Positions 1 through 64,000 of a stretch of 64,000 bases of DNA are shown here, piece after piece (position 1 is the stretch's first letter; each line of letters starts with the position of its first letter). The position numbers were made by a program, and so were the translations under genes. The DNA lies in contig NZ_CP053344.1 in assembly GCF_013113715.1 (NCBI RefSeq), positions 3,286,001-3,350,000 on the forward strand. Direction: 5' to 3'. Source of the DNA: Herbiconiux sp. SALV-R1 (GTDB taxonomy: Bacteria > Actinomycetota > Actinomycetes > Actinomycetales > Microbacteriaceae). The notes below the pieces were generated by a model. That model did no database searches. It was not told the DNA's origin and saw nothing but the letters and a program-made list of their open reading frames with translations.

Positions 1-367
1 CGTAGTGCGCCCTGGGATAGTTGCTCGAAGGCTCGCAGAGGTCTTCGGGGGTGTCGACGATCTGTTCGCCCTGGCGCTCGAGGATGGCGATCTGCTCGGT
101 GACGTCGGCGATGCAAGCCTCCTTCGAGTCGTACATCGGGCGTTCGGCACTGTCAGGGACGACGTACTTCTGGCCGTCGGCGCCCTCCAGCACGATGCCC
201 TCGTCGGTGGGGGTGCACCCCGAGAGTGCGAGCACGGCTCCGGCGATCGAGGCGACAGCCACCCCGCGCGTCGCGGCGGGCGAGAGGCCGGCGCCACCGG
301 CACGTGCTCGGGCGCGGTGGGCCGCGCCGATGCCGCTCAGCTCGAGCTTGCTGGTGCGAGCGGCCAT
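1..367 (-). CDS. YgiB-like small putative lipoprotein (3' end cut by window)
   Basis: Partial gene that starts at ATG 367 and runs off the left edge. The visible 122 residues have a basic start, a hydrophobic stretch ending ALSGCTP (about residues 36-52) that resembles a lipobox, and a later segment YDSKEACIADV. The start codon overlaps the stop of the upstream YgiC-like gene (TGATG), so the two are co-transcribed. In enterobacteria ygiC is paired with ygiB, a DUF1190 lipoprotein whose repeated element also has a D-C-x-A pattern. The YgiB assignment is an inference from this pairing and the lipobox; sequence similarity is weak by eye. Confidence 0.6.
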   Translation of the reverse strand, partial: MAARTSKLELSGIGAAHRARARAGGAGLSPAATRGVAVASIAGAVLALSGCTPTDEGIVLEGADGQKYVVPDSAERPMYDSKEACIADVTEQIAILERQGEQIVDTPEDLCEPSSNYPRAHY

Positions 368-1632
368 CAGATGCTCTCCGTTCCCGCGGGCAGGATGACG
401 TGGGGCACGAACTCGGCGAGGTCGCCCGTGATCGGCCCGCCGGTCTCGCGCAGGTCGATGCCCGCCGGCGTCTCGCCGACCACCCAGCTGCCGATCACCG
501 GTGTCTTGCCGTCGATCGCCGAGAAGCGGGCGCGTTCCTGGAACACGAACCCTTCCTCGCCGTAGCCGCCGTCGTTCTGCGCCACGACGGCGCCCGCCCC
601 GTCGAACACCCGGACGTTCGCGCCCTCGCGGCCGAGGCGTGGTTTGGCGACGTGGCCGGCGCCGGGGGTGGGCAGCGCATCCGGAGTGGTGAAGGCCGGG
701 AGGAGGTTCGGATGCCCGGGGAACAGCTCCCAGAGCACCACCAGCAGCTGCTTGTTGCTGAGCAGGAGCTTCCAGGGCGGTTCGACCCAGCGCGTGACGA
801 AGCGGCTGTTGGGGAGGAACGCGCCGAACTGCTCGGTGATCATCCACTCCCAGGGGTACAGCTTGAAGATGCGGTGCACCTCCTCGTCGTCGGCGTCGAG
901 GAAGACGCCGCGGTCGACACTGAACGCGAGGTCTTCCATGAACACGAGCTTCGGGTCGAAGCCGGCGGCCTTCGCCGTCTCGGCCATGTAGGCGACGGTG
1001 TCGAAGTCTTCGACGATGAGCTCCCCGTCTCCGGCGTCGCGCAGCGACGCGAGGTGCAGGCGGGCGCCGGGGGCGACGCCCCAGCGAGCCGAACGGATGT
1101 GCTCCCACTGCTCGACGAGCAGCTCGTGCACGGCGTTGAACTGGTCGGCGTCGGCGGGGAGCACGCCCGCGGCCTGCTGCTCCTCGAGCCACTGCCACTG
1201 GGCGGCCGCGGTCTCGACAAGGGAGGTGGGGGTGTCGGCGTTGAACTCGAGCAGTGTGACGGTGGGGGCGGATGCGCGGTGGGCATCGCCCGCGCGGGCT
1301 CGGCCGTCGTGGTAGGCGAGGTCGAAACGGCCGTAGACGGTGGGGTCGTCGTCGTTCCACGAGTCGCGCACGAGGGCGTGGAACTGCTGCGGGATGCCGA
1401 ACTCGTCGAAGCGGCCCTCGCGTACGACGAACTCGACGGCGTCCATGCAGCGGGCGAACAGCTCGGCGGTCGCCCGCTCGAGCAGCTCGATCTCGGACGG
1501 ATCGAACACGTAGGCGGCGGCTTCGCTCCAGTAGGGCCGCCCGCCCTCCGACTCCAGGTCGTAGAAGGTGAAGCCGACGGCGTCGCAGCGCTCGCGCCAG
1601 TTCGGACGCGGGGTGATCTCGGTGCGGCGCAT
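367..1632 (-). CDS. glutathionylspermidine synthase-like ATP-grasp protein (YgiC family)
   Basis: 421 residues from ATG 1632, near the usual length of YgiC/YjfC proteins. It shows the family landmarks TFYDLESEGGRPYWSE near the N terminus, LLEFNADTPTSLVE in the middle, the SNKQLLVVLWELFPGHPNLLPA block, and the C-terminal KPRLGREGANV loop typical of the synthetase ATP-grasp domain. The family makes C-N bonds with ATP, but YgiC-type members lack the amidase half of true glutathionylspermidine synthetase and their substrate is uncertain. Actinobacteria lack glutathionylspermidine, so the name describes the fold only. It forms a two-gene unit with the downstream lipoprotein-like gene. Confidence 0.88.
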   Translation of the reverse strand: MRRTEITPRPNWRERCDAVGFTFYDLESEGGRPYWSEAAAYVFDPSEIELLERATAELFARCMDAVEFVVREGRFDEFGIPQQFHALVRDSWNDDDPTVYGRFDLAYHDGRARAGDAHRASAPTVTLLEFNADTPTSLVETAAAQWQWLEEQQAAGVLPADADQFNAVHELLVEQWEHIRSARWGVAPGARLHLASLRDAGDGELIVEDFDTVAYMAETAKAAGFDPKLVFMEDLAFSVDRGVFLDADDEEVHRIFKLYPWEWMITEQFGAFLPNSRFVTRWVEPPWKLLLSNKQLLVVLWELFPGHPNLLPAFTTPDALPTPGAGHVAKPRLGREGANVRVFDGAGAVVAQNDGGYGEEGFVFQERARFSAIDGKTPVIGSWVVGETPAGIDLRETGGPITGDLAEFVPHVILPAGTESI

Positions 1633-1722
1633 GACACGGTGAGCCTACCCGAGCGTCTCGGTGTCGGCACCGGGTGCGGGCGGATGCGCGGGGCCGGGCG
1701 ATCGCTCGCCGAACCGGGTGCC

Positions 1723-2205
1723 CTACCCCACGGCGTGGAGGCGCACCGTGCCGTCGGAGTCGACGCTCCAGCCCGGGTTGTGGGCGATCTCCCAGAGCAC
1801 GCCGTTGGGGTCGACGACGTGCCCGTGGCGGCCGCCAAAGGCCGCGGTCTGCGGCGGCTTGCGCACGGTGCCGCCCGCCGCCCGCATGCGCTCGACCACC
1901 TCGTCGACCTCGTCGGGAGTCTGCACGTTGTGCGAGAGGGTGAATCCGGTGGGAGCGGCCGGGGCGCTCGGCACCGGCGCTGCGTTGTCGGGAGCGGTGG
2001 TGTCGCCCTCGAGGTCGCGGTCGAAGGCCTCGGCGTCGAAGAGACCGAGCACGAGGCCGTGCCCGACCTGGAAGAACAGGATCTCGCCCGGCACGTCGAG
2101 CAGCGGCTCCCACCCGAGCCCATCTCGGTAGAACGCCCGCGCCGCATCGAGATCGGCGGTCGCCACGGTGAGGAAATCGGCTCGCTGCTGCATGCCGATC
2201 ATCAT
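1723..2205 (-). CDS. VOC-superfamily (glyoxalase/bleomycin-resistance fold) protein
   Basis: About 160 residues when started at ATG 2205 or 2193. The N terminus reads [19 protein letters not shown], the classical first beta-alpha unit of a VOC domain, and the C-terminal half has [22 protein letters not shown], the usual end of the second module with the metal-ligand Glu. VOC proteins include isomerases, dioxygenases and antibiotic-binding proteins; nothing here fixes the substrate. The start overlaps the stop of the upstream secreted protein (ATG 2205, TGA 2204-2202), implying co-translation. Longer in-frame extensions upstream run through that other gene and were not used. Confidence 0.85.
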
Positions 2206-2594
2206 GCCAGGGCCTTCGCGAGCCCGCGGCGGTCGGGCGGGCGCCCCGAGAGATCGAGCGCGCGGGTGAAGCAGGCCGTGACGACCGCCGGCACGGGAGC
2301 GGGCCACGACGGCTCTGCGAACACGGACTCCCACGCCGAGGGTGGAACCCCGTCTGGCCATGGCGCCTCGAAGCGGTAGTCGAGCCCGTGCCGCAGCAGG
2401 CAGGCTCGGGTGTCTTGCTGCACGGTGACCCACCGCCACGCCTCCGTCTTGGCGGCCTCCGGCCACCCCGCCGGCACCTCCACCACCACGGGATCAGGAT
2501 CGCCGACCGGCACAGGGGGCCACGGCGCGTCAGCAGGGAGAGGGCTGACGAGAAGAGCAGCGACGAGAAAGGAGACGACGAACACCGGGGCCAC
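2202..2594 (-). CDS. small secreted hypothetical protein
   Basis: 130 residues from GTG 2594; a second in-frame GTG three codons on has an AGGTGG about 7 nt upstream and is an equally good start. The N terminus [21 protein letters not shown] is a short signal peptide, followed by a Pro-rich stretch and a domain with two cysteines ([12 protein letters not shown] and [10 protein letters not shown]) that could form a disulfide outside the cell. No known family is recognised. Its stop overlaps the start of the VOC gene. Confidence 0.65.
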
Positions 2595-2604
2595 CTAGCA
2601 GTAT

Positions 2605-2619
2605 ATGAGGTTCTCTCAT
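2605..2619. promoter_or_regulatory. short inverted repeat in a divergent promoter
   Basis: ATGAG-GTTCT-CTCAT lies between the divergent starts at about 2594 (minus) and 2675 (plus), in an AT-rich patch (TATATGAGG...ATCATAG). It could be a regulator half-site pair or part of the minus-strand promoter; no regulator is assigned. Confidence 0.35.
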
Positions 2620-2674
2620 CATAGTCGTCGCCGGCATCGTCGCCGAGGGCGTACGGGAGGTGTTACATGGAGGG

Positions 2675-2914
2675 ATGACCGACGACCCGGGACGCCGCCG
2701 CTCGATCAGGCGCACGGTCATCGGGGTGCTCGCCGTCGCGGCCGTGGTGGCGTTCTTCGCGTTCGTCGCCGTGCCCGTCGTCCTCGACGCGACGGGAGGC
2801 AATCCGGCGGGCCTGCTGCTGTTCGCCGGGCTCTTCGCTCTCGCGGTGGTGGTGGCGCGGGTGCGCTACCCGAACCTGTTTCGCGCCCCAGGCGACCGAC
2901 GCCGTCAGCGCTGA
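2675..2914 (+). CDS. small two-helix membrane protein
   Basis: 79 residues from ATG 2675, or 84 from GTG 2660, which overlaps a GGGAGG. A basic start (DDPGRRRSIRR) is followed by two hydrophobic segments, about residues 14-38 and 46-62, separated by DATGGNPAG, and a basic tail RAPGDRRRQR. Both ends are therefore likely cytoplasmic. No family is recognised. It converges on lipA with a short gap. Confidence 0.6.
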   Translation: MTDDPGRRRSIRRTVIGVLAVAAVVAFFAFVAVPVVLDATGGNPAGLLLFAGLFALAVVVARVRYPNLFRAPGDRRRQR

Positions 2915-2951
2915 GCCCGTAGGCGCTGAGCAGCGCGCCGCGCGCGCCCCC

Positions 2952-4004
2952 TCACACCGCCTGCGCGAACCCCGCCTCGGCACCCGCGCCGAGCCCGGCG
3001 AGAGCCGGCGGGATCTCCCAGCCCTTGCGCCGCATCGACTGCGCCCACAGCCGCCCGGCCCGGTACGACGACCGCACCAGCGGGCCGGCGAGCACCCCGA
3101 GGAACCCGATCTCCTCGGCCTCCTCCTTGATCTCGACGAACTCCTCCGGCTTCACCCACGACGCCACCGGCAGGTGCCGCGGCGACGGCCGCAGGTACTG
3201 GGTGACCGTGATGATGTCGCATCCGGCGCCGTGCAGGTCGGCGAGCGCCTGCGACACCTCCGACCGCGTCTCGCCCATGCCGAGGATGAGGTTCGACTTC
3301 GTGATGAGCCCCGCCGCCCGCGCCTGCGTGATGACGTCGAGCGACCGCTCGTAGCGGAACGCCGGACGGATGCGCTTGAAGATGCGCGGCACCGTCTCGA
3401 CGTTGTGCGCGAACACCTCCGGCCGCGACGAGAACACCTCCGACAGCAGGGCCGGGTCGCCCGAGAAGTCGGTGGCGAGAATCTCGACCCCCGTCCCCGG
3501 GTTCAGCTCGTGGATGCGCCGCACCGTCTCCGCATGCAACCACGCCCCCTCGTCGGGCAGGTCGTCGCGGGCCACGCCCGTCACCGTCGCGTAGCGGAGC
3601 CCCATCGCCCGCACCGACTCGGCCACCCGCCGCGGTTCGTCGCGGTCGTAGTCGGCCGGCTTGCCGGTGTCGATCTGGCAGAAGTCGCAGCGACGGGTGC
3701 ACTGCGAGCCGCCGATGAGGAAGGTCGCCTCCTTGTCCTCCCAGCACTCGAAGATGTTGGGGCAGCCCGCCTCCTGGCACACCGTGTGCAGCTCCTGCGT
3801 CTTCACGAGCGACTGCAGGTGCTGATACTCCGGCCCGAAGCGGGCCTTGGTCTTGATCCATTCCGGCTTCTTCTCGATGGGCGTCTCCGCGTTGCGCACC
3901 TCGAGCCGCAGCATCCGTCGTTCCCCCGGAGCGTGCGCCGGGGCCGCACCGGCGAGCAGAGAAGCGGATGCTGCACCACCACCCACAGGCCCGCACCCAC
4001 TCAT
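2952..4004 (-). CDS. lipA: lipoyl synthase LipA
   Basis: Radical-SAM enzyme that inserts two sulfurs into protein-bound octanoyl groups to make the lipoyl cofactor. With the start at ATG 4004 it has 350 residues. It shows the auxiliary-cluster cysteines C76, C81 and C87 ([15 protein letters not shown]) and the radical-SAM CxxxCxxC at C102, C106 and C109 (CTRRCDFC). The C-terminal RSSYRAGRL carries the conserved Ser of the auxiliary cluster. ATG 4004 overlaps the lipB stop (ATGA). The first 30 residues are Gly/Ala-rich and atypical; the usual actinobacterial N terminus begins near MLRLEVRN (ATG 3914), so that start is also possible. Confidence 0.97.
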
Positions 4005-4654
4005 CGCACGACCCCCGCCAGCTCGCGCGCGGCCCCCGGCTGCACGAACCGCGCCCGCACCTCCCCCACGACGTCGACCGGCTCGACCCGCCGGCCGATC
4101 ACCGCGCTCATCGTGGTCACCCCCGCATCCCTGATACCGCAGGCGACGATCGCGTCATACGCCGCGAGCGAGTTCGAGCAGTTGAGCGCGAAGCCGTGGG
4201 TCGTCACCCCCTGCGCCACGCGGATGCCGATAGCGCCGAGCTTGCTCTCGCGAGCCCCCTCGGTCACCCAGATTCCCGAGCGCCCCTCCACGCGATGCGC
4301 GTCGATGCCGAACGCCCCCACCACGTCGAGCAGCAGCGCCTCGAGCGACCGCACGTAGGCGACCACGTCGATCGGGTCGGGCAGCCGCACGATCGGGTAA
4401 CCGACGAGCTGGCCCGGCCCGTGCCAGGTGATCTTGCCCCCTCGATCGACGTCGATCACGGGAGTGCCGTCGACCGGGCGCTCAGAGGGCTCGGTGCGCT
4501 TGCCGGCGGTGTAGACCGGCTCGTGCTCGAGCAGCACGACCGTGGGCGGCGAGACTCCCGCAGCCACCTCGTCGTGCAACCGTGACTGCAGCGCGAGACC
4601 CTCGGCGTACGGCACGAACCGTCGCCCCACTCCTTCGTCGACGAAGACTGTCAT
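4001..4654 (-). CDS. lipB: octanoyl-[ACP]:protein N-octanoyltransferase LipB
   Basis: 217 residues, full length. It transfers octanoate from acyl carrier protein to lipoyl domains, the first step of de novo lipoate synthesis. Signature motifs are [17 protein letters not shown] (71-87), the conserved K138 in [15 protein letters not shown] (153-160), and ACGI with the expected catalytic Cys at about 172. It is the first gene of a lipB-lipA operon. The lipoylated partner seen in this window is the E2 at 43.7-45.0 kb, although central-metabolism enzymes elsewhere also need it. Confidence 0.97.
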
Positions 4655-4678
4655 GCCGTCAGCATAGGTTAATTGGTC

Positions 4679-5401
4679 TCAGTACAGAAATGACCTCAAC
4701 GTGTCGGCATTCCGCACCGCGTTCCCGCCCCCGTCGTTGTTGAAGTACACCAGCGCGTCTTTCCCCGACCCTTCCCACTCCCTCAGCCGGTCGGCCCACC
4801 ACCGCAGGTCGTCGTCGGAGTAGGAGCCTCCGTAGAGGTGCTCGTGATCGGGCCCGTGCATCCGCACGTAGACCAGCTCGTTTGTGGCCCGCAGCACGCA
4901 CGGCAGCCCGGCTCCGCTCAGCACGCAGTACGACGCGCCGGCCCTCTCGAGCAGCTGGAACACGGCCTCGTCGTTCCAGCTGGGGTGCCGGAACTCGACG
5001 GCCACAGGCATCCACTCCGGCAGGGCCGCGAGGAAGTACTCCAGCCGCGCGTCGTCGCGCGCCATCGTCGGCGGCAGCTGCACGAGCAGCACCCCGCGCC
5101 GGTCGCCGAGCTCGTGCAGGCCGCTGGTGAGCCGGCCGATCCAGGTCTCGGGTTCGAGGAGGCGCTTGGCGTGGGTGAGGCCGCGCGGCGCCTTCACCGA
5201 GAGGAGGAACCCTTCGGGCAGGCGCTCGCGGTAGCGGCGGAAGCCGTCGTCGCGCGGCCAACGATAGAAGCTCGCGTTGAGCTCGACGGTGTCGAAGCGC
5301 CGGAGGTAGTGGTCGAGCCGGGCGCGGGAGGGCGTGCCCGAGGGGTAGAGCACGTCGTTCCAGTGGTCGTAGCTCCAGCCCGAGGTGCCCACCCGAATCA
5401 T
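4679..5401 (-). CDS. DUF72 (YecE-like) TIM-barrel protein
   Basis: 240 residues from ATG 5401 (MIRVGTSGWSYDHW), the standard DUF72 start; an in-frame upstream extension adds 13 residues without family support. Landmarks are GTSGWSYDHWNDVLYP, FDTVELNASFYRWP, the KAPRGLTHAKRL block, LVQLPPTMARD, AVEFRHPSWNDE and the C-terminal VYFNNDGGGNAV. The family is widespread, of TIM-barrel fold and unknown biochemical role, sometimes discussed with DNA repair or metal metabolism. It ends 24 bp before lipB begins, transcribed in the same direction. Confidence 0.9.
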   Translation of the reverse strand: MIRVGTSGWSYDHWNDVLYPSGTPSRARLDHYLRRFDTVELNASFYRWPRDDGFRRYRERLPEGFLLSVKAPRGLTHAKRLLEPETWIGRLTSGLHELGDRRGVLLVQLPPTMARDDARLEYFLAALPEWMPVAVEFRHPSWNDEAVFQLLERAGASYCVLSGAGLPCVLRATNELVYVRMHGPDHEHLYGGSYSDDDLRWWADRLREWEGSGKDALVYFNNDGGGNAVRNADTLRSFLY

Positions 5402-5451
5402 GCCGGTCACCGTACTCCCGCGGGCGACGGAGGCGCGCATCCGGCCGGGGC

Positions 5452-5457
5452 TTGACA
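5452..5457 (+). promoter_or_regulatory. possible -35 element (TTGACA)
   Basis: A perfect TTGACA sits in the 139-bp divergent gap between the DUF72 gene and the thioesterase. Only a poor -10 (GATCTT) follows at 17 nt, so the promoter is tentative. Confidence 0.35.
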
Positions 5458-5540
5458 GAAGCGAAAGAAGGGCCGATCTTGCACCTCTCGGGGTGCGAAA
5501 AGTCGCGCAGAATGCGCGCGCTCACTGGCATCCTGAGGGC

Positions 5541-6479
5541 ATGAACGACAGCGTGACCCTCCGCTTCCTCGCCGCACCGCAAGACACCGCGGCCGGCGGG
5601 CTCACCGTCGCCGCCGGCCGCGTGCTCGAGTGGATCGACAAGGCGGGCTTCGCCTGCGCCGTCGGCTGGAGCGCCTCCTACTGCGTCACCGCCTACGTGG
5701 GCAACGTGCACTTCACCCGCCCCATCGCCGCCGGCGACATGATCGAGGCGCGGGCGCGCGTCATCCAGACCGGCCGCACGAGCATGCAGGTGCTCGTCAC
5801 GGTCGGCGCCGCCGACGTGCGGAGCCGCGAGTTCACGCCCGCCACCCACTGCCTCCTCGTCTTCGTGGCCGTCGACGCCGAGGGCACGCCGCAGGAGGTG
5901 CCCGCCTGGACCCCCGTGACGGAGGGCGACCGGATGCTGCACGACCGCGCCGAGGAACGCCTCGCCCCGCGGCGCGCCATCCGCGACGCCATGCTTGCGC
6001 AGGAGTACTCCGACGCCGGAACCACCCCGCGCACCGTGTTCCGCTTCCTCGCCGCACCCGGCGACGCGAACTACGGCGGCAACGCGCACGGCGGTACCGT
6101 GATGCGATGGATCGACGAGACCGCCTACGCCTGCGCGGCGAGCTGGAGTTCGGAGGCTGCGGTGGCGGTCTACTCGGGCGGCATCCACTTCTTCCGCCCC
6201 ATCCGCATCGGCGACATCGTGGAGGTCGACGCCCGCCTCATCCACACCGGCGAGCGCAGCATGCACATCGCCGTGCGCGTGCGCTCGGGCTCACCCCGCA
6301 CTCCGCACGAGCTGCAGCTCACGACGCAGTGCATGAGCATCTTCGTCGACCTCGGCGACGAGGGAGCCCGCCCCGTCGCGCCCCTGCCCCTGATCTCGGC
6401 CGAAGACTTCCGCCTCGACGCCCATGCCGACGATCTGATCCGGATGCGCGGAGCACTGGAGCGGATCCCGGTCGGCTGA
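5541..6479 (+). CDS. acyl-CoA thioesterase with two tandem hotdog domains
   Basis: 312 residues from ATG 5541, preceded by GAGGG; the in-frame extension back to 5385 lies in the divergent promoter region and is not used. Two hotdog repeats are visible. The first (about 1-125) has TVAAGRVLEWIDKAGFACA and NVHFTRPIAAGDMIEARAR. The second (about 157-290) has NYGGNAHGGTVMRWIDETAYACA and GIHFFRPIRIGDIVEVDAR. These match the YciA/BACH acyl-CoA hydrolase pattern (GGxVxxWID followed by RPIxxGD). The duplicated domains resemble eukaryotic-type double-hotdog thioesterases, so a monomer can form the usual dimer-like active sites. Substrate chain length cannot be told. Confidence 0.9.
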   Translation: MNDSVTLRFLAAPQDTAAGGLTVAAGRVLEWIDKAGFACAVGWSASYCVTAYVGNVHFTRPIAAGDMIEARARVIQTGRTSMQVLVTVGAADVRSREFTPATHCLLVFVAVDAEGTPQEVPAWTPVTEGDRMLHDRAEERLAPRRAIRDAMLAQEYSDAGTTPRTVFRFLAAPGDANYGGNAHGGTVMRWIDETAYACAASWSSEAAVAVYSGGIHFFRPIRIGDIVEVDARLIHTGERSMHIAVRVRSGSPRTPHELQLTTQCMSIFVDLGDEGARPVAPLPLISAEDFRLDAHADDLIRMRGALERIPVG

Positions 6480-6528
6480 CCGACGGAGCCGGGCCGCGTC
6501 AACCCCAGGCGGGTGTCGGTGGATGATG

Positions 6529-6551
6529 TTACGTTCGTAAGGCTCTAGAGC
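6529..6551. promoter_or_regulatory. two adjacent palindromes upstream of the 107-aa gene
   Basis: TTACGTTCGTAA (6529-6540; arms TTACG/CGTAA) is followed at once by the perfect palindrome GCTCTAGAGC (6542-6551). They sit 33-55 bp before ATG 6584 and look like a regulator site plus core promoter; no regulator is assigned. Confidence 0.45.
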
Positions 6552-6583
6552 GCGGAAGACTGCCGTGCCGAGAAAGGCAGGGC

Positions 6584-6907
6584 ATGGATTTCCGAAGCAA
6601 AGAGGTTCTCGAGCAGTGGCTCGAAGACTTCCGCTCCTCCCGCGAAGGCGGGCTCCTGGTCAACGTCCTCGTTCAAGACGGCACCGACGGCGCCGACACC
6701 GGTCTCGTGGTGGTGCCGTTGCGCAACGCTCCCACCGACGTGTACATGCAGCCCGTGGGCATCGGCGAACACCGTTGGAGCATCACCCTGAACGCGCGCA
6801 CCGAAGACATCGAGCTCGACGCCGCGCAGCTGCACGCCCTCGCCTCCGAGCTCGAGGTCGCCGCGTCGCTCTGCTCGTACCTGCAGGAGCGCTCGGCCGA
6901 GGCCTGA
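6584..6907 (+). CDS. conserved small actinobacterial protein of unknown function
   Basis: 107 residues, beginning MDFRSKEVLEQWLEDFRSSREGG. The pattern is an N-terminal helix, a beta-rich middle (LLVNVLVQDG, TGLVVVPLR, HRWSITLNARTEDIELD) and an acidic C-terminal helix. There are no signal peptide, membrane or metal motifs. Codon use matches its neighbours and it has its own promoter-like palindromes, so it is probably real. No function is proposed. Confidence 0.65.
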   Translation: MDFRSKEVLEQWLEDFRSSREGGLLVNVLVQDGTDGADTGLVVVPLRNAPTDVYMQPVGIGEHRWSITLNARTEDIELDAAQLHALASELEVAASLCSYLQERSAEA

Positions 6908-6983
6908 GTGCGCCGGGCGCGCCCCTGGCGTGCGGCAGGCCGAGCCGCGCCGTAAGGTGAGTCTGTTCACAGGAGGTGTCGCC

Positions 6984-7913
6984 ATGATCGTGGAGGAGGA
7001 TCGGGCCACCCGCGACGCCCACGAGGCCGAGAGACTGCTCGGGCGGGTGTACCGCCAGGGCACGGTGCGGGGGGTCGGCGCCCCGTTCAGCTTCCGGCAG
7101 CGCCTGGTCGGCGATCACCGCGCCACGCTCGCCCACCTCCAGATCGGTGACCGGGCGGAGCTCTCCGTCGATCTCGACAGCCTGGTGGCGATCGGCCAGC
7201 GAACCGCGGGCATGTACCTCGCATCGTCGAACGGGGTCGACGTCGACCCCGCGCATCCGTTCCTGCTGAGGCCCGGCCGGGTGGCGTCGACGTCGACCGA
7301 CCTCGACCTGCTGCTGGTGAACCTCGACCTCACCGCGCTCGCCGAACTCGCCGGGGCCGACCCGCGGGCCGCTGTCGCGCGGTTCCGGTGCGACTCCGTG
7401 GCGGCCACCTCGCCGGCGGATGCGCGGCACTGGCAGCACGCCGTCGCCTACGTCTCGGGAGTGCTCACCGACCCCGAGCTGCTGCACAACGAGCTCACCA
7501 GGCGTTCGGCGATCGACACCCTCCTCGCCACGGCACTCGCCTGCTTCCCGATCGTGCTGGAGAGCCCGGCCCCCAGCCGCGACCGGGCCCTCCCCGCATC
7601 CGTGCGGCGAGCGCTGCAGTTCATCGACGACAACGCGGGGCTGCCGATCAGCCTTCCCGACATCGCCGCCGCCAGCCGCCTCAGCGTGCGCGGGCTCCAG
7701 GGGGCGTTCCGCCGCACGCTCGACACCACCCCCACCGCGTACCTGCGCACGGTACGGCTCTCCGCCGCGCACGCCGACCTCGAGGCCGGCGATGCCACCT
7801 CCACCGGTGTCGCCGAGATCGCCCGGCGGTGGGGATTCGATCACCTCAGCCGCTTCGCCGCCGAGCACCGGCGGGTGTACGGGGAGTACCCGAAAGAGAC
7901 GCTGGCACGATGA
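6984..7913 (+). CDS. AraC-family transcriptional regulator (first of a pair)
   Basis: 309 residues from ATG 6984, chosen because AGGAGGTG lies 6-13 nt upstream. The N-terminal 200 residues resemble the AraC-binding-like (AraC_N type) domain with FSFRQRLVGDHRATLAHLQIGD. The C-terminal HTH_18 has helices ISLPDIAAASRLSVRGLQGAFRRTL and the second HTH VAEIARRWGFDHLSRFAAEHRRVYGEYP. The stop overlaps the start of the next regulator (ATGA at 7910-7913), so both are co-translated. The target genes are unknown; neither flank is an obvious effector operon. Confidence 0.9.
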   Translation: MIVEEDRATRDAHEAERLLGRVYRQGTVRGVGAPFSFRQRLVGDHRATLAHLQIGDRAELSVDLDSLVAIGQRTAGMYLASSNGVDVDPAHPFLLRPGRVASTSTDLDLLLVNLDLTALAELAGADPRAAVARFRCDSVAATSPADARHWQHAVAYVSGVLTDPELLHNELTRRSAIDTLLATALACFPIVLESPAPSRDRALPASVRRALQFIDDNAGLPISLPDIAAASRLSVRGLQGAFRRTLDTTPTAYLRTVRLSAAHADLEAGDATSTGVAEIARRWGFDHLSRFAAEHRRVYGEYPKETLAR

Positions 7914-8947
7914 CGCGCGACGACGCGGTGCCGGGTGGTGCGCTCCAGGCGCCGCCACCGGTCTCGGCACCTTCGGTATCGGCACCTCCGCTCCCGGCAC
8001 CACCGCTCCCGGCACCGCACGCCACGCGCTCCACGTACTACGCCGCCGACGCCGACGCGGTGGAATCCCGGATGCGCGAACAGTACGGCAGCTACCGGCT
8101 CACCGACTCGCGAGCGTCGATGCGCGACGACATCATCGGCACCTCCGACTTCTTCATCAACCAGTGCTCCATCGCCGGACAGGCCGACATCGACGCCCTG
8201 AGCGACTACCTCACCATCGGCATCTCGACGGGGCGCTACGAGTGGTCGGGGGGCGGCGAGCACGGCGACGCGACGGCCGGCCCGTTCCTCGTGCGGCCCC
8301 ACGTGCGCCTCAGAGCCCTCGTGTCGCACGCGGAGGTGAGCTGCGTGAGCTTCGACCCCGCCGCGCTCGAGCGCACGGCCCGGGTGATGTTCGCCGACGA
8401 CCGCCTCAGGCCGGTCTTCGACAGCTCCGACCCGGTGTCGACGACCGGGTCGGGGCTGCTCGCCAAGACACTGATGTTCACCGTCGCGAACCGGGAGCTC
8501 GTGCTCGAGAGCCCGCTCGCGGCCGCCGGCTACTACCGCCACCTCGCCGCGACCGTGCTCGAATGGTTCCCGCTCCGCGGTGGCGAACCGGCCGACCGCC
8601 GCGCGACGGTCGAGGCGCTGAGTTCGGGCTACCGGCGGGGGATGACCTTCATCGACGACAACGCCTCGCTGCCCATCAGCATCGACGACATCGCCGGGGC
8701 CGCGGGGCTGCCGGCCCGTCAGCTCGACGCGGCGTTCCGCTGGCACTCGCCCACCCGGGGCACGGCCGCCGACGCGCTCCGCCGGGTTCGACTCTCGGCC
8801 GCCCACCACGACCTCGTCGACGCCGACCCCACTCGCGGCGACACCGTCGGCGGCATCGCCCGCCGCTGGGGCTTCGACCCCCGCAGCTTCGCCCGCCACT
8901 ACACCGCCGCCTTCGGCGACACCCCCCGCCACGTCCTCGCCCGCTGA
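7910..8947 (+). CDS. AraC-family transcriptional regulator (second of a pair)
   Basis: 345 residues from ATG 7910 inside the stop of its paralogue. A low-complexity Pro/Ala/Ser tract (about residues 14-36, alternating SAPP and LPAP units) precedes the sensor-like domain. The C-terminal HTH_18 contains ISIDDIAGAAGLPARQLDAAF and VGGIARRWGFDPRSFARHYTAAFGDTP. The order of secondary-structure blocks and phrases such as FIDDNA and PISIDDIA match the first regulator, indicating tandem duplication. The Pro-rich tract is absent in the first copy, and the first recognition helix of the HTH is less canonical here. Confidence 0.88.
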   Translation: MTRDDAVPGGALQAPPPVSAPSVSAPPLPAPPLPAPHATRSTYYAADADAVESRMREQYGSYRLTDSRASMRDDIIGTSDFFINQCSIAGQADIDALSDYLTIGISTGRYEWSGGGEHGDATAGPFLVRPHVRLRALVSHAEVSCVSFDPAALERTARVMFADDRLRPVFDSSDPVSTTGSGLLAKTLMFTVANRELVLESPLAAAGYYRHLAATVLEWFPLRGGEPADRRATVEALSSGYRRGMTFIDDNASLPISIDDIAGAAGLPARQLDAAFRWHSPTRGTAADALRRVRLSAAHHDLVDADPTRGDTVGGIARRWGFDPRSFARHYTAAFGDTPRHVLAR

Positions 8948-9063
8948 GGCCCGCGGCGACGTGCGTGGCGCGGGGGCGCGCCGAGCGGGTTCATAGCTTT
9001 CCTCACTAGTGTGGGTGGGCGCGCACGCGCACGCCGCCCGCACGAACGAGGAGAAGCCGCCGC

Positions 9064-10065
9064 ATGAGCCCCGCGAAGTCCGAGAAGGCCCTCTACGACG
9101 GTCTGTCGAAGAAGGACCGGCAGGCGCTCTCGCGCGAACTCGCACGCATCAAGCGCGAGGAGGAGCGGGCCCGACGTCGCCGCAATCGCATCCTGTTCGT
9201 CACGGGCTCGATCGTGGTGGCGGTGGCCATCCTGGCCGGGGTGGGGTTCGCGGTGTACAACGGCATCCGGGCCACCTTCGTGGGGCCCGCCAACATGCTG
9301 AGCGACGGCATCCTGTTCTCCGGAGACGGCAGCACCACGACCGCCACCACCACCGCCGCGCTGCAGCCCGGCGAGTCACCGGTGGCCTCCGAACTCGACG
9401 ACTCCGAGGTGCTGCGCCTCACCGAGTACGTCGACTACTCCAGCGCCGACGTCTCCACCTTCGAGACCACGAACGGCGCCGCCCTGCAGGGCTACGTGTC
9501 GGCCGGCTACGCCAGCCTCGAACTGCACCCGGTGGCCCTCGAGGGTCCCGGCAGTTATGCGGCGCGTGCCGCGAACGCGTTCGCCTGCGTGGCGAACGGG
9601 CTGCCTGACGCCGCGCTGGTCGCCCACAACGCGCTGGTCGCGGCCCAGGCGACGCTCCCCGACGGCGGGCTCAGCAACGACGAGCTCGTGAAGCTGGTGC
9701 AGGATGCGGGAATCACCGACGAGGGCATCGCCTCGTGCATCCGTGGTGACGAATTCTCCGACTGGGTGACGGGGGCGACCGATCGGGCCAGGGCGAGCAT
9801 CCCGAACTCCGACGTCACCGCTCTCAGCACCGTGCCGCTCCTCATCTTCGACGGCACCGCGTACACCGGGGCGCTCGATGACACGGATGCGCTCAACACC
9901 TTCATCACGGAGGTGTTCACCGAGGCCAGCGGCGGGGCCGCCTCGGGCGACGGGGCGACCGAGGGCGACGGCACGTCGGGCACGGAAGGCGGCGACGGCA
10001 GCGGCGACACCGGAGACACCGGAGACACCGGGACGAGCGAAGACGGCACGGCTCCGGCGGAGTAG
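9064..10065 (+). CDS. membrane-anchored thioredoxin-fold (DsbA-like) protein lacking the CxxC
   Basis: 333 residues. A highly charged N terminus (about 1-42) precedes one membrane segment (about 43-66), a Ser/Thr/Ala linker and a DsbA/thioredoxin_4-like domain. Where the family has a [F/Y]xDYxCPxC motif, this protein reads EYVDYSSADVSTF (121-133), so both redox cysteines are gone. Only two cysteines remain, in FACVANG and ASCIRGD. The late TVPLLIFDGTAYTG matches the cis-Pro region of the fold. The tail is a Gly/Asp/Thr repeat (GDTGDTGDTGTS). It is probably a surface-exposed, non-redox scaffold or chaperone. It converges with the NmrA-like gene. Confidence 0.8.
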   Translation: MSPAKSEKALYDGLSKKDRQALSRELARIKREEERARRRRNRILFVTGSIVVAVAILAGVGFAVYNGIRATFVGPANMLSDGILFSGDGSTTTATTTAALQPGESPVASELDDSEVLRLTEYVDYSSADVSTFETTNGAALQGYVSAGYASLELHPVALEGPGSYAARAANAFACVANGLPDAALVAHNALVAAQATLPDGGLSNDELVKLVQDAGITDEGIASCIRGDEFSDWVTGATDRARASIPNSDVTALSTVPLLIFDGTAYTGALDDTDALNTFITEVFTEASGGAASGDGATEGDGTSGTEGGDGSGDTGDTGDTGTSEDGTAPAE

Positions 10066-10101
10066 CCGCTCCGGCTTCGGTCGGGTGATTCGCGAAAGGC
10101 G

Positions 10102-10854
10102 TCAGCGCCCCGGCGCGCGCTCCGCGAGCCACTCGTCGAAGCTCTGCCGGCCGAGCACCGCATCGGGCCCCGTAAGGATCGTGCCGTCACGCAGCGCCCG
10201 CCCGAACGGCCCCGGCAGCGCGATCTCGAGCACGGCGCGACGGCGCCCGGCGGCCCGGTCGTGGGCACGCATCATGCGGGCAAGGTTCTCTTCCCGCGGG
10301 CCGGCCAGCGGCGCGACCTCGCCCGACGGGCCCTGCTCGGCCAGCGTCACGAGGTGCTCGGCGACCTCGCGGGCCGCGATCGGCTGCGTGCGCATCGTGG
10401 GGGCGAGCGCCAGCGGGCCGAAGCCGAGGCGCGCCAGCATCTGCGGGGCGAACTCGTGGAACTGGGTGGCGCGCAGCAGCGTCCACGGCACCGGACCTTC
10501 AGCCACCAGCAGCTCCTGGGCGCGCTTGCCGGCGTAGTAGTCGTGCGGTGCCCGGTCGGCGCCGACGATCGACAAGGCCAGGTGGTGACCGACGCCGGCT
10601 TGCAGTTCGGCGTGGTGCAGCATCCGTGTCGCCGTCGTGAAGAACTCGGTGGAGGCCTTCGCCGACTGGGTCTGGACGCTCGACGTGTCGACCACGACCG
10701 CCACCCCCTCGAGGGCGGTGTCGAGACCGCGGCCGGTGGTGAGGTCGACGCCCGCCGAGCGGGCCAGCGCGACGGCTTCGTGGCCGCGGGCGCGGGCCTC
10801 TTCGACGACGAGGGAGCCGACGGCACCCGTTCCTCCTGCGACCGCGATCTTCAT
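10102..10854 (-). CDS. NmrA-like NAD(P)-binding protein (atypical SDR)
   Basis: 250 residues from ATG 10854, preceded by AGGAG. It has the nucleotide-binding motif GGTGAVGS at residues 7-14, VVDTSSVQT after the fourth strand, YYAGKRAQE as the YxxxK pair, and WTLLRATQF typical of NmrA/YwnB-like proteins. Such proteins act as redox-sensing regulators or reductases; the partner here is unknown. It is transcribed alone toward the thioredoxin-fold gene. Confidence 0.88.
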   Translation of the reverse strand: MKIAVAGGTGAVGSLVVEEARARGHEAVALARSAGVDLTTGRGLDTALEGVAVVVDTSSVQTQSAKASTEFFTTATRMLHHAELQAGVGHHLALSIVGADRAPHDYYAGKRAQELLVAEGPVPWTLLRATQFHEFAPQMLARLGFGPLALAPTMRTQPIAAREVAEHLVTLAEQGPSGEVAPLAGPREENLARMMRAHDRAAGRRRAVLEIALPGPFGRALRDGTILTGPDAVLGRQSFDEWLAERAPGR

Positions 10855-10871
10855 GCGACTCCTGTCTCCTG

Positions 10872-10887
10872 GCCCCGGATGCGGGGC
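10872..10887. terminator. GC-rich hairpin between esterase and NmrA-like genes
   Basis: GCCCCG-GATG-CGGGGC, a 6-bp stem 18 bp upstream of the NmrA-like start and about 100 bp downstream of the esterase stop on the same strand. It could terminate esterase transcripts; no U-tract is visible. Confidence 0.4.
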
Positions 10888-10988
10888 TCCTCACTCTCTC
10901 AGACGACGGGGGTGTGCGTTGTGTGAGGTCGGGGGCGTGGTCTGCGCGTGGTTTGCGCGTGGTCGGCCGGCGCGCGGTCGCTCGGCGT

Positions 10989-11915
10989 TCAGGCGTGGAG
11001 GAAGTCGGCGATCCACGCGATCGCGTCGCGTGACTCGGGAAGGGCCGGGACGGCGGGGAAGTTGTGGAAGCCGTCGGGGTAGATGCGCAGGTCGACGTCG
11101 ACTCCGGCGCGGCGCAGCGTGCGGGCGAACGTCGTGGCGTCGGGGAGCATCACGTCGCGGCCGCCCTGGACGATGCGCACGGGCGGCAACCCGGCGAGCG
11201 CCTGCCGGTCGGCGAACAGCGGGCTCACCTCGGCATCCCTCACGTCGCGGTCGCCCGCCCAGAGCCTCCCGCTGATGCGCAGGCGCTCGGGCTCGAGCAT
11301 GGCGTCGCGCGGGACGATCGCCGCCACCCGCGGATCGGCCAGCGCCGCATCGAGCCACGGCGACACGAGCACGACCCCCGCCGCCGTCGCGGCGCTCGCA
11401 TTCGCTGGGGCGGTCACGTCGCGTCGCGCGTGGAGCGCCTGTTGCACCGCGAGCGCCCCGCCGGCCGAGTCACCTGAGAAGAACACCGGCCCACCGTCGG
11501 CGTCGGCGAACACGCGCCGGCGTACCTCGGCGAGGAACGGCAGGGCGTCGTCGACGGTAAACTCGGGCGCCAATCCGTACAGCGGCACCGTCACCGTCGC
11601 CCCACTCGCCGCGATGAGCGCCCCCAAGAACGACCAGTGCTGCACCACGAGCGGATGCACGTACGCCCCGCCATGCAGATGCACCACCCGCACCCCACTC
11701 GCGCCCTCCCGCGGCGTCAGTGTGATGACCGGATGCCCGCCCACCACCTCCTCCCGCACCTCGCACCGTTCCCGCAGCCCTCGCGGCACCCCCGCCGCTC
11801 GCGGATACACCCGCCCCCGCAGCGTCGCCTCGAGCTCCTCCACCCGCCGCGGCCTCGCCCCCACCGCCCGCCGCACCCTCAACACCGGCCCCACCGCCCG
11901 CATCACCACCGACAC
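10989..11915 (-). CDS. alpha/beta hydrolase, hormone-sensitive-lipase type esterase
   Basis: 308 residues from GTG 11915 with a GGGAGG upstream; ATG five codons in is an alternative. The oxyanion motif HGGAY is at 81-85, the nucleophile motif GDSAGG has Ser 150, the acid is probably in GGRDVMLPD and the base His in YPDGFHNFP. This triad order and HGG are diagnostic of the HSL/abhydrolase_3 family. No signal peptide is seen, so it is a cytoplasmic carboxylesterase. The upstream 360 bp hold two hairpins and a degraded HTH gene. Confidence 0.92.
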   Translation of the reverse strand: MSVVMRAVGPVLRVRRAVGARPRRVEELEATLRGRVYPRAAGVPRGLRERCEVREEVVGGHPVITLTPREGASGVRVVHLHGGAYVHPLVVQHWSFLGALIAASGATVTVPLYGLAPEFTVDDALPFLAEVRRRVFADADGGPVFFSGDSAGGALAVQQALHARRDVTAPANASAATAAGVVLVSPWLDAALADPRVAAIVPRDAMLEPERLRISGRLWAGDRDVRDAEVSPLFADRQALAGLPPVRIVQGGRDVMLPDATTFARTLRRAGVDVDLRIYPDGFHNFPAVPALPESRDAIAWIADFLHA

Positions 11916-11948
11916 GCCCCACCTCCCCTCGCCGCCACCCTACGCCGG

Positions 11949-11978
11949 GGCGGGGCTCACGCATCCGCAAGCCCCGCC
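11949..11978. terminator. 9-bp GC hairpin upstream of the esterase
   Basis: GGCGGGGCT (11949-11957) pairs perfectly with AGCCCCGCC (11970-11978) around a 12-nt loop. It lies 34 bp before the esterase start, in the leader or promoter region, within the otherwise gene-poor stretch 11916-12277. Confidence 0.45.
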
Positions 11979-11995
11979 TGCGGGAGACCGGCGAT

Positions 11996-12034
11996 CGGAA
12001 TTTCCCGATCAGACCACGTGATCGGGATTTTCCG
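11996..12034. promoter_or_regulatory. 16-bp inverted repeat upstream of the HipB-like remnant
   Basis: CGGAATTTCCCGATCA (11996-12011) faces TGATCGGGATTTTCCG (12019-12034); 14 of 16 positions pair around a 7-bp spacer. A long near-symmetric site just before a HipB-like HTH reading frame is what an autoregulatory operator would look like. It may be a surviving part of a lost toxin-antitoxin module. Confidence 0.5.
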
Positions 12035-12284
12035 GTCGCGTAGAACGATCGAAGAGCTCCGTGCGGAGGAGATCACCATCGACAGCGCGCGTACAGTCGA
12101 TCCCCGAGTACTGAGCGACATGCTGCGCCACACCCGCACGCAGCGGGGGCTGACTCAAAGGCAGCTCGCCTCGCAACTCGGTGCCAGTCAGGACTACATC
12201 GTCGGTGCTGGGCCCGCAGAGCCGGAGCGGGGCGCAAAGGCGGGGCAGCGGGGGACGGGGCGTGGCACGCTGGGGGGATGGTGA
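12018..12284 (+). pseudogene. truncated HipB-like XRE antitoxin/regulator remnant
   Basis: The plus-strand frame from GTG 12018 (or ATG 12120) encodes RVLSDMLRHTRTQRGLTQ followed by RQLASQLGASQDYIV, a good HipB-type helix-turn-helix through the recognition helix. HipB proteins then continue with a [D/E]-x-E-x-G turn and another 30 or so residues, usually followed by hipA. Here the frame becomes GAGPAEPERGAKAG and stops at 12284, inside the start of the next gene, and no hipA follows. I read it as a 3'-truncated remnant joined to the phosphoesterase promoter. A short functional protein cannot be excluded. Confidence 0.5.
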
Positions 12285-12829
12285 CGCGGGTGGTGGTGGT
12301 GGCGGATACGCATGTGCCGAAGCGGGCGAAGGGGCTGCCGCGGGAGGTGCTGGCGGCGGTCGATGGGGCTGACGTGGTGGTGCACGCGGGGGATTGGGTC
12401 GATGTCGCGACGCTCGACGTGCTGGAGGGAGTGAGCGGGCGGCTGATCGGGGTGTGGGGGAACAACGACGGGCCGGAGTTGCGGGCACGGTTGCCCGAGG
12501 TCGCGTTCGCGGAGGTCGACGGGGTGCGGATGGCCGTCGTGCACGAGACGGGGGCTGCCGGCGGGCGGGAGCGCAGGATGGACGCGCGTTTCAGGCCCGA
12601 CCCGGCCGACGCATCCGCACCGACGCTGCTGGTGTTCGGGCACAGCCACATTCCGTGGGACACAACGACCCCCCACGGCCTGCGCTTGCTGAACCCCGGG
12701 TCGCCGACCGATCGGCGGCGTCAGCCGTTCCGCACCTACCTCACCGCGGTGGCCGACGACGGGGAGCTGCGAGAGGTGACGCTGCACCGGATCACGTCAG
12801 GGTTGAGGAAATCCGGGTCTTGCACTTAA
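12278..12829 (+). CDS. YfcE/MJ0936-type metallophosphoesterase
   Basis: 183 residues from ATG 12278. All calcineurin-like metal motifs are present: DTH (10-12), GDW after VVVHA, GNND in GVWGNNDGP, VVHETG and the terminal GHSHIP. The NPGS after the last motif is typical of the YfcE family of small phosphodiesterases. The biological substrate is unknown. Its stop codon (12827-12829) lies inside the iron box of the downstream gene. Confidence 0.9.
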   Translation: MVTRVVVVADTHVPKRAKGLPREVLAAVDGADVVVHAGDWVDVATLDVLEGVSGRLIGVWGNNDGPELRARLPEVAFAEVDGVRMAVVHETGAAGGRERRMDARFRPDPADASAPTLLVFGHSHIPWDTTTPHGLRLLNPGSPTDRRRQPFRTYLTAVADDGELREVTLHRITSGLRKSGSCT

Positions 12830-12845
12830 GGTAAGGCTTACCTAA
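12827..12845. promoter_or_regulatory. DtxR/IdeR-type iron box
   Basis: TAAGGTAAGGCTTACCTAA matches the 19-bp DtxR/IdeR consensus TTAGGTTAGGCTAACCTAA at 16 positions and keeps the GGT...ACC core. It ends 10 bp before the SIP-domain gene, so iron-bound regulator would block its promoter. It also covers the stop codon of the upstream phosphoesterase. Confidence 0.85.
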
Positions 12846-12854
12846 ATTAGGTGC

Positions 12855-13268
12855 ATGGAGAGCTTCCCCCTCGCCGACGGCGAGACCGCACACGTGCTGC
12901 TGGCCGGCGACACCACCGACCTCACGCCCATCCGGCGCATCCTGAGCGAGCTGCCGGCCGACGCCTACGGGCAGGTCTACATCGAAATCGTGTCGCCCAT
13001 CCAGATCAGGGAGCTCCCACGCCCGGCGGGCGTGAACCTCACCTGGCTGCGCCGCGACCTGGTGCCGCACGGCCTGCTCGTCATCGCCCCGCGAGGCGAG
13101 CTCATCCGCTCCGCCGTCTCGGCGTGGGTTGCCGAGTGGATGCCCGAAGCAACCTCCGAGGGCGGCGACCGCATCGTGCTCTGGGTGGGCTGCAACGCCA
13201 GCCCGCGCGTCGGCGCCCTCTACCGCGAGCTGGCCTCCCGACTGTCGGCAGCGGCACCGGGCGAGTGA
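12855..13268 (+). CDS. stand-alone SIP (siderophore-interacting protein) C-terminal domain
   Basis: 137 residues. ETAHVLLAGDTTDLTPIRRIL, YIEIVSPIQIRELP, LTWLRRD and the end segment IVLWVGCNASPRVGALYREL match the NAD(P)H-binding half of SIP/ViuB ferric-siderophore reductases. Full members have about 260 residues with an N-terminal FAD domain, which is missing here. It therefore cannot be a complete flavin reductase alone and may partner with a separate protein or sense nucleotide. The iron box directly upstream supports a role in iron acquisition. Confidence 0.85.
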   Translation: MESFPLADGETAHVLLAGDTTDLTPIRRILSELPADAYGQVYIEIVSPIQIRELPRPAGVNLTWLRRDLVPHGLLVIAPRGELIRSAVSAWVAEWMPEATSEGGDRIVLWVGCNASPRVGALYRELASRLSAAAPGE

Positions 13269-13275
13269 CGCCGAC

Positions 13276-13995
13276 TCACTGCGCCGTGTAGCCCCCGTCG
13301 ATCACGAGCTCCGAGCCGGTCATGTACGACGACTCGTCGCTGGCGAGGAACAGCACCCCGTACGCGATCTCCCGCGGACTGCCGAGCCGCTTCATCGGGG
13401 TGATGTCGACGATGCCCGCCGTCACGCCCGCGTCTTGCGCCTCGATCATCGGGGTGTCGATGATGCCGGGGTGCACGGAGTTGCAGCGGATGCCGTCGCC
13501 GACGTACGAGAGGGCGACGTTCTTCGACAGCGACCGCACCGCGGCCTTGCTCGCCGTGTAGGCCGACACCCCGGCCGCGCCGGCGATCCCCCAGATCGAC
13601 GAGGTGTTGACGATCGACCCGCCTCCGTTCTCGCGCATCACGGGCACGACGTGGCGCACCCCGTAGAAGCATCCGTTCAGGTTGATGTCGACGATGCGCT
13701 TCCACACCTCGGGGTCGATCGTGTCGATGGGCTCGTACGACCCCACCGTCCCCGCGTTGTTGAACAGCACGTCGACGCGACCGTGCCGGGCGACCACGCC
13801 CGCCACGAGTTCGCGCCAGGAGTCCTCGTCGGTCACGTCGTGCTCGACGAACTCGATGCCCTCGGCGAGCGGCGTGTCGAGGGAGAGGTCGGCGACGACG
13901 ACCGTAGCGCCCTCCTCGGCGAACAGCTCGGCGGTCGCCCGGCCGATGCCCCTGGCCCCTCCTGTCACGATCGCGACCTTGTTGGCGAGTCTCAT
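13276..13995 (-). CDS. classical SDR dehydrogenase (operon A, last gene)
   Basis: 239 residues with TGGARGIG (11-18), NNAG, Ser in NTSSIWG and YTASK, the complete Rossmann and catalytic set. The aspartate after the second strand (VVVADLS) indicates NAD preference. It ends with the family-typical MTGSELVIDGGYTAQ. It follows the second alcohol dehydrogenase by 1 bp and is probably the last gene of operon A, acting on a sugar or polyol intermediate. Convergent with the SIP gene (7-bp gap). Confidence 0.93.
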   Translation of the reverse strand: MRLANKVAIVTGGARGIGRATAELFAEEGATVVVADLSLDTPLAEGIEFVEHDVTDEDSWRELVAGVVARHGRVDVLFNNAGTVGSYEPIDTIDPEVWKRIVDINLNGCFYGVRHVVPVMRENGGGSIVNTSSIWGIAGAAGVSAYTASKAAVRSLSKNVALSYVGDGIRCNSVHPGIIDTPMIEAQDAGVTAGIVDITPMKRLGSPREIAYGVLFLASDESSYMTGSELVIDGGYTAQ

Positions 13996-13996
13996 G

Positions 13997-15100
13997 TCAG
14001 TCTCCGTTCTCTGCGGTGGTGGTGGGCGAAGCGCTTGGTCGGACGAGCACCTTGATCTCGGCGCGCGAGTCTTCGGCGCGTCTCACGGCCTCGGTGATGT
14101 CGGCGAAGTCGAGCGTCGACGACACGAGCACGCTGAGGTCGATGCCCCGTCGCTCGACGAACCTGATGGCGGGCGCCCAGTACTCCGGCGGCGCCCCGGT
14201 CGAGCTCGAGACGGTGAGCCCGCGCTGCTGCACGAGGCCGAGCCGCGTCGGCGCGGCGCGCGGCACCGAGACGCCCATGAGCAGCACCCTCCCCCGGTCG
14301 TCGGCACTCTCGAGCGCTGCGGCCTGGGCCGACGGGGCTCCGGATGCTTCGACCACGAGATCCGCGAGACGCCTGCCGGTCTCCCGCTCGACCACGTCGA
14401 GAGGCTGCTCGTCGGGCGCGCCGCCCACCCGCGCATCCTCGCCGACGCCCAGAGGATCGACCGCGAGAACCGCCCCGAGCGAGAGCGCCAGCGCCCGGCG
14501 GGGCGGGCTCGGGTCGAAGACGACGACCTCGGCCCCCGCGGTCGCCGCCTGGATGACCGCGGAAAGACCGATGGCTCCGAGGCCGTGCACGTGCACGGTG
14601 TCGGCCGCCGTGACTCCGCCGACCCGCTGCAGCGCGGTGTACACGCACACGAACGGCTCGATGATGGCGGCCGTCTTCAGGTCGACCGAGGCCGGCACCG
14701 CGAAGCACATCGATTCGGCGACGGCGAACAGCTCGGCCATCGCCCCGTCGTGGGTGACCCCGAACCACGCGTTGCCGCCCAGGTCGCCATGCCCGAGCAC
14801 GCGGTCGCCGACGGAGAACCGGGAGGCCCCGGGGCCGACCTCGACCACCTCGCCCGCCCACTCGTGGCCGAGCACGTGCGGGTAGGCGATGACGAACGAC
14901 TCGGGCATGCCCCCGTGGAGCTGCTCGAGATCGGAACCGCAGATGCCGACGTAGGCGGGGCGCACGAGCAGCTCGCCCTCGCCCGGCACCGGTCGCGGGC
15001 GGCTCCCGTAGCTCACCCCGACGGCTCCAGTCGGGTCGCGGTCGACGATCACGGCTCCGACGTGTCCGGAGCCCTCGCCGAGAACCCTGTCCCCGGTCAC
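13997..15100 (-). CDS. zinc-type alcohol/polyol dehydrogenase lacking the structural-zinc lobe (operon A)
   Basis: 367 residues from GTG 15100, whose start overlaps the stop of the preceding dehydrogenase (GTGA). Catalytic-zinc residues appear in VGICGSDLEQLHGG and LGHEWAGEV; the Rossmann motif is VHGLGAIGLSAVIQ. The four-cysteine structural-zinc loop is absent: after GDRVLGHGDLGG the chain goes straight to AWFGVTHDGAMAE. This is seen in some MDR subgroups. The oxidised substrate is unknown; a sugar or polyol imported by the adjacent ABC system is a reasonable inference. Confidence 0.9.
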   Translation of the reverse strand: MTGDRVLGEGSGHVGAVIVDRDPTGAVGVSYGSRPRPVPGEGELLVRPAYVGICGSDLEQLHGGMPESFVIAYPHVLGHEWAGEVVEVGPGASRFSVGDRVLGHGDLGGNAWFGVTHDGAMAELFAVAESMCFAVPASVDLKTAAIIEPFVCVYTALQRVGGVTAADTVHVHGLGAIGLSAVIQAATAGAEVVVFDPSPPRRALALSLGAVLAVDPLGVGEDARVGGAPDEQPLDVVERETGRRLADLVVEASGAPSAQAAALESADDRGRVLLMGVSVPRAAPTRLGLVQQRGLTVSSSTGAPPEYWAPAIRFVERRGIDLSVLVSSTLDFADITEAVRRAEDSRAEIKVLVRPSASPTTTAENGD

Positions 15101-16215
15101 GCGGCGCCTCGTTCGGCACCGGCTCCGGCAGCGTGGTCGGCCGCTCCGTCGCCCGAGAGCGCAGCCAGCGCCGAGAGGTCGACGAGCACCTTGGGCTTCG
15201 CCTCACCCGCCGGCACTCCGAACGCGTCGGGTGCCTCCTCCCAGCCGATGACGTGACGGATGAGCAGCTCAGGCCGGATGACACCTGCGGCGATGAGACC
15301 CACCGCCCTCGACAGGTGCGACACCCCGCCCAGCACACCGGTGATGGTCAGACCCTTGGCGACGATCGACGAGCCGTCGACCGGCACGTCGGCGCCGCCC
15401 GGGATGCCGACCTGCGCGATGCGACCTCCGGGCCCCGTGATCCTCGAGGCGGTGAGCAACGCCGGTGAGGCTCCGGATGCTTCGACCGTCGCGTCGAAAC
15501 GGTCGCCCGGGGCCTCCTCCGGGCGGGCCACGGCGATGGCACCGCACTCCTCGGCGCGGGCGAGCCCGTGCTCGTCGATGCCGACGGCGGTGACCCGCGC
15601 GCCGAGGGCTGAGGCGATCTGCACGACGAGGAGCCCGATGGTTCCGGTGCCGATCACCGCGACCTCGTCGCCCGGCATCACCGCGATCGCCTCGAGAGCG
15701 CCGAGCGCCGTGACGGAGGGTTCGGCGAGCACGGCGGCGTCGGGGCCGACGCCCTCGGGCACGACGGCGAGGTTGGCGGCGGGGGTGCGCACGTACCGCG
15801 CGGCGGCCCCGGGCACGTTGCCGCGCACGCCCTGCTCGGCCCGGTTCGGGCACAGGTTGATGGCGCCCGAACGGCAGACCGGGCAGGCGAGGCAGGGCAG
15901 GAACGGCTCGCCCACCACGCGGTCGCCGACGGCGACCGACCGCACTCCGGGCGCCACGGCGACGACTCGCCCGACGAATTCGTGACCCGGCTGGAAGGGG
16001 TACGTGGTGAGTCCACTCCTTATATATGCGGAGTGACCCGAGAACAGGTGCTCGTCGGTGCCGCAGATGCCGAGACGCTCCACCTCGACCAGCACCTGGC
16101 CCGCGCGTTCCTCGGGAACCGGCACGCGCATCCACTCGGCCCGGCCGGGCGCGACGAACTGCAGACCCGCCATGTCGCCCGTGGGCCAGGGCGTCGCTTC
16201 GTGCTCGCCGCTCAT
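15097..16215 (-). CDS. zinc-dependent alcohol/polyol dehydrogenase with structural zinc site (operon A)
   Basis: 372 residues from ATG 16215, which overlaps the permease stop. Catalytic-zinc motif GICGTDEHLFSG and PGHEFVG, structural-zinc cysteines in PCLACPVCRSGAINLC, and Rossmann IGTGTIGLLVVQIA place it with threonine/sorbitol/butanediol-type MDR enzymes. The ORF could extend far upstream in frame, but that part is a shadow of the permease. It probably oxidises the imported polyol or its derivative together with the next dehydrogenase. Confidence 0.92.
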   Translation of the reverse strand: MSGEHEATPWPTGDMAGLQFVAPGRAEWMRVPVPEERAGQVLVEVERLGICGTDEHLFSGHSAYIRSGLTTYPFQPGHEFVGRVVAVAPGVRSVAVGDRVVGEPFLPCLACPVCRSGAINLCPNRAEQGVRGNVPGAAARYVRTPAANLAVVPEGVGPDAAVLAEPSVTALGALEAIAVMPGDEVAVIGTGTIGLLVVQIASALGARVTAVGIDEHGLARAEECGAIAVARPEEAPGDRFDATVEASGASPALLTASRITGPGGRIAQVGIPGGADVPVDGSSIVAKGLTITGVLGGVSHLSRAVGLIAAGVIRPELLIRHVIGWEEAPDAFGVPAGEAKPKVLVDLSALAALSGDGAADHAAGAGAERGAA

Positions 16216-17318
16216 GCGCGACGCAGCTTCGCGGAGCGGAGCAGGTTGAGGCGGCCCGAGAAGTGACCGAAGACGAGGGCGGCGAGGATGATGAGGCCGT
16301 AGATGGCGCTGATCCAGAACGAGGGCACGTTGGTGAGGGTGAGGATGTTCTGGATGATGCCGAGCAGCAGCACACCGGTCGCCGCACCGATCATGCTTCC
16401 TCGACCGCCGTCGAGCGAGATGCCTCCGATGACCGCGGCGGCGAAGACGGTGAAGATCATGCCGTCGCCCTGGTTGGCGGTGACCGACGCGATGCGGCTG
16501 GTGAGCATGAGCCCGGCGAGGGCGGCCAGCATCGCGCCGAGCACGAACAGGCCGATAGTGATGCGCACGGTGTTGATGCCCGCCGCCTTCGCCGCCTCCT
16601 CGTTGCCGCCGATGGCGTAGATCTTGCGGCCCACCGGGTGCTTGCGCATGAACAGCGCGACCACCACGAAGGCGACGACGACGATCCACACCTGCACCGA
16701 GATGCCGACGATGTAGGAGTTGCCGAGCGCGGTGAACTCGGGAGGCAGACCGGAGAGTGTCTGACCGCCGGAGATGCCGAGGGTGAGGCCGCGGAGGAAG
16801 ATGAGCATCGCGAGCGTGACGATGAACGCGTTCAGGCGGAGCACCGCGATGAGGAAGCCGTTGAACAGGCCGATCGCTATCGACGCCACGAACATCACCC
16901 CGAACGCCGCCCAGGGCGAGAGACCGAGCCCCGAACCGCCGACCGCGGCGGGAAGCACCAGCCAGGCGGCGAGCATGGGCGCGAGGCCGACCGTCGACTC
17001 GAGCGACAGGTCGAAGTAGCCGGCGATGAGGATCATGCTCTCTGCGATGACGACGACGCCGAGCACGGCCGAGGTGACCAGCACGTTGTTCACCAGGTTG
17101 TTGACGGTGAAGAAGTTGGGCGTGAGGATCGAGCCGATGATCATGACCAGGACGATCACGGGCAGCAGCACGAGTTCACGGAGACCGCCGAAGCGGTCGG
17201 CGAGCGGCGTCCGCCGCGGGGCGGTGGCGACCGCCGTCTGATCTGTCATCTGGGTCACCTTCTGGGTATCGCTGGTCGTTCGGGGACGTCTGGTGGGGGT
17301 GCTCGTCTCGCGGGTCAT
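16212..17318 (-). CDS. ribose-type sugar ABC transporter permease (operon A)
   Basis: 368 residues from ATG 17318, overlapping the ATPase stop. A basic Thr/Arg-rich N terminus is followed by about nine or ten hydrophobic segments. Family motifs are LTPNFFTVNNLVNNVLV, ILIAGYFDLSLESTVGL, FNGFLIAVLRLNAFIVTL and YAIGGNEEAAKAAGI, the loop contacting the ATPase, then AAVIGGISLDGGRGS. This is the BPD_transp_2 family of monosaccharide importers. It is the only permease in the operon, so a homodimer is expected. Confidence 0.93.
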   Translation of the reverse strand: MTRETSTPTRRPRTTSDTQKVTQMTDQTAVATAPRRTPLADRFGGLRELVLLPVIVLVMIIGSILTPNFFTVNNLVNNVLVTSAVLGVVVIAESMILIAGYFDLSLESTVGLAPMLAAWLVLPAAVGGSGLGLSPWAAFGVMFVASIAIGLFNGFLIAVLRLNAFIVTLAMLIFLRGLTLGISGGQTLSGLPPEFTALGNSYIVGISVQVWIVVVAFVVVALFMRKHPVGRKIYAIGGNEEAAKAAGINTVRITIGLFVLGAMLAALAGLMLTSRIASVTANQGDGMIFTVFAAAVIGGISLDGGRGSMIGAATGVLLLGIIQNILTLTNVPSFWISAIYGLIILAALVFGHFSGRLNLLRSAKLRRA

Positions 17319-18841
17319 GCCGCCGCCTCCCCCTGCACGGCGGCGACGAGCTCCCGCTCGTCCCAGCCGGCGGCGAGCTGCGCGTGCACGCGACCCTTGA
17401 ACATCACCAGCACGCGGTCGCAGACGGCGAGGTCGGCGTCGTCGCTCGACACGACGACGACCGAGCGCCCCGCGGCCGTGAGCTCGGCGATCGACTCGTA
17501 GATCGAGGCCTTCGCCGAGACGTCGACACCCGCTGTGGGGTTGATGAGCACGAGCACGGCGGGGTCGGAGGCGAGTGCCCGGGCCAGCACGACCTTCTGC
17601 TGGTTGCCGCCGCTCAGCTCCTCGATCGGCTGCGTCGGGCTCGCGGCCTTGATGCTCCAGGCGGCCTGGAGGCGGTCGTAGTACTGCCGCCGCCGCGGTG
17701 CGCTGATGAGGCCGGCGCGGTTGCGGATGCGGTCGAAGATGGTCATCGTCGCGTTCTCCTCGACGCTCAGGGCTGGGATGAACCCGCTCTCGTGCCGGTC
17801 TTCGGGCACGTAGCCCACGCCGGCACGGATGTTGGCCCCGATCGAGGAAGTGGAGATGCGGCGGCCCTCCAGCGTGATGACTCCGGCGGTGGGGACGGTG
17901 AGGCCCGCGATGGCCTCGGCGAGGTGCACGTGGCCCGCCCCGTCGAGACCGGTGAGGCCGAGGCACTCCCCGCGGCGGAGCACGAGGTCGGAGTCCTCCA
18001 CCACGTCGTCGACCGACACGCCCTCGACCGCGAGCACGGTGGCGCCGAGTTCCGCGCGCCGCCGTGCCGCCGGGTCGGCGGCGAGCGAGTCGGTGAGCGC
18101 GGGGCCGACCATCGCGTCGACGATCGAGTCGATCGTCATCTCGGAGACGGGCGCGTGCAGCACGTCGGTGCCGTCGCGGAGGATGGTGACGGAGTCGCAG
18201 ACCTCGAACACCTCCTCGAGGTGGTGCGAGACGTAGATCACGGTCACGCCGCGGCCGCGCGCCTCGGCGATCTTCGCGAACAGCTCTTGGCTGCCGCCCT
18301 CGTCGAGACCGGCGGTCGGCTCGTCGAGCAGCAGCACCTTGGGGCCCTGCGAGAGGGCCCGGCAGATCTCGACGATCTTGCGTTCGACGGGCTCGAGCTG
18401 GTCGGCGACCCGGTCGGCCACCCTCCCGATCCCCCACTCGTCGAGCAGGGTGCGCGCATCCGTCATCAGCTTCCGCCAGGCCACGCCGCCGAGCCGGCCG
18501 GTCGGGTAGCGCCCGAGATAGATGTTCTCGGCGGCGGTGAGCCCGGGAATGAGGGTCGACTTCTGGTAGACGCAGCCGATCGCGTCGGAGCCCGCGCCCT
18601 CCATCACCCCGTCGGCCCCCAGCACGCTGATGGTGCCGCCGTCGGGGCGGCCGAGCCCGGAGAGGAGGCCGATGAGCGTCGACTTGCCGGCCCCGTTGCG
18701 CCCGAGCAGTGCCCGCGACTCGCCCACGGCGACCGTGAGGTCGACGCCGTCGAGCGCACGGGTCGACCCGTAGATCTTCGTGAGCCCGCTGATGCGCACG
18801 GCGATGTCGCCGCGTTCGAGGCCTTGGGTCGTCGTCATCAT
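17315..18841 (-). CDS. sugar ABC transporter ATPase, two NBDs (operon A)
   Basis: 508 residues with two nucleotide-binding domains. NBD1 has Walker A GRNGAGKS and Walker B VLLLDEPTAGLD but a degenerate signature (LEPVERK). NBD2 has the good signature LSGGNQQK but a degenerate Walker A (GLDGAGHVH), and its Walker B reads VLVLINPTAGVD (I433-N434), so the usual Asp-Glu pair is replaced by Ile-Asn. One composite site therefore looks impaired beyond the family norm. It starts at ATG 18841 or 18838 and lies between binding protein and permease. Confidence 0.93.
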   Translation of the reverse strand: MMTTTQGLERGDIAVRISGLTKIYGSTRALDGVDLTVAVGESRALLGRNGAGKSTLIGLLSGLGRPDGGTISVLGADGVMEGAGSDAIGCVYQKSTLIPGLTAAENIYLGRYPTGRLGGVAWRKLMTDARTLLDEWGIGRVADRVADQLEPVERKIVEICRALSQGPKVLLLDEPTAGLDEGGSQELFAKIAEARGRGVTVIYVSHHLEEVFEVCDSVTILRDGTDVLHAPVSEMTIDSIVDAMVGPALTDSLAADPAARRRAELGATVLAVEGVSVDDVVEDSDLVLRRGECLGLTGLDGAGHVHLAEAIAGLTVPTAGVITLEGRRISTSSIGANIRAGVGYVPEDRHESGFIPALSVEENATMTIFDRIRNRAGLISAPRRRQYYDRLQAAWSIKAASPTQPIEELSGGNQQKVVLARALASDPAVLVLINPTAGVDVSAKASIYESIAELTAAGRSVVVVSSDDADLAVCDRVLVMFKGRVHAQLAAGWDERELVAAVQGEAAA

Positions 18842-18861
18842 GCCTCCTCCTCCGGTTCCGG

Positions 18862-19929
18862 TCAGCCCTGTGAGTTGCCCCAGAGGGCGGGGTCGTCGAC
18901 GTTGTCCTTCGTCACCACGGGCGAGGGCAGCAGGTCTTCGAGGATGCCGTTCTCGTCTTCGACGATCTCGCTGTCGTGATCGGTGGGGCCGGCCTCGTAG
19001 GTCTTGCCGTCGATCGCGTCTTTGATGTACTGGGTCGAGTACTTGCTGTAGAGGTCGGCCGGCTGCGACACGACGGCGTCGAAGTAGCCGTCGCGCACGA
19101 ACTGGAGGGCGTCACTGCCGCCGTCGATCGCGGCCAGGAAGATGTGGTTCGGGTCGTCAGACGTCGTCCACTTGCCCTGGGTCTGCAGCACCTGCGCGAT
19201 GCTCGGGCCCATCACCGTGTCGCTGGCCATGAAGATGCCCGCGAGGTCGGTGGTGGAGGCCACGGCCTGCGCCGCGTCGGCAGCCTCCTGGGCCACCCAG
19301 TTGGTGGGCCGGGAGATCACCTCGACGTCGGGGAACTTCTCGGTCATGCAGTCGGTGAACCCGTCGGAGCGGTCGAGGCCGTTCACCGAGGCGAGGTCGC
19401 CCTGCAGGTTGAGCACGGTGCCGGTTCCGCCGATCGCCTCGCCCATGGCCTCGCAGGCCGCGGTGCCCATGTAGTAGTTGTCGGCCCGCACGACCATGTA
19501 GACGTCGCCGCCGTTCGGCGCCACGTCGACGGTCACCACCGGCACGTTCTGGTTGTTCGCCTGCTCGATGCCCGGGATGACCGCGCTCGAGTCGACCGGC
19601 ACCACGATGAGGCCGTTGACGTTCTGGGCCAGCAGGTTCTGGATGTCGGTGATCTGCTGGGCGGGGTCGGCGTCGGCGTTGGTGGCCGGCAGCAGGTCGA
19701 GCCCGATCTTCTCGGAGTCGACGCCGATGCCGTCGACCAGCACCACCTGGAACGGGTTGGTGAGGAACGAGCCGGCGAGACCCACCGTGGCGGAGTCGCC
19801 GGAGGCGGTCGAGCCGCCTCCGGTGCCGATGGGCGTGTTGCTGCAGCCCGCCAGGACGGCGGGGACGAGTGCTGCGGTGAGCAGCACCGGAACGAGTCGG
19901 CGGGGCCGGTGACGACGTGCGTGGTTCAT
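18862..19929 (-). CDS. sugar ABC transporter substrate-binding lipoprotein (operon A)
   Basis: 355 residues from ATG 19929. The lipobox LAGC gives a lipidated Cys at 29. The mature protein begins with a Gly/Ser linker, then a Peripla_BP_4 (ribose-binding-like) fold: GLAGSFLTNPFQVVLVDGI, DIQNLLAQNVNGLIVVPVD, NVPVVTVDVAPNGGDVYMVV, and AIDGGSDALQFVRDGYFDAVVSQPADLY. The longer in-frame N terminus lacks a signal and was rejected. The ligand cannot be predicted. Upstream lie tandem TAGACCGTTCCA repeats. Confidence 0.93.
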   Translation of the reverse strand: MNHARRHRPRRLVPVLLTAALVPAVLAGCSNTPIGTGGGSTASGDSATVGLAGSFLTNPFQVVLVDGIGVDSEKIGLDLLPATNADADPAQQITDIQNLLAQNVNGLIVVPVDSSAVIPGIEQANNQNVPVVTVDVAPNGGDVYMVVRADNYYMGTAACEAMGEAIGGTGTVLNLQGDLASVNGLDRSDGFTDCMTEKFPDVEVISRPTNWVAQEAADAAQAVASTTDLAGIFMASDTVMGPSIAQVLQTQGKWTTSDDPNHIFLAAIDGGSDALQFVRDGYFDAVVSQPADLYSKYSTQYIKDAIDGKTYEAGPTDHDSEIVEDENGILEDLLPSPVVTKDNVDDPALWGNSQG

Positions 19930-19972
19930 CCGTGAACTCCTTTGTTCGTGGTGCGACAGGGTCGGGCCTGAA

Positions 19973-19997
19973 TAGACCGTTCCAGTAGACCGTTCCA
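19973..19997. promoter_or_regulatory. tandem 13-bp repeats, LacI-like operator candidate
   Basis: TAGACCGTTCCA occurs twice in direct repeat (19973-19984 and 19986-19997). Each unit, read on the minus strand as TGGAACGGTCTA, is an imperfect palindrome around a central CG, the form of LacI-family operators. They sit 44-68 bp upstream of the binding-protein start, and a LacI-type regulator is encoded 1.9 kb away (21875-22909). Confidence 0.6.
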
Positions 19998-20019
19998 TTC
20001 CTGCCATGTCAAGTCCCGA

Positions 20020-20814
20020 TCAGGCCGTGGCACGGATCGTGCCGCCGTCGACGCCGTAGACCGAGCCGGTGGTGTACGAGGCCGCGGGCGAGGCCAGGAA
20101 CACGATCGTGCGGGCGACCTCCTCGGGAAGCCCCATGCGGCCGAGCGGGATGCCGCGGTCGGCGATGAAGGCGTCGATCGCCTCCTGCCCCTCGGCGCCG
20201 TAGGTCTTCTCCATGGTCTCGGCGAAACCGCCCGGCGCGTACCAGAACGGGGTCCAGATGGGGCCGGGGCAGACCGAGTTCACCCGCACCGAGGGCGCGT
20301 AGGTGAGCGCGAGCGACTTGCTGACGCTCAGCATCGCCGACTTGCTCGCGGCGTAGTCGACGATCACCGGCTCTGCCTGGCGCGCCAGGTCGGAGGCGAC
20401 GTTCACGACCGAGCCGCCGCGCTCCACCATGCGGGGCACGACCGCGCGGCAGGTGCGCACCATGGCGAAAAGGTTGAGCTCGAGCGTACGGTGCCAGAGC
20501 GCGTCGTCGATCTCCTCGAAGCCGAGCATCTTGCCCGCCCCGACGTTGTTGACCAGGATGTCGGGTGCCGAGCCGACGTGCTCGAGCATGGCGGTCGCCG
20601 CCGCGTCGACGCCCACCTCGGTCGACAGGTCGAACTCGCCGACCGCGACCTCGCCCGACTCGAGCTGGTCGACGTAGCCCCTCAGTGTGTCGCCCTGGAT
20701 GTCGACGGCGTAGACCGCAGCACCCTCCGCGGCGAGCGCCTCGACCGTCGCCCGACCGATGCCCGTCGCCGCGCCGGTCACGTACGCCGTCTTTCCTGCA
20801 AGTCCGAGATCCAT
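20020..20814 (-). CDS. SDR dehydrogenase (operon A, first gene)
   Basis: 264 residues from ATG 20814 with GGAG upstream; the in-frame extension to 20925 is Arg/Pro-rich shadow. Motifs: VTGAATGIGRA, NNVGAG (variant of NNAG), Ser in NVASDLARQ and YAASK. The aspartate in AVYAVDIQG suggests NAD use. It ends with YTTGSVYGVDGGTIRA. It opens operon A and is divergent from the TIM-barrel isomerase gene. Confidence 0.93.
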   Translation of the reverse strand: MDLGLAGKTAYVTGAATGIGRATVEALAAEGAAVYAVDIQGDTLRGYVDQLESGEVAVGEFDLSTEVGVDAAATAMLEHVGSAPDILVNNVGAGKMLGFEEIDDALWHRTLELNLFAMVRTCRAVVPRMVERGGSVVNVASDLARQAEPVIVDYAASKSAMLSVSKSLALTYAPSVRVNSVCPGPIWTPFWYAPGGFAETMEKTYGAEGQEAIDAFIADRGIPLGRMGLPEEVARTIVFLASPAASYTTGSVYGVDGGTIRATA

Positions 20815-20915
20815 CTCGTGTCTCCTTCGTCGTTGAAGGGCCTGGATTCCAGGCCCGCGGGGCCGAAGGCCCGGTCTCGGCGGGAGTCGCCGACCCGTCG
20901 GGCCCCGGCGTGAGG

Positions 20916-20952
20916 ATTGCATCATCGTTCAACTGAGCTTGTCAAATGTTCA
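20916..20952. promoter_or_regulatory. promoter and repeat region between operon A and the isomerase
   Basis: On the minus strand TTGACA (20945-20940) is followed 18 bp later by TGCAAT, a fair promoter for operon A. On the plus strand CGTTCA (20926-20931) and TGTTCA (20947-20952) form a direct repeat at 21-bp spacing that overlaps it. Similar TGTTCA-type repeats occur before other catabolic genes in the window. Confidence 0.5.
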
Positions 20953-21010
20953 GTCTGGAAATACATTGAGGCGCATTCGTTTCACCGACGCTCAACGACG
21001 AGGAGATTCC

Positions 21011-21886
21011 GTGCCAGAACCCGAGCTCATCGCATCCTGCTGGACCACGGCCGGCGACGCCGCACCGCAACGCGGCGACGAGACCAGCCCGTTCGCGCTG
21101 CTCGATCGCATCCGTGCCGCCGGCGCCGCCGGATGGTCGGGGTTCGGCCTCGTGCACGCCGACCTCAAGGCCGCGCTGACCACGCTCGACTACGCCGACA
21201 TCAAGGGCGCCCTCGACGATGCCGGCCTCCGCCACCTCGAGCTCGAGTTCCTCGGCGACTGGTGGACGGAGGGCGATCGGCGCAGCGTCTCCGACGAGAT
21301 GCGGGGCGAGTTGTTCGAGGCGGCGAGGGCGCTGTCGCCGATCCACATCAAGTGCGCGGGCGACTTCTCGGGCGGCTTCGTCGACGACGAGCTGCTCGTG
21401 CGGGAGTTCCGGCAGCTGGCCGAGGAGGCCGCCGATGCGGGAACCCGCATGGCGCTCGAAGCGCTGCCGATGACCAACTTCGCCACCATCGAGGCGGGCC
21501 AGCGCTTCCTCAGCGAGGTCGCGCATCCGGCGGCGGGGTTGTGCATCGACATCTGGCACGTCTACCGCGGCGGTACGCCGATCGAGGAACTCCCGGCGTT
21601 CGTCGACCCGGCGACCCTGTTCGCCGTCGAGCTCAACGACGCCCGGGCGGCACAGCCGGCCGACCTCTGGATCGACACGGTCGACGAGCGGATGCTGCCG
21701 GGCGAGGGCGAGTGGGACGTCGCCGGCTTCATCAACGTCATCCGCGGCCTCGGCTTCGACGGTCCCTGGGGTGTCGAGATCCTCTCCGCCGCCCACCGCG
21801 CCCGCGGGCTCGAGGAGGCGCTCGACGCCGCCCGATCGGCGACACTCGGCGAGTTCGCCCGCGCCGAGGAAGCGCTACGCGGGTGA
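21011..21886 (+). CDS. xylose-isomerase-like TIM-barrel sugar isomerase/epimerase
   Basis: 291 residues from GTG 21011, chosen for the AGGAG at 21001-21005; an in-frame ATG far upstream would place coding sequence over the promoter. AP_endonuc_2/IolE-like fold: GWSGFGLVHADL, LELEFLGDWW, ALEALPMTNF with metal-binding Glu, LCIDIWHVYRGG with Asp and His, and a final Glu in WGVEILS. These carry the usual E-D-H-E metal set. It is likely to isomerise or epimerise a keto-sugar in the same route as operon A. Its last 12 bp overlap the LacI gene on the other strand. Confidence 0.88.
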   Translation: MPEPELIASCWTTAGDAAPQRGDETSPFALLDRIRAAGAAGWSGFGLVHADLKAALTTLDYADIKGALDDAGLRHLELEFLGDWWTEGDRRSVSDEMRGELFEAARALSPIHIKCAGDFSGGFVDDELLVREFRQLAEEAADAGTRMALEALPMTNFATIEAGQRFLSEVAHPAAGLCIDIWHVYRGGTPIEELPAFVDPATLFAVELNDARAAQPADLWIDTVDERMLPGEGEWDVAGFINVIRGLGFDGPWGVEILSAAHRARGLEEALDAARSATLGEFARAEEALRG

Positions 21887-22909
21887 CGGCCCGGAGGCCG
21901 TCACTCCCCTGAAGCTCGAGCCCCGCACCACCAGGCGCGGCCGCACGACGTCGGTCATGAACGGGGCTCCCGGCTGCTCGAGCCTGGCGAGCAGTGCCCG
22001 GGCCGACCGCTCGGCCATCTCGGCGTTGTTCTGGTCGACGGTGGTGAGGTCGATCTGGCTGAGCGCCGACATGGCGATATTGTCGTAGCCCGTCACCGCC
22101 ACGTCGAGCCCGAGGTGGGCGACCGCCGACATGACCCCCATCGCCGACATGTCGTCGGCGCAGGTGATGGCGGTGGGAGGTTCGGGATTGTCGCGCAGCA
22201 GGTGCATCGCCGCCGCATACCCGGCGCTGATGGTGTAGTCGGCCTGGATGACCGAGAGGTGCTCGCGGAGCCCGTGGCGCTGCATCGCCCTGCGGTAGCC
22301 GTCGGCCCGGTCGGTGGCGACGGCGCCGGGGATGCCGCTCACGTGCACGATGCGGCGATGGCCGAGGCCCACCAGATGGTCGACCACGAGCTGCAGGCCC
22401 AGCTGGTCGTTGCCCCGTACAGCGTCGGCGGTCGGCCCGTCGGGGCCCCAGCCCGAGTACACCACCGCCCGCGCGAAGTCGACCCGATTGAGGGCCGGAT
22501 GATCGTGCATCGACCCGATGAACACCAACCCGGTCACGCGCAGGTCGCGCAGCACGTCGAGGGCCGAGAAGTCGAGCCGGCGGCTGCCGTTCGTGGGCGA
22601 GAACAGGGTGAGCAGCACCGTGTAGCCGGCGTCTTCGATGATCGGCTTGATGATGTCGACCACGTCGGAGGCCCAGGGCTGCTCGAGATCGCGGATGACG
22701 AAGCCGACGAGCTTGCCCGAGCGGGGGTTCGCGGTGAGCGAGCGGGCCGCGAAGTTCACCCGATAGCCGAGCTCGTCGGCGGCTCGCAGCACCATTGCGC
22801 GCCGCTCGTCGCTCACCCCGGGCGCTTCGCGCATCACGAGCGACACCAGCGACTTCGACACCCCGGCCTTCTTGGCGACGTCGACGATCGTCGGTCGTTT
22901 CGTCGCCAT
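21875..22909 (-). CDS. LacI-family transcriptional regulator
   Basis: 344 residues from ATG 22909. The N terminus TIVDVAKKAGVSKSLVSLVMR is a canonical LacI HTH with hinge AARSLTANPR, followed by a Peripla_BP sensor with VDHLVGLGHRRIVHVSGIPG and AITCADDMSAMGV. It lies convergent to and overlapping the isomerase gene. The most plausible targets are operon A, whose upstream tandem TGGAACGGTCTA units have LacI-operator character, and the isomerase promoter. Confidence 0.93.
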   Translation of the reverse strand: MATKRPTIVDVAKKAGVSKSLVSLVMREAPGVSDERRAMVLRAADELGYRVNFAARSLTANPRSGKLVGFVIRDLEQPWASDVVDIIKPIIEDAGYTVLLTLFSPTNGSRRLDFSALDVLRDLRVTGLVFIGSMHDHPALNRVDFARAVVYSGWGPDGPTADAVRGNDQLGLQLVVDHLVGLGHRRIVHVSGIPGAVATDRADGYRRAMQRHGLREHLSVIQADYTISAGYAAAMHLLRDNPEPPTAITCADDMSAMGVMSAVAHLGLDVAVTGYDNIAMSALSQIDLTTVDQNNAEMAERSARALLARLEQPGAPFMTDVVRPRLVVRGSSFRGVTASGPSPA

Positions 22910-22995
22910 ACCAGCTGCCCTCCTTGCGCAAACACGGGTGTGCTGATTGTTGCACGAGAAGTTCGCCCCCGTGACGGAGGGGCGGCCGAGCCGCG

Positions 22996-23541
22996 CTAGG
23001 AGAGGCCCAGCTGGGCGCGGAGGCGCTCGGCGGGATCGTCGGGGGTGCGGGAGCCCCGCTCGGGGGTGCCGGCGGGGGCGAGACGCTCGGTCATGGCGAG
23101 CAGCGATCCTGGAATGGCGATGCGCGATTGGATGGCCCACCGGCCGTCCTTGCGCACGAAATGGTCGGCGTAGCGGCCCGACGAGATGGCCTCCTGGCTG
23201 CCTCCGCCATCGACCGCAGCGCCGGTGCCCGGGCTGACGCTCTGCCAGGCCAGGAAGGAGGTCTCGACGAAGGCGGAGTCGTCGGATACGAACTCGATGA
23301 AGGTGTTCGTGACGTGGTGCGAGGAGAAGCCGATGGAGCGGTGGCGCTCGGCGATCCACTCGATGAGCCCGTCGACCCCGCCCTGGTAGGCGCCGTGGTC
23401 GTCGTGGGCGTCGGCGTGGTAGACCTCGCGCAGCATCTCGAGATCGAGCCGGTCGATGGCCCGGCAGAACTGGTGCACCCGGTGCTGGATCTCGAGCCGG
23501 TCTCCCAGCCGGTCGCTCGAGAACGTGTCGGTCGGGGTCAT
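22996..23541 (-). CDS. SnoaL-like (NTF2-fold) protein
   Basis: 181 residues from ATG 23541. IQHRVHQFCRAIDRLDLEML and VYHADAHDDHGAYQG match the SnoaL_4/NTF2-like pattern, with HHVTNTFIEF and YADHFVRKDGRWAIQSRI in the second half. These alpha+beta barrels are cyclases, dehydratases, isomerases or ring-hydroxylase small subunits; no enzyme activity can be assigned. It is divergent from the first PanE-like reductase across a 132-bp promoter region. Confidence 0.85.
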   Translation of the reverse strand: MTPTDTFSSDRLGDRLEIQHRVHQFCRAIDRLDLEMLREVYHADAHDDHGAYQGGVDGLIEWIAERHRSIGFSSHHVTNTFIEFVSDDSAFVETSFLAWQSVSPGTGAAVDGGGSQEAISSGRYADHFVRKDGRWAIQSRIAIPGSLLAMTERLAPAGTPERGSRTPDDPAERLRAQLGLS

Positions 23542-23615
23542 CGCGGGTCCTTCGTGTCGAAGCGTCACGCCTAGCAAATCACGTCGGGGCGACCCAGCGC
23601 TATCGACAGCCTGAG

Positions 23616-23652
23616 TGAACATAGCTACGCTAGTGTTTAGTCTTTTTGAACA
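23616..23652. promoter_or_regulatory. TGAACA-type repeats in a divergent promoter
   Basis: TGAACA (23616-23621), TGTTTA (23634-23639) and TGAACA (23647-23652) lie just before the PanE-like gene at 23674. The first two form an inverted pair. Related hexamers occur at 20.93, 31.33 and 34.84 kb. Confidence 0.4.
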
Positions 23653-23673
23653 CACCGAAGGAGTTGTGGGGGC

Positions 23674-24717
23674 ATGAGCGCACGGAAGATCGCTGTTGTC
23701 GGAACCGGAGCCAACGGCGCCTCGATGGGGGCCGACATGATCCGCGCCGGCCTCGACGTGACGTTCATCGAGCAGTGGCCCGCCCACGTGGAGGCGATGC
23801 GCGAACGCGGCCTCACGGTGCACCTGCCCGACGGCAGCACCGAGACGACGCCGATCACCGCCTATCACTTCTGCCAGGTGGCCGAGCTGCGCGAGCCCTT
23901 CGACATCGTCTTCGTCTCGGTGAAGAGCTACGACACACGCTGGGTGACCGAGCTCATCACGCCGCTGCTGCACGAGACCTCGGTGGTGGTGGGGCTGCAG
24001 AACGGCATGACCATCGACGCGGTCTCCGACGTGGTGGGCGCCGAGCGCACGGTGGGCGCGGTGCTCGGCATCGCCGCCAACATGTTCACGCCGGGAGTCG
24101 TGGTGCGCCAGGTAGCCCCCTCGGGCACCTGGCTGACTGTGGGCACCCTGAGCGGCGCACACACCCCCGCCCTCGACGGCGTGGTCGAAGCGCTCGGGCA
24201 CGCCGGGAGCATCTCGGTCTCGCCCGACATCAGGGCGTCGAAGTGGATGAAGCTCATCGCCAACATCCCCGAGATGCTGCCGTCGGCGATCCTCAACGTG
24301 CCGCTGCTCACCGCGGCCGGCATCGAGGGCGTGCGCCCTGTGATGGACGAGGCCTCTCGCGAGGCGTACCGGGTGGCGACGGCCCTCGGCATCGGCATGG
24401 TGCCGATCTTCGGCAAGACCGAGGCGGATGTTCCGGGCGACGACAGCTACGGCATCGACCTCCTGGAGTCGGTGCTCGAGTCGTACTCGCTCCCCGACAC
24501 CCGGGTCGCCGTGCTGCAGGACTGGGACAAGGGCCGCCGCGCCGAGCTCGACGCCTTCAACGGCTACGTCGTGGCGCGGGCCCGCGAGCTCGGCGTCGCG
24601 GTGCCCGTGAACGAGGCGATCCTGGCCATCGCCGAGCGCATCGAGCGCGGCGAGCTCACGCCCGACCCCGCCAACTCGACTCTGCTCGTGGACGCTCTGG
24701 CGGCCGCGCGGGTCTGA
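23674..24717 (+). CDS. PanE/ApbA-like 2-dehydropantoate 2-reductase family protein (copy 1)
   Basis: 347 residues. N-terminal Rossmann GTGANGASMGADMIRAG (10-26) is followed by a PanE C-terminal helical domain with SKWMKLIANIPEMLPSAIL and KGRRAELDAFNGYVV, the substrate-side Lys and the conserved E-x-x-x-x-N. True PanE has about 300 residues; this group is longer and probably acts on another 2-oxo or 3-oxo acid. It is a paralogue of the convergent gene at 24746-25777, sharing FIEQWPAHVEAMR and the overall layout. AGGAG lies 11 nt upstream. Confidence 0.88.
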   Translation: MSARKIAVVGTGANGASMGADMIRAGLDVTFIEQWPAHVEAMRERGLTVHLPDGSTETTPITAYHFCQVAELREPFDIVFVSVKSYDTRWVTELITPLLHETSVVVGLQNGMTIDAVSDVVGAERTVGAVLGIAANMFTPGVVVRQVAPSGTWLTVGTLSGAHTPALDGVVEALGHAGSISVSPDIRASKWMKLIANIPEMLPSAILNVPLLTAAGIEGVRPVMDEASREAYRVATALGIGMVPIFGKTEADVPGDDSYGIDLLESVLESYSLPDTRVAVLQDWDKGRRAELDAFNGYVVARARELGVAVPVNEAILAIAERIERGELTPDPANSTLLVDALAAARV

Positions 24718-24745
24718 GCGCCGCAGCTCCCGACCCGCGCCGCCC

Positions 24746-25777
24746 TCAGCCTGCCAGCTCCCGCAGCAGCTCGAGGTTCTGCGGCCCCGGCTCGAGCTCC
24801 CCCCGCTCGATGCGATGGGCGAGCTCGACCACGGCCTCGTTCACCGGCGCCGGCTGCCCGTGCTCGCGCAGGGTGCGGGCGACCAGCCCGTTCAGCTCGT
24901 CGACCTCGCTGCGCCGGCCCTTCATCCAGTCCTGCAGCACGGTGGTCTTCGAGTCGGGCATGACGAAACCGCCGAGCAGGGTGTCGAGCAGCGTCTCCAC
25001 GACGGTGGCGCGGTCTTCGACCGCCTCCGGGGTGAGGCCGAAGATCGGCAGCACCGGGTTGCCGAGCGCGACGGTGGCGGCGAGCGCCTCCTCGCCCGAC
25101 CGCAGCATGAGCGCGCGCATCTCGGGGATGGCCGCCGCCTCCACCATGGGCAGTCCCAGGATGCCCGTGGTGACGAGGGTGGTGGCGTTGCTGACGAGCT
25201 TCATCCACTTGGCGGCCCTGATGTCGTCGACCACCTCGACCGACCCCACGTGCTCGAGCAGCGCGGTCACCTCGCCGAGCCGCCCTTCCGTCGCCGGGTG
25301 GATGCTGCCGACCGCGAACCAGCTGCGGTCGTGCGCGGAATGGCGCTGCACCACCCCCGGGTCGAACATCATCGAGGTGATCTCGATGACGCACCCGATG
25401 GTGCGTTCCGGCCCGACGACGTCGGCTATGGTGTCGACGGTCATGCCGTTCTGCACGCCGACGAGAAGACCCTCGGGAGCGAGCACCGAGCTGATCAGCT
25501 CGGCCGCCCAGCGCGAGTCATATGCCTTCATGAGCATGAGCACGATGTCGAACTTCTCACGCACCTCGGCGACCTGACACAGGTGCAGCACCCGGACATC
25601 CTGGTGCAGTGTCTCCTCGGGCATGACGATGGTGGCTCCGGATGCGCGCATCGCCTCCACGTGGGCGGGCCACTGCTCGATGAGGGTGACGTCGAGGTCG
25701 GCGCGCGTGAGGTCGACGCCGATGGAGGCGCCGTTCGCTCCGGCGCCGAGCACGGCGATTCGGGGTGAGGTCGTCAT
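24746..25777 (-). CDS. PanE/ApbA-like 2-dehydropantoate 2-reductase family protein (copy 2, operon B)
   Basis: 343 residues from ATG 25777, which overlaps the XRE-cupin stop. LGAGANGASIGVDLTRADLD is the nucleotide-binding start; SKWMKL becomes AKWMKLVSNATTLVTTG, and KGRRSEVDELNGLVART is the substrate-domain signature. It is the last gene of operon B and faces its paralogue tail to tail (28-bp gap). Substrate unknown; the neighbouring importer suggests a catabolic reductase or dehydrogenase rather than pantothenate synthesis. Confidence 0.88.
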   Translation of the reverse strand: MTTSPRIAVLGAGANGASIGVDLTRADLDVTLIEQWPAHVEAMRASGATIVMPEETLHQDVRVLHLCQVAEVREKFDIVLMLMKAYDSRWAAELISSVLAPEGLLVGVQNGMTVDTIADVVGPERTIGCVIEITSMMFDPGVVQRHSAHDRSWFAVGSIHPATEGRLGEVTALLEHVGSVEVVDDIRAAKWMKLVSNATTLVTTGILGLPMVEAAAIPEMRALMLRSGEEALAATVALGNPVLPIFGLTPEAVEDRATVVETLLDTLLGGFVMPDSKTTVLQDWMKGRRSEVDELNGLVARTLREHGQPAPVNEAVVELAHRIERGELEPGPQNLELLRELAG

Positions 25778-26499
25778 TGGTCTCCCTTATGGAGTTCGCT
25801 CAGCACGTCGACCGCCGATTTCAGCGGCCGGGTTCCGGCCCGGGAGATGCCGTGCTCGGCGAGCAGCTCGCTGCCGTCGTCGCCCTCGTGGCGGCCGAGC
25901 ACGAACCACATGCCCTGCGTCTCCTGGTCGGTGTGGTTGATGTAGAGGTGGGGTCGCAGCGAGTCGAACGCCATCGAGTCACCCGGCCTCAGGATGTAGG
26001 TGTCGAAGTCGAGCTTCAGGGTGAGCTCGCCGTAGAGGATGAACCCGTACTCGATGCCGGAGTGCCGCATGAGCCGGCCCTCGATCGAGCTCGACCCGCC
26101 CGGCGCGTAGGTGGTGATGAGCGGGTCGACGATGCTGTAACCGCCCACGGCGAGGCGCTGCCAGGTCACCCCGTTCTCCATCTCGATGGTGGGGTTGTCC
26201 TCCACCCGCTGGATGGGCGAGACGCGCGGGCCCGGGAGGGGCAGCGCCCGGCCGCGCAGGTCGCCGTCCTCGTCGGGCATGACGGGCGTCGCGCTCGTGC
26301 CGAGCGCCTCGTCGATCGACATGCCGAGGTAGGTCACGATCGCGTACAGCGTGCTCACCGAAGGATGCGTCTTGCCCGTCTCCACCTGCGACAGCAGGCT
26401 CGGCGAGATGCCCACCGCTGCCGCCACCGCGCGCAGACTCAGGCCCTTCGCCTCGCGGACCGTTCTGAGACCTGGGCCGAGATCGCTCTTCATGTGCAC
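25774..26499 (-). CDS. XRE-cupin transcriptional regulator (operon B)
   Basis: 241 residues. The HTH_3 domain KGLSLRAVAAAVGISPSLLSQVETGKTHPSVSTL occupies about residues 18-52; a C-terminal cupin_2 (YGFILYGELTLKLDFDTYILRPGDSMAFDS, about 165-200) is the ligand-sensing part. It lies inside operon B, 23 bp after the second permease and overlapping the reductase, so it probably controls this operon. An autoregulated ligand-inducible switch is the usual mode for the family. Confidence 0.92.
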   Translation of the reverse strand: MHMKSDLGPGLRTVREAKGLSLRAVAAAVGISPSLLSQVETGKTHPSVSTLYAIVTYLGMSIDEALGTSATPVMPDEDGDLRGRALPLPGPRVSPIQRVEDNPTIEMENGVTWQRLAVGGYSIVDPLITTYAPGGSSSIEGRLMRHSGIEYGFILYGELTLKLDFDTYILRPGDSMAFDSLRPHLYINHTDQETQGMWFVLGRHEGDDGSELLAEHGISRAGTRPLKSAVDVLSELHKGDQ

Positions 26500-26522
26500 T
26501 CCGTCGTCGATTCGTGACGACT

Positions 26523-27545
26523 CTAGCGGCCGGTCGTGACAAGGGCCTCAGCGGGCACCTCCCCGTCGGTGGCCACGATCTCGCGCAGCCGGCTGAGCCG
26601 GCGGCGGCGCACGGCCTTGGCGATGAAGAAGTCGGCGACGAGGAGCAGCACGAGCAGCACGCCGAGCACCAGGTTGCTGAGGTACGACGGAGCCGCGAGC
26701 GTCGCCATGCCGGCGGTGAGTGTGCCGGTGATGGCCACACCGATCACCACGTGCCAGATGGTGCCGACCCCGCCGTAGAGGCCGATGCCGCCGATGAGCG
26801 CGGCGCCCACCGCGAGCAGCAGCAGGTCGGGGAAACCTTCGGGTGCGGCGCTGCCGCCCTTCAGGCACGCGATGGCGCCGGCGAGGCCGGCGGTCGCGCC
26901 CGAGATCGAGAACGCCAGCGTCATCGAGCTGGTGACGGGCACCCCCGCGGCGATGGCCTCGGTGCGTGCGCCGCCGATGGCGTAGATGTGGCGGCCAGGG
27001 CGGGTGAACGCCAGGAAGAGGCCGACGACGACGAAGGCGATGATGGCGATGACGCTCGACGGCGAGAAGAACGTCGCGAACCGGGTGTGCAGCGGGTCGG
27101 AGATGGCGAAGTCGGTGAGCACCACCGGCGTGTTGTTGCTCGCGATGTAGGCGAAGCCGCGGATGGCGATGAGGCTGCCCGCGGTGAACACCAGCGAGTT
27201 GATGCCGAGCCGGGCGATGAGCCAGCCCTGCAGCGCCCCGAGCAGCGCCCCGCCCGCCACGGCCACGACGATGGCGACGACCAGGCCGAACTGCGCGACC
27301 TCGATGGCGATGACGCCCATCAGTGCGGCGGTCGACGCGACCGAGAGGTCGAGCTCGCCGGCGATCATGGTGACCGAGAGGCCGAGGGCGACGATGCCGA
27401 CGAAGGCGAACGACTCGAGCACCGCGTAGACCGAGGAGGGCCCGGCGAAGCTCTTCGAGATGACGAGGAACGTCACGATGACGGCCACGAGAATCGCGAT
27501 CCGCAGACCGTACTCCCGGGCGGTGGTGGCGAGTGCGCCGCGCAT
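26523..27545 (-). CDS. ribose-type sugar ABC permease (operon B, second)
   Basis: 340 residues from ATG 27545, overlapping the other permease's stop by one base (TGATG). BPD_transp_2 family: LGLSVTMIAGELDLSVAS, LGALQGWLIARLGINSLVFT, YAIGGARTEAIAAGVP and LIGGIGLYGGVGTIW, with eight or more hydrophobic segments. Two different permeases in the operon imply a heterodimeric channel. An in-frame upstream extension to 28454 is a shadow. Confidence 0.93.
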   Translation of the reverse strand: MRGALATTAREYGLRIAILVAVIVTFLVISKSFAGPSSVYAVLESFAFVGIVALGLSVTMIAGELDLSVASTAALMGVIAIEVAQFGLVVAIVVAVAGGALLGALQGWLIARLGINSLVFTAGSLIAIRGFAYIASNNTPVVLTDFAISDPLHTRFATFFSPSSVIAIIAFVVVGLFLAFTRPGRHIYAIGGARTEAIAAGVPVTSSMTLAFSISGATAGLAGAIACLKGGSAAPEGFPDLLLLAVGAALIGGIGLYGGVGTIWHVVIGVAITGTLTAGMATLAAPSYLSNLVLGVLLVLLLVADFFIAKAVRRRRLSRLREIVATDGEVPAEALVTTGR

Positions 27546-28540
27546 CAGATCGCCTTCTTTCGGATGACGTGGAGGACGGAGACCATGACGACCACGAGCA
27601 GGCCCACCGCGGCGAGCCGCACGCCGTGCGGGAAGTCGTGCAGCAGCATGACCTGGCTGAAGATGGCGATCATGAGAGCGCCGAGGGCCGATCGCAGCGG
27701 CGAGCCGAAGCCGCCCTGGATGGCGGTGCCGCCCACCAGCACGGCGGCGATGACGTTCGAGGTGAGCGTCGGCAGGTCGAGCGTGGTGGCCTGGCCCGCC
27801 TGCGCCGCCACGACGATGCCCGAGATGGCGGTGCCGATGCCGAGCACCACGAAGGCGGCGATGGTGGCGGCCCGGAACGAGACGCCGCTGAGCCGCGCCG
27901 TCTCGCGGTTCGCCCCGGCGAGCGAGATCTTTCGCCCGGTGACGGTGCGGTCGATGAAGAAGGTCGTGAGGATGGTGAAACCCACGAAGATGTAGATCGG
28001 CAGCGGCAGCCCGAGGGGGCTGGCCAACGCGATCCACCTGGTGTCGACCTCCGGCGCCGAGACCACGCGGCCTGCGGTGGCGAGTGTGGCGAGGCCGAAG
28101 ATGATCGCCCCCGCCGCCAGCGTCGTGATCATGGGGTTGAGGCCGAGGGCCACGAACGCCCCCTGGGCGAACCCGGTCGCCGCGAGGATGAGGATGACCA
28201 GGATGATCGCGAGGGGCAACGGCACGCCCACCGCGAGGAGGGGGAAGAACACCACGGCCGCGAGCATCGCCTGCTGGGTCACCGCGAGCGAGACCAGGTT
28301 GCCCGAGAGGGTCACCGGAGTGAGGCCCACGGCGGCGATGCCGATGACGGAGGTGTTGATGAGGATGCCGCGGAGGTTCTCGAACGACAGGAACCCGGGC
28401 GTGGTGGCGGTGGCGATCACCAGCGTCACCAGGAGGATCAGGGGCAGCGACCACCTGATCACGAACTCGGCCGCGCGCCGCGAGGGCGCCGGCGGGGCGG
28501 TCGTCGCCGACAGCGACGCCGTGTCGGTCTGCAGGGTCAC
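27545..28540 (-). CDS. ribose-type sugar ABC permease (operon B, first)
   Basis: 331 residues from GTG 28540, overlapping the ATPase stop (GTGA). Motifs: GLTPVTLSGNLVSLAVTQQ, QGAFVALGLNPMITTLAAG and the coupling-loop region SLAGANRETARLSGVSF, then AAVLVGGTAIQGGFGSP. The GNLVSLAV segment is less conserved than the GGIDLS-type motif of most homologues, suggesting that this subunit has diverged. Confidence 0.92.
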   Translation of the reverse strand: MTLQTDTASLSATTAPPAPSRRAAEFVIRWSLPLILLVTLVIATATTPGFLSFENLRGILINTSVIGIAAVGLTPVTLSGNLVSLAVTQQAMLAAVVFFPLLAVGVPLPLAIILVILILAATGFAQGAFVALGLNPMITTLAAGAIIFGLATLATAGRVVSAPEVDTRWIALASPLGLPLPIYIFVGFTILTTFFIDRTVTGRKISLAGANRETARLSGVSFRAATIAAFVVLGIGTAISGIVVAAQAGQATTLDLPTLTSNVIAAVLVGGTAIQGGFGSPLRSALGALMIAIFSQVMLLHDFPHGVRLAAVGLLVVVMVSVLHVIRKKAI

Positions 28541-30048
28541 TTCTCGCTCCTGTTCATGACGGCCGCCACGAGGGCGTCCTCCGTCCAGTCATCGGCCGGA
28601 CCCACGCCCACCATCTCGCCGTGGTAGAAGGTGGCGATGGTGTCGCAGAGGCCGTGGATCTCATTCGTGTCGGAGCTCGAGACGACCACGGTCATCCCCT
28701 GCTCGCAGAGACCGCGCAGCTTCGCGTAGATGTCGGAGCGCGCTCCGACGTCGACCCCGCGCGTGGGCTCCTCCACCAGGAAGAGCGTCGGGTTGTTGCC
28801 GAGCCACTTGGCCAGGGCGACCTTCTGCTGGTTGCCGCCCGAGAGCTTGCCGACGCTCGAGCCGAGGCGCTTGCTGTCGATGGCGAACGCCGACGCCAGC
28901 GCCTCCGCGGCGGTGCGCTCACGCCGGGTGCTCACCGTGCCCGCGGTGGCCACCGACGACAGCCACGACGACGAGAGGTTGCGCACGATCGACAGGCCGG
29001 CGAAGATGCCGCTGCGCTTGCGGTCGGGCGAGCAGTAGGTGATGCCGTCGGCCAGGCCCTTCGATCGGTCTTTCGCCTTGAGCGGCGACCCGTCGACCTC
29101 CACTACTCCCCCGAGGATGGGGGTCTCGCTGGCGAGCGCCTTCACCACCAGGTCGGCGCCCGAACCGAGCTGGCCGGTGAGGCCGAGGATCTCACCCCGG
29201 CGCGCGCTCAGCGACACCGGCGCGCTGAGCCCCGAGATGACGACCTCGCGCAGCACCAGCCGCTCGTCGCCGGCGACCGGCTTGCGCTCCGGGTACATGG
29301 TCTCGAGGGTGCGCCCGAGCATCATCTGAATGATGCCGGCCACGTCGATGTCGCCGATGGCGACGCTCGGCAGGCTCCGGCCGTTGCGGAAGATGCTCAC
29401 CCGGTCGGCGATGGCGAACACCTCGGGGAGGCGGTGGGTGACGTAGACGATGCTGATGCCCTTCGCGGCGAGCCCCCGCACGACGGCGAGCACCTTCTCG
29501 GTCTCCGCGTCGGAGAGCGCGGCGGTGGGTTCGTCGAAGATGACGACCCGTGCCTCGCGGGCGAGCACCCTGGCCACCTCGAGCAGCTGCATCTCGGCGA
29601 CCGAGAGCTCCTCGACCTTGGTGGAGGGGTCGATGTGCCCGAGCCCCACCTCGCCGAGCAGCGCCTGGGCCTCGGAGCGCAGGCGCCCCCTGGTCCAGAG
29701 GAAGGGCGAGTTCGCCTTGCCGAGCACGAGGTTCTCGGCGACGGAGAGGGCGCCGACGGTGCTGTACTCCTGCTGCACCACCGCGATGCCGGCCGCCTGC
29801 GAGCGGGCGCTCGAGGAGATGTTCACCGCCTCCCCGTCCATCGTGATGGTGCCGGTGTCGGGCGTCACGAGGCCGGAGAGCACCTTCACCAGGGTGCTCT
29901 TGCCTGCGCCGTTCTCGCCGAGCAGGGCGACCACCTCGCCCGGCTGCAGATCGAAGTCGACGTCGGCGAGCGCCTGCACGGCGCCGTAGCGCTTGCTCAG
30001 GCCGGTCGCGACGAGCCGCGCGGGGGCGGCGGGGGTGCCGTCAGCCAT
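28537..30048 (-). CDS. sugar ABC transporter ATPase, two NBDs (operon B)
   Basis: 503 residues from ATG 30048; the longer frame is a shadow. NBD1 has GENGAGKSTLVKVLSG, the signature VEELSVAEMQ and VVIFDEPTAALSD. NBD2 has signature KLSGGNQQK and Walker B TLFLVEEPTRGVD, where the first Asp is Glu. This is the standard RbsA/MglA-type architecture. Between it and the upstream binding-protein gene is a strong hairpin (30084-30120). Confidence 0.94.
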   Translation of the reverse strand: MADGTPAAPARLVATGLSKRYGAVQALADVDFDLQPGEVVALLGENGAGKSTLVKVLSGLVTPDTGTITMDGEAVNISSSARSQAAGIAVVQQEYSTVGALSVAENLVLGKANSPFLWTRGRLRSEAQALLGEVGLGHIDPSTKVEELSVAEMQLLEVARVLAREARVVIFDEPTAALSDAETEKVLAVVRGLAAKGISIVYVTHRLPEVFAIADRVSIFRNGRSLPSVAIGDIDVAGIIQMMLGRTLETMYPERKPVAGDERLVLREVVISGLSAPVSLSARRGEILGLTGQLGSGADLVVKALASETPILGGVVEVDGSPLKAKDRSKGLADGITYCSPDRKRSGIFAGLSIVRNLSSSWLSSVATAGTVSTRRERTAAEALASAFAIDSKRLGSSVGKLSGGNQQKVALAKWLGNNPTLFLVEEPTRGVDVGARSDIYAKLRGLCEQGMTVVVSSSDTNEIHGLCDTIATFYHGEMVGVGPADDWTEDALVAAVMNRSEK

Positions 30049-30083
30049 GGGGTTCCTTCCTTCCCTCCGGTGCGCCGGGTGTG

Positions 30084-30120
30084 CGGGATGCGCCAGGCCC
30101 TCGGGGCCGGGCGCATCCCG
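30084..30120. terminator. intra-operon hairpin after the binding-protein gene (operon B)
   Basis: CGGGATGCGCC (30084-30094) pairs perfectly with GGCGCATCCCG (30110-30120); the 15-nt centre adds a GGCCC/GGGCC stem. It begins 7 bp after the binding-protein stop and ends before the ATPase. Such hairpins commonly raise binding-protein mRNA over the membrane components by attenuation or 3'-end protection. Confidence 0.75.
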
Positions 30121-30127
30121 GCGGGTG

Positions 30128-31282
30128 CTACTGGCTGCCGAGCTGCTCGTAGCCGAGGCCCCAGAACTCGAAGCCGTCGATGTCGGCGAGCCGGATGGGC
30201 GGGTTGGGCATGTAGGTGGTCTTCGCCGGCGGGTCGGCGGTGAGCTCGGGCTCGGCCGGCTCCAGCTCGAGGTTGACGACCTCGTCGGTGACCTCACCCG
30301 AGGCGAGGTACTTCGCCACGGTCTGGATGATGAGCTTGCCCTCGACGACCGGCGACTGGATGACCGCGCTGTAGACCTTGCCGTTCTTCAGCGGCGTCTT
30401 GTCACCGGCGTCGTTGCCCGCGATGACCCAGACGTCCTCACCCGGGGTGAGGCCGTTCTGCTCGAGAGCGGTCACCACGCCGGCGGCCATCGACAGGTTC
30501 TGGGCGAACACGAAGTCGATGCCCTCGGAGGAGAACTTCGGGATGACCTGGCTGGCGATGTCGAACGCGGCCTGCGAGTCGAAGCCCGCGGCGGTCGGCT
30601 CGCTGGCGAGGAGGTCGAACGGCTCGTCCTCGGTGGCGGCGAGCATGCCGTCGTGGCGGTCGATGCCCGACTGGTAGCCGGCGGGGAAGGTGATCTCGAT
30701 GAGGTTGCCCTCCTCGGAGTGCAGCTGCTTGCCCGCGGCGAGCGCGTCTTCGCGCGCCGCCTTGAGCATCTCGCCCGCGGTCTCGCCGATGCCGTAGGCG
30801 CGCACGCCGGCGTAGGCGGTGATGTAGTCCTCGCCCTCCGGCAGCACCGACTGGTTCACCTGGAAGACGGGCGCGATCTGCGAGAGCAGACGGCTCGAGT
30901 TGATGCCCGCCTGCGAGTTGGAGGGCCACCAGACGAAGGCCGCGGGTACCTCGCCGGTGGCGATGAACTGCTGCACCTGCTGGTCCTGCTCGGTCTGGTC
31001 GGTCTTGTTCTCGAAGATCTTGACCTCGTAGCCGAGCTTCTCGGCCTCCGCCTTCACCGAGGCCGCCTCGTCGGACTGGTAGATGGTGGCGGTGGAGGGC
31101 ATGAACATGACGATGGTCTTGCCGTCGCCGTTCAGCGAACCCGTTCCCTCGCCCGCGGCGCTGGTCGATCCACCCCCCGCGCTGGTGCCGTCAGACGAGC
31201 AGGCGGCGAGCCCAAAGCCCATCACCGCCGTCAGTCCGATTGCTGCTGCCACGCGTACGAGACGCGATGTCGATTGCCTCAT
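30128..31282 (-). CDS. sugar ABC transporter substrate-binding lipoprotein (operon B)
   Basis: 384 residues. The signal peptide ends in LAAC with the lipid Cys at 28. Mature part: Ser/Gly linker, then a Peripla_BP_4 fold (KTIVMFMPSTATIYQSDEA, AAFVWWPSNSQAGINSS, VWVIAGNDAGDKTPLKNG, YSAVIQSPVVEGKLI). PAAFVWWPS replaces the VDGIIV-type strand common in ribose-binding proteins, and the C-terminal 30 residues carry extra Pro/Tyr-rich sequence, so ligand specificity probably differs from the other two binding proteins. First gene of operon B. Confidence 0.92.
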   Translation of the reverse strand: MRQSTSRLVRVAAAIGLTAVMGFGLAACSSDGTSAGGGSTSAAGEGTGSLNGDGKTIVMFMPSTATIYQSDEAASVKAEAEKLGYEVKIFENKTDQTEQDQQVQQFIATGEVPAAFVWWPSNSQAGINSSRLLSQIAPVFQVNQSVLPEGEDYITAYAGVRAYGIGETAGEMLKAAREDALAAGKQLHSEEGNLIEITFPAGYQSGIDRHDGMLAATEDEPFDLLASEPTAAGFDSQAAFDIASQVIPKFSSEGIDFVFAQNLSMAAGVVTALEQNGLTPGEDVWVIAGNDAGDKTPLKNGKVYSAVIQSPVVEGKLIIQTVAKYLASGEVTDEVVNLELEPAEPELTADPPAKTTYMPNPPIRLADIDGFEFWGLGYEQLGSQ

Positions 31283-31324
31283 TGCAACTCCCAGTGATGT
31301 GTGGATCAGCGTCCCCGATGACGC

Positions 31325-31352
31325 TGTTCATAATTACTACACGATGTGTTCA
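31325..31352. promoter_or_regulatory. direct TGTTCA repeats in the operon B promoter
   Basis: TGTTCA at 31325-31330 and 31347-31352, 22 bp apart (two helical turns). Between them on the minus strand is TAATTAT, a good -10 candidate for the binding-protein gene, so a protein bound here would block the promoter. Confidence 0.5.
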
Positions 31353-31392
31353 GTTATGTCGATCAATTTCGGTCACGAATTGGTGTCGAATC

Positions 31393-32541
31393 TCAATCTG
31401 CGACAGCAGGGCTGAACGCCGGTGACTCCTCGCGGCCGACGAGAGACCGCGCCGCGACGGCGCGCGGGTCGATGAGCGTCTTCACGGCGCGCGGACGCCC
31501 CTCGCTCATCGGCAGCAGCGCCTCGTCGACGAGCTGCTCGAGCGGCACCACCCGGGGCGCGATGACCTCCCAGTCGCGCCGGCTCGCGATGAGCGCGAGC
31601 GCGCGCGGGAAGTCGGTCTCGCGCACGAGCGCGTTGGTGCCGATGAGCACCTTCTCGTCGAGGGTGAAGCGGGCCAGGTCGATCTCGACCGGCGCCTTCT
31701 GGATTCCCACCAGCACGATGCGGCTGCCGCGCGGGGCGAGGTCGAGGGCGGACAGCACCCCGGGCCGCGATCCGCTCACCTCGAACACCACCCGCAGCTC
31801 GTCGTCGCCCACCGCCGCGACGATGCCCTCGCGGTCGGCGACGGCGTCGCCCGTCACGAGCACGGTCTCGTGGGCGCCCAGCTGCGTCGCGATGGCGAGC
31901 CGCTCGGCATCCCTGTCCGTGGCGACGACCCGCGCCCCGGCGTCGACGAGCGCGCAGACGAGGAACGCACCGATGCCGCCGACGCCCTGCAGCAGCACGG
32001 TCTGCCCGTCGACGTCTCCTGCCCGGGCCACGTTGTGCACGGCGATCGACATGGGCTGCACGAGAGCCGCCTCGTCGAGCGAGACCCCCGCCTCGTCGAG
32101 GGCGAGGCAGCACTCGATCGGCGCGGTCACGTAGCCGGCAAGTGCCCCGTCTCGGTGCAGCCCCACCCCCGCGTAGCTCCGGCACAGGTTCGTCTCGCCG
32201 CGCAGGCACGCAGGGCACCGGCCGCAGGCGACCGAGCCGCAGGAGGCGATCGACGACCCCCGCCAGCGCTCGTCGACCCCCTCGCCGAGACCCACGACGA
32301 CGCCGGAGAACTCGTGCCCGGGAATGATGGGGCCGTGGTGGCCGGTCGCGGGATGCGGGGCGTCGACGGGATGCTGGTGCGGCCCGTGCGCCCACTCCCC
32401 CACGTCGGAGCCGCACACCCCCACGGTGCCGACCTCGATGAGCAGTTCGCCCGGCCCCGGCGAGGGCACCGGCACCTCCTCGAAGCGGATGTCGCGGCGA
32501 CCGTGGTAGACGGCGGCTCGCATGGTCTCGGGAATCGTCAT
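31393..32541 (-). CDS. zinc-dependent alcohol dehydrogenase (MDR)
   Basis: 382 residues from ATG 32541, overlapping the upstream stop (ATGA). Catalytic zinc: GVCGSDVGEW and PGHEFSG. Structural zinc: SCGSVACGRCPACLRGETNLC has the four cysteines. Rossmann: LQGVGGIGAFLVCALVDAG, with acidic VVATDRDAER favouring NAD. A His/Pro-rich insertion (HGPHQHPVDAPHPATGHHG) after the first zinc ligand could bind metal. It is the third gene of the M24-HIBADH-ADH unit and ends 110 bp before operon B begins. Confidence 0.92.
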   Translation of the reverse strand: MTIPETMRAAVYHGRRDIRFEEVPVPSPGPGELLIEVGTVGVCGSDVGEWAHGPHQHPVDAPHPATGHHGPIIPGHEFSGVVVGLGEGVDERWRGSSIASCGSVACGRCPACLRGETNLCRSYAGVGLHRDGALAGYVTAPIECCLALDEAGVSLDEAALVQPMSIAVHNVARAGDVDGQTVLLQGVGGIGAFLVCALVDAGARVVATDRDAERLAIATQLGAHETVLVTGDAVADREGIVAAVGDDELRVVFEVSGSRPGVLSALDLAPRGSRIVLVGIQKAPVEIDLARFTLDEKVLIGTNALVRETDFPRALALIASRRDWEVIAPRVVPLEQLVDEALLPMSEGRPRAVKTLIDPRAVAARSLVGREESPAFSPAVAD

Positions 32542-33497
32542 CTCAGTTCCTCCGGTCGCAACTCGTGACCCGCGTCGCGCGCCACCTCGAGAATCAGGGC
32601 GGCGAAGTCCTTGCCCTCGCCGAGCCCGCCCGAGACGAGGCTCGAGTAGGCCACCTCGGTGGTGGCGAGCACCGGCAGCGGCACCTCGAGCTCTCGCGCC
32701 AGCTCCAAGGCGAGCCTGACGTCCTTGCGCTGACCCTCCGGCGTGAAGGCGGGCGGGAAGTCGAGGGTGACGACCGGTGCCGTCTTGTACCGGGTGAACG
32801 GCGAGCCGATGGCGCTGTCGTTGAGGAACTCCATCAGCGACGCGCGTGAGACGCCGGCGCGGTCGGCCAGCACGGCGACCTCGGCGAGCGACTGCATCGT
32901 CACTGAGAGCAGGGCGTTCACGCAGAGCTTGATGACGGATGCTTCGGCTCGCGACCCGACGCGGTGCACGGCCCGCCCGATGGCGAGCCCGATGGCCTCG
33001 GCGACCTCGAGACCCGCGTCGTCGCCCGAGATCGCGAAGATCGCCTGACCCGCCTCGACCACGGAGGGGTTGCCGCTGATCGGCGCCGCCACGAACGCCC
33101 ACCCCGCCTCGGCCGCAGCGGCGGCGGCCCGCTCCGACGCCGCGGGCGACACGGTGGAACCGTCGATCCAGACGCGGCCGCGCCCGCCGACGGCGCCCGC
33201 GTCCGTATCCGGCGCCTCCCCCTCGCCCGAGAACAATCCCCGTTCCGGGTCGTGCAACGAGTCGAGGGCCGCGTCGTCGAGCACCATCGAGAACACGACG
33301 TCGCAGGTGCCGGCGTCTCCCAGCGATCGCAACCTCCGTGCGCCCGCCGCGACCAGCGCATCCGCTCGTTCCGGCGTGCGGTTCCACACCGCGAGCTCAG
33401 CCCCGCTCGCGAGCAGCCGCGCGGCCATCGCCCCGCCCATGCGACCGAGCCCCACCCAGGCGACCTCGAGCCCCTGCAAGGCGTCTGTGCGTGACAT
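32538..33497 (-). CDS. 3-hydroxyisobutyrate dehydrogenase-family oxidoreductase
   Basis: 319 residues. The Rossmann start VGLGRMGGAMAARLLASGAELAVWNRTPER (15-44) is the beta-hydroxyacid dehydrogenase signature. The catalytic Lys lies in ASVIKLCVNALLSVTMQSLAEVAVL (the family K-x-x-x-N), and the C-terminal EGQRKDVRLALELAREL is typical (KD-x-x-L). The asparagine in WNRTPER suggests NADP. The family oxidises or reduces 3-hydroxyacids such as hydroxyisobutyrate or tartronate semialdehyde. It lies between the M24 gene (14 bp away) and the alcohol dehydrogenase. Confidence 0.9.
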   Translation of the reverse strand: MSRTDALQGLEVAWVGLGRMGGAMAARLLASGAELAVWNRTPERADALVAAGARRLRSLGDAGTCDVVFSMVLDDAALDSLHDPERGLFSGEGEAPDTDAGAVGGRGRVWIDGSTVSPAASERAAAAAAEAGWAFVAAPISGNPSVVEAGQAIFAISGDDAGLEVAEAIGLAIGRAVHRVGSRAEASVIKLCVNALLSVTMQSLAEVAVLADRAGVSRASLMEFLNDSAIGSPFTRYKTAPVVTLDFPPAFTPEGQRKDVRLALELARELEVPLPVLATTEVAYSSLVSGGLGEGKDFAALILEVARDAGHELRPEELR

Positions 33498-33511
33498 CCG
33501 ACCCCTCCCGC

Positions 33512-34756
33512 TCAGTACTCGTTCGCCACGAACAGTTCCTGCGCCGGGAACTTCGTGAGCACCACCGGCCCGTCGTCAGTGACGACGATCTCCTCCTCGA
33601 TGCGCGCCGCCGAGATGCCGTCGGAGGCCGGGCAGTAGGTCTCGAGCGCGAACACCATGCCCGCCTGCAGCTCCACCGGGTTCTCGAGGCTGTTCAACCG
33701 CGAGATGATCGGCCGCTCGTGGAGACCGAGGCCGAGGCCGTGCGCGAACTGCAACCCGAAGGCCTCCATCTCGGTCTCGAAGCCGAACTCGGTCGCCTTC
33801 GGCAGCAGTGCCGCGATCTGGTCGGTACCGGCTCCAGGGCGGATGCCTTCGATGCCGCGGTCCATCCACTCGCGGGCGCGCTTGTAGGCGTCGCGCTGCG
33901 CCGTGGTGGCGCTGCCCACCCCGAAGGTGCGGTAGTAGCAGGTGCGGTACCCGTTGAAGGAGTGGATGATGTCGAAGAAGGCCTGGTCGCCCGGCCTGAT
34001 GATGCGGTCGGTGAAGTTGTGCGGGTGCGGGTTGCAGCGCTCGCCCGAGATGGCGTTGACCGCCTCGACCTGGTCGGAGCCGAGCTCGTACAGCCGCTTG
34101 TTCGCCAGCGCCACGATCTCGTTCTCTCGGATGCCGGGCTTCAGCACGTCGACGATCTCCTGGTACACCCCGTCGACCATGGCCGCCGCCTGGTTGAGCA
34201 GCACGATCTCGTCGTTCGACTTGATCACCCGCGCGTCGAGCATCAGCTGCTGGGCGTCGACCACCGAGAGGCCCTGCCGCTGCATCTCGAACAGGAACGG
34301 CGGCTCGACGATGTCGACGCCGACCGGGGCATCCGCCACCCCCGCCTCGGCGAGGAGCGCCTTGATCTCGGTGACGGCCGACGCCATCAGCCCGGCGTCG
34401 GGCGCGACGGCGCCCCGGAAGCCGAGGAACCCGGCCCGCCAGTTCTCGTCGGGCAGCCACTTCGAGTGCAGCTTGTGGTGCTTGACCGCCGACCCGAAGT
34501 CCCAGAGCACGGGCTCCCGGTCACGCGTGAGCAGGCAGTAGCGGATCATCTTGTCGCCGAGGGCGCCGCCGATCCAGGTGCTCGTGGTGTAGCGGATGTT
34601 GTAGAAGTCGAACAGGAGCAGTGCGCCGCAGTCGCTCGACTCCAGGGCGGCCTTGGCGCGGTCGATGCGGTAGCGCCGCAGGCGGTCGAAGTCGACACGC
34701 TCCTCGTAGTCGACGCCCATGTGGCCGGGCGCGGGGACGGGGCGGGAGGTGGTCAT
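33512..34756 (-). CDS. M24 (creatinase/Xaa-Pro peptidase fold) hydrolase with altered metal site
   Basis: 414 residues from ATG 34756. A creatinase_N-like first half (LRRYRIDRAKAALESSDCGALLLFD) is followed by a pita-bread domain. Expected ligands His (FAHGLGLGLHE), Glu (FALETYCPA) and Glu (ARIEEEIVV) are present, and the first Asp is in AFFDIIHSFNGYRT. The second Asp of the usual Dx(10)D pair appears replaced, the equivalent stretch reading TCYYRTF. So it is probably not a normal dinuclear aminopeptidase. M24 relatives include creatinase and DddP-type enzymes. Its operon with hydroxyacid and alcohol dehydrogenases suggests a catabolic C-N or C-O cleaving role. Confidence 0.88.
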   Translation of the reverse strand: MTTSRPVPAPGHMGVDYEERVDFDRLRRYRIDRAKAALESSDCGALLLFDFYNIRYTTSTWIGGALGDKMIRYCLLTRDREPVLWDFGSAVKHHKLHSKWLPDENWRAGFLGFRGAVAPDAGLMASAVTEIKALLAEAGVADAPVGVDIVEPPFLFEMQRQGLSVVDAQQLMLDARVIKSNDEIVLLNQAAAMVDGVYQEIVDVLKPGIRENEIVALANKRLYELGSDQVEAVNAISGERCNPHPHNFTDRIIRPGDQAFFDIIHSFNGYRTCYYRTFGVGSATTAQRDAYKRAREWMDRGIEGIRPGAGTDQIAALLPKATEFGFETEMEAFGLQFAHGLGLGLHERPIISRLNSLENPVELQAGMVFALETYCPASDGISAARIEEEIVVTDDGPVVLTKFPAQELFVANEY

Positions 34757-34831
34757 GCGCACTCCTTGCTCGAGCGGAGGCAGCGCCCGTCGACCGGGAG
34801 GGCCCGACCGCGACGCTGCGATGAGCATGAG

Positions 34832-34859
34832 TGTACAGCAAGGTTGAACGGAGTGTTTA
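34832..34859. promoter_or_regulatory. TGTACA/TGTTTA repeats in the M24-operon promoter
   Basis: TGTACA (34832-34837) and TGTTTA (34854-34859) stand 22 bp apart, the same spacing as the repeats before operon B. The second overlaps the stop codon of the upstream ATPase gene. Confidence 0.4.
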
Positions 34860-36437
34860 CCCCTGCGGCACGGGCGAGGCATCGGCCCACGCCAGCTCGC
34901 GCAGCTGCGCCGCGCTCACCGAGGCCCGCGGGTAGACCACGCCGTCGCACGAGCCCGAGCGGAACACCGCGATGGAGTCGGCCAGCTCGGTCAGCTCCTC
35001 CTCCTCGGAGGACACCACGATCACCGCGACGTTCTTCTCCGACGCGAGCGCGCGGATGATGCCGTAGATCTCGCGCTTGGCCCCGATGTCGACACCCTTC
35101 GTCGGTTCGTCAAGCAGCAGGAGCAACGGCGCCTGGAGCGTCGCCCTGGCGAACAGCGCCTTCTGCTGGTTGCCGCCCGAGAGCGAGGTGATGGGCGCCG
35201 ACACCTCACCGCGGATGGTGACCCGGGCCAGCACGTCGTCGGCCGAGCCCTTGAGGGCACGCCAGCGCAGCAGCCCGCCGCGGATGTACTTGCCGAGCAC
35301 CGGCAGCACGACGTTCTCGACCGACGACATCTGCGGTACGAAGCCGTCGAACTTGCGCTCCTCGCTGAGGAAGGCGACGCCGGCCTTGATGGCCTGGGCG
35401 GGGTTGCGGGGCTTGTAGTCCTCGCCGAGCAGACGCAGCTGTCCAGAGCCGAGCGGGAACGCGCCGTAGACGGTGCGGAGGAAACGGGTGCGGCCCGAGC
35501 CGACGAGCCCGTAGATGCCGAGGATCTCGCCCGCGTGCACCGTGAGATCGATGCCGTGGAGGTTGTTGCCCGAGACGCCGACGGCCTCGAGCACCGGAGC
35601 GCCGAACTCGCGGGCGCGCTCGGCCTCGGTCACCACCCGCACGTCGTCGAGCGGGGTCTCCCCCACGCCCTCGCCCACGATGGCGGCGACGGCAGCGGTG
35701 TCGACGGGGCCGTGGTCGCCCACGATCGCCTCGATGACGGCGGCGCGGTCGACGTCTTTCACCGATCCGTCGAGCACGATCGTGCCGCCCGAGAGACCCA
35801 CGATGTGGTCGGCGACGGCGAACACCTCGTCGAGCTTGTGGTCGACGAGCAGCACGCCGATGCCCTGCTCGTCGACGAGCCGGCGCACGATGGCGAGCAG
35901 GTGGTCGACCTGCTCCTGCTCGAGCGCGGTCGTGGGCTCGTCGAGCAGCAGGTACTTCGCGTTCTGGTTGATGGCGCGCGCCACCTCCACCATCTGGCGC
36001 TGCGCGACGGGCAGGGCCGAGACCAGGTCGGTGGAACGGGCGTCGATGCCGTACTCGGCGCAGAGCCGGTCGGCGGTGCGGTTCATCTCGCGACGCGAGA
36101 GCACACCCCCCGACACCTGCTCCTGCCCGAGGAAGATGTTCTGGGCCACGGTGAGCTGGTCGACCAGCGACAGCTCCTGGTACACGCAGGCGATGCCCGC
36201 GGAGGAGGCGTCGCGGGGCCCGTGGAACTCCTGCGCCCGGCCGTCGATGCGGATGCTGCCCTGGTCGGGCACCTCGGCCCCCGAGAGCGACCGCAGCAGG
36301 GTCGACTTGCCCGCACCGTTGTGGCCGATGAGGGCCGTCACCTGGCCGGGCCTGATGGCGAGGCTCACGTCGGTGAGCGCCTTCGTCGGCCCGTAGCTCT
36401 TCGAGATGCCGTCGACGAGCAGTCCTTCGCCGGTCAT
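34857..36437 (-). CDS. sugar ABC transporter ATPase, two NBDs (operon C)
   Basis: 526 residues from ATG 36437. NBD1: GHNGAGKSTLLRSLSG, signature region VSALPVAQRQ, YLLLDEPTTALE. NBD2: signature SLSGGNQQK and canonical LLLLLDEPTKGVD. It also has VAFLSEERKFDGFVPQMSSVENV, the sugar-ATPase PEDRK-like loop. Unlike the ATPases of operons A and B, its second Walker B is intact. It is the last gene of operon C, behind the binding protein and separated by a hairpin-rich gap. Confidence 0.94.
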   Translation of the reverse strand: MTGEGLLVDGISKSYGPTKALTDVSLAIRPGQVTALIGHNGAGKSTLLRSLSGAEVPDQGSIRIDGRAQEFHGPRDASSAGIACVYQELSLVDQLTVAQNIFLGQEQVSGGVLSRREMNRTADRLCAEYGIDARSTDLVSALPVAQRQMVEVARAINQNAKYLLLDEPTTALEQEQVDHLLAIVRRLVDEQGIGVLLVDHKLDEVFAVADHIVGLSGGTIVLDGSVKDVDRAAVIEAIVGDHGPVDTAAVAAIVGEGVGETPLDDVRVVTEAERAREFGAPVLEAVGVSGNNLHGIDLTVHAGEILGIYGLVGSGRTRFLRTVYGAFPLGSGQLRLLGEDYKPRNPAQAIKAGVAFLSEERKFDGFVPQMSSVENVVLPVLGKYIRGGLLRWRALKGSADDVLARVTIRGEVSAPITSLSGGNQQKALFARATLQAPLLLLLDEPTKGVDIGAKREIYGIIRALASEKNVAVIVVSSEEEELTELADSIAVFRSGSCDGVVYPRASVSAAQLRELAWADASPVPQG

Positions 36438-36478
36438 GAGCGGTCTCCTTCGGTGGGGTGCGGATGCGGGTGGTGCGA

Positions 36479-36550
36479 GCATCCGTTCGGTCACGGATGC
36501 GGGTGGTGCTGATGCGACGGCGGCCGGGCCGAGCGGGCCCCGGCCCGGCC
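36479..36550. terminator. two hairpins between binding-protein and ATPase genes (operon C)
   Basis: Stem 1: GGCCGGGCC (36522-36530) with GGCCCGGCC (36542-36550), 9 bp. Stem 2: GCATCCGT (36479-36486) with ACGGATGC (36493-36500), 8 bp with a 6-nt loop. They follow the binding-protein stop (36571) on the minus strand, and CGGATGCGGGTGGTG is repeated around stem 2 (36461-36475 and 36494-36508). Position and strength parallel the operon B hairpin. Confidence 0.7.
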
Positions 36551-36570
36551 ACCGTCACGGGCGGTGCGGC

Positions 36571-37575
36571 TTAGCCGAATTCCTTCGCGCCGACCTCCTG
36601 GCCGGTGGTGTAGATCTTCAGCGGCTGCAGGATCTCGGCCGGCACGTCGTCGCCGGCGAGGTAGCTCTGCACGTTCTCGAGCACGATCTTGGCGTACTCG
36701 TAGGGCTCCTGCGCGGCGCAGGCCACGTACTCGCCCTCGAGCGGGGTGTCGGCGGCGCAGAAGCCGTAGACCTTGATCTGGTCTTGCTTGCCGGCCTCCT
36801 TGATGGCCTGCAGGGCGCCGACCACGGCGGGGCCGGTGTCGCCGAAGATCACGTTGACGTTCGGGTTGCCCTGCAGCAGCTCACCGGTCACCTGGAGCGA
36901 GACGGCCGGGTCGACGTTGGTGTCGAGGGTCGGCAGGATCGTGGTGTTCGGGTTCGCCTTGAGCGCCTCGATGAAGCCCTCGTCGCGCTGGTTGGTGGGG
37001 ATCTGCGACGGCTCGCCGAGGATGCCGACCACCAGCGGGGTCTCGGTGCCGAGATCCTTGATGGCCACCTCGCCGAGCTGCGTGCCGCCCGCGGTCTGGT
37101 CGGCGCCGACGTACTGCACGATCGTGGCGTTCTGGTTCTTCAAGCCCTCGGGGTCGATGGTGACGTTCACCGAGAACACGGGGATGTTCGCCGCGTTCGC
37201 GGCCCGCACGCTGGACACACCGGTGTCGGAGTTCACGGCGTTGAGCGCGATGGCGCACACACCCTTCTGCACGAACGCGTCGATCTGCGCGAGCTGGTCG
37301 CTCTCGCTGTCGTTCGCGATGGCGATGTCGACCGTGTAGCCGAGGTCTTTCGCGGTGTCTTCGAAACCCTCCTGCATGGCGATGTAGTACGGGTTGATGG
37401 TGTTGGGCAGCGCCACACCGATGGTGGGGTTGTCGTTCGAGCACGACGCGGGCAGCGAGCCCGCCTCGTCGGTGGAGCTTCCCGCGCCGTCGCCGGTGGC
37501 GGCATTGCTGCACGCGGCGAGGCTGAGAGCCAGGACTCCTACGGCGACGGCGCCGAGTGCCTTCCTCTTGATCAT
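36571..37575 (-). CDS. sugar ABC transporter substrate-binding lipoprotein (operon C)
   Basis: 334 residues from ATG 37575; signal ending LAAC with lipid Cys 22. Ribose-binding-like fold: PTIGVALPNTINPYYIAMQEGFEDTAKDLGY, DAFVQKGVCAIALNAVNSD, IPVFSVNVTIDPEG and VNVIFGDTGPAVVGALQAI. The opening VALPNTINPYYIAMQEG is close to xylose/ribose/fructose-type binding proteins. Extra cysteines (ASCSND; YGFCAADTPLEGEYVACA) may form disulfides. It is transcribed after its permease, an inverted order compared with operons A and B. Confidence 0.94.
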   Translation of the reverse strand: MIKRKALGAVAVGVLALSLAACSNAATGDGAGSSTDEAGSLPASCSNDNPTIGVALPNTINPYYIAMQEGFEDTAKDLGYTVDIAIANDSESDQLAQIDAFVQKGVCAIALNAVNSDTGVSSVRAANAANIPVFSVNVTIDPEGLKNQNATIVQYVGADQTAGGTQLGEVAIKDLGTETPLVVGILGEPSQIPTNQRDEGFIEALKANPNTTILPTLDTNVDPAVSLQVTGELLQGNPNVNVIFGDTGPAVVGALQAIKEAGKQDQIKVYGFCAADTPLEGEYVACAAQEPYEYAKIVLENVQSYLAGDDVPAEILQPLKIYTTGQEVGAKEFG

Positions 37576-37598
37576 GATGTTCCTCTCGTTGGTGTGAT

Positions 37599-38669
37599 TC
37601 AGGATGTGGTGGTGGAGGTGGTGGAGGGTGGGGGCGTGACGGCGGGTGCCGCCTGACGCTTGGCGAAGACGGGCTTCCCGGCGCGCGAGCGACGCAGCGT
37701 GTCGAAGGAGACGCCGACGAGGATGATCACGCCGATGACGAGCGACTGCCAGTAGCTCTGCACGCTCAGCACGTTCATGCCGTTCGAGACGGCGGCGATG
37801 AGCACCGCGCCGATCATGGCGCCGAGCACGGTGCCGACACCGCCGAACAGCGAGATGCCGCCCACCACCGCCGCGGCGATGGAGTAGAACAGCTCGTTGC
37901 CGGTTCCGGTGGCGGGGAAGCCCACCATCAGGCGGCTGGTCACGATCATGCCGCCCATGCCGCCGCAGAAGCCCGAGATGGCGTAGACGAGGATGGTGGT
38001 GCGAGCGATGTTCACACCGGCGAGGCGCGCGGCGTTCTTGTTGCCGCCGAGGGCGTAGACGTGAACGCCCTGGCGGGTCATGCGCAGCCACAGTCCGGCG
38101 ATGACGGCGGCGACGAGCAGCAGGAGCACGGGGAGCGGCACGCCCGCGATGCGGCCCTGGCCGATCCAGCTGAAGCCGATGTCGCGCACCTGGATGGAGT
38201 TCGCCCCCGTGATGATGAGCGGGATGGCGAGCGCGACACCCTGCGTCGAGAACGTCGCGATGAACGGCGGGATGCGCACGAAGTGGATGAGCGCACCGTT
38301 CAGCACACCGAGCGAGGTCGCAGCGAGGAGGGCGATGAGCACCGCGGCCGGCCACGGCACACCCGCCTGCATGACGAGCGCCACGAGCACACCCGACATC
38401 GCGATGTTCGCGCCGGTGGAGAGGTCGATGCCGCCGGTGAGCAGTACGAAGGTCTGGCCGAGGGCGAGGAAGCCGATGACCGTGCCGTTGACGAGCAGCG
38501 TAAAGCCGTTGTCGATGGTGCGGAAGTTCGGCGACAGGATGCTGAACACCAGCAGCACGGCGACCAGCACCATGAAGATGCCGGCTTCGTCGGGCACGCG
38601 ACGCTTCTTCACGGGGCCCCCTTTCGTGGTGGTGGCTGGCTTGCGGGTGAGGGAACCGGAATCGGTCAT
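37599..38669 (-). CDS. ribose-type sugar ABC permease (operon C)
   Basis: 356 residues. BPD_transp_2 motifs: LSPNFRTIDNGFTLLVNG, VLLTGGIDLSTGANIAMSG, LNGALIHFVRIPPFIATFSTQG, VYALGGNKNAARLAGVNI and AAVVGGISLFGGVGTVLGA. The GGIDLS motif is canonical. The C terminus has a Pro/Thr/Ser tail (PPPSTTSTTTS). Start ATG 38669 overlaps the kinase stop by one base. It is the only permease in operon C. Confidence 0.94.
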   Translation of the reverse strand: MTDSGSLTRKPATTTKGGPVKKRRVPDEAGIFMVLVAVLLVFSILSPNFRTIDNGFTLLVNGTVIGFLALGQTFVLLTGGIDLSTGANIAMSGVLVALVMQAGVPWPAAVLIALLAATSLGVLNGALIHFVRIPPFIATFSTQGVALAIPLIITGANSIQVRDIGFSWIGQGRIAGVPLPVLLLLVAAVIAGLWLRMTRQGVHVYALGGNKNAARLAGVNIARTTILVYAISGFCGGMGGMIVTSRLMVGFPATGTGNELFYSIAAAVVGGISLFGGVGTVLGAMIGAVLIAAVSNGMNVLSVQSYWQSLVIGVIILVGVSFDTLRRSRAGKPVFAKRQAAPAVTPPPSTTSTTTS

Positions 38670-40150
38670 CAGAACGCTCCGTCGAGCTCGGTGATGTCGG
38701 CGGCGCGGGTGTAGCGCTCACGGACCTGGCGGTAGTCGACGCCCTGGGGTTCGGCGACGACTCGGGATGCGGGCGCCCACTCGGAGCGCACGGTGCGGAT
38801 GTCGGCGCCGCGCACCACCGCGGCCGCCTGAACGGCGGCCCCGGCGGCGACCGCGTCGGCGGCGTCGGTGATCTCGACCGGGCGGCCGGTGACGTCGGCG
38901 ACGATCTGGCGGTAGGCCGCGGAGGCGGCCCCGCCTCCGGTCACGAGCAGGCGGCCGTCGAGGGCGAGGCCCATCGCGGCCATGCGGCGCTCGCCGCGCT
39001 CCATGCCCAGCACGACACCCTCGTAGGCGGCGAGCGCCAGGTCTTCGCGCGAGGTGTCGTTCGACAGCCCGGCGAGCAGTCCCCGCGCGGCGGGCCGGTT
39101 GGGCGTGCGCTCGCCGTCGAGGAAGCTCACCAGCACCGGTCGCTCCGCCTCGCGCTCGGCCGAGAGCGCGAGGCGCTCGAGCTCGGCGTGGTCGACGCCG
39201 AGCAGACGGGCGACCGTGTCGGTGACCTTGGCGGCGTTGAGGGTGCAGATGAGCGGGAGGTAGGCGCCCGTGGCGTCGGCGACCGAGTTGACGATGCCGG
39301 TATGGTCGAAGACGGGGAACTCGCTCGTGGTGAAGACCACCCCCGAGGTGCCGAGCACGTAGGCGAGCTCGCCGGGTGCGATGCCGAGGCCGACCGCGCT
39401 GGCGTGCTGGTCGCCCGCGCCCGCGCCGACCACCGCATCCGTTCGCACCCCGAGTTCGGTGGCGACCGCGGCGGGAACGGTGCCGGCGTGCTCGGAAGGC
39501 CCGAGAACGTCGGGCAGCATGGCCGCCCAGTTCTTGTCGGCGTCGATGAGCTCGAGCACCTCGGTGAGGTAGCGGCCCTCGGGTGCGCTGTAGTAGCCGG
39601 TGCCGCTGGCGTCGGAGCGGTCGGTGACCGCGCGACCGCCGGCGGGGCCGCCGGTGAGACGCCAGGTGAGGTAGTCGTGCGGCAGCAGCACGGTGGCGAG
39701 GGCCGCGAAGTTCTCGGGCTCGTGCGCCTTCAGCCAGGCCAGCTTGCCGATGGTGAAGGAGGGTGGGGGGAGGGTGCCGACGCGGTCGGTCCAGGCGTCG
39801 CCGCCGAGACGGGCGGTGAGCTCGGCGATCTCGCCCGCGGCGGTGGTGTCGTTCCACAGCTTCGCGGGGCGGATGACCTGGCCGCGCGCGTCGAGCGGCA
39901 CGAGACCGTGGCACTGCGCGGCGACGCTCACGGCGACGATGTCGTCGGGCACCACACCGGCGGCGGCGCGTGCAGCGGCGAACGCGGCGATGGTGGCGGC
40001 CCACCACTCGGCGGGGTTCTGCTCGCTCACCGGCGGGAACGTCGGCGTGTGCGGCGCCCGCCCGGAGCCGAGGGTGGCTCCGGTGTCGGCGTCGCGCAGC
40101 ACGACGGTGGTGGATTGGGTCGAGGAGTCGACCCCGGCGACGACGGGCAT
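38669..40150 (-). CDS. xylB: FGGY-family pentulose kinase (xylulokinase-like)
   Basis: 493 residues, full length for the family. VAGVDSSTQSTTVVLRD (4-20) is the first phosphate-binding motif; QCHGLVPLD matches the substrate loop of xylulokinases, as do GAGAGDQHASAVGLG with the catalytic Asp and LVTGGGAASAAYRQIVADVTGRPV. Phosphorylation of D-xylulose or a related ketose by ATP is the family role. Sits between the SIS gene (2-bp gap) and the importer, so it probably acts on the imported sugar or its oxidation product. xylB is the nearest name, not proof of substrate. Confidence 0.88.
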   Translation of the reverse strand: MPVVAGVDSSTQSTTVVLRDADTGATLGSGRAPHTPTFPPVSEQNPAEWWAATIAAFAAARAAAGVVPDDIVAVSVAAQCHGLVPLDARGQVIRPAKLWNDTTAAGEIAELTARLGGDAWTDRVGTLPPPSFTIGKLAWLKAHEPENFAALATVLLPHDYLTWRLTGGPAGGRAVTDRSDASGTGYYSAPEGRYLTEVLELIDADKNWAAMLPDVLGPSEHAGTVPAAVATELGVRTDAVVGAGAGDQHASAVGLGIAPGELAYVLGTSGVVFTTSEFPVFDHTGIVNSVADATGAYLPLICTLNAAKVTDTVARLLGVDHAELERLALSAEREAERPVLVSFLDGERTPNRPAARGLLAGLSNDTSREDLALAAYEGVVLGMERGERRMAAMGLALDGRLLVTGGGAASAAYRQIVADVTGRPVEITDAADAVAAGAAVQAAAVVRGADIRTVRSEWAPASRVVAEPQGVDYRQVRERYTRAADITELDGAF

Positions 40151-40152
40151 GG

Positions 40153-40857
40153 TCAGCGGCTCTCCGCGGGCTCGGTCGTGGCCGCGGGCGCGCCCGCCGA
40201 CTCGAGCTCGTGCCCGAGCTCGGGGATGACGAGGCCGTCGAGCTGGTCGGGGAGCTGCGCGAGCAGGCCCACCGCGCCACCGGGGTGGGTGAAGTGCACG
40301 CGCTCCCAGCTCACGGCACGCGCTCGCATGAGCACGACCGCGAGCGCGTCGAGCCAGGCGCTGTGCGCGAGGGTCGAACCCATGGCGAGCAGGTTGCCGG
40401 GGTCGGCGGCGGGGTAGTTGCGGATCTCGACGGTGATGTCGGCGAGCTCGCCGAGCGGCGACGCGGCGTTCGCCGTGAGGGCGACCACGCGGGTGCCCAC
40501 GTCTTTGACGCGTGCCACCAGGTCGTTGAGCTCCGAGGAGGAGCCGCCCTTCGACAGCGCGATCATCACGTCGTCGCCCTCCACGGCGCCCATCGAGCCG
40601 TGCAGGCCGTCGCCCGGGTTGAGGAAGAAGGCGGGAGTGCCCGACACCGAGAAGAGGTGGGCGGAGCGGCGGGCGATGAAGCCCGAGGTGCCGGAGCCCG
40701 TCATGACGACCTTGCCGGTCATCGACTGCAGCAGCGAGGCGACGCGCACGAAGCGCTCGTCGATCTGGTCGAGCACGTCGGCGAGCGCCTCCGTCTCCAC
40801 ACGGATCTGCTGGCGGCCTGCCTCGATCACGGCGGTGGTCTCAGGGGTGAGGGTCAT
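40153..40857 (-). CDS. SIS-domain sugar-phosphate isomerase-like protein (operon C)
   Basis: 234 residues from ATG 40857; the in-frame extension to 40917 runs into the operator region. SIS landmarks: GKVVMTGSGTSGFIARRSAHLFSVSGTPAFFLNPGD, the phosphate loop ALSKGGSSSELNDLV and FTHPGGAVGLLAQL, resembling the HPGGxLG of KpsF/GutQ arabinose-5-phosphate isomerases, without CBS domains. KpsF-, GutQ- or PHI-type aldo-keto isomerisation of a pentose or hexulose phosphate is plausible. First gene of operon C, divergent from a SorC regulator. Confidence 0.88.
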   Translation of the reverse strand: MTLTPETTAVIEAGRQQIRVETEALADVLDQIDERFVRVASLLQSMTGKVVMTGSGTSGFIARRSAHLFSVSGTPAFFLNPGDGLHGSMGAVEGDDVMIALSKGGSSSELNDLVARVKDVGTRVVALTANAASPLGELADITVEIRNYPAADPGNLLAMGSTLAHSAWLDALAVVLMRARAVSWERVHFTHPGGAVGLLAQLPDQLDGLVIPELGHELESAGAPAATTEPAESR

Positions 40858-40910
40858 TCCAGCTTCCTTCTCGCACGGCGGTGTACCGGCCATCAGTATG
40901 AGCACGGTGC

Positions 40911-40944
40911 TGCACATCTGTCAAACACGCCGCTCAAATGAGCG
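40911..40944. promoter_or_regulatory. SorC-type operator candidates (operon C side)
   Basis: TGCACATCTG (40911-40920) and CGCTCAAATGAGCG (40931-40944) lie between the divergent SIS and SorC genes. The second, read on the minus strand, is CGCTCATTTGAGCG and differs at one position from a site at 43.67 kb. Confidence 0.65.
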
Positions 40945-40972
40945 CGCTCTTCTGTGGAACCCACGCCCTAGG

Positions 40973-41923
40973 ATGGGCTGCGTGCCGTCAACGCTGAGTC
41001 CCGGTGCGGCGATCCTCGCCGCGACTGTGGCGCGCCGTTTCTACATCGACGGCAGCACCAAGTCGGAGATCGCCGACGAGATGGGCCTGTCGCGGTTCAA
41101 GGTCGCCCGCCTGCTCGAGCAGAGCGTGCGCGAGGGCATCGTGAAGTTCGAGATCGCGACCCCCAACTCCTTCGACGCCGAACTGTCGGAGGAACTGCGT
41201 AAGCGCTTCGGACTGCGCCGCGTGATCGTGATCGACGTACCCGAGGAGGAGCGCACGGCAGCCGGCATCCGTCAGGCGGTCGGCCGCGGCGCCGCCGCCG
41301 TGCTGAGCGAGCTCGTGACCGAGACCGACGTGCTCGGCATCGGCTGGGGGCGCACCCTGAGCGCGATGTCGCAGGAGCTCACCGAGCTGCCACGCTCGCT
41401 CGTGGTGCAGATGGGCGGCATGGTGGGTTCGGTCGCCGAGAACTCGCTCGAGCTGGTGCGCAAGATCAGCGAGGTCGGCGGCGGTCAGGCCTACCCGCTG
41501 TTCGTGCCGCTGGTGGTGCAGGATGCGCTCACCAAGAAGAGCCTCAGCACCCAGCCCGGCGTGGCCGCCGCGATGAAGCTGTTCGAGTCGATCACGGTGG
41601 CCGCGGTCGCGGTGGGCAGTTGGGACCCGCCCGATTCGCAGATGATGGCGAGCCTGCCGCTGCACGAGCGCGAGGCGCTCGTGGGCAAGGGCGTCGCCGC
41701 CGAGGTGCTCGCCACCCTCATCAAGCACGACGGCACCGTGCTGCCCGACCTGCAGGACAGGTCGATGGCCACCGGCATCGAGGTGCTGCGCACCATTCCC
41801 GAGCTCGTGCTCATCGCGGGCGGCGAGTCGAAGGCCGAGGCGGTGCACGCCGTGATCAACGCCGGGCTCGGCACCACCCTCGTCACCGACAACTCACTGG
41901 CGGAGCTGCTGCGCACGATGTAG
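40973..41923 (+). CDS. SorC/DeoR-like sugar-responsive regulator 1
   Basis: 316 residues from ATG 40973, or 313 from GTG 40982, which has AGGA at good distance. The N-terminal HTH is FYIDGSTKSEIADEMGLSRFKVARLLEQ; the sugar-binding domain contains TDVLGIGWGRTLSAMSQEL, VVQMGGMVG and VAVGSWDPPDSQM, the sugar-phosphate pocket of SorC/DeoR regulators. Divergent from operon C and probably its regulator, sensing a phosphorylated intermediate. Paralogous to the regulator at 42646-43605. Confidence 0.93.
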   Translation: MGCVPSTLSPGAAILAATVARRFYIDGSTKSEIADEMGLSRFKVARLLEQSVREGIVKFEIATPNSFDAELSEELRKRFGLRRVIVIDVPEEERTAAGIRQAVGRGAAAVLSELVTETDVLGIGWGRTLSAMSQELTELPRSLVVQMGGMVGSVAENSLELVRKISEVGGGQAYPLFVPLVVQDALTKKSLSTQPGVAAAMKLFESITVAAVAVGSWDPPDSQMMASLPLHEREALVGKGVAAEVLATLIKHDGTVLPDLQDRSMATGIEVLRTIPELVLIAGGESKAEAVHAVINAGLGTTLVTDNSLAELLRTM

Positions 41924-41972
41924 CGCGGGGTGCGGGGCGGGACGCGGGGCGGCGCCTGTGCGCGCCCGCGCG

Positions 41973-42635
41973 TCAGTGGCGGTGGGCGCTCGCGGTCTCG
42001 CGCAGCAGGGCGATCTGGTCGGCGGCGCTCTCCGCACCGAACACGCTCGAGCCGGCGACGAAGGTGTCGGCACCGTGCTCGGCGGCGATGGAGATGGTGC
42101 GCTCGTCGATGCCCCCGTCGACCTGCACGCGCACCTCGAGCCCGGAGGCGTCGACGGCCTCGCGCAGCCGCGCGAGCTTCGGCATGGTCTCGGGCATGAA
42201 CGACTGGCCGCCGAAGCCCGGCTCGACCGTCATGACGAGCACCATGTCGATCTCGGGCAGCAGCTCGAGGTAGTCGTCGATGCCGGTGCCCGGCTTGATG
42301 GCGAGCCCCACGCGGGCCCCGGCGGCACGGATCGCCTTGGCGACCTCGACGGGCGACTCGGTGGCCTCGGCGTGGAACGTCACCGACGCCGCTCCCGCCT
42401 CGGCATAGCCCGGCGCCCAGCGCAGCGGGTCGCTGATCATGAGGTGCACGTCGATGGGCAGCGGCGAGTTCGCGGAGACCGACTCGAACAACGGCATGCC
42501 GAACGAGAGGTTCGGCACGAAGTGGTAGTCCATCACGTCGAAGTGGATGAGATCCGCCGTGCGGATCCTCTCGAGATCGTCGGCGAGGTGCGCGAAGTCG
42601 GCGGCGAGGATGCTGGGGTGGATTCGTACTGACAC
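41973..42635 (-). CDS. rpe: ribulose-phosphate 3-epimerase family (paralogue)
   Basis: 220 residues from GTG 42635. TIM barrel with metal and active-site motifs HPSILAADFAHL, HFDVMDYHFVPNLSFG, DVHLMISDP, MTVEPGFGGQSF and VQVDGGI. The usual DVMDGxFVPN has Tyr for Gly, so this may be a specialised epimerase (for example acting on allulose- or erythrulose-type phosphates) rather than the housekeeping Rpe. It follows the SorC2 gene by 10 bp on the same strand. Confidence 0.9.
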   Translation of the reverse strand: MSVRIHPSILAADFAHLADDLERIRTADLIHFDVMDYHFVPNLSFGMPLFESVSANSPLPIDVHLMISDPLRWAPGYAEAGAASVTFHAEATESPVEVAKAIRAAGARVGLAIKPGTGIDDYLELLPEIDMVLVMTVEPGFGGQSFMPETMPKLARLREAVDASGLEVRVQVDGGIDERTISIAAEHGADTFVAGSSVFGAESAADQIALLRETASAHRH

Positions 42636-42645
42636 GCCATCGACC

Positions 42646-43605
42646 CTAGTGCGCCGCCGGCAGCAGGCCCGCCGCGGTGTGCGAATCGGTCACCAGCGTG
42701 CGCACCAGTCCGCTGCGGAGCGCCGCCGCGATGGCCGCCGTCTTCTCGGCCCCGCCCGCCACCGCCACGACCTCTGGCACGCGGCGCAGCTCGGCCGCCG
42801 AGATGCCCACCGATCGGGCGAGAGCCGACGACTCGATCTCGCGCCCCTCGGCGTCGACGACGATGGCGCAGAGGTCGGCGACGGCCCCGGCGGCGGTGAG
42901 CTCGGCGCGCTCGGCATCGGTGAACTCGCCGTGCAGCGACGACTTCGGCGGCTGCCACGAGCCGATGCCCACCAGCGCGATGGAGAGTCGGCCGAAGCCG
43001 CCGATCGCGTCGGCGAGACTGGGGTCGCGGCGCAGCTCCTCCGCCATCTCCGGGGTGCGCACGAGCAGCGGTGCGTGGAGCGGATGCGCGCGGCCCCCGG
43101 TCTTGCGGGCGAGCCGGCGCACGAGCTCCACCCCCGAGACCTCGAGCTCCGCGGCGCGCACACCGCCGACCAGCTGCACCACCTCGGCGGGGTCGAGGGT
43201 CGAGACGGCGTCGACCAAGGCGGTGAGGCTCGTTCCCCAGGAGATGCCGAGCACGTCGGTGGCACCCACGATGCCCTGCAGGTACTGCGCCGCGGCGTCG
43301 CCGATGAGCCCGGGTGTCGCGTCGGGCGCGGCGTCGATGGCGCGCACCACGATGGCGCGGGTGATGCCGTAGGCACGTGCCAGCTCCTCGCCGAGCGGCA
43401 GGTCGATGTCGGCCGGCATGTCGACGGCGATGCGCACGATGCCGCTCGCCTTGGCCTCGTCGAGCAGCCGCGCGACCTTGAAGCGGGAGATGCCGAGCTC
43501 CTCGGCGATCTCGTTCTTCTGCCGGTCGTCGATGTAGTACCGGCGGGCGACGATCGCCGCCTCGAGCGAGACGGGCGCGCGGCTGCGGCCACTCTGATCG
43601 CCCAT
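42646..43605 (-). CDS. SorC/DeoR-like sugar-responsive regulator 2
   Basis: 319 residues. The HTH YYIDDRQKNEIAEELGISRFKVARLLDEAKASG is nearly superimposable on regulator 1; the effector domain has TDVLGISWGTSLTALVDAV, VVQLVGGVRAAEL and VGIGSWQPPKSSLHGEF. It is divergent from the E2/E1 dehydrogenase genes and co-directional with the epimerase, so those are its likely targets. Confidence 0.93.
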   Translation of the reverse strand: MGDQSGRSRAPVSLEAAIVARRYYIDDRQKNEIAEELGISRFKVARLLDEAKASGIVRIAVDMPADIDLPLGEELARAYGITRAIVVRAIDAAPDATPGLIGDAAAQYLQGIVGATDVLGISWGTSLTALVDAVSTLDPAEVVQLVGGVRAAELEVSGVELVRRLARKTGGRAHPLHAPLLVRTPEMAEELRRDPSLADAIGGFGRLSIALVGIGSWQPPKSSLHGEFTDAERAELTAAGAVADLCAIVVDAEGREIESSALARSVGISAAELRRVPEVVAVAGGAEKTAAIAAALRSGLVRTLVTDSHTAAGLLPAAH

Positions 43606-43673
43606 GCTCGCCCTTCCGTCGTGTCGAGGTCGACCTTTGACGCGACCTGCTGGCCAGTGTACTGTGACTCGTG

Positions 43674-43706
43674 CGCTCCTTTGAGCGTTACGTGCACATT
43701 TGAGCA
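43674..43706. promoter_or_regulatory. two SorC-type operator candidates upstream of the dehydrogenase genes
   Basis: CGCTCCTTTGAGCG (43674-43687) and TGCACATTTGAGCA (43693-43706) lie in tandem, 24-56 bp before the E2 start. They share TTTGAGC with each other and with the site at 40.93 kb, and the second repeats TGCACAT seen at 40911. Confidence 0.65.
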
Positions 43707-43729
43707 GTCAAGCGAGAGAACGGAGCGCG

Positions 43730-44992
43730 ATGTCGATCGACGTTCGTGTCCCCACCACCGGCAATGCCGGAGAAGACGCCGTGATCGTCGACTGGAACGT
43801 CCGGGTCGGCGACCAGGTGAGCGCCGGAGAGGTTCTCGTCACCCTCGAGACCGCCAAGTCGACGATCGAGGTCGAGGCACCCGAGGCCGGAGAGGTGCTG
43901 CGGGTGCTGTTCGACTCCGGTGACGAGGTTCCCGAGCACGAGGTGCTCGCGATCATCGGCGCGGCGGGCGAACTGCCCGCCGAAGGCGACGCGGGTCCGA
44001 CCGCCGCGCCGACGGCGCCCGCCGCCGACGCCGCCGACCCGGGTGCGACCGCTCCCGCCGAACCGACCCCGGCGGTCGTGGAGACCGCGCGCGCCGACCG
44101 GCACCGCGCCTCGCCCCGTGCCCGCCTCCTGGCCGAGCGCAACGGCATCGACCTCTCGACCGTGACAGGATCGGGCCCCGGTGGGCGCATCATCGTTCCC
44201 GACGTGCTGAGCGCCAAGCGGGCGACCGCGCCCGCAGCCACGGCCGCACCGGAGGCCGCGCCCGTCGCTCCACCGCGCGACGCCGAGGTGGCCGCTGCCG
44301 CCGCGCCGCGCGACGCCGAGTTCCAGCTCGTGCCCGTGCGAGGTGCCCGCAAGGTCACGGCGCAGCGGATGCACGCCTCACTCGCCGGCACCGCCCAGGT
44401 CACGCTCACCCGCTACGCCGACGCCACGGCGATGCTCTCCTACGTGAAGCGGTTGCGCACCGTGACGGAGGCGCAGGGCCTCCCGAAGATCAACGTCAAC
44501 GACGTGCTGCTGTTCGCGACGGCGAAGGCGGTGGCGAAGCATCCGGAGGCCAACTCGGTGTTCGACTGGGACGGCATCCGCCAGTACCGTCAGGTGCATC
44601 TCGGCTTCGCCGTCGACACGGGCCAGGCGCTGCTCGTGCCGGTCATCCCGAACGCCGATGCGCTCAGCATCTCCGGCGTCGCCGCGGCGGCCGCGGCCTC
44701 CATCGAGAAGGCCCGCTCGGGCAAGCTCGGCACCGCCGAGATGGAGGGCGGCACCTTCACCGTGTCGAACCTCGGCTCCCTCGGCGTGCACTGGTTCACC
44801 CCGGTGCTCAACACACCCCAGAGCTGCATCCTCGGGGTCGGGGCCGCGCACCAGTCGCATCCCGATGCTCCGAGCCTGCTCCCGCTCTCGCTGACCTTCG
44901 ACCACCGGGCCCTCGACGGGGCGGCCGCCGCGAAGGCGCTCGCCTCCATCGCCGAGGCCATCGAGACCGTCGACGTGCTGTCGGCGTTCTGA
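43730..44992 (+). CDS. dihydrolipoamide acyltransferase (E2) of a 2-oxoacid/acetoin-type dehydrogenase
   Basis: 420 residues from ATG 43730 with GGAG upstream. One lipoyl domain (1-78) has Lys 43 in LETAKSTIEVEAP. An Ala/Pro linker leads to a peripheral-subunit-binding domain (about 126-162, ASPRARLLAERNGIDLSTV), and the catalytic core (about 200-420) ends with LTFDHRALDG, His 392 and Asp 396 being the active-site pair. It accepts an acyl group from E1 and passes it to CoA. Only one lipoyl domain, as in acetoin or branched-chain complexes. E3 is not encoded nearby. Its lipoate would come from LipB/LipA. Confidence 0.93.
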   Translation: MSIDVRVPTTGNAGEDAVIVDWNVRVGDQVSAGEVLVTLETAKSTIEVEAPEAGEVLRVLFDSGDEVPEHEVLAIIGAAGELPAEGDAGPTAAPTAPAADAADPGATAPAEPTPAVVETARADRHRASPRARLLAERNGIDLSTVTGSGPGGRIIVPDVLSAKRATAPAATAAPEAAPVAPPRDAEVAAAAAPRDAEFQLVPVRGARKVTAQRMHASLAGTAQVTLTRYADATAMLSYVKRLRTVTEAQGLPKINVNDVLLFATAKAVAKHPEANSVFDWDGIRQYRQVHLGFAVDTGQALLVPVIPNADALSISGVAAAAAASIEKARSGKLGTAEMEGGTFTVSNLGSLGVHWFTPVLNTPQSCILGVGAAHQSHPDAPSLLPLSLTFDHRALDGAAAAKALASIAEAIETVDVLSAF

Positions 44993-45029
44993 CTCCCGCT
45001 CCCACCCTCTTTCGAAAGACGTCACCACC

Positions 45030-47507
45030 ATGGCAAAAGAACTGCTCATCGACCCGGCCGTCACCCGTTCGCAGGCCGAGCTGAGCTTCGAGACCATCGC
45101 GATCAACAGCTACCGCCCCGATCTCGTCGCCGAGCGTGCGCTGCACGGCGACGACGCGCTCGAGCGCATCGGGCGCGACATGATCCTCGTGCGCGAGTTC
45201 GAGCTCATGCTGCAGTCGATCAAGCGCGACGGCGCCTACCGCGGCACCTCCTACGTGCACGCGGGCCCCGCCCACCTCTCCATCGGCCAGGAGGCGGCGG
45301 CCGTCGGCCAGGCCTTCACCCTCGGCGCGGTCGACAAAGTCTTCGGCAGCCACCGCAGCCACGGCGAGGTGATCGCGAAGGGTCTCTCGGCCATCCACAC
45401 CTCGACGAAGGACTCCCTCGTCGAGGCGTTCGAGGGGTGGTCGGAGGGCGCCATCTGGAATGTCGTCAAGGATCGCCTCGCCGACGACGACTTCGAGCAG
45501 CAGGCCGTCAACTACCTCGTCTACGGCATGACCGCCGAGACCTTCGGCCGCCGCACCGGCTTCAACCGCGGGCTCGGCGGCTCGATGCACGCGTTCTTCC
45601 CGCCGCTCGGCATCTACCCGAACAACGCGATCGTCGGAGGCTCGGCCCCGCTCGCCACCGGTGCAGCCCTCTACAACCGCCTGCAGCGGCAGCCCGGCAT
45701 CGTCGTCGCCTCCATCGGCGACGCCTCCACCGGCACAGGCCCGGTGTGGGAGTCGTTCAACCTGGCGAGCATGGGGCAGCTCAGCACGCTCATGGACGAG
45801 AAGCACCGCGGCGGCCTGCCGGTCGTCTTCTTCGTGGTGAACAACTTCTACGGCATGGGCGGGCAGACCATCGGCGAGACCATGGCCTACGACCGCCTGG
45901 CGCGCCTCGGCGCAGGCGTGAACGCGCAGAACATGCACGCGCAGACCGTCGACGGCAACAACCCGCTCGCCGTGATCGAGGCCATGACCCTGGCCCGCCA
46001 GCACCTCGAGTCGGGCGACGGCCCCGTGCTCATCGACTGCCAGACCTACCGGCAGACCGGACACTCCCCCTCCGACGCCTCCTCCTACCGCACCAAGGAC
46101 GAGGTCGAGCTGTGGGCGTCGATCGACCCGATCGACAGCTATTTCGCTCGCCTGGCGGAGGGCGGTGTGGTGGCCGCCACCCGCCAGGCCGAGCTCAAGC
46201 AGTGGGCGGAGGAGACCGTGTCGGCCTCCCTCGAGGTGGCGATCGACGCATCCGTGTCGCCCCGCCTGTCACTGCGCCGCGACCCGAAGGTCATGGCGGG
46301 GCTCACCTTCAACGACACCTCGATCGAGCTGGCGGATGCGCCGGCCGGCGAGACGACGATCCCGGTCGAGGAGCTGCAGCACGCGGCGTCGCTCGCGCGC
46401 AAGTCGCGCTCGGGGCTCTCCGACGGGCCGGGCAGCAAGCCGCTGTCGGGCGCCAAGGCCATCACCTTCCGCGACGCGCTGTTCGAGTCGGTGCTCGCTC
46501 ACGCCGTCGCCGACGACCGGGTGACGCTGTGGGGCGAGGAGAACCGCGACTGGGGCGGGGCGTTCGGGGTCTATCGGGGCCTCACCGACATCCTTCCCCG
46601 GCACCGGCTGTTCAACTCGCCCATCTCGGAGGCGGCCATCGTGGGGGCCGGCGTGGGCTTCGCGCTCTCGGGCGGGCGGCCCGTGGTCGAGCTCATGTAC
46701 GCCGACTTCATCGGGCGCGCGGGCGACGAGATCTTCAACCAGATGGCCAAGTGGCAGCCCATGTCGGGCGGCCTCACCACCGTACCGATGGTGCTGCGCG
46801 TCTCGGTGGGCGCCAAGTACGGCGCCCAGCACTCGCAGGACTGGAGCTCGATGGTGGCCGGCGTTCCCGGCCTCAAGGTGGTGTTCCCCGCCACCGCCCA
46901 CGACGCGAAGGGCCTGCTGGCGTCGGCGCTGGCGGGCAACGACCCCGTGGTCTTCTTCGAGAGCCAGCGCCTCTACGACACCGTCGAGACCGTCTTCCCC
47001 GACGGGGTTCCCGCGGAGTACTACCAGACACCGATCGGCGAGGCGCGGATCGCGCGCGACGGCTCGGATCTCACCATCATGACCGTGGGCGCCACCCTCT
47101 ACCGGGCGCTCGAGGCCGCCACCGCGCTGTCGGAGCAGTACGGCATCGAGGCCGAGGTCATCGACGCGCGCTCGATGGTGCCGTTCGACTACTCGTTGCT
47201 GCTGGAGTCGGTGGCGAAGACCGGGCGCCTGCTGCTCGCCTCCGACGCCAACGTGCGCGGCTCGTGGCTCAACACGGTGGCGACCCGGGTGCAGACCGAG
47301 GCCTTCGACCAGCTCGACGCCCCCGTCGTGGTGCTCGGCACCCGCAACTGGATCGCCCCGCCCGCCGAGCTCGAGTGGGAGTACTTCGTCACCCCGGCCG
47401 ACATCGTCGACGCCGTGCACTCCCGCATCGTGCCCCTCCCCGGCCACGTCGCGCAGGAGGGCCCGGGCGCCGAGGGCACCCTCGAGGAGTCAACCCTGGG
47501 CATCTGA
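45030..47507 (+). CDS. fused E1 alpha-beta thiamine-diphosphate dehydrogenase
   Basis: 825 residues, joining the alpha chain (about 1-430) and beta chain (about 465-800) that are separate in most pyruvate, acetoin and branched-chain dehydrogenases. The alpha part has the thiamine-diphosphate motif GDASTGTGPVWESFNLAS (230-247) and HSPSDASSYRT in the phosphorylation-loop region; the beta part has ENRDWGGAFGVYRGL, FNSPISEAAIVGAGVGFAL and ADFIGRAGDEIFNQMAKW. An extra segment near residues 120-175 is not typical. It decarboxylates or cleaves a 2-oxo or alpha-hydroxyketone substrate and acylates E2. Context with sugar enzymes and SorC control argues against plain pyruvate dehydrogenase. Confidence 0.92.
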   Translation: MAKELLIDPAVTRSQAELSFETIAINSYRPDLVAERALHGDDALERIGRDMILVREFELMLQSIKRDGAYRGTSYVHAGPAHLSIGQEAAAVGQAFTLGAVDKVFGSHRSHGEVIAKGLSAIHTSTKDSLVEAFEGWSEGAIWNVVKDRLADDDFEQQAVNYLVYGMTAETFGRRTGFNRGLGGSMHAFFPPLGIYPNNAIVGGSAPLATGAALYNRLQRQPGIVVASIGDASTGTGPVWESFNLASMGQLSTLMDEKHRGGLPVVFFVVNNFYGMGGQTIGETMAYDRLARLGAGVNAQNMHAQTVDGNNPLAVIEAMTLARQHLESGDGPVLIDCQTYRQTGHSPSDASSYRTKDEVELWASIDPIDSYFARLAEGGVVAATRQAELKQWAEETVSASLEVAIDASVSPRLSLRRDPKVMAGLTFNDTSIELADAPAGETTIPVEELQHAASLARKSRSGLSDGPGSKPLSGAKAITFRDALFESVLAHAVADDRVTLWGEENRDWGGAFGVYRGLTDILPRHRLFNSPISEAAIVGAGVGFALSGGRPVVELMYADFIGRAGDEIFNQMAKWQPMSGGLTTVPMVLRVSVGAKYGAQHSQDWSSMVAGVPGLKVVFPATAHDAKGLLASALAGNDPVVFFESQRLYDTVETVFPDGVPAEYYQTPIGEARIARDGSDLTIMTVGATLYRALEAATALSEQYGIEAEVIDARSMVPFDYSLLLESVAKTGRLLLASDANVRGSWLNTVATRVQTEAFDQLDAPVVVLGTRNWIAPPAELEWEYFVTPADIVDAVHSRIVPLPGHVAQEGPGAEGTLEESTLGI

Positions 47508-47521
47508 GCCCGTGCGGGCTC
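47506..47521. terminator. bidirectional hairpin terminator
   Basis: GAGCCC-GTGC-GGGCTC begins within the E1 stop codon and lies between the convergent E1 and Tat-protein genes; it can fold on either strand. No T-run follows. Confidence 0.65.
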
Positions 47522-47540
47522 GGGCGCGCGCTCGTGCGCG

Positions 47541-48029
47541 TCAGTTCGTGACGGTCAGCGACAGCGCGACGGGGTCGAACCCGGGCGCGGTGAGCGTGAG
47601 GATCGCGACCGGGTCGGGGGTCTGGGCGGGGTCGGTCTTGCCGACGAGCAGGAGCAAGGTGCCCGCCTCCTCGCCCGGAGCGATCACGTCGTTGTAGACG
47701 AACACGATCGTCAGGCCCGACGGGTCGTCGCCATAGTTCCAGCGCACGTCTCCCGAGAAGCCGCTGTAGAAGTAACCGGGTGCGGGGTCGGGAAGGCTCG
47801 CCGTCAGGGTGCCGGCGGCGATCGGCGCGGCGCTGTCGTTGGTGACCCAGATGAGCCACGCGGTGACTCCCGCCAAGGGTGTGGGCCCCGAGAGGCGCAC
47901 GGAGAGGGTCGGCGACGCCGGGCTCGCCGCCGCCGAGGGTGCTGCAGCGGCCGCGACGACCACGGGTGCCGCCCACGCTGCGCCGAGCAGCGTGCGACGC
48001 GCGACGGGATGGGGCTCGGGTTCGCTCAT
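47541..48029 (-). CDS. Tat-exported protein of unknown function
   Basis: 162 residues from ATG 48029. The N terminus has a twin-arginine signal, ARRTLLGAAWAAPVVVAAAAAPSAAA, with cleavage likely after ASA-type residues near 35-37. The mature part is beta-rich (LSVRLSGPTPLAGVTAWLIWVTNDS, GTLTASLPDPAPGYFYSG, ILTLTAPGFDPVALSLTV) and resembles an Ig-like or DUF11-type fold. No enzyme motif is seen. It is probably a surface or secreted structural domain. Confidence 0.75.
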   Translation of the reverse strand: MSEPEPHPVARRTLLGAAWAAPVVVAAAAAPSAAASPASPTLSVRLSGPTPLAGVTAWLIWVTNDSAAPIAAGTLTASLPDPAPGYFYSGFSGDVRWNYGDDPSGLTIVFVYNDVIAPGEEAGTLLLLVGKTDPAQTPDPVAILTLTAPGFDPVALSLTVTN

Positions 48030-48099
48030 GACGTGAGGGTACCGAGTCGGGGCCGCCCTGATGAGGACATGTCCGCAAGCGGGTCGACCGATCTCGCGT

Positions 48100-48151
48100 C
48101 GGTCGCGCAAAGTGCTCTCTCCGCGCGCTGGAGGAGCACTTTGCGCGACCG
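48100..48151. repeat. perfect 18-bp inverted repeat with 16-nt centre
   Basis: CGGTCGCGCAAAGTGCTC (48100-48117) pairs perfectly with GAGCACTTTGCGCGACCG (48134-48151). The 16-nt centre contains a further CTCC/GGAG stem. It stands between the divergent Tat-protein gene and the small acidic gene, so a transcription terminator role is unlikely. Two further inverted repeats with 16-nt centres lie at 51.3 kb. Confidence 0.75.
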
Positions 48152-48207
48152 AAGGCGAGCGGATGCGCGGGGTTGCGGATGCGCGGGAGGGTCGTAGCGT
48201 CGGGGGC

Positions 48208-48462
48208 ATGGGTATTCAGAGCGGTAACGACGAGGAGACCGTCGAGAAGGACATGTCGTACAGCCCCGCCAGCGGGCAGGAGACCGAGGAGGCGCAGGAC
48301 GATCCGCGCGGCTCGGCCCACCTCGACGACCCCGAGATCGATTCGAGCGCCGTGAAGACGGTGCCGGGCGAGGGCGGGCCCGACGACGTGGGCGAGATCG
48401 ACGTCGACGAAGAGGCGATCCGCGCCTCCATCGCGGAACGGTCGGCTCAGACGAGGCCCTGA
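48208..48462 (+). CDS. small acidic hypothetical protein
   Basis: 84 residues from ATG 48208. Strongly acidic and low in hydrophobics (GNDEETVEKDMSYSPASGQETEEAQDD, then GEIDVDEEAIRASIAERS), so probably disordered and cytoplasmic. Similar short acidic proteins are common in actinobacteria without a known role. Its last 16 bp overlap the LysR gene's end on the other strand. Confidence 0.6.
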   Translation: MGIQSGNDEETVEKDMSYSPASGQETEEAQDDPRGSAHLDDPEIDSSAVKTVPGEGGPDDVGEIDVDEEAIRASIAERSAQTRP

Positions 48463-49427
48463 GACGCGGGCGACCCGACGCTCGAGGGCGCCAACGGCCC
48501 GACCCGCCGCATCGTCACCCCCGATCGCTCGGCGAACCCGGTGGCCGTCGCCGCGATGGTGCGCTGCATCACCCCGACGGCCGCAGCGGGCGCCACATCG
48601 GCGGGCCGCGCCAGGCTGATGGTGCGGGTGAGCACGGGCTCGACCAGTCGCACCGACCGCAGCGCCGGACGGTCGATGAGCACCATCGCCGGAACGATCG
48701 CCACACCCAGCCCGCGTTCGACGAAGCGCAGCACCGCATCCATCTCGGCTCCCTCGAGCACGACCTCGGGCACGAGCCCGGCGAGCTCGAACGCCGCGTC
48801 GGTCGTGCTGCGCAGGTCGTAGCTCGAGCTGAAGACGATCTGCGGCAGCGCCGCGACCTCGGCGAGGGTGATGGTCGTGCGGCGCGTGAGACGCGCCGCC
48901 GCGGCCGAGGAGACGACGACGAGCTCCTCCTCGAGCAGCGGTGTCACGGTGAAGCGCTCCGCCGCCTCGGCCGACGAGGTCGTGATGAGCGCGAGATCGA
49001 GCTCTCCCCCGGCCAGCTCGTCGAGCAGCCCCCGCGACCCTTGCTCCGACAGGTGCAGCTCCACCGACGGATGCGCGGTGTGGAACGCACTCAGCACCTC
49101 GGCGACCAGGCTGATGCAGAGCGTCGGCGTCGCCCCGAGCCGCACCCGGCCGCGCCGGAGCCCGGCCAGCTCGGCGAGTTCGCGACGCACCGAGGCGGCG
49201 TCGGCGAGCATCCGTCGCGCCAGCGGAAGGAGGGTCTCCCCCGCACTGGTGAGGGTGCTGCCTGAACGCGCCCTGTGAAAGAGCTCGGCACCGAGCTCCT
49301 GCTCCAGCGAGGCGATCTGCCGGCTGAGGGAGGGCTGGGCGAGGTGCAGCGCATCCGCCGCCCGCGTGAAGTTGCCGAGACTCGCCACCTCGGCGAAGGC
49401 GCGCAGCTGATCGAGGTTCACATCCAT
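48447..49427 (-). CDS. LysR-family transcriptional regulator
   Basis: 326 residues from ATG 49427. HTH FAEVASLGNFTRAADALHLAQPSLSRQIASLEQELGAELFHR (about 11-52) is canonical; the effector domain has LRRGRVRLGATPTL and RFVERGLGVAIVPAMV. It is divergent from the flavoprotein gene across 70 bp and probably regulates it. Confidence 0.94.
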   Translation of the reverse strand: MDVNLDQLRAFAEVASLGNFTRAADALHLAQPSLSRQIASLEQELGAELFHRARSGSTLTSAGETLLPLARRMLADAASVRRELAELAGLRRGRVRLGATPTLCISLVAEVLSAFHTAHPSVELHLSEQGSRGLLDELAGGELDLALITTSSAEAAERFTVTPLLEEELVVVSSAAAARLTRRTTITLAEVAALPQIVFSSSYDLRSTTDAAFELAGLVPEVVLEGAEMDAVLRFVERGLGVAIVPAMVLIDRPALRSVRLVEPVLTRTISLARPADVAPAAAVGVMQRTIAATATGFAERSGVTMRRVGPLAPSSVGSPASQGLV

Positions 49428-49432
49428 AGCCT

Positions 49433-49462
49433 ATGTGCATCGTCATGACGAGATATATGCAT
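49433..49462. promoter_or_regulatory. LysR-type operator candidate
   Basis: The perfect palindrome CGTCATGACG (49441-49450) is flanked by GCAT (49437-49440) and ATGC (49457-49460) in the 70-bp divergent gap, giving a symmetric site typical for LysR control of a divergent gene. Confidence 0.55.
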
Positions 49463-49497
49463 TGGAGTAATTCGACGGAGCTGCCTACGGTTCAAGC

Positions 49498-51231
49498 ATG
49501 CGATCCACCGAACGTCAGATCTCCACCACCGTCCTCGTCATCGGCACCGGCGGCTCCGGTCTCCGCGCCTCGATCGAACTCGCCGAAGCGGGCGTCGACG
49601 TGCTCGCCGTCGGCAAGCGCCCGAAGTCGGATGCGCACACCTCCCTCGCCGCGGGCGGCATCAACGCGGCCCTCGGCACCATGGACGAGGAGGACAGCTG
49701 GCAGCAGCACGCCGCCGACACCCTGAAGGAGTCGTACCTGCTCGCCAACCCGCACACCGTGCAGATCGTCACCGAGGGCGCGGCGCAGGGCATCGACGAC
49801 CTCGAGCGCTACGGCATGCCGTTCGCCCGCGAAGACGACGGGCGCATCTCGCAGCGGTTCTTCGGCGCACACACCTTCCGCCGCACGGCGTTCGCGGGCG
49901 ACTACACGGGGCTCGAGATCCAGCGCACGCTCGTGAACCGGGCCGCGCTCCTCGACATCCCGATCCTCGACCGCGTGTACATCACGCGCATCCTCACCAA
50001 TGACGACGGGGCGGTGTTCGGCGCCTACGGCTTCGACCTCGAAGACGGCACGCGCTACCTCATCCACGCGGATGCGGTCATCCTCGCCGCCGGTGGGCAC
50101 AACCGCATCTGGCGCCGCACCTCCTCGCGTCGCGACGAGAACACCGGCGACTCGTTCCGCCTGGCCGTCGAGGCCGGCGGCCGGCTGCGCGACCCCGAGC
50201 TGGTGCAGTTCCACCCCTCGGGCATCATCGAGCCCGAGAGCGCCGCGGGCACCCTCATCTCGGAGGCGGCTCGGGGCGAGGGCGGCATCCTCCGCAACGG
50301 ACTCGGCGAGCGCTTCATGCACAAGTACGACCCCGAGCGGCTCGAGCTCTCGACCCGCGACCGTGTCGCGCTCGCCTGCTACACCGAGATCAAGGAGGGC
50401 CGGGGCACGCCGAACGGCGGCGTCTGGCTCGATGTCTCGCACCTGCCGCGCGAGACCATCATGACCAAGCTGCCGCGGGTGTACCAGACCATGCTCGAGC
50501 TGCAGATGCTCGACGTGACGAAGGAGCCGATCGAGATCGCGCCCACCGCCCACTACTCGATGGGCGGGGTGTGGGTGCGGCCCTCCGATCACGCCACCGA
50601 CGTGCCCGGGCTCTACGCGATCGGCGAGGCGTCGTCGGGGCTGCACGGTGCGAACCGGCTGGGCGGCAACTCGCTCATCGAGCTGCTCGTGTTCGGGCGC
50701 ATCGTGGGTCAGGCGGCGGCGGCCTACTCGGCGGGGCTGCCCGCGCAGAAGCGCTCGGCGGCGGCGGTCGCCGTGGCGCGCGACGAGATCGCGGGGCTGC
50801 TCGCCTCCGACGGTCCCGAGAACGTGCGTGCGCTGCAGCGGGCCATCCGCAACACCATGACCGAGCACGCCGGCGTGGTGCGCGACGAGGAGGGGCTGCT
50901 CGCGGGCCTTGCCGAACTCGACGCCATCGACGCGCGCATCGCGCAGATCGGGGTGCACCCCGACATCGCCGGGTTCCAGGATCTCGCCCACGCCTTCGAC
51001 CTCAAGTCGTCGTCGCTCGCGGCGCGCGCGACCCTGCTCGCCGCCCTCGAACGACGCGAGACCCGAGGCTGCCACAACCGCAGCGACTACCCCGAGCTCG
51101 ACCCCGAGCTGCAGGTGAACCTGGTGTGGTCGCCGTCGACCGGCGTCGTGCGGGAGCCCATCCCCGCCACCCCCGACGACATCGCCGCCCTCATGCGCGA
51201 CGTCTCCACCGCCGGCAAGCTCGTGGAGTAG
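49498..51231 (+). CDS. fumarate reductase/L-aspartate oxidase-type flavoprotein
   Basis: 577 residues. N-terminal FAD motif VLVIGTGGSGLRASIELAEAGVDVL (13-37), then TSLAAGGINAALG, the SDH-like VQFHPSGIIEPESAAGTLISEAARGEGG, the FAD loop GEASSGLHGANRLGGNSLIELLVFGRI and the C-terminal ETRGCHNRSDYPELD, the R-x-H-x-R-x-D-x-P arginine motif of aspartate oxidase and SdhA. No iron-sulfur or membrane partner is nearby, so it may be a soluble fumarate-reductase-like or aspartate-oxidase-like enzyme. LysR control suggests a dedicated substrate. Confidence 0.88.
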   Translation: MRSTERQISTTVLVIGTGGSGLRASIELAEAGVDVLAVGKRPKSDAHTSLAAGGINAALGTMDEEDSWQQHAADTLKESYLLANPHTVQIVTEGAAQGIDDLERYGMPFAREDDGRISQRFFGAHTFRRTAFAGDYTGLEIQRTLVNRAALLDIPILDRVYITRILTNDDGAVFGAYGFDLEDGTRYLIHADAVILAAGGHNRIWRRTSSRRDENTGDSFRLAVEAGGRLRDPELVQFHPSGIIEPESAAGTLISEAARGEGGILRNGLGERFMHKYDPERLELSTRDRVALACYTEIKEGRGTPNGGVWLDVSHLPRETIMTKLPRVYQTMLELQMLDVTKEPIEIAPTAHYSMGGVWVRPSDHATDVPGLYAIGEASSGLHGANRLGGNSLIELLVFGRIVGQAAAAYSAGLPAQKRSAAAVAVARDEIAGLLASDGPENVRALQRAIRNTMTEHAGVVRDEEGLLAGLAELDAIDARIAQIGVHPDIAGFQDLAHAFDLKSSSLAARATLLAALERRETRGCHNRSDYPELDPELQVNLVWSPSTGVVREPIPATPDDIAALMRDVSTAGKLVE

Positions 51232-51266
51232 CGCGGCGCGGCGCCTCCCGCTGCCGCGCCGCTCGC

Positions 51267-51316
51267 GAAACGGATGGAGTCTCGGCCTCTTTCGGGCCTG
51301 AGACTCCATCCGTTTC
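51267..51316. repeat. perfect 17-bp inverted repeat with 16-nt centre
   Basis: GAAACGGATGGAGTCTC (51267-51283) pairs with GAGACTCCATCCGTTTC (51300-51316); the 16-nt centre adds GGCC/GGCC pairing. It lies between the convergent flavoprotein and MFS genes, 36 bp after the flavoprotein stop, and could terminate transcription from both sides. Confidence 0.8.
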
Positions 51317-51354
51317 CGCACAGCTGCCGAAAGTCCACCGAGTTCGGGGCGGCA

Positions 51355-51400
51355 GAACGATGGATGCTGTGCCGAATACCGGTGTCAGCATCCGTCGTTC
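51355..51400. repeat. 15-bp inverted repeat with 16-nt centre
   Basis: GAACGATGGATGCTG (51355-51369) faces CAGCATCCGTCGTTC (51386-51400), 14 of 15 pairing, again around 16 nt. It is 38 bp from the previous one. Further on, GAAACTCCGTCGTTTG (51416-51431) resembles an arm of that earlier repeat, as if fragments of related elements were stacked here. Confidence 0.7.
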
Positions 51401-51451
51401 GGGCGAAAAGGCCCGAAACTCCGTCGTTTGGGTGGAGCTGCGTGGGGCGGC

Positions 51452-53032
51452 TCAGTCGGCGACGGGCGCGGCAGGCGCAGCCGCGGGGGCGGGGCGGCCC
51501 GTGGGGCGGGTGGTGCGGAGGGTGCGGTGGACGACGAGCCAGGCGGTGGCGATGAGGGCGACGGCGATGGTGGAGGTGACGCCGATGCCGCTCTCGAACG
51601 CGGCCTTCGCGGAGGCGACGAGCGTCTCACCGGCGCTGCCCGGCAGCGACGAGGCCGCACTCATCGCGCCGCCCAGGGTCTCGCCCGCGGCGCGGTCGGC
51701 CGCCGGGTCGAGTCCCGACGGCACCACGACGTTCGCCCGGTAGAACGCCGAGAGCACGGCGCCGAGCACCGCGGTGCCGAGCACGACCCCGAGCTCGTAC
51801 GCGGTCTCGGAGATACCCGCGGCGGCACCCGCCTTCTCCTCCGGCACCGAGGCGAGGATGACGTCGTTCGAGATGGTCTCCGCGAACGAGACCCCGAACG
51901 AGAGCACCACGAACGCGATCGCCACCACCATCGCCGTGAGGTCGTGCTGGAACAGCACCACCATCGCGAAACCGGCCGCCGTGCAGCTCAGGCCCCCGAG
52001 CACCACCGACCGCGGGCTGAGGCGCCGCACGAGAACGGCAGCGAGCATCCCGGCGCCGATGCCCACGAGAGTGGCGGGCAGCAGCAGCAGACCCGAGTCG
52101 AGCGGACTCAGCCCCAGCACGAGCTGCAGGTGCTGCGACGCGAAGAACAGGAAGCCGACCAGGCTGAACACGCTGAGGAAGTTCGCCACGATCGACCCGG
52201 CGAACGGCGCGTTGGCGAACAGCGCGAGATCGAGCAGCGGGTTCGGGATGCGGCGCTGCCGCCGCACGAACAGCGCACCCACCACAAGCCCCACGACCAC
52301 GGCGGCGACCCCCGCCACGGTGATGCCGTCGTGGGCGAGCTGCTTGATGCCGAAGACGAAGGGGGTGAGGGCAGCCAGCGAGAGCACGACGCTCAGCACG
52401 TCGATGCGCCCCGGGTTCGGGTCGCGCGACTCGGGGATGAACACGAAGCCGAGCGCGAGCAGCGGGATGAGCACGGGCACCGCGAGCAGGAACACCGAGC
52501 CCCAGGCGAAGTGCTCGAGCAGGATGCCGCCCACGATCGGGCCGAGGCTCGACCCGGCGGCGAAACCACCCGCCCAGATGGCGATGGCCATGGTGCGCTC
52601 GCGAGCATCCGTGAAGATGTTGCGCAGCAGCGACAGGGTCGAGGGCATGAGCATGGCGCCGAAGAACGCCATGAGGGCGCGGGCGGCGATGAGCAGCTCG
52701 GCGCTCGGGGCGAAGGCCGCGGCGGCCGAGACGAGGGCGAAGCCGGTGGCGCCGATCATGAGCAGGCGGCGCCGGCCGACGCGGTCGCCGACGGTGCCCA
52801 TCGCCACGAGGAGGCCGGCGAGGATGAGCGGGTAGACGTCGACGATCCAGAGCAGGGTCGTGCTGCTCGGGCCGAGGTCGCGACTGATCGACGGCAGGGC
52901 GAAGCTCAGCACGGTGTTGTCGACCGAGACGAGCAGCACAGGCAGCATCAGCAGCGCGAGCGAGACGTAGCGGTGCTTGTAGAGGGGCGCGGCGGCGCGG
53001 TCGAGGGTGGGCGCGGAGACGGGGGACTGCAT
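51452..53032 (-). CDS. MFS drug-efflux transporter, DHA2 (14-TM, QacA/SmvA-like)
   Basis: 526 residues with about 14 hydrophobic segments. LLVSVDNTVLSFALPSISRDL is the DHA2 motif D1, GTVGDRVGRRRLLMIGA is motif A, and WAGGFAAGSSLGPIVGGILLE is motif C, typical of drug/H+ antiporters. The C terminus is Pro/Ala-rich. Divergent from a TetR repressor with a double operator, the classic arrangement for an inducible efflux pump. The exported compound is unknown; quaternary ammonium or cationic drugs are usual for SmvA-like pumps. Confidence 0.94.
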   Translation of the reverse strand: MQSPVSAPTLDRAAAPLYKHRYVSLALLMLPVLLVSVDNTVLSFALPSISRDLGPSSTTLLWIVDVYPLILAGLLVAMGTVGDRVGRRRLLMIGATGFALVSAAAAFAPSAELLIAARALMAFFGAMLMPSTLSLLRNIFTDARERTMAIAIWAGGFAAGSSLGPIVGGILLEHFAWGSVFLLAVPVLIPLLALGFVFIPESRDPNPGRIDVLSVVLSLAALTPFVFGIKQLAHDGITVAGVAAVVVGLVVGALFVRRQRRIPNPLLDLALFANAPFAGSIVANFLSVFSLVGFLFFASQHLQLVLGLSPLDSGLLLLPATLVGIGAGMLAAVLVRRLSPRSVVLGGLSCTAAGFAMVVLFQHDLTAMVVAIAFVVLSFGVSFAETISNDVILASVPEEKAGAAAGISETAYELGVVLGTAVLGAVLSAFYRANVVVPSGLDPAADRAAGETLGGAMSAASSLPGSAGETLVASAKAAFESGIGVTSTIAVALIATAWLVVHRTLRTTRPTGRPAPAAAPAAPVAD

Positions 53033-53055
53033 GGTGTGACCTGTTACGTGCGAGT

Positions 53056-53108
53056 TTTACTGCACCATTCGGTGCAGCAAAGTCACTGTACCAAACAGTG
53101 CAGTAAAC
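53056..53108. promoter_or_regulatory. double TetR operator
   Basis: CTGCACC-ATTC-GGTGCAG (53060-53077) and CACTGT-ACCAA-ACAGTG (53084-53100) are two palindromes of the same half-site type. The whole region is also framed by TTTACTGCAC (53056-53065) and GTGCAGTAAA (53099-53108), a perfect outer pair. It fills the 83-bp gap between the MFS and TetR starts, so both promoters would be repressed together. Confidence 0.85.
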
Positions 53109-53115
53109 TTCAACG

Positions 53116-53661
53116 ATGGCCCAGCACAAGGACAACGCCCGCGAGACGATCCTCACGGCGTTCCAGAACCTGCTGATCGAATCGCGCGGCACCTCGGCGA
53201 GCCTCGACGAGGTCGCCCGCCGCGCCGGCGTCACCAAGGGCGGGCTGCTCTACCACTTCGGCTCGCGCCGCGCCCTCGAAGACGCGCTCGTCGACCGCCT
53301 CGAAGCCGTGGCAGCGGAGGACCTCGAACGGATGCGCACCGCACCGGGCGGCGCCCTCGCCTATTACCTCCCCCTCAGCGACTACATCGACAGCCCCCTC
53401 GACCGGGCCACCGTGGCGGTCGGCTTCCTCGCCCATGACCACGAGCGCGCCCGCACGCTGCTCGCGACCCTCCGCTCCCGGCACCAGGAGCTCATCGCCG
53501 CCGATCTCGGCGACCCCCTGCTCGCCCGCGTCGCCCTCCTGCTCGGCGACGGTCTCTACTACGAGGCACTCACCACGGGCACCGTGCCGGGCGACGAGGT
53601 CGCCATCATCGACTTCGTCGACCGCCTCCGCGCCACGCCGCCGCCCGGCGCCGGAATTTAG
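53116..53661 (+). CDS. TetR-family repressor of the MFS pump
   Basis: 181 residues. The N-terminal HTH is RETILTAFQNLLIESRGTSASLDEVARRAGVTKGGLLYHFGSRRAL (about 9-54), with the YHF signature. The C-terminal domain (YLPLSDYIDSPLDRATVAVGFL, ALLLGDGLYYEALTTG) resembles TetR_C_37-type ligand pockets. Divergent from the pump with a double palindromic operator between; repression relieved by a pump substrate is the expected circuit. Confidence 0.93.
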   Translation: MAQHKDNARETILTAFQNLLIESRGTSASLDEVARRAGVTKGGLLYHFGSRRALEDALVDRLEAVAAEDLERMRTAPGGALAYYLPLSDYIDSPLDRATVAVGFLAHDHERARTLLATLRSRHQELIAADLGDPLLARVALLLGDGLYYEALTTGTVPGDEVAIIDFVDRLRATPPPGAGI

Positions 53662-53687
53662 TTGTGGCTACAAGTGTTTGAGAACGC

Positions 53688-54560
53688 ATGACGACTGCCG
53701 CCGACCTCCTCGCCCCCGACACCGCGATGGGAGCCGTGACTCTGCGCGTCGGCGACCTCGACCGCATGGTCGGGTACTACCGCGACGCCGTGCTGCTCGA
53801 CGTCATCTCGCAGCTCGGCGGCACGGCGCTGCTCGGCCGCGACGGCGTGCCCCTGCTCGTGCTGCAGCACGCGCCCGAGCTGAGGAGCGCCGAGCCCCGC
53901 TCGGCTGGGCTCTTCCACACGGCGATCGTGTTCGAGACCGAGCAGGCCCTCGCCGCAGCCGTGTACTCGGTGGCGTCACGCTTCCCGCACAGCTTCACCG
54001 GATCATCCGATCACCTAGTGTCGAAGGCGTTCTACTTCACCGACCCCGAAGGCAATGGGGTCGAGCTCTACTGGGACCGCGACCGCACGCAGTGGAGCTG
54101 GGCCCACGGACAGGTCGAGATGTCGACGATCTTCCTCGACCCGAACGGCTACCTGCAGGAGCACCTCACCCAGGAGGCGCTCGACTCACCGCGCGCGGGA
54201 GGAGCATCCATCGGGCACGTGCACCTCTCGGTGGGAGACGTGCCGCAGGCCCGCGACTTCTACGTCGACAAGCTCGGCTTCGAGGTGACCGCCACCTACG
54301 GGCCGCAGGCGCTGTTCGTGTCGGCGGGCGGCTACCACCACCACATGGCGATGAACACCTGGAACTCGGCGGGCGCCGGCCGGCGCGGGCTGGCCCTGGG
54401 GCTCGGGCAGGTGGAGATCGTGCTTCCGGATGCCGACGAGGTCGCCGCCGCCGACGCCAGGCTGCGGCATCACGGTCTGCAGACCGCCGACGACGGACTC
54501 ACCGTGACGGTGAACGACCCCTGGGACAACACGATCGTGCTGCGGCCGGCCGCGGGCTGA
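53688..54560 (+). CDS. two-module VOC protein, catechol-2,3-dioxygenase-like (CatE type)
   Basis: 290 residues in two VOC halves. Module 1: VTLRVGDLDRMVGYYRDAVLLDV and the end FYFTDPEGNGVELYWDRDR. Module 2: GHVHLSVGDVPQARDFYVDKLGFEV and GGYHHHMAMNTWNSAG. Metal ligands H (GHVHLS), H (YHHHMA) and E are plausible, as in Bacillus CatE. The second half ends NDPWDNTIVL, in which the usual final Glu is replaced by Thr. Ring cleavage of a catechol is therefore possible but not sure. It follows TetR by 26 bp and may be co-transcribed. Confidence 0.85.
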   Translation: MTTAADLLAPDTAMGAVTLRVGDLDRMVGYYRDAVLLDVISQLGGTALLGRDGVPLLVLQHAPELRSAEPRSAGLFHTAIVFETEQALAAAVYSVASRFPHSFTGSSDHLVSKAFYFTDPEGNGVELYWDRDRTQWSWAHGQVEMSTIFLDPNGYLQEHLTQEALDSPRAGGASIGHVHLSVGDVPQARDFYVDKLGFEVTATYGPQALFVSAGGYHHHMAMNTWNSAGAGRRGLALGLGQVEIVLPDADEVAAADARLRHHGLQTADDGLTVTVNDPWDNTIVLRPAAG

Positions 54561-54566
54561 GCCCGC

Positions 54567-54839
54567 TCACGACCGCGCAGTCACCAGCTCCCGGGCGGCC
54601 TCGGCGCCCTCGGGCGTGAAGGTGTAGACGCGGCGGCGATGCAGCTGGGTGGTGACGTTCTCCTCCCACGCCGAGCTGATCCAGCCCTGCGCCTCGAGCC
54701 GCTCCAGAATCGGGTAGACGGTGCCGGAAGGGCGCCCACTGCGCTTCATGAGGTCGAACCCGAAGGCGGTGCCGCCGCTCTCGAGCAGGAGCGACAGCAG
54801 GTCGAGAGTGGGGGCGGTCACGCGCTTCAGCGGTTCCAT
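54567..54839 (-). CDS. small PadR-family transcriptional regulator
   Basis: 90 residues from ATG 54839. Winged helix TAPTLDLLSLLLESGGTAFGFDLMKRSGRPSGTVYPILERLEAQGWISSAWEE with the PadR hallmark SGTVYPILERLE (about 37-48), then RRRVYTFTPEGAEAARELV. It is of the short (s-PadR) class without a long C-terminal dimerisation domain. Convergent with the VOC gene (6-bp gap); target unknown. Confidence 0.9.
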   Translation of the reverse strand: MEPLKRVTAPTLDLLSLLLESGGTAFGFDLMKRSGRPSGTVYPILERLEAQGWISSAWEENVTTQLHRRRVYTFTPEGAEAARELVTARS

Positions 54840-54858
54840 ACCCCCACCCTGCCATCGA

Positions 54859-56355
54859 TCAGGCGGGGATGCCCGCCTGCTCGGGCGAGACGTCGGCGCC
54901 CGGGGCCGAGGGCTCGAGCGCTGCCGCGACGCGCTGCGAGAGCTCGGGATCGACCTTCGCCCAGTAGTCGAGCACGCGCACGCGCAGCTCGGGGATGGTG
55001 ACCTTCGAGACGTGGCCCGCGATGTTCTTCACCAGGCGCTCGCGCGCCGCGTCGTCGAGCACCTCGCGCACGAGGGTGCCGGCCTGGCCGAAGTCGTCGT
55101 CTTCGGCGTGCAGGGTAGCGGCGCTGCGCACGAGTGCGCCATCCGACTCCCAGCCGGAGTCGTCGCCGTGCTTGGCCGGGTCGGCGTGCGGGCCACCGAA
55201 GGAGTTCGGGGCGTACACCGGCTGCGACGCGTCTTTGAAGCCGAAGCGCATGGCGCCGTCTTTCGAGTAGCTGTTCTCGTGCAGCGGGGCGTTCACCGGC
55301 AGCTGGGCGTGGTTGGTGCCCACGCGGTAGCGGTGCGCATCCGCATAGCTGAAGATGCGGGCGAGCAGCATCTTGTCGGGGCTGGCCGCGATGCCGGGAA
55401 CGAAGTTCGAGGGGGCGAAAGTCGCCTGCTCGATCTGCGCGAAGTAGTTCTCGGGGTTGCGGTTGAGGGTCATGGTGCCGACCTCGATGAGGGGGTAGTC
55501 GCCGTGCGGCCAGACCTTCGTGAGATCGAACGGGTTGAACCGGTAGCCGGCAGCGTCGGCGTAGGGCATGACCTGCACCGAGAGGGTCCAGGTGGGGAAG
55601 TCGCCGCGGTCGATGGCCTCGGAGAGGTCGCGGATGTGGAAGTCGGCGTCTTCACCGGCGATCTGGTCGGCGGCGGCCTGGGAGAGGATCTCGATGCCCT
55701 GGTTGGTCTTGAAGTGGTACTTCACCCAGAACTTCTCGCCCGCGGCGTTGATCCACTGGTAGGTGTGCGAGCCGAAGCCGTCCATGTGGCGCCAGGAGGC
55801 GGGCAGGCCGCGGTCGCCCATCAGCCAGGTGACCTGGTGGGCCGATTCGGGCGAGAGGGTCCAGAAGTCCCACTGCATGTTGTGGTCGCGCAGGTGGCTG
55901 CCGGGCAGGCGCTTCTGCGAACGGATGAAGTCGGGGAACTTGATGCCGTCGCGGATGAAGAACACCGGGGTGTTGTTGCCGACGAGGTCGTAGTTGCCCT
56001 CGTCGGTGTAGAACTTCAGCGCGAAGCCGCGGGGGTCGCGCCAGGTGTCGGGCGAGCCCTGCTCGCCGGCGACGGTCGAGAAGCGGGCGAGCATGTCGAC
56101 CTTGGCGCCGGGCTGGAACAGCGACGCCCGGGTGTAGGCGCTCACGTCGCCGGTGGTCTCGAAGGTGCCGAACGCCCCGCCGCCCTTCGCGTGCACGACG
56201 CGCTCCGGAACCCGCTCGCGGTTGAACTGAGCGAGCTTCTCCACCAGGTAGTGGTCGTGGAGCACGACGGGGCCGTCGGCGCCGACGCTCTGCGAGTGGT
56301 CGTCGCTCGCGACGGGGGCTCCCGCGTTCGTGGTGGTGAAGTTCTGGTCGGTCAT
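54859..56355 (-). CDS. katA: clade-3-type monofunctional catalase KatA
   Basis: 498 residues from ATG 56355; the longer frame runs back through furA and was rejected. It decomposes hydrogen peroxide. Active-site His 55 is in [15 protein letters not shown], Asn in [13 protein letters not shown], and the heme-ligand Tyr in [40 protein letters not shown] is the catalase signature region. Length is that of small-subunit catalases. It sits 47 bp after furA on the same strand. Confidence 0.97.
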
Positions 56356-56402
56356 GTAGTCCTCGGTTCCGTCTGACGTGACGTGGTGTGTCGGATGGGT
56401 GT

Positions 56403-56825
56403 TCAGTGCTGCTGCGACTGGCAGGCGGGGCACAGGCCCCAGAAGGTGACCTCGGCGGTGTCGATGACGAAGCCGCCCGTCGACGACGGCGCGAGACAGG
56501 GCGCCGCCCCGTGAACGCACTCGACGTCGGCGACAGCTCCGCACGAGGTGCACACCACGTGGTGGTGGTTGTCACCGATGCGTCGCTCGTAGAGCGCCGG
56601 CGAGCCCGCGGGCTCGATGCGCCTGATGAGCCCCGCGTTCGCGAGCGCGTTCAGCACCACGTAGACCGCCTGCAGCGAGGTGCCCGGAAGCTCCCCCTGC
56701 ACCGAGCGGTGCACCGTGTCGGCATCGGAGTGCGGCGCGCGCTCGAGGGCGGTGAGCACCGCCAGCCGCTGGCCGGTAACCCGCAGCCCCGCATCACGGA
56801 TGCGCGTCTCCAGGTCGGTGGCCAT
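56403..56825 (-). CDS. furA: Fur-family regulator FurA/CatR type
   Basis: 140 residues. Winged helix [33 protein letters not shown] (10-42); ferric-uptake metal motif [10 protein letters not shown] with C92/C95, and C132/C135 in GLCPACQ, a complete structural-zinc set. Position directly before katA is the classic peroxide-sensing FurA/CatR arrangement of actinobacteria. A 41-bp perfect palindrome begins 8 bp upstream of its start and is the obvious autoregulatory operator. Confidence 0.95.
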
Positions 56826-56833
56826 GAGACGAC

Positions 56834-56874
56834 GATACCCCCTAATTATGAACGGTTCATAATTAGGGGGTATC
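56834..56874. promoter_or_regulatory. 41-bp perfect palindrome, FurA operator candidate
   Basis: GATACCCCCTAATTATGAAC (56834-56853), one central G, then its exact reverse complement (56855-56874). The AT-rich core TTATGAAC-G-GTTCATAA has the odd-centred layout of Fur/PerR boxes, and CATAAT on the minus strand can be the furA -10. It lies just upstream of furA ATG 56825. Confidence 0.85.
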
Positions 56875-56890
56875 GCTCAGGTGGACGTCA

Positions 56891-56909
56891 GGTGCCCCTC
56901 AGGGGCGCC
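56891..56909. terminator. hairpin terminator after the nucleotidase gene
   Basis: GGTGCCCC-TCA-GGGGCGCC (one mismatch) lies 4 bp after the nucleotidase stop on the minus strand and before the furA palindrome. Confidence 0.6.
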
Positions 56910-56913
56910 CGGG

Positions 56914-59826
56914 TCAGCCCGCAGCGCAGGCGGTGAGCTCAGCCACCGCCGGCGAGAGGGTGAGGTCGCCACCGAGCAGGGTGACCTGCGTGGCCCCCAG
57001 CGCGGTGATCTGCGCGAGCGTGTCGGCCGGCACGCAGGTGCCCGGCACGGTGAACAACGGCGCGTCGACCTTCGGTGCGAGACCCGAGCCCGACAGGGCG
57101 TCGGGGAAGCTCTCACCGGTGGCGAGGAACACGCGGTTCGCGCTCTCGAAGAAGTGACCGTTGATGAGGCGCGACGACTCGTAGCGGTCGACGCCGCCGA
57201 GACGCACGGCCTTCGTGATCGCGCCGACCTCGCCGAAGATGCCCTTCGAGACCGACTTCTCGCCGCCCACCACCGAGATCTCGGCGGAGTCGAGGCCCTT
57301 CAGCAGAGCCTCGGTGGCGTCGTTTAGCGAGCCCGCGGTGCCGTTGACGAGAACCACGGGGCCCTCGCCGTCGATCGCCGCACCCGCCGACAGTGCGTCG
57401 GCAAAGTTGGCGCCGGCGGCCACGACGGCGACCGGTGCACCCGAGGGGAACGCGGTCTCCGCGACCTTGCGCGAGGTCTCGAAGCGGTCGGCTCCGTCGA
57501 TGCGGGTGACGTCGGCGAGGCCTGCAAGCTGCTCCTCGACCCCGGCCGAGACCGAGTTCGGACCACCGACGATGACGACGTTCTCGGGCGCCAGGCGCTC
57601 GATCTCGGCGGCGACGTCGGCGGGGAGCGCAGCGGCTGCGGTCAGCAGGATGGGCGCGTCGGCCTGGGCGGCGGCCGGAGCTGCCGACAGGGCGTCGGGG
57701 TAGGTCTCGCCGGAGGCCACGTAGACCGTCGCTGCACCTCCCGGGAAGCCGGCCTGCGAGGCGGCGACCGAGGTGGCGTAGCGGTTCTCGCCCGAGATGC
57801 GGTCGGTCGACGGCAGGCCGTCGGGCACCCGCACGGGGATGCGCACCACGGTGCCGCTCGGCTGAGCGGTGACCACGAGCTCGCTGGCGACGTGGGCGTC
57901 GGCGGGGACCTCGACGGTCAGGGTGGCGGAGCCGTCGGTCACCGCGGCGGGCTCGAAGGTGGCCGCGGAGCCCTCCCACGAGATCTCGAGCGAGGTGTTC
58001 TTCGGGCTGCCGAGCGACGTGAGGTCGAGGTTCGACACAGTGGCCGAGACGTCGGCCCCGATGACCGCCTCACCGGTCACCCCGGTGACCTCGGCCGCGT
58101 GACGGGCGAAGTCGGGGGTGAGGTTCGGGTTGGCCTCGAGGTAGGCGATCCAGGCGTCACGGTCGATCAGACCCGAGTCGCGGGTGTCGGTGCCGTTGGC
58201 GAACTCGCGGAAGTTGTCGCCTCCCTGCAGCAGGAAGTTGAACGAACCGATGCGGTAGCTCGCGGCGGGGTCGATCGGCGCACCGTCGATCCAGATGCCG
58301 GTGACGTGCTCGCCCTGGGCGGCAGCGCCGTCGTAGGTGTACTCGACGTTGTCGGAGAGACCGAGCTTCAGGAACGGACGCGACGGGATGGTGCCGTCGG
58401 GGTTGGTCTGCCACTGCTGCTCGAGAACGGTCTTGAACTGGGCGCCGGTGAGCGTCGTGGTCCAGAGGTTGTTCACGAACGGCAGCACCGCGTTCGCCTC
58501 GGCGTAGGTGATGACGCCGTCGTCGCCCTTGAGGAGCTCGGCGCGGAGGCCGCCCGGGTTCACGACACCGATGGTGGCGCCGCCGCGCTCGGGCGAGCCG
58601 AGCGAGGAGACCAGCGAGTCGGCGACCAGGTTGCCGAGGGTCGACTCCGAGGCGCGGTCGTCACGGCTGCCGCCGGTGTAGACGCCGTCGACGTAGGAGC
58701 CGCCGGCGAAGGCGGTCGTGATGTCGGCGGTGACCGAGCCCTTCGGCTGGTTGCCGATGACGGCGGCCTCGGCGAGGGCGGCGTCGGTGATGGTCTTCAC
58801 CTCGGCGACCCGCGGGTACGCGGCGACCAGGGCCGCGTCGTCGTCTCCGGTGCGCGCCACGTTCGCGGCGGTGTACGACGACACCGCCTTGGTGGTGGGG
58901 TCGACGGTGAGCACGACGTTGCCGATGTTCTCGCCGTACGAACCGGTCTGCACGACCGGGCGGGTCTTGCCCGCCTCGCCGGGCACCGGGCCGTCCCACG
59001 CGTACTGCTTGTGGGTGTGGCCGGTGAAGATCACGTCGACTGCCGCATCGGTCTTGGTGACGATGTCGGTGAAGGCGTTGTCGAGCTCGAGCTCGTCTTC
59101 GAGGCTGGCGCCGTCGGGCGTGCCCGCGCTCGCACCCTCGTGGTAGCTGGCGACGATGACGTCGGCCTCTCCGTTCGACTCGTCGCCGTCGGTGAGCTGA
59201 GCCGCGACGCGGTTGACGGCCTCGACCGGGTCTCCGAAGTCGAGGTCGGCGATGCCGCCGGGCGAGACCAGCGTGGGGGTCTCCTGCGTGATGGCGCCGA
59301 TGACGCCGATGCGCAGACCCTGCACCTCCTGGATGGAGTACTCGTCGAGGGCGGGGGTGGTCGTGCCCTTCTCGTAGACGTTCGCACCGAGGTAGTCCCA
59401 CTGCGCGTTGCGCGAACCGTCGGCACCGATGATGCGATCGGTGAGGTCGGCGTAGCCCTGGTCGAACTCGTGGTTACCCACCGCGCTGGTGGCGAGGTCG
59501 AGCGCGTTCAGCACGTCGATGGTGGGCTGGTCGTTCGAGACGCTCGAGGCGAACAGCGAGGCACCGACGTTGTCGCCGGACGAGACGAACAGCGAGTTCT
59601 CCTCGCCGTACTGCTCGCGCAGCTTCTCGATGGTTCCGGCGAACTTGACGGTGTTCGCGTCGATCCGGCCGTGGAAGTCGTTGATGTCGATGAGGCTGAT
59701 CTGGACGGGGTCGCCGGGGGCGGCCGATGCCGACGACGCGACCCCGATGAGGGGCGCCGCCATCAGCGCACCTCCGAGGACGGTCGCGAGTGCCGCCTTG
59801 AGCGGCCTCGACGCGGTGTGGGACAT
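56914..59826 (-). CDS. secreted 5'-nucleotidase with triple cell-wall-binding-2 repeats
   Basis: 970 residues from ATG 59826 (GAGGAG upstream). Signal peptide 1-36 ending ASSASA. Metallophosphoesterase domain (about 40-330): DINDFHGRID, SSGDNVGAS, GNHEFDQGY, GHTHKQYAW. 5'-nucleotidase C domain (about 360-560): GNLVADSL, VNPGGLRAEL, LLQGGDNFREF. Beta-rich spacer, then three CW_binding_2 repeats (about 680-970) with DRISGENRYATS, DRFETSRKVAE and DRYESSRLI. It hydrolyses extracellular nucleotides at the cell surface for phosphate or nucleoside salvage. It follows the nuclease gene by 63 bp, probably in one operon. Confidence 0.95.
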   Translation of the reverse strand: MSHTASRPLKAALATVLGGALMAAPLIGVASSASAAPGDPVQISLIDINDFHGRIDANTVKFAGTIEKLREQYGEENSLFVSSGDNVGASLFASSVSNDQPTIDVLNALDLATSAVGNHEFDQGYADLTDRIIGADGSRNAQWDYLGANVYEKGTTTPALDEYSIQEVQGLRIGVIGAITQETPTLVSPGGIADLDFGDPVEAVNRVAAQLTDGDESNGEADVIVASYHEGASAGTPDGASLEDELELDNAFTDIVTKTDAAVDVIFTGHTHKQYAWDGPVPGEAGKTRPVVQTGSYGENIGNVVLTVDPTTKAVSSYTAANVARTGDDDAALVAAYPRVAEVKTITDAALAEAAVIGNQPKGSVTADITTAFAGGSYVDGVYTGGSRDDRASESTLGNLVADSLVSSLGSPERGGATIGVVNPGGLRAELLKGDDGVITYAEANAVLPFVNNLWTTTLTGAQFKTVLEQQWQTNPDGTIPSRPFLKLGLSDNVEYTYDGAAAQGEHVTGIWIDGAPIDPAASYRIGSFNFLLQGGDNFREFANGTDTRDSGLIDRDAWIAYLEANPNLTPDFARHAAEVTGVTGEAVIGADVSATVSNLDLTSLGSPKNTSLEISWEGSAATFEPAAVTDGSATLTVEVPADAHVASELVVTAQPSGTVVRIPVRVPDGLPSTDRISGENRYATSVAASQAGFPGGAATVYVASGETYPDALSAAPAAAQADAPILLTAAAALPADVAAEIERLAPENVVIVGGPNSVSAGVEEQLAGLADVTRIDGADRFETSRKVAETAFPSGAPVAVVAAGANFADALSAGAAIDGEGPVVLVNGTAGSLNDATEALLKGLDSAEISVVGGEKSVSKGIFGEVGAITKAVRLGGVDRYESSRLINGHFFESANRVFLATGESFPDALSGSGLAPKVDAPLFTVPGTCVPADTLAQITALGATQVTLLGGDLTLSPAVAELTACAAG

Positions 59827-59889
59827 GGAACTCCTCTGTGATCGCTGGTTATCGGAAGGGGACGTGGGCGGGATGCTCGGCACGGGCGG

Positions 59890-62800
59890 TCACCCGGCCG
59901 CGCAGGCGGTGAGCTCGGCCACCGCCGGCGAGAGGGTGTTCTCGCCGCCGAGAAGGGTCACCTGGCCGGCACCGAGGGCGTCGATCTGCGCGAGCGTCTC
60001 GGCGGGCACGCAGTCGCCGGGCACCGTGAACAGGGGCGCGTCGAGCTTCGGAGCGAGCCCGGAGCCCGACAGGGCGTCGGGGAAGCCGACTCCGGTGGCG
60101 AGCACGACCCGGTCGGCCGAGGTGAAGAAGTGGGCGTTGATGAGACGCGACGACTCGTAGCGGTCGACACCTCCGAGTCGTACGGTCTCGGCGATGGTGC
60201 CGAGCTGGGTGACGATGCCGGCCGAGACCGACTTCTCCCCACCCGCCACGGCGATCTCGTCGAGCCCGAGCTCCTCGATCAGCGCGGCCGAGGCCGCGTC
60301 GAGCGAGTTCGCCCTGCCGTCGACCAGCACCACCGGGCCTGCTCCGTCGATGGCGGCACCGGCCGACAGCGCGTCGGCGAAGTTCGCCCCGGCCGCGACG
60401 ACGGCCTGAGCGGCGCCCTCGGGGAAGGCGGACTCGGCGACGAGGCGCGACGTCTCGTAGCGGTCGGCCCCCTGGATGCGGGAGACCGGGGCGATCTGGC
60501 CGAGTGCTGTCTGAACAGCAGCGGACACCGAGTTCACGCCGCCCACGACGACGATGCTCTCGGGGTCGAGGCGCTCCACCTCGGCGGCGACCCCCGGCGG
60601 CAGCTGCCCCTGCTGCGTCAGCAGGATGGGCGCGTCGGCCCGCGCGGCGGCGGGCGAGGCCGACAGCGCGTCGGGGAACACCTCGCCCGAGACCACGTAG
60701 ACCGTCTCCGCGCCCTCGGGGAAGCCCTCGAGCGAGGCCTCCACCGAGGTGGCGTAGCGGTCGGCGCCTGCGACGCGGTCGGTGACCGGCTCGACGGGCT
60801 CGTCGCCGACGGAGTAGCCGACGATGACCGGGTCGTGGTCGCTCGAGCGGAACACGCTCTCGTCGTAGAAGTCGGTGGCGTTGTAGTTGAAGCGGCTGTA
60901 CTCCTTCGCGATGGACTCGCCGGAGTTGATGTTCCAGATGTCGACCCCGGTCACCTTCGCGTCGGCCGCGGCGGAGGCGAAGATGTGGTCGAGCGAACCG
61001 CTCTGGCCGCTGAACGAGTAGCTGTACTCGCCGGTCTTCCCGCCCTGGTCGACGTAGCCCGCGTCGGTGATGACCTTCACCGGGTCTTCCTGCGAGTAGG
61101 CGTTGAAGTCACCGATGAGGAACACCTCGTCGGTGCCGAGCTCGCTCTGCAGCGATGCCGAGAACTCGACGAGGGCGCTCGCCTGAGCGACGCGCGAGGC
61201 GTTCGAGCCGCCCTGGCCGTCGCCCTGGTCGGCATCGGCACCGCTGCCCGACCCCTTCGACTTGAAGTGGTTCACGATGGCGATGAAGGCGTCGTCGTCG
61301 CTCCCGCCCGCGGGGATGAACTCCTGGGCGAGCGGCTGCCTGGCGTTGGAGAAGGCGTCGTCGAGCAGCACCCGCGATGTGCCGACGGGCTCCACGGCGG
61401 CCTCCTTGTAGATGAAGGCCGTGCGGATGACGTCTTGAGCGGCGAGCGTGGGCAGCTGGTCGGCTGCCGGTGAGGGCACGAACTCCCACTGCTCCGCCGG
61501 AGCGAGGCCCTCGTTGAGGGCATCGACCAGGGTGGAGAGGGCCTCGTCGCGGTCTTTGCCGAACTTCACCGAGTTCTCGATCTCTTCGAGCGAGACGACG
61601 TCGGCACCGAGGCCGTTGATGGCCGCGACGATCTTCGCCTGCTGGCGCTCAAGGTCATCGGCCTCCGCCGCGCCGCGTGCGTCGCAGCCCTCGTCGACGG
61701 TGACGTTGTTGCCGTCGCGATCGGTGTAGAAGGTGCAGCCGGTGAGCTGGTCGCCCGTGGTGGTGAAGTAGTTCAGCACGTTGAACCCGGCGATGACGAT
61801 GTCGCCGCCGACCTCCTCGGGAGCCTGGGGCTGCACGTCGCTGAACGTCGCCGGCAGTGTGCCCCCGGCCACGAGCTGGGTGGTGGGCTGGAACTTCCAG
61901 GTGTTGTTTCGGTAGTCGAAGATGACCGGCGAGGTGAAGCTCACCGCGGAGCCGACCGTGATCGACCGGTCGTCGGTGAGGTAGGGCAGGGGCAGCGCCT
62001 GATTCTCGGCCGAACCCAGGAAGTTGATGCTCGCACCGTCGTCGAGGGTCACGGCGCGGGCGGCGTTCTCGGCCACGGCGGCGGTGTACTCGGGGGTGCC
62101 GGGGCGGGCGATCTCGGTGGGGGTGATGAGCGGGGTGCTACCGGAGGCGAGGCCGATCTCGGCGTACTGGTTGGTGGAGTAGGTGTTGCTCACCGTGAAC
62201 TGGCCCTGGGGCGCCAGGAGCATGCCTTCGAGCGACTCGCGCTGCGCCTCCTCCCGCGGGAGCTCGATCGTCGCCGGGACGACGGGGTCGGCCGCGTCGA
62301 GCAGCTTCTCGAGCCCGTCGGCCGAACCGACCACGAACTCGGTCAGCCCGTTGAACTCCTCGATGTGGCCGGTGACCTTGACCAGGTCGCCCACGGCGAC
62401 CGAGCCGACCGTCGACTCCGAGTAGACGAAGATGGCGTCGGAGGCGGTGTGGGTGGCGAGGTCGATCGCTCCGCCGGTGCCGGGAGTCTGGATGTAGTAA
62501 CCCTTGAACCCTCCGGTGGGGTACGCGGCGGTCACCACGCCGGTCGTGGTGACCGGGGGCTTCTCGGGGGTCGCGAACGGCGACGCGTCGCCGGTGCCCT
62601 GGAGCTCGGCGATGGTGTGCTCGGTGGGCTCGCCGGGTTCTTCGGGCTCCTCCGGCTCGACCGGGCCCGTGCCGGCGGCGTTCTGCGGCGTGACCGTGCC
62701 GGTGGAGACGAAGTCGGCGGAGTTGTCGTCGGTGTCGGCGAACCCGGTGCGGGCGAGCGAGTTGGGAACGGAGTTGCCTCCGTCGACCGTGGCGGCCAGC

Positions 62801-63330
62801 GTCTCGAAGGTGTTCGAGCTGCCATAGCCGACGAGGTCGACGATGCCGTCGGTCTCGGTGACGGAGCCGGGCGCCGGCGCCAGGGGCTCTGCGACGTCGG
62901 CGAGAATGAGCGTGCCGTTGGTGCCCGAAGGCGTGATGGCCGACCCCAGGTCGAGGTCGGGCGCGGGGAGCGCAGAGCCGGTCGCCCCGTTGCCCTGCAC
63001 GGCCACGAGGAAGTAGCCGCCGGCCGCGATCGAGCCGCTGAGCAGCCCGACGCCGTTGACGGCTCCCTCACCGCCCGCCGAGCGGTACTGCAGCGACCAC
63101 CCGTCGAGCGAGACGGCGGAGGTGCCGGGGTTGTAGAGCTCGACGAACTTCGAGCTGAAGGGGGCTCCGGCGCTGCCGCCCTTGAGGTAGGCCTCGTTGA
63201 TGACGACGCCCGTGCCGTCGACCGAGGCCTGGGCCGACGAGGCGACTCCGACGAGGGGTGCCGCGAGCACGGCTCCGGTGGCGATCGTGGTGAGTGCCGC
63301 CCGGAGCGACCTCGTGGACTTCTGCGTCAT
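59890..63330 (-). CDS. secreted ExeM/NucH-like nuclease with lamin-tail domain and triple cell-wall-binding-2 repeats
   Basis: 1146 residues from ATG 63330 (GAGGAGATCC upstream). Signal peptide about 1-36. Lamin-tail domain (about 38-215: VVINEAYLKGGSAGAPFSSKFVELYNPG), an acidic Pro/Glu linker, an OB-like region, then an endonuclease/exonuclease/phosphatase domain (about 520-845: AGFNVLNYF, SLEEIENS, VNHFKSKGS, IGDFNAYSQEDP, SLDHIF, SSDHDPVIV). Three CW_binding_2 repeats close the protein. It is a cell-wall-anchored DNase able to feed nucleotides to the following nucleotidase. The longer N-terminal reading frame lacks a signal and was not used. Confidence 0.95.
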   Translation of the reverse strand: MTQKSTRSLRAALTTIATGAVLAAPLVGVASSAQASVDGTGVVINEAYLKGGSAGAPFSSKFVELYNPGTSAVSLDGWSLQYRSAGGEGAVNGVGLLSGSIAAGGYFLVAVQGNGATGSALPAPDLDLGSAITPSGTNGTLILADVAEPLAPAPGSVTETDGIVDLVGYGSSNTFETLAATVDGGNSVPNSLARTGFADTDDNSADFVSTGTVTPQNAAGTGPVEPEEPEEPGEPTEHTIAELQGTGDASPFATPEKPPVTTTGVVTAAYPTGGFKGYYIQTPGTGGAIDLATHTASDAIFVYSESTVGSVAVGDLVKVTGHIEEFNGLTEFVVGSADGLEKLLDAADPVVPATIELPREEAQRESLEGMLLAPQGQFTVSNTYSTNQYAEIGLASGSTPLITPTEIARPGTPEYTAAVAENAARAVTLDDGASINFLGSAENQALPLPYLTDDRSITVGSAVSFTSPVIFDYRNNTWKFQPTTQLVAGGTLPATFSDVQPQAPEEVGGDIVIAGFNVLNYFTTTGDQLTGCTFYTDRDGNNVTVDEGCDARGAAEADDLERQQAKIVAAINGLGADVVSLEEIENSVKFGKDRDEALSTLVDALNEGLAPAEQWEFVPSPAADQLPTLAAQDVIRTAFIYKEAAVEPVGTSRVLLDDAFSNARQPLAQEFIPAGGSDDDAFIAIVNHFKSKGSGSGADADQGDGQGGSNASRVAQASALVEFSASLQSELGTDEVFLIGDFNAYSQEDPVKVITDAGYVDQGGKTGEYSYSFSGQSGSLDHIFASAAADAKVTGVDIWNINSGESIAKEYSRFNYNATDFYDESVFRSSDHDPVIVGYSVGDEPVEPVTDRVAGADRYATSVEASLEGFPEGAETVYVVSGEVFPDALSASPAAARADAPILLTQQGQLPPGVAAEVERLDPESIVVVGGVNSVSAAVQTALGQIAPVSRIQGADRYETSRLVAESAFPEGAAQAVVAAGANFADALSAGAAIDGAGPVVLVDGRANSLDAASAALIEELGLDEIAVAGGEKSVSAGIVTQLGTIAETVRLGGVDRYESSRLINAHFFTSADRVVLATGVGFPDALSGSGLAPKLDAPLFTVPGDCVPAETLAQIDALGAGQVTLLGGENTLSPAVAELTACAAG

Positions 63331-63619
63331 GGATCTCCTCAGACGGTTCACACGGATTCGGCCATCGTAGGGACCCGAAGTAACGAAAGGCGAGCTACAC
63401 GTTTCTATTAGGTAAATTAAGTGAAACTGATAGAACGTCACCCCCTCGGGGGACAAAAGGCTAACCGAGCGATCGGCAGGAACGCAAGCACCGACTCAGT
63501 AATTCTCGGTAGTCCAGGAATTGAGTAGCGTGGGGGGGAGATCCAATCCGACGCCCGTGTCGAAGCCCTCGGTAGTGTGGAGTCAGCTTTGTTGGGGAGG
63601 CTCGAGATGCCGGGTGACG
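63331..63619. other. divergent promoter region, AT-richer than the surroundings
   Basis: 289 bp between the nuclease start and the plus-strand ATPase. The stretch 63395-63435 (TTTCTATTAGGTAAATTAAG, then TGAAACTGATAG) is unusually AT-rich and probably holds the minus-strand promoter of the nuclease-nucleotidase operon. GGGGAGG lies at 63593-63599 before the next gene. Nothing else recognisable. Confidence 0.45.
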
Positions 63620-64000
63620 ATGAGGCCCTCTCAGCGGGCTGACGCGGGACTGCGCGAGGTGATCGGCGCCGACCGCAGTGTGAGGGTGATGACCGAACGC
63701 CTGCTCGCCGGCGAGAGCGTCATGATCGCGGGGCCCTTCGGTTCCGGGAAGAGCCACGTCATCACGGCGGTGGCGGCGGAGCTGCGGCAGCTCGGTCACG
63801 ACCCGGTCGTGGTTCGCGGGTCGGCGACCCTGCGTTCGGCGCCCTACGGAGCCCTCGACGTGGCCGACGACACACGCCTAGAAGCGCTCCGCCCCGGTGA
63901 GGCCGCCCGCCACGAGACACCCACGGTGATCGTCGTCGACGACGCCCACCAGCTCGACGACTTCTCGCTGCAGCTGCTCACCCGCAGCATCCTGCACGGC
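63620..64000 (+). CDS. AAA ATPase, probably LuxR/LAL-type regulator (5' part only)
   Basis: 127 residues visible before the window ends, reading from ATG 63620. It has Walker A MIAGPFGSGKSHVITAVAAE (about 35-54) and Walker B TVIVVDDAHQLDDFSLQLL, with VVRGSATLRSAPYGAL between, as in the NTPase modules of MalT/LAL-type LuxR regulators that also appear in Microbacteriaceae. The HTH end is outside the window. The start is uncertain: the best ribosome-binding GGGGAGG is 20 nt upstream, and ATG 63607 opens only a 12-codon frame. Confidence 0.7.
   Translation, partial: MRPSQRADAGLREVIGADRSVRVMTERLLAGESVMIAGPFGSGKSHVITAVAAELRQLGHDPVVVRGSATLRSAPYGALDVADDTRLEALRPGEAARHETPTVIVVDDAHQLDDFSLQLLTRSILHG

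Follow-up and report, generated by a model that had tools for sequence, protein, structure and literature searches.

The window analysed here, a 64-kb stretch of Herbiconiux DNA, carries on its reverse strand, one after the other, a gene for a 970-residue protein, a spacer holding a long palindrome, furA and katA. The furA gene (56403-56825) encodes a Fur-family regulator of 140 amino acids (Pfam FUR, E 1.3e-20), whose transcription probably starts at or next to its ATG, while katA (54859-56355) encodes a monofunctional catalase (PF00199, E 3.3e-186). These Pfam matches bear out the neighbours named by the original prediction, namely a Fur-family gene and then a catalase gene on the reverse strand. 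The solved structures closest to FurA by sequence comparison are PerR proteins (2fe3, 4i7h), and the protein does not reach the NCBIfam PerR cut-offs (71.2 of 180 bits). Within the clade of related furA-katA operons, FurA is 73-96% identical to that of the window, and its differences extend to the helix region that follows the SLQA motif. The upstream gene (56914-59826, reverse strand) was named by inspection as 5'-nucleotidase-like with cell-wall-binding repeats. It lies next to another gene on the same strand (59890-63456) for a large, secreted-looking protein with a similar cell-wall-binding-repeat end, and both end in PAVAELTACAAG; to judge from their sequences, the two form a tandem pair of related surface enzymes.

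The palindrome occupies 56833-56875 and is centred on 56854. It had been announced as a perfect palindrome of 41 bp, and it does exist, but at a length of 43 bp, with one more pair on each side: its arms (56833-56853 and 56855-56875) are 21 nt each, 100% complementary and separated by a 1-nt spacer. It starts 38 bp past the stop of the upstream gene, within the 88-bp spacer between that gene and furA, and thus lies directly upstream of a furA that heads a catalase operon, the position of a FurA box. An inverted-repeat search with loops of up to 8 nt finds it to be the longest perfect palindrome of the window, the runner-up having arms of 12 nt, and the longest arm expected by chance is 9-13 nt (first-order Markov simulations, 20 runs of 64 kb each). 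Sampling 400 kb of this genome gave 21 palindromes with arms of at least 11 nt, the longest of which has 20-nt arms and a 7-nt loop. By a simple call of open reading frames, three of the ten longest in this sample fall between convergent gene ends, two in divergent gaps, two in same-direction gaps and three inside frames; G+C is at least 70% in six of the ten, and one, at 0.42, matches the furA palindrome (0.44) in AT-richness. In other words, long perfect hairpins are neither rare in this genome nor unique to the furA site, and what sets the furA palindrome apart is how long it is for a one-base centre, together with its position on a promoter. Elsewhere in the same genome, at L225:4249-4286, an inverted repeat with 16-nt arms consists of a pair of TGTGA-N4-TCACA boxes, close to where two frames, apparently divergent, begin; we take it to resemble a CRP-type site, except that its spacer is shorter.

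The core and the promoter

The central 23 bp of the palindrome (56843-56865; sense TAATTATGAACCGTTCATAATTA) can be read as a FurA box on the strength of an alignment of the clade, base frequencies at 96 furA loci and likeness to the mycobacterial box. In the window this core reads ATGA-N5-TCAT and aligns with the TTGA-N5-TC of its relatives, the pattern of a FurA box. It overlaps a putative -35 element, ATGAAC (56855-56860, reverse strand), recognised by direct reading and from the alignments, in which its counterpart in many relatives is TTGAAT or TTGACT. This element stands 17 nt before a putative -10, TATCGT (56832-56837, reverse strand), which reaches one base past the palindrome and ends 6 nt before the ATG of furA. 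In the alignment of the 12-member clade 12 columns are invariant, and every one of them lies inside the core. Across the 96 distinct furA loci, aligned on their centres, A/T-rich half-sites extend to a distance of about d = 11 from the centre, where four fixed core bases (T-5, G-4, T+3, C+4) are imposed by the rule that chooses the centre and the rule itself favours AT-rich, symmetric places. These loci are what is left of 132 once those with no centre, with a centre more than 60 nt from the start or with identical sequence are removed; the rule gives no centre in 25 of 172 loci (20/110, 3/22 and 2/40). A TANNNT motif occurs at d = 13-20 in 55 of the 96 loci and is absent from the other 41, and an equal window on the upstream side has it in 0/96. 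The start codon follows TANNNT by 6-7 nt in 48 of the 55, and a Shine-Dalgarno-like motif was found in none of 54 furA loci.

This anatomy resembles that of mycobacteria. Namely, the available part of PMC2443159 describes a FurA box of 23 bp that is AT-rich, lies over the furA promoter and is autoregulatory, and the accessible text of PMC2358910 places the 5' end of the M. tuberculosis furA mRNA at the initiation codon. A leaderless start is nonetheless not universal, given that the former source, in the same part, reports mapped starts of M. fortuitum furAII 28 and 40 nt upstream of the start codon, that 41 of our 96 loci have no TANNNT, and that a promoter consensus scan of 56780-56980 called no promoter here. 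Taken together, homology and anatomy lead us to predict with high confidence that the core is a FurA operator over a leaderless promoter. Metal-bound FurA would bind the 23-bp core over the -35 and thereby block RNA polymerase, peroxide would release it, and the furA-katA mRNA would begin at the furA ATG, as the anatomy and the mycobacterial system suggest. The location, the conserved core and the published mycobacterial box thus all support, as a predicted site, the proposed operator at an autoregulated furA-katA operon. As for a wider FurA regulon in the same genome, the core pattern is exact at one place and is matched with two mismatches at six more, against two for a reversed control, for which reason we claim none.

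A further motif, GACAC, is found 45-11 bp before the centre in 21 of 113 furA loci (genome copies kept), and by comparison in 23 of 858 windows of the same 35-nt length taken further upstream. It stands mostly 31-20 bp before the palindrome centre, for example on the sense strand of L010 and L011, is absent in the window, and may be an activator site or an upstream promoter element of furA.

Distribution and divergence of the outer arms

Outside the core, the palindrome consists of two outer arms of 10 bp. The promoter-side arm (56833-56842, reverse strand; sense GGGGGTATCG) bears most of the -10 and is the presumed donor in the account given below; the upstream arm (56866-56875, reverse strand; sense CGATACCCCC) is its exact mirror and the presumed recipient. 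At the cut-off used, furA was found in 15 of 16 genomes of the genus. The outer mirror, taken at d = 13-21, pairs at 8-9 of nine positions in seven of these 15 loci (L001, L002, L004 and L009-L012), at five of nine in L014, and at 1-3 of nine in the other seven. L014 retains a mirrored CCGTA/TACGG at d = 16-20. A Herbiconiux metagenome-assembled genome at 80% identity (L031) was dropped, its furA upstream stretch being the same as that of L008. Outside the genus, the full outer mirror was seen in 0/74 (at most 6 pairs), 0/19 (at most 4) and 0/38 (at most 5) loci with a centre, that is, in 0/131, a count that includes a few centres so distant from the start that they may be wrong, and some genomes represented twice because they stand in two collections. 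In L003 one base is deleted and one side is changed, which leaves a quasi-palindrome; the upstream flank of this locus (CCTGAGCGATACC) and its promoter arm (GGGGGTATCG) match those of L001 and L002. The original prediction had been staked on conservation reaching beyond a core of 15-19 bp, and our result comes close to refuting it: sequence conservation extends over about 23 bp, and the 20 bp outside them keep no more than their symmetry, in part of one genus.

How the mirror differs from its absence can be followed within the furA-katA clade of 12 members by comparing the palindromic loci L004 and L009-L012 with the non-palindromic loci L005-L008. On the promoter side the two sets are similar: the outer arms of L005-L008 read GCCGCTACGG, CGGACTAGCG, GCGGCTACGG and GCCGCTAGGG, respectively, and L004 and L010-L012 also read GCGGCTACGG. 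On the upstream side L005-L008 read GGATGCGCTC, GGCGGCGCAC, GGAAGCGCTC and GGATGCCTGA, respectively, and L004, L010 and L011 read CCGTAGCCGC. Summed over all comparisons between the sets, 153 of 200 positions differ in the upstream outer arm, about the level expected of unrelated sequence, against 42 of 200 in the promoter outer arm and 69 and 71 of 180 in the two flanks. Differences within the palindromic set amount to 10/100 upstream and 4/100 on the promoter side, and within the non-palindromic set to 22/60 and 20/60. The pair L007 and L010 illustrates this best. Their promoter outer arms are identical (0/10), their upstream outer arms differ at 8 of 10 positions, and the remaining parts have changed little (1/9 in the left flank beyond the upstream arm, 1/10 in the left core, 3/9 in the right flank). 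Changes are thus clustered in one arm and match the opposite arm, with the left flank little altered, as expected of a template switch. Since the promoter arm and the left flank are shared and the upstream arm is not, these alignments make it most likely that a block was exchanged on one side. What is more, relatives outside the genus are non-palindromic and the core of L006 is outgroup-like (CTTATTATGAAT), so that the mirror is most simply read from these sequences as the derived state.

The two arms have also changed in step. Between L001/L002 and the palindromic set L004 and L009-L012, 46 of 100 upstream and 42 of 100 promoter outer positions differ (44% overall), and still 132 of the 133 cells at d = 2-20 in the seven palindromes are Watson-Crick pairs, with no G-T and with L004 at d2 as the one exception; five further mismatches fall at d1 and d21. 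Seven pair positions in d2-20 vary (d7, 11, 12, 13, 16, 19 and 20), always on both sides together, and four of these variable pairs are swaps between C-G and G-C, for which no G-U intermediate is possible. Over all 12 rows the covariation score comes to 0.223; shuffling gives a mean of 0.134 (none of 500 as high) and slid controls give 0.046-0.071, and nine pairs are altered on both sides, against 5.6 after shuffling (5/500), where both shuffles and slid controls leave relatedness in. Further pair types, at 14 against 12.8 (148/500), were the only one of five measures to be unexceptional. A left-versus-right arm permutation over the 12 members (p 0.00175) and an estimate from 1/(C(9,5)*3^5) were both set aside as evidence, as they ignore relatedness. 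Seven paired changes in seven related genomes amount to few independent events, and selection for symmetry would yield them too.

A protein that reads the outer arms would keep their sequence, unless the arms followed changes in FurA, so symmetry with free sequence points either to a structure or to copying from arm to arm. Between these two, copying is favoured by the one-sided block replacement and by the swaps that G-U pairs could not bridge.

Gene and species phylogenies

In a tree of rpoB and gyrB, midpoint-rooted for drawing only and with L008 represented in 47% of columns, one fully supported branch separates all the palindromic genomes from L003, L005-L008 and L013. L014 and L016 fall within the palindromic group, which for this reason does not form a strict clade (AU p 8.9e-08). 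The furA-katA tree has a weak backbone. Forcing a single palindromic clade costs 26 log units (AU p 0.128), and constraints uniting the palindromic genomes with L003, L005-L008 alone, or L005-L008 with L003 give p 0.12, 0.053 and 0.046, respectively. In short, one clade of palindromic furA-katA operons is neither rejected nor supported.

Gene tree and species tree disagree, as they would if lineages had exchanged furA-katA. To judge by the operator, the plainest case is L003 (genome G006), which has an operator and flank like those of L001 and L002 in a species on the opposite side of the rpoB and gyrB tree; its furA-katA region was possibly exchanged, and its grouping with L001 and L002 has 57/87 support. 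L014 and L016 (G002 and G003) carry a distant furA-katA operon with less than the full mirror and with a katA about 71% identical to that of the window, which suggests that their operon was replaced by transfer.

Discussion

We consider it probable, from the sequence comparisons above, that the symmetry of the outer arms arose by mirror-image copying of the promoter arm and that concerted evolution has since kept the two alike. Namely, replication across the quasi-palindromic core would switch template and copy the promoter arm onto the upstream side, and the same copying process, or weak selection, would hold the two arms identical as both change. The outer 10 bp on each side would then add no binding sequence, the promoter-side arm being there because it carries the -10. 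Replacement of a block on one side is what template switching predicts. Such switching at quasi-palindromes is a known type of bacterial mutation in E. coli, which makes quasi-palindromes more perfect, according to the part of PMC7202029 at hand. It has also been proposed to create and maintain hairpins, where the authors, in the available portion of PMC8794818, call the evidence for maintenance circumstantial.

Would a selected DNA or RNA structure explain the symmetry as well? Here the promoter would lie in a cruciform-capable stretch, and extrusion under supercoiling, or its blocking by FurA, would tune it. Retention of symmetry at free sequence and the AT-rich centre agree with this, as do the predicted folds of the 43-nt single-stranded DNA, which reach -20.3 to -23.8 kcal/mol in the seven palindromic loci, -13.9 in L003 and -4.1 to -7.0 in L005-L008. 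However, alignable furA loci outside the genus have no such mirror, our literature search showed no such case at a Fur-family promoter, and the four C-G/G-C swaps would be hard to attain stepwise, for which reasons we regard this reading as unlikely. Slightly less credence still goes to its more specific form, in which selection in one lineage of the genus keeps symmetry and not sequence, so that -35, operator and -10 sit in one cruciform-capable, foldable switch. If this were true, supercoiling or read-through transcription would compete with FurA for the same DNA and so set the peroxide response.

The palindrome could instead act in RNA, as a hairpin that ends the mRNA of the upstream gene and, as terminator or stabiliser, insulates furA from read-through. 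The RNA of 56820-56913 is indeed predicted to fold strongly (-53.1 kcal/mol, z -6.9), and three of the ten long hairpins in the genome sample lie between convergent gene ends. In all seven palindromic genomes, moreover, this gene is the immediate upstream neighbour and is read from the same strand, while a relative of it stands further upstream in L005, L007 and L008 and none was found within 1500 bp in L003 and L006. This association is weakened as a functional tie by the species tree, which puts the palindromic genomes, with L014 and L016, on one side of a single branch; it may be close to one shared event, and therefore lends a terminator or insulator only weak support. Against the hairpin stand also the absence of a T-run after the stem, as an intrinsic terminator would have, and of any terminator call, a separate GC-rich hairpin that follows the stop codon of the upstream gene in the window, and the lack of G-U among the outer pairs of the seven palindromes. 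We put little faith in such a hairpin. An Rfam search of 56300-57000 gave three weak matches, all below gathering (best, P37, 29.7 against 50 bits). The suggestion that the palindrome serves as a hairpin in the furA leader was rejected, given that it lies wholly upstream of the inferred start at the ATG, and any RNA copy of it would have to come from transcripts that run on out of the upstream gene.

More than one dimer can bind in the case of some Fur proteins, and the position and length of the palindrome speak for the operator proposed earlier, a long one on which two FurA dimers would sit side by side. FurA itself varies between species, and the outer arms could in principle follow it. Yet these arms differ between L001/L002 and the other palindromic species at nearly half of their positions, L003 has outer arms of the L001 type together with a FurA whose helix region resembles that of L004, inspection found no second motif resembling a FurA box in the outer arms, and mirrored outer arms are absent from four members of the clade and from other genera. 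The differing arm sequences and the missing mirror at other furA loci speak against two dimers, not absolutely, as FurA differs too, and we hold this reading to be quite improbable. Finally, a mirror-image divergent promoter, in which the copied arm would drive forward-strand transcription under FurA, was rejected as very improbable: the mirror does yield a second -35/-10-like pair, and L011 has a full TACGGT on both strands, but the sixth base of the mirror -10 (d22) is T in one of seven palindromic genomes, against seven of seven on the furA side, and the upstream gene runs in the direction of furA in all seven.

The locus offers a natural example of a regulatory site whose symmetry divides into a part with conserved sequence, as recognition by a protein would require, and a symmetric part whose sequence is free. 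It also warns that long palindromes need not be long binding sites, and it provides a bacterial promoter at which concerted evolution of arms, whether by mutation or by structural selection, is directly testable. A literature search that included Herbiconiux and furA, and whose coverage left most papers in subscription journals outside, found no description of this element.

Comparison with known systems

Among regulators of the PerR and CatR type, the likeness lies in the two CXXC motifs of FurA, whose peroxide sensing is putative. We take these motifs to be its structural zinc site. The parts of PMC5288332 available present CatR of Streptomyces coelicolor likewise as a Fur-family repressor paired with a catalase gene. 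Nearest in anatomy is the FurA box of the mycobacterial furA-katG locus, which, in the portions of PMC2443159 and PMC2358910 at our disposal, also stands before furA in a furA-catalase locus, spans about 23 bp, is AT-rich and has TTGA-N5-TC over the -35. The catalase here, however, is a monofunctional KatA and not KatG, the core is perfectly palindromic, and the symmetry continues into the -10, to 43 bp. As regards the outer arms, the likeness is to template-switch mutations at quasi-palindromes, in which, as far as the available text of PMC7202029 and PMC8794818 goes, a block of one arm changes so as to match the other arm exactly and the arms become more perfect. Unlike those measured mutations, what we describe is a pattern between species, at a bacterial operator-promoter.
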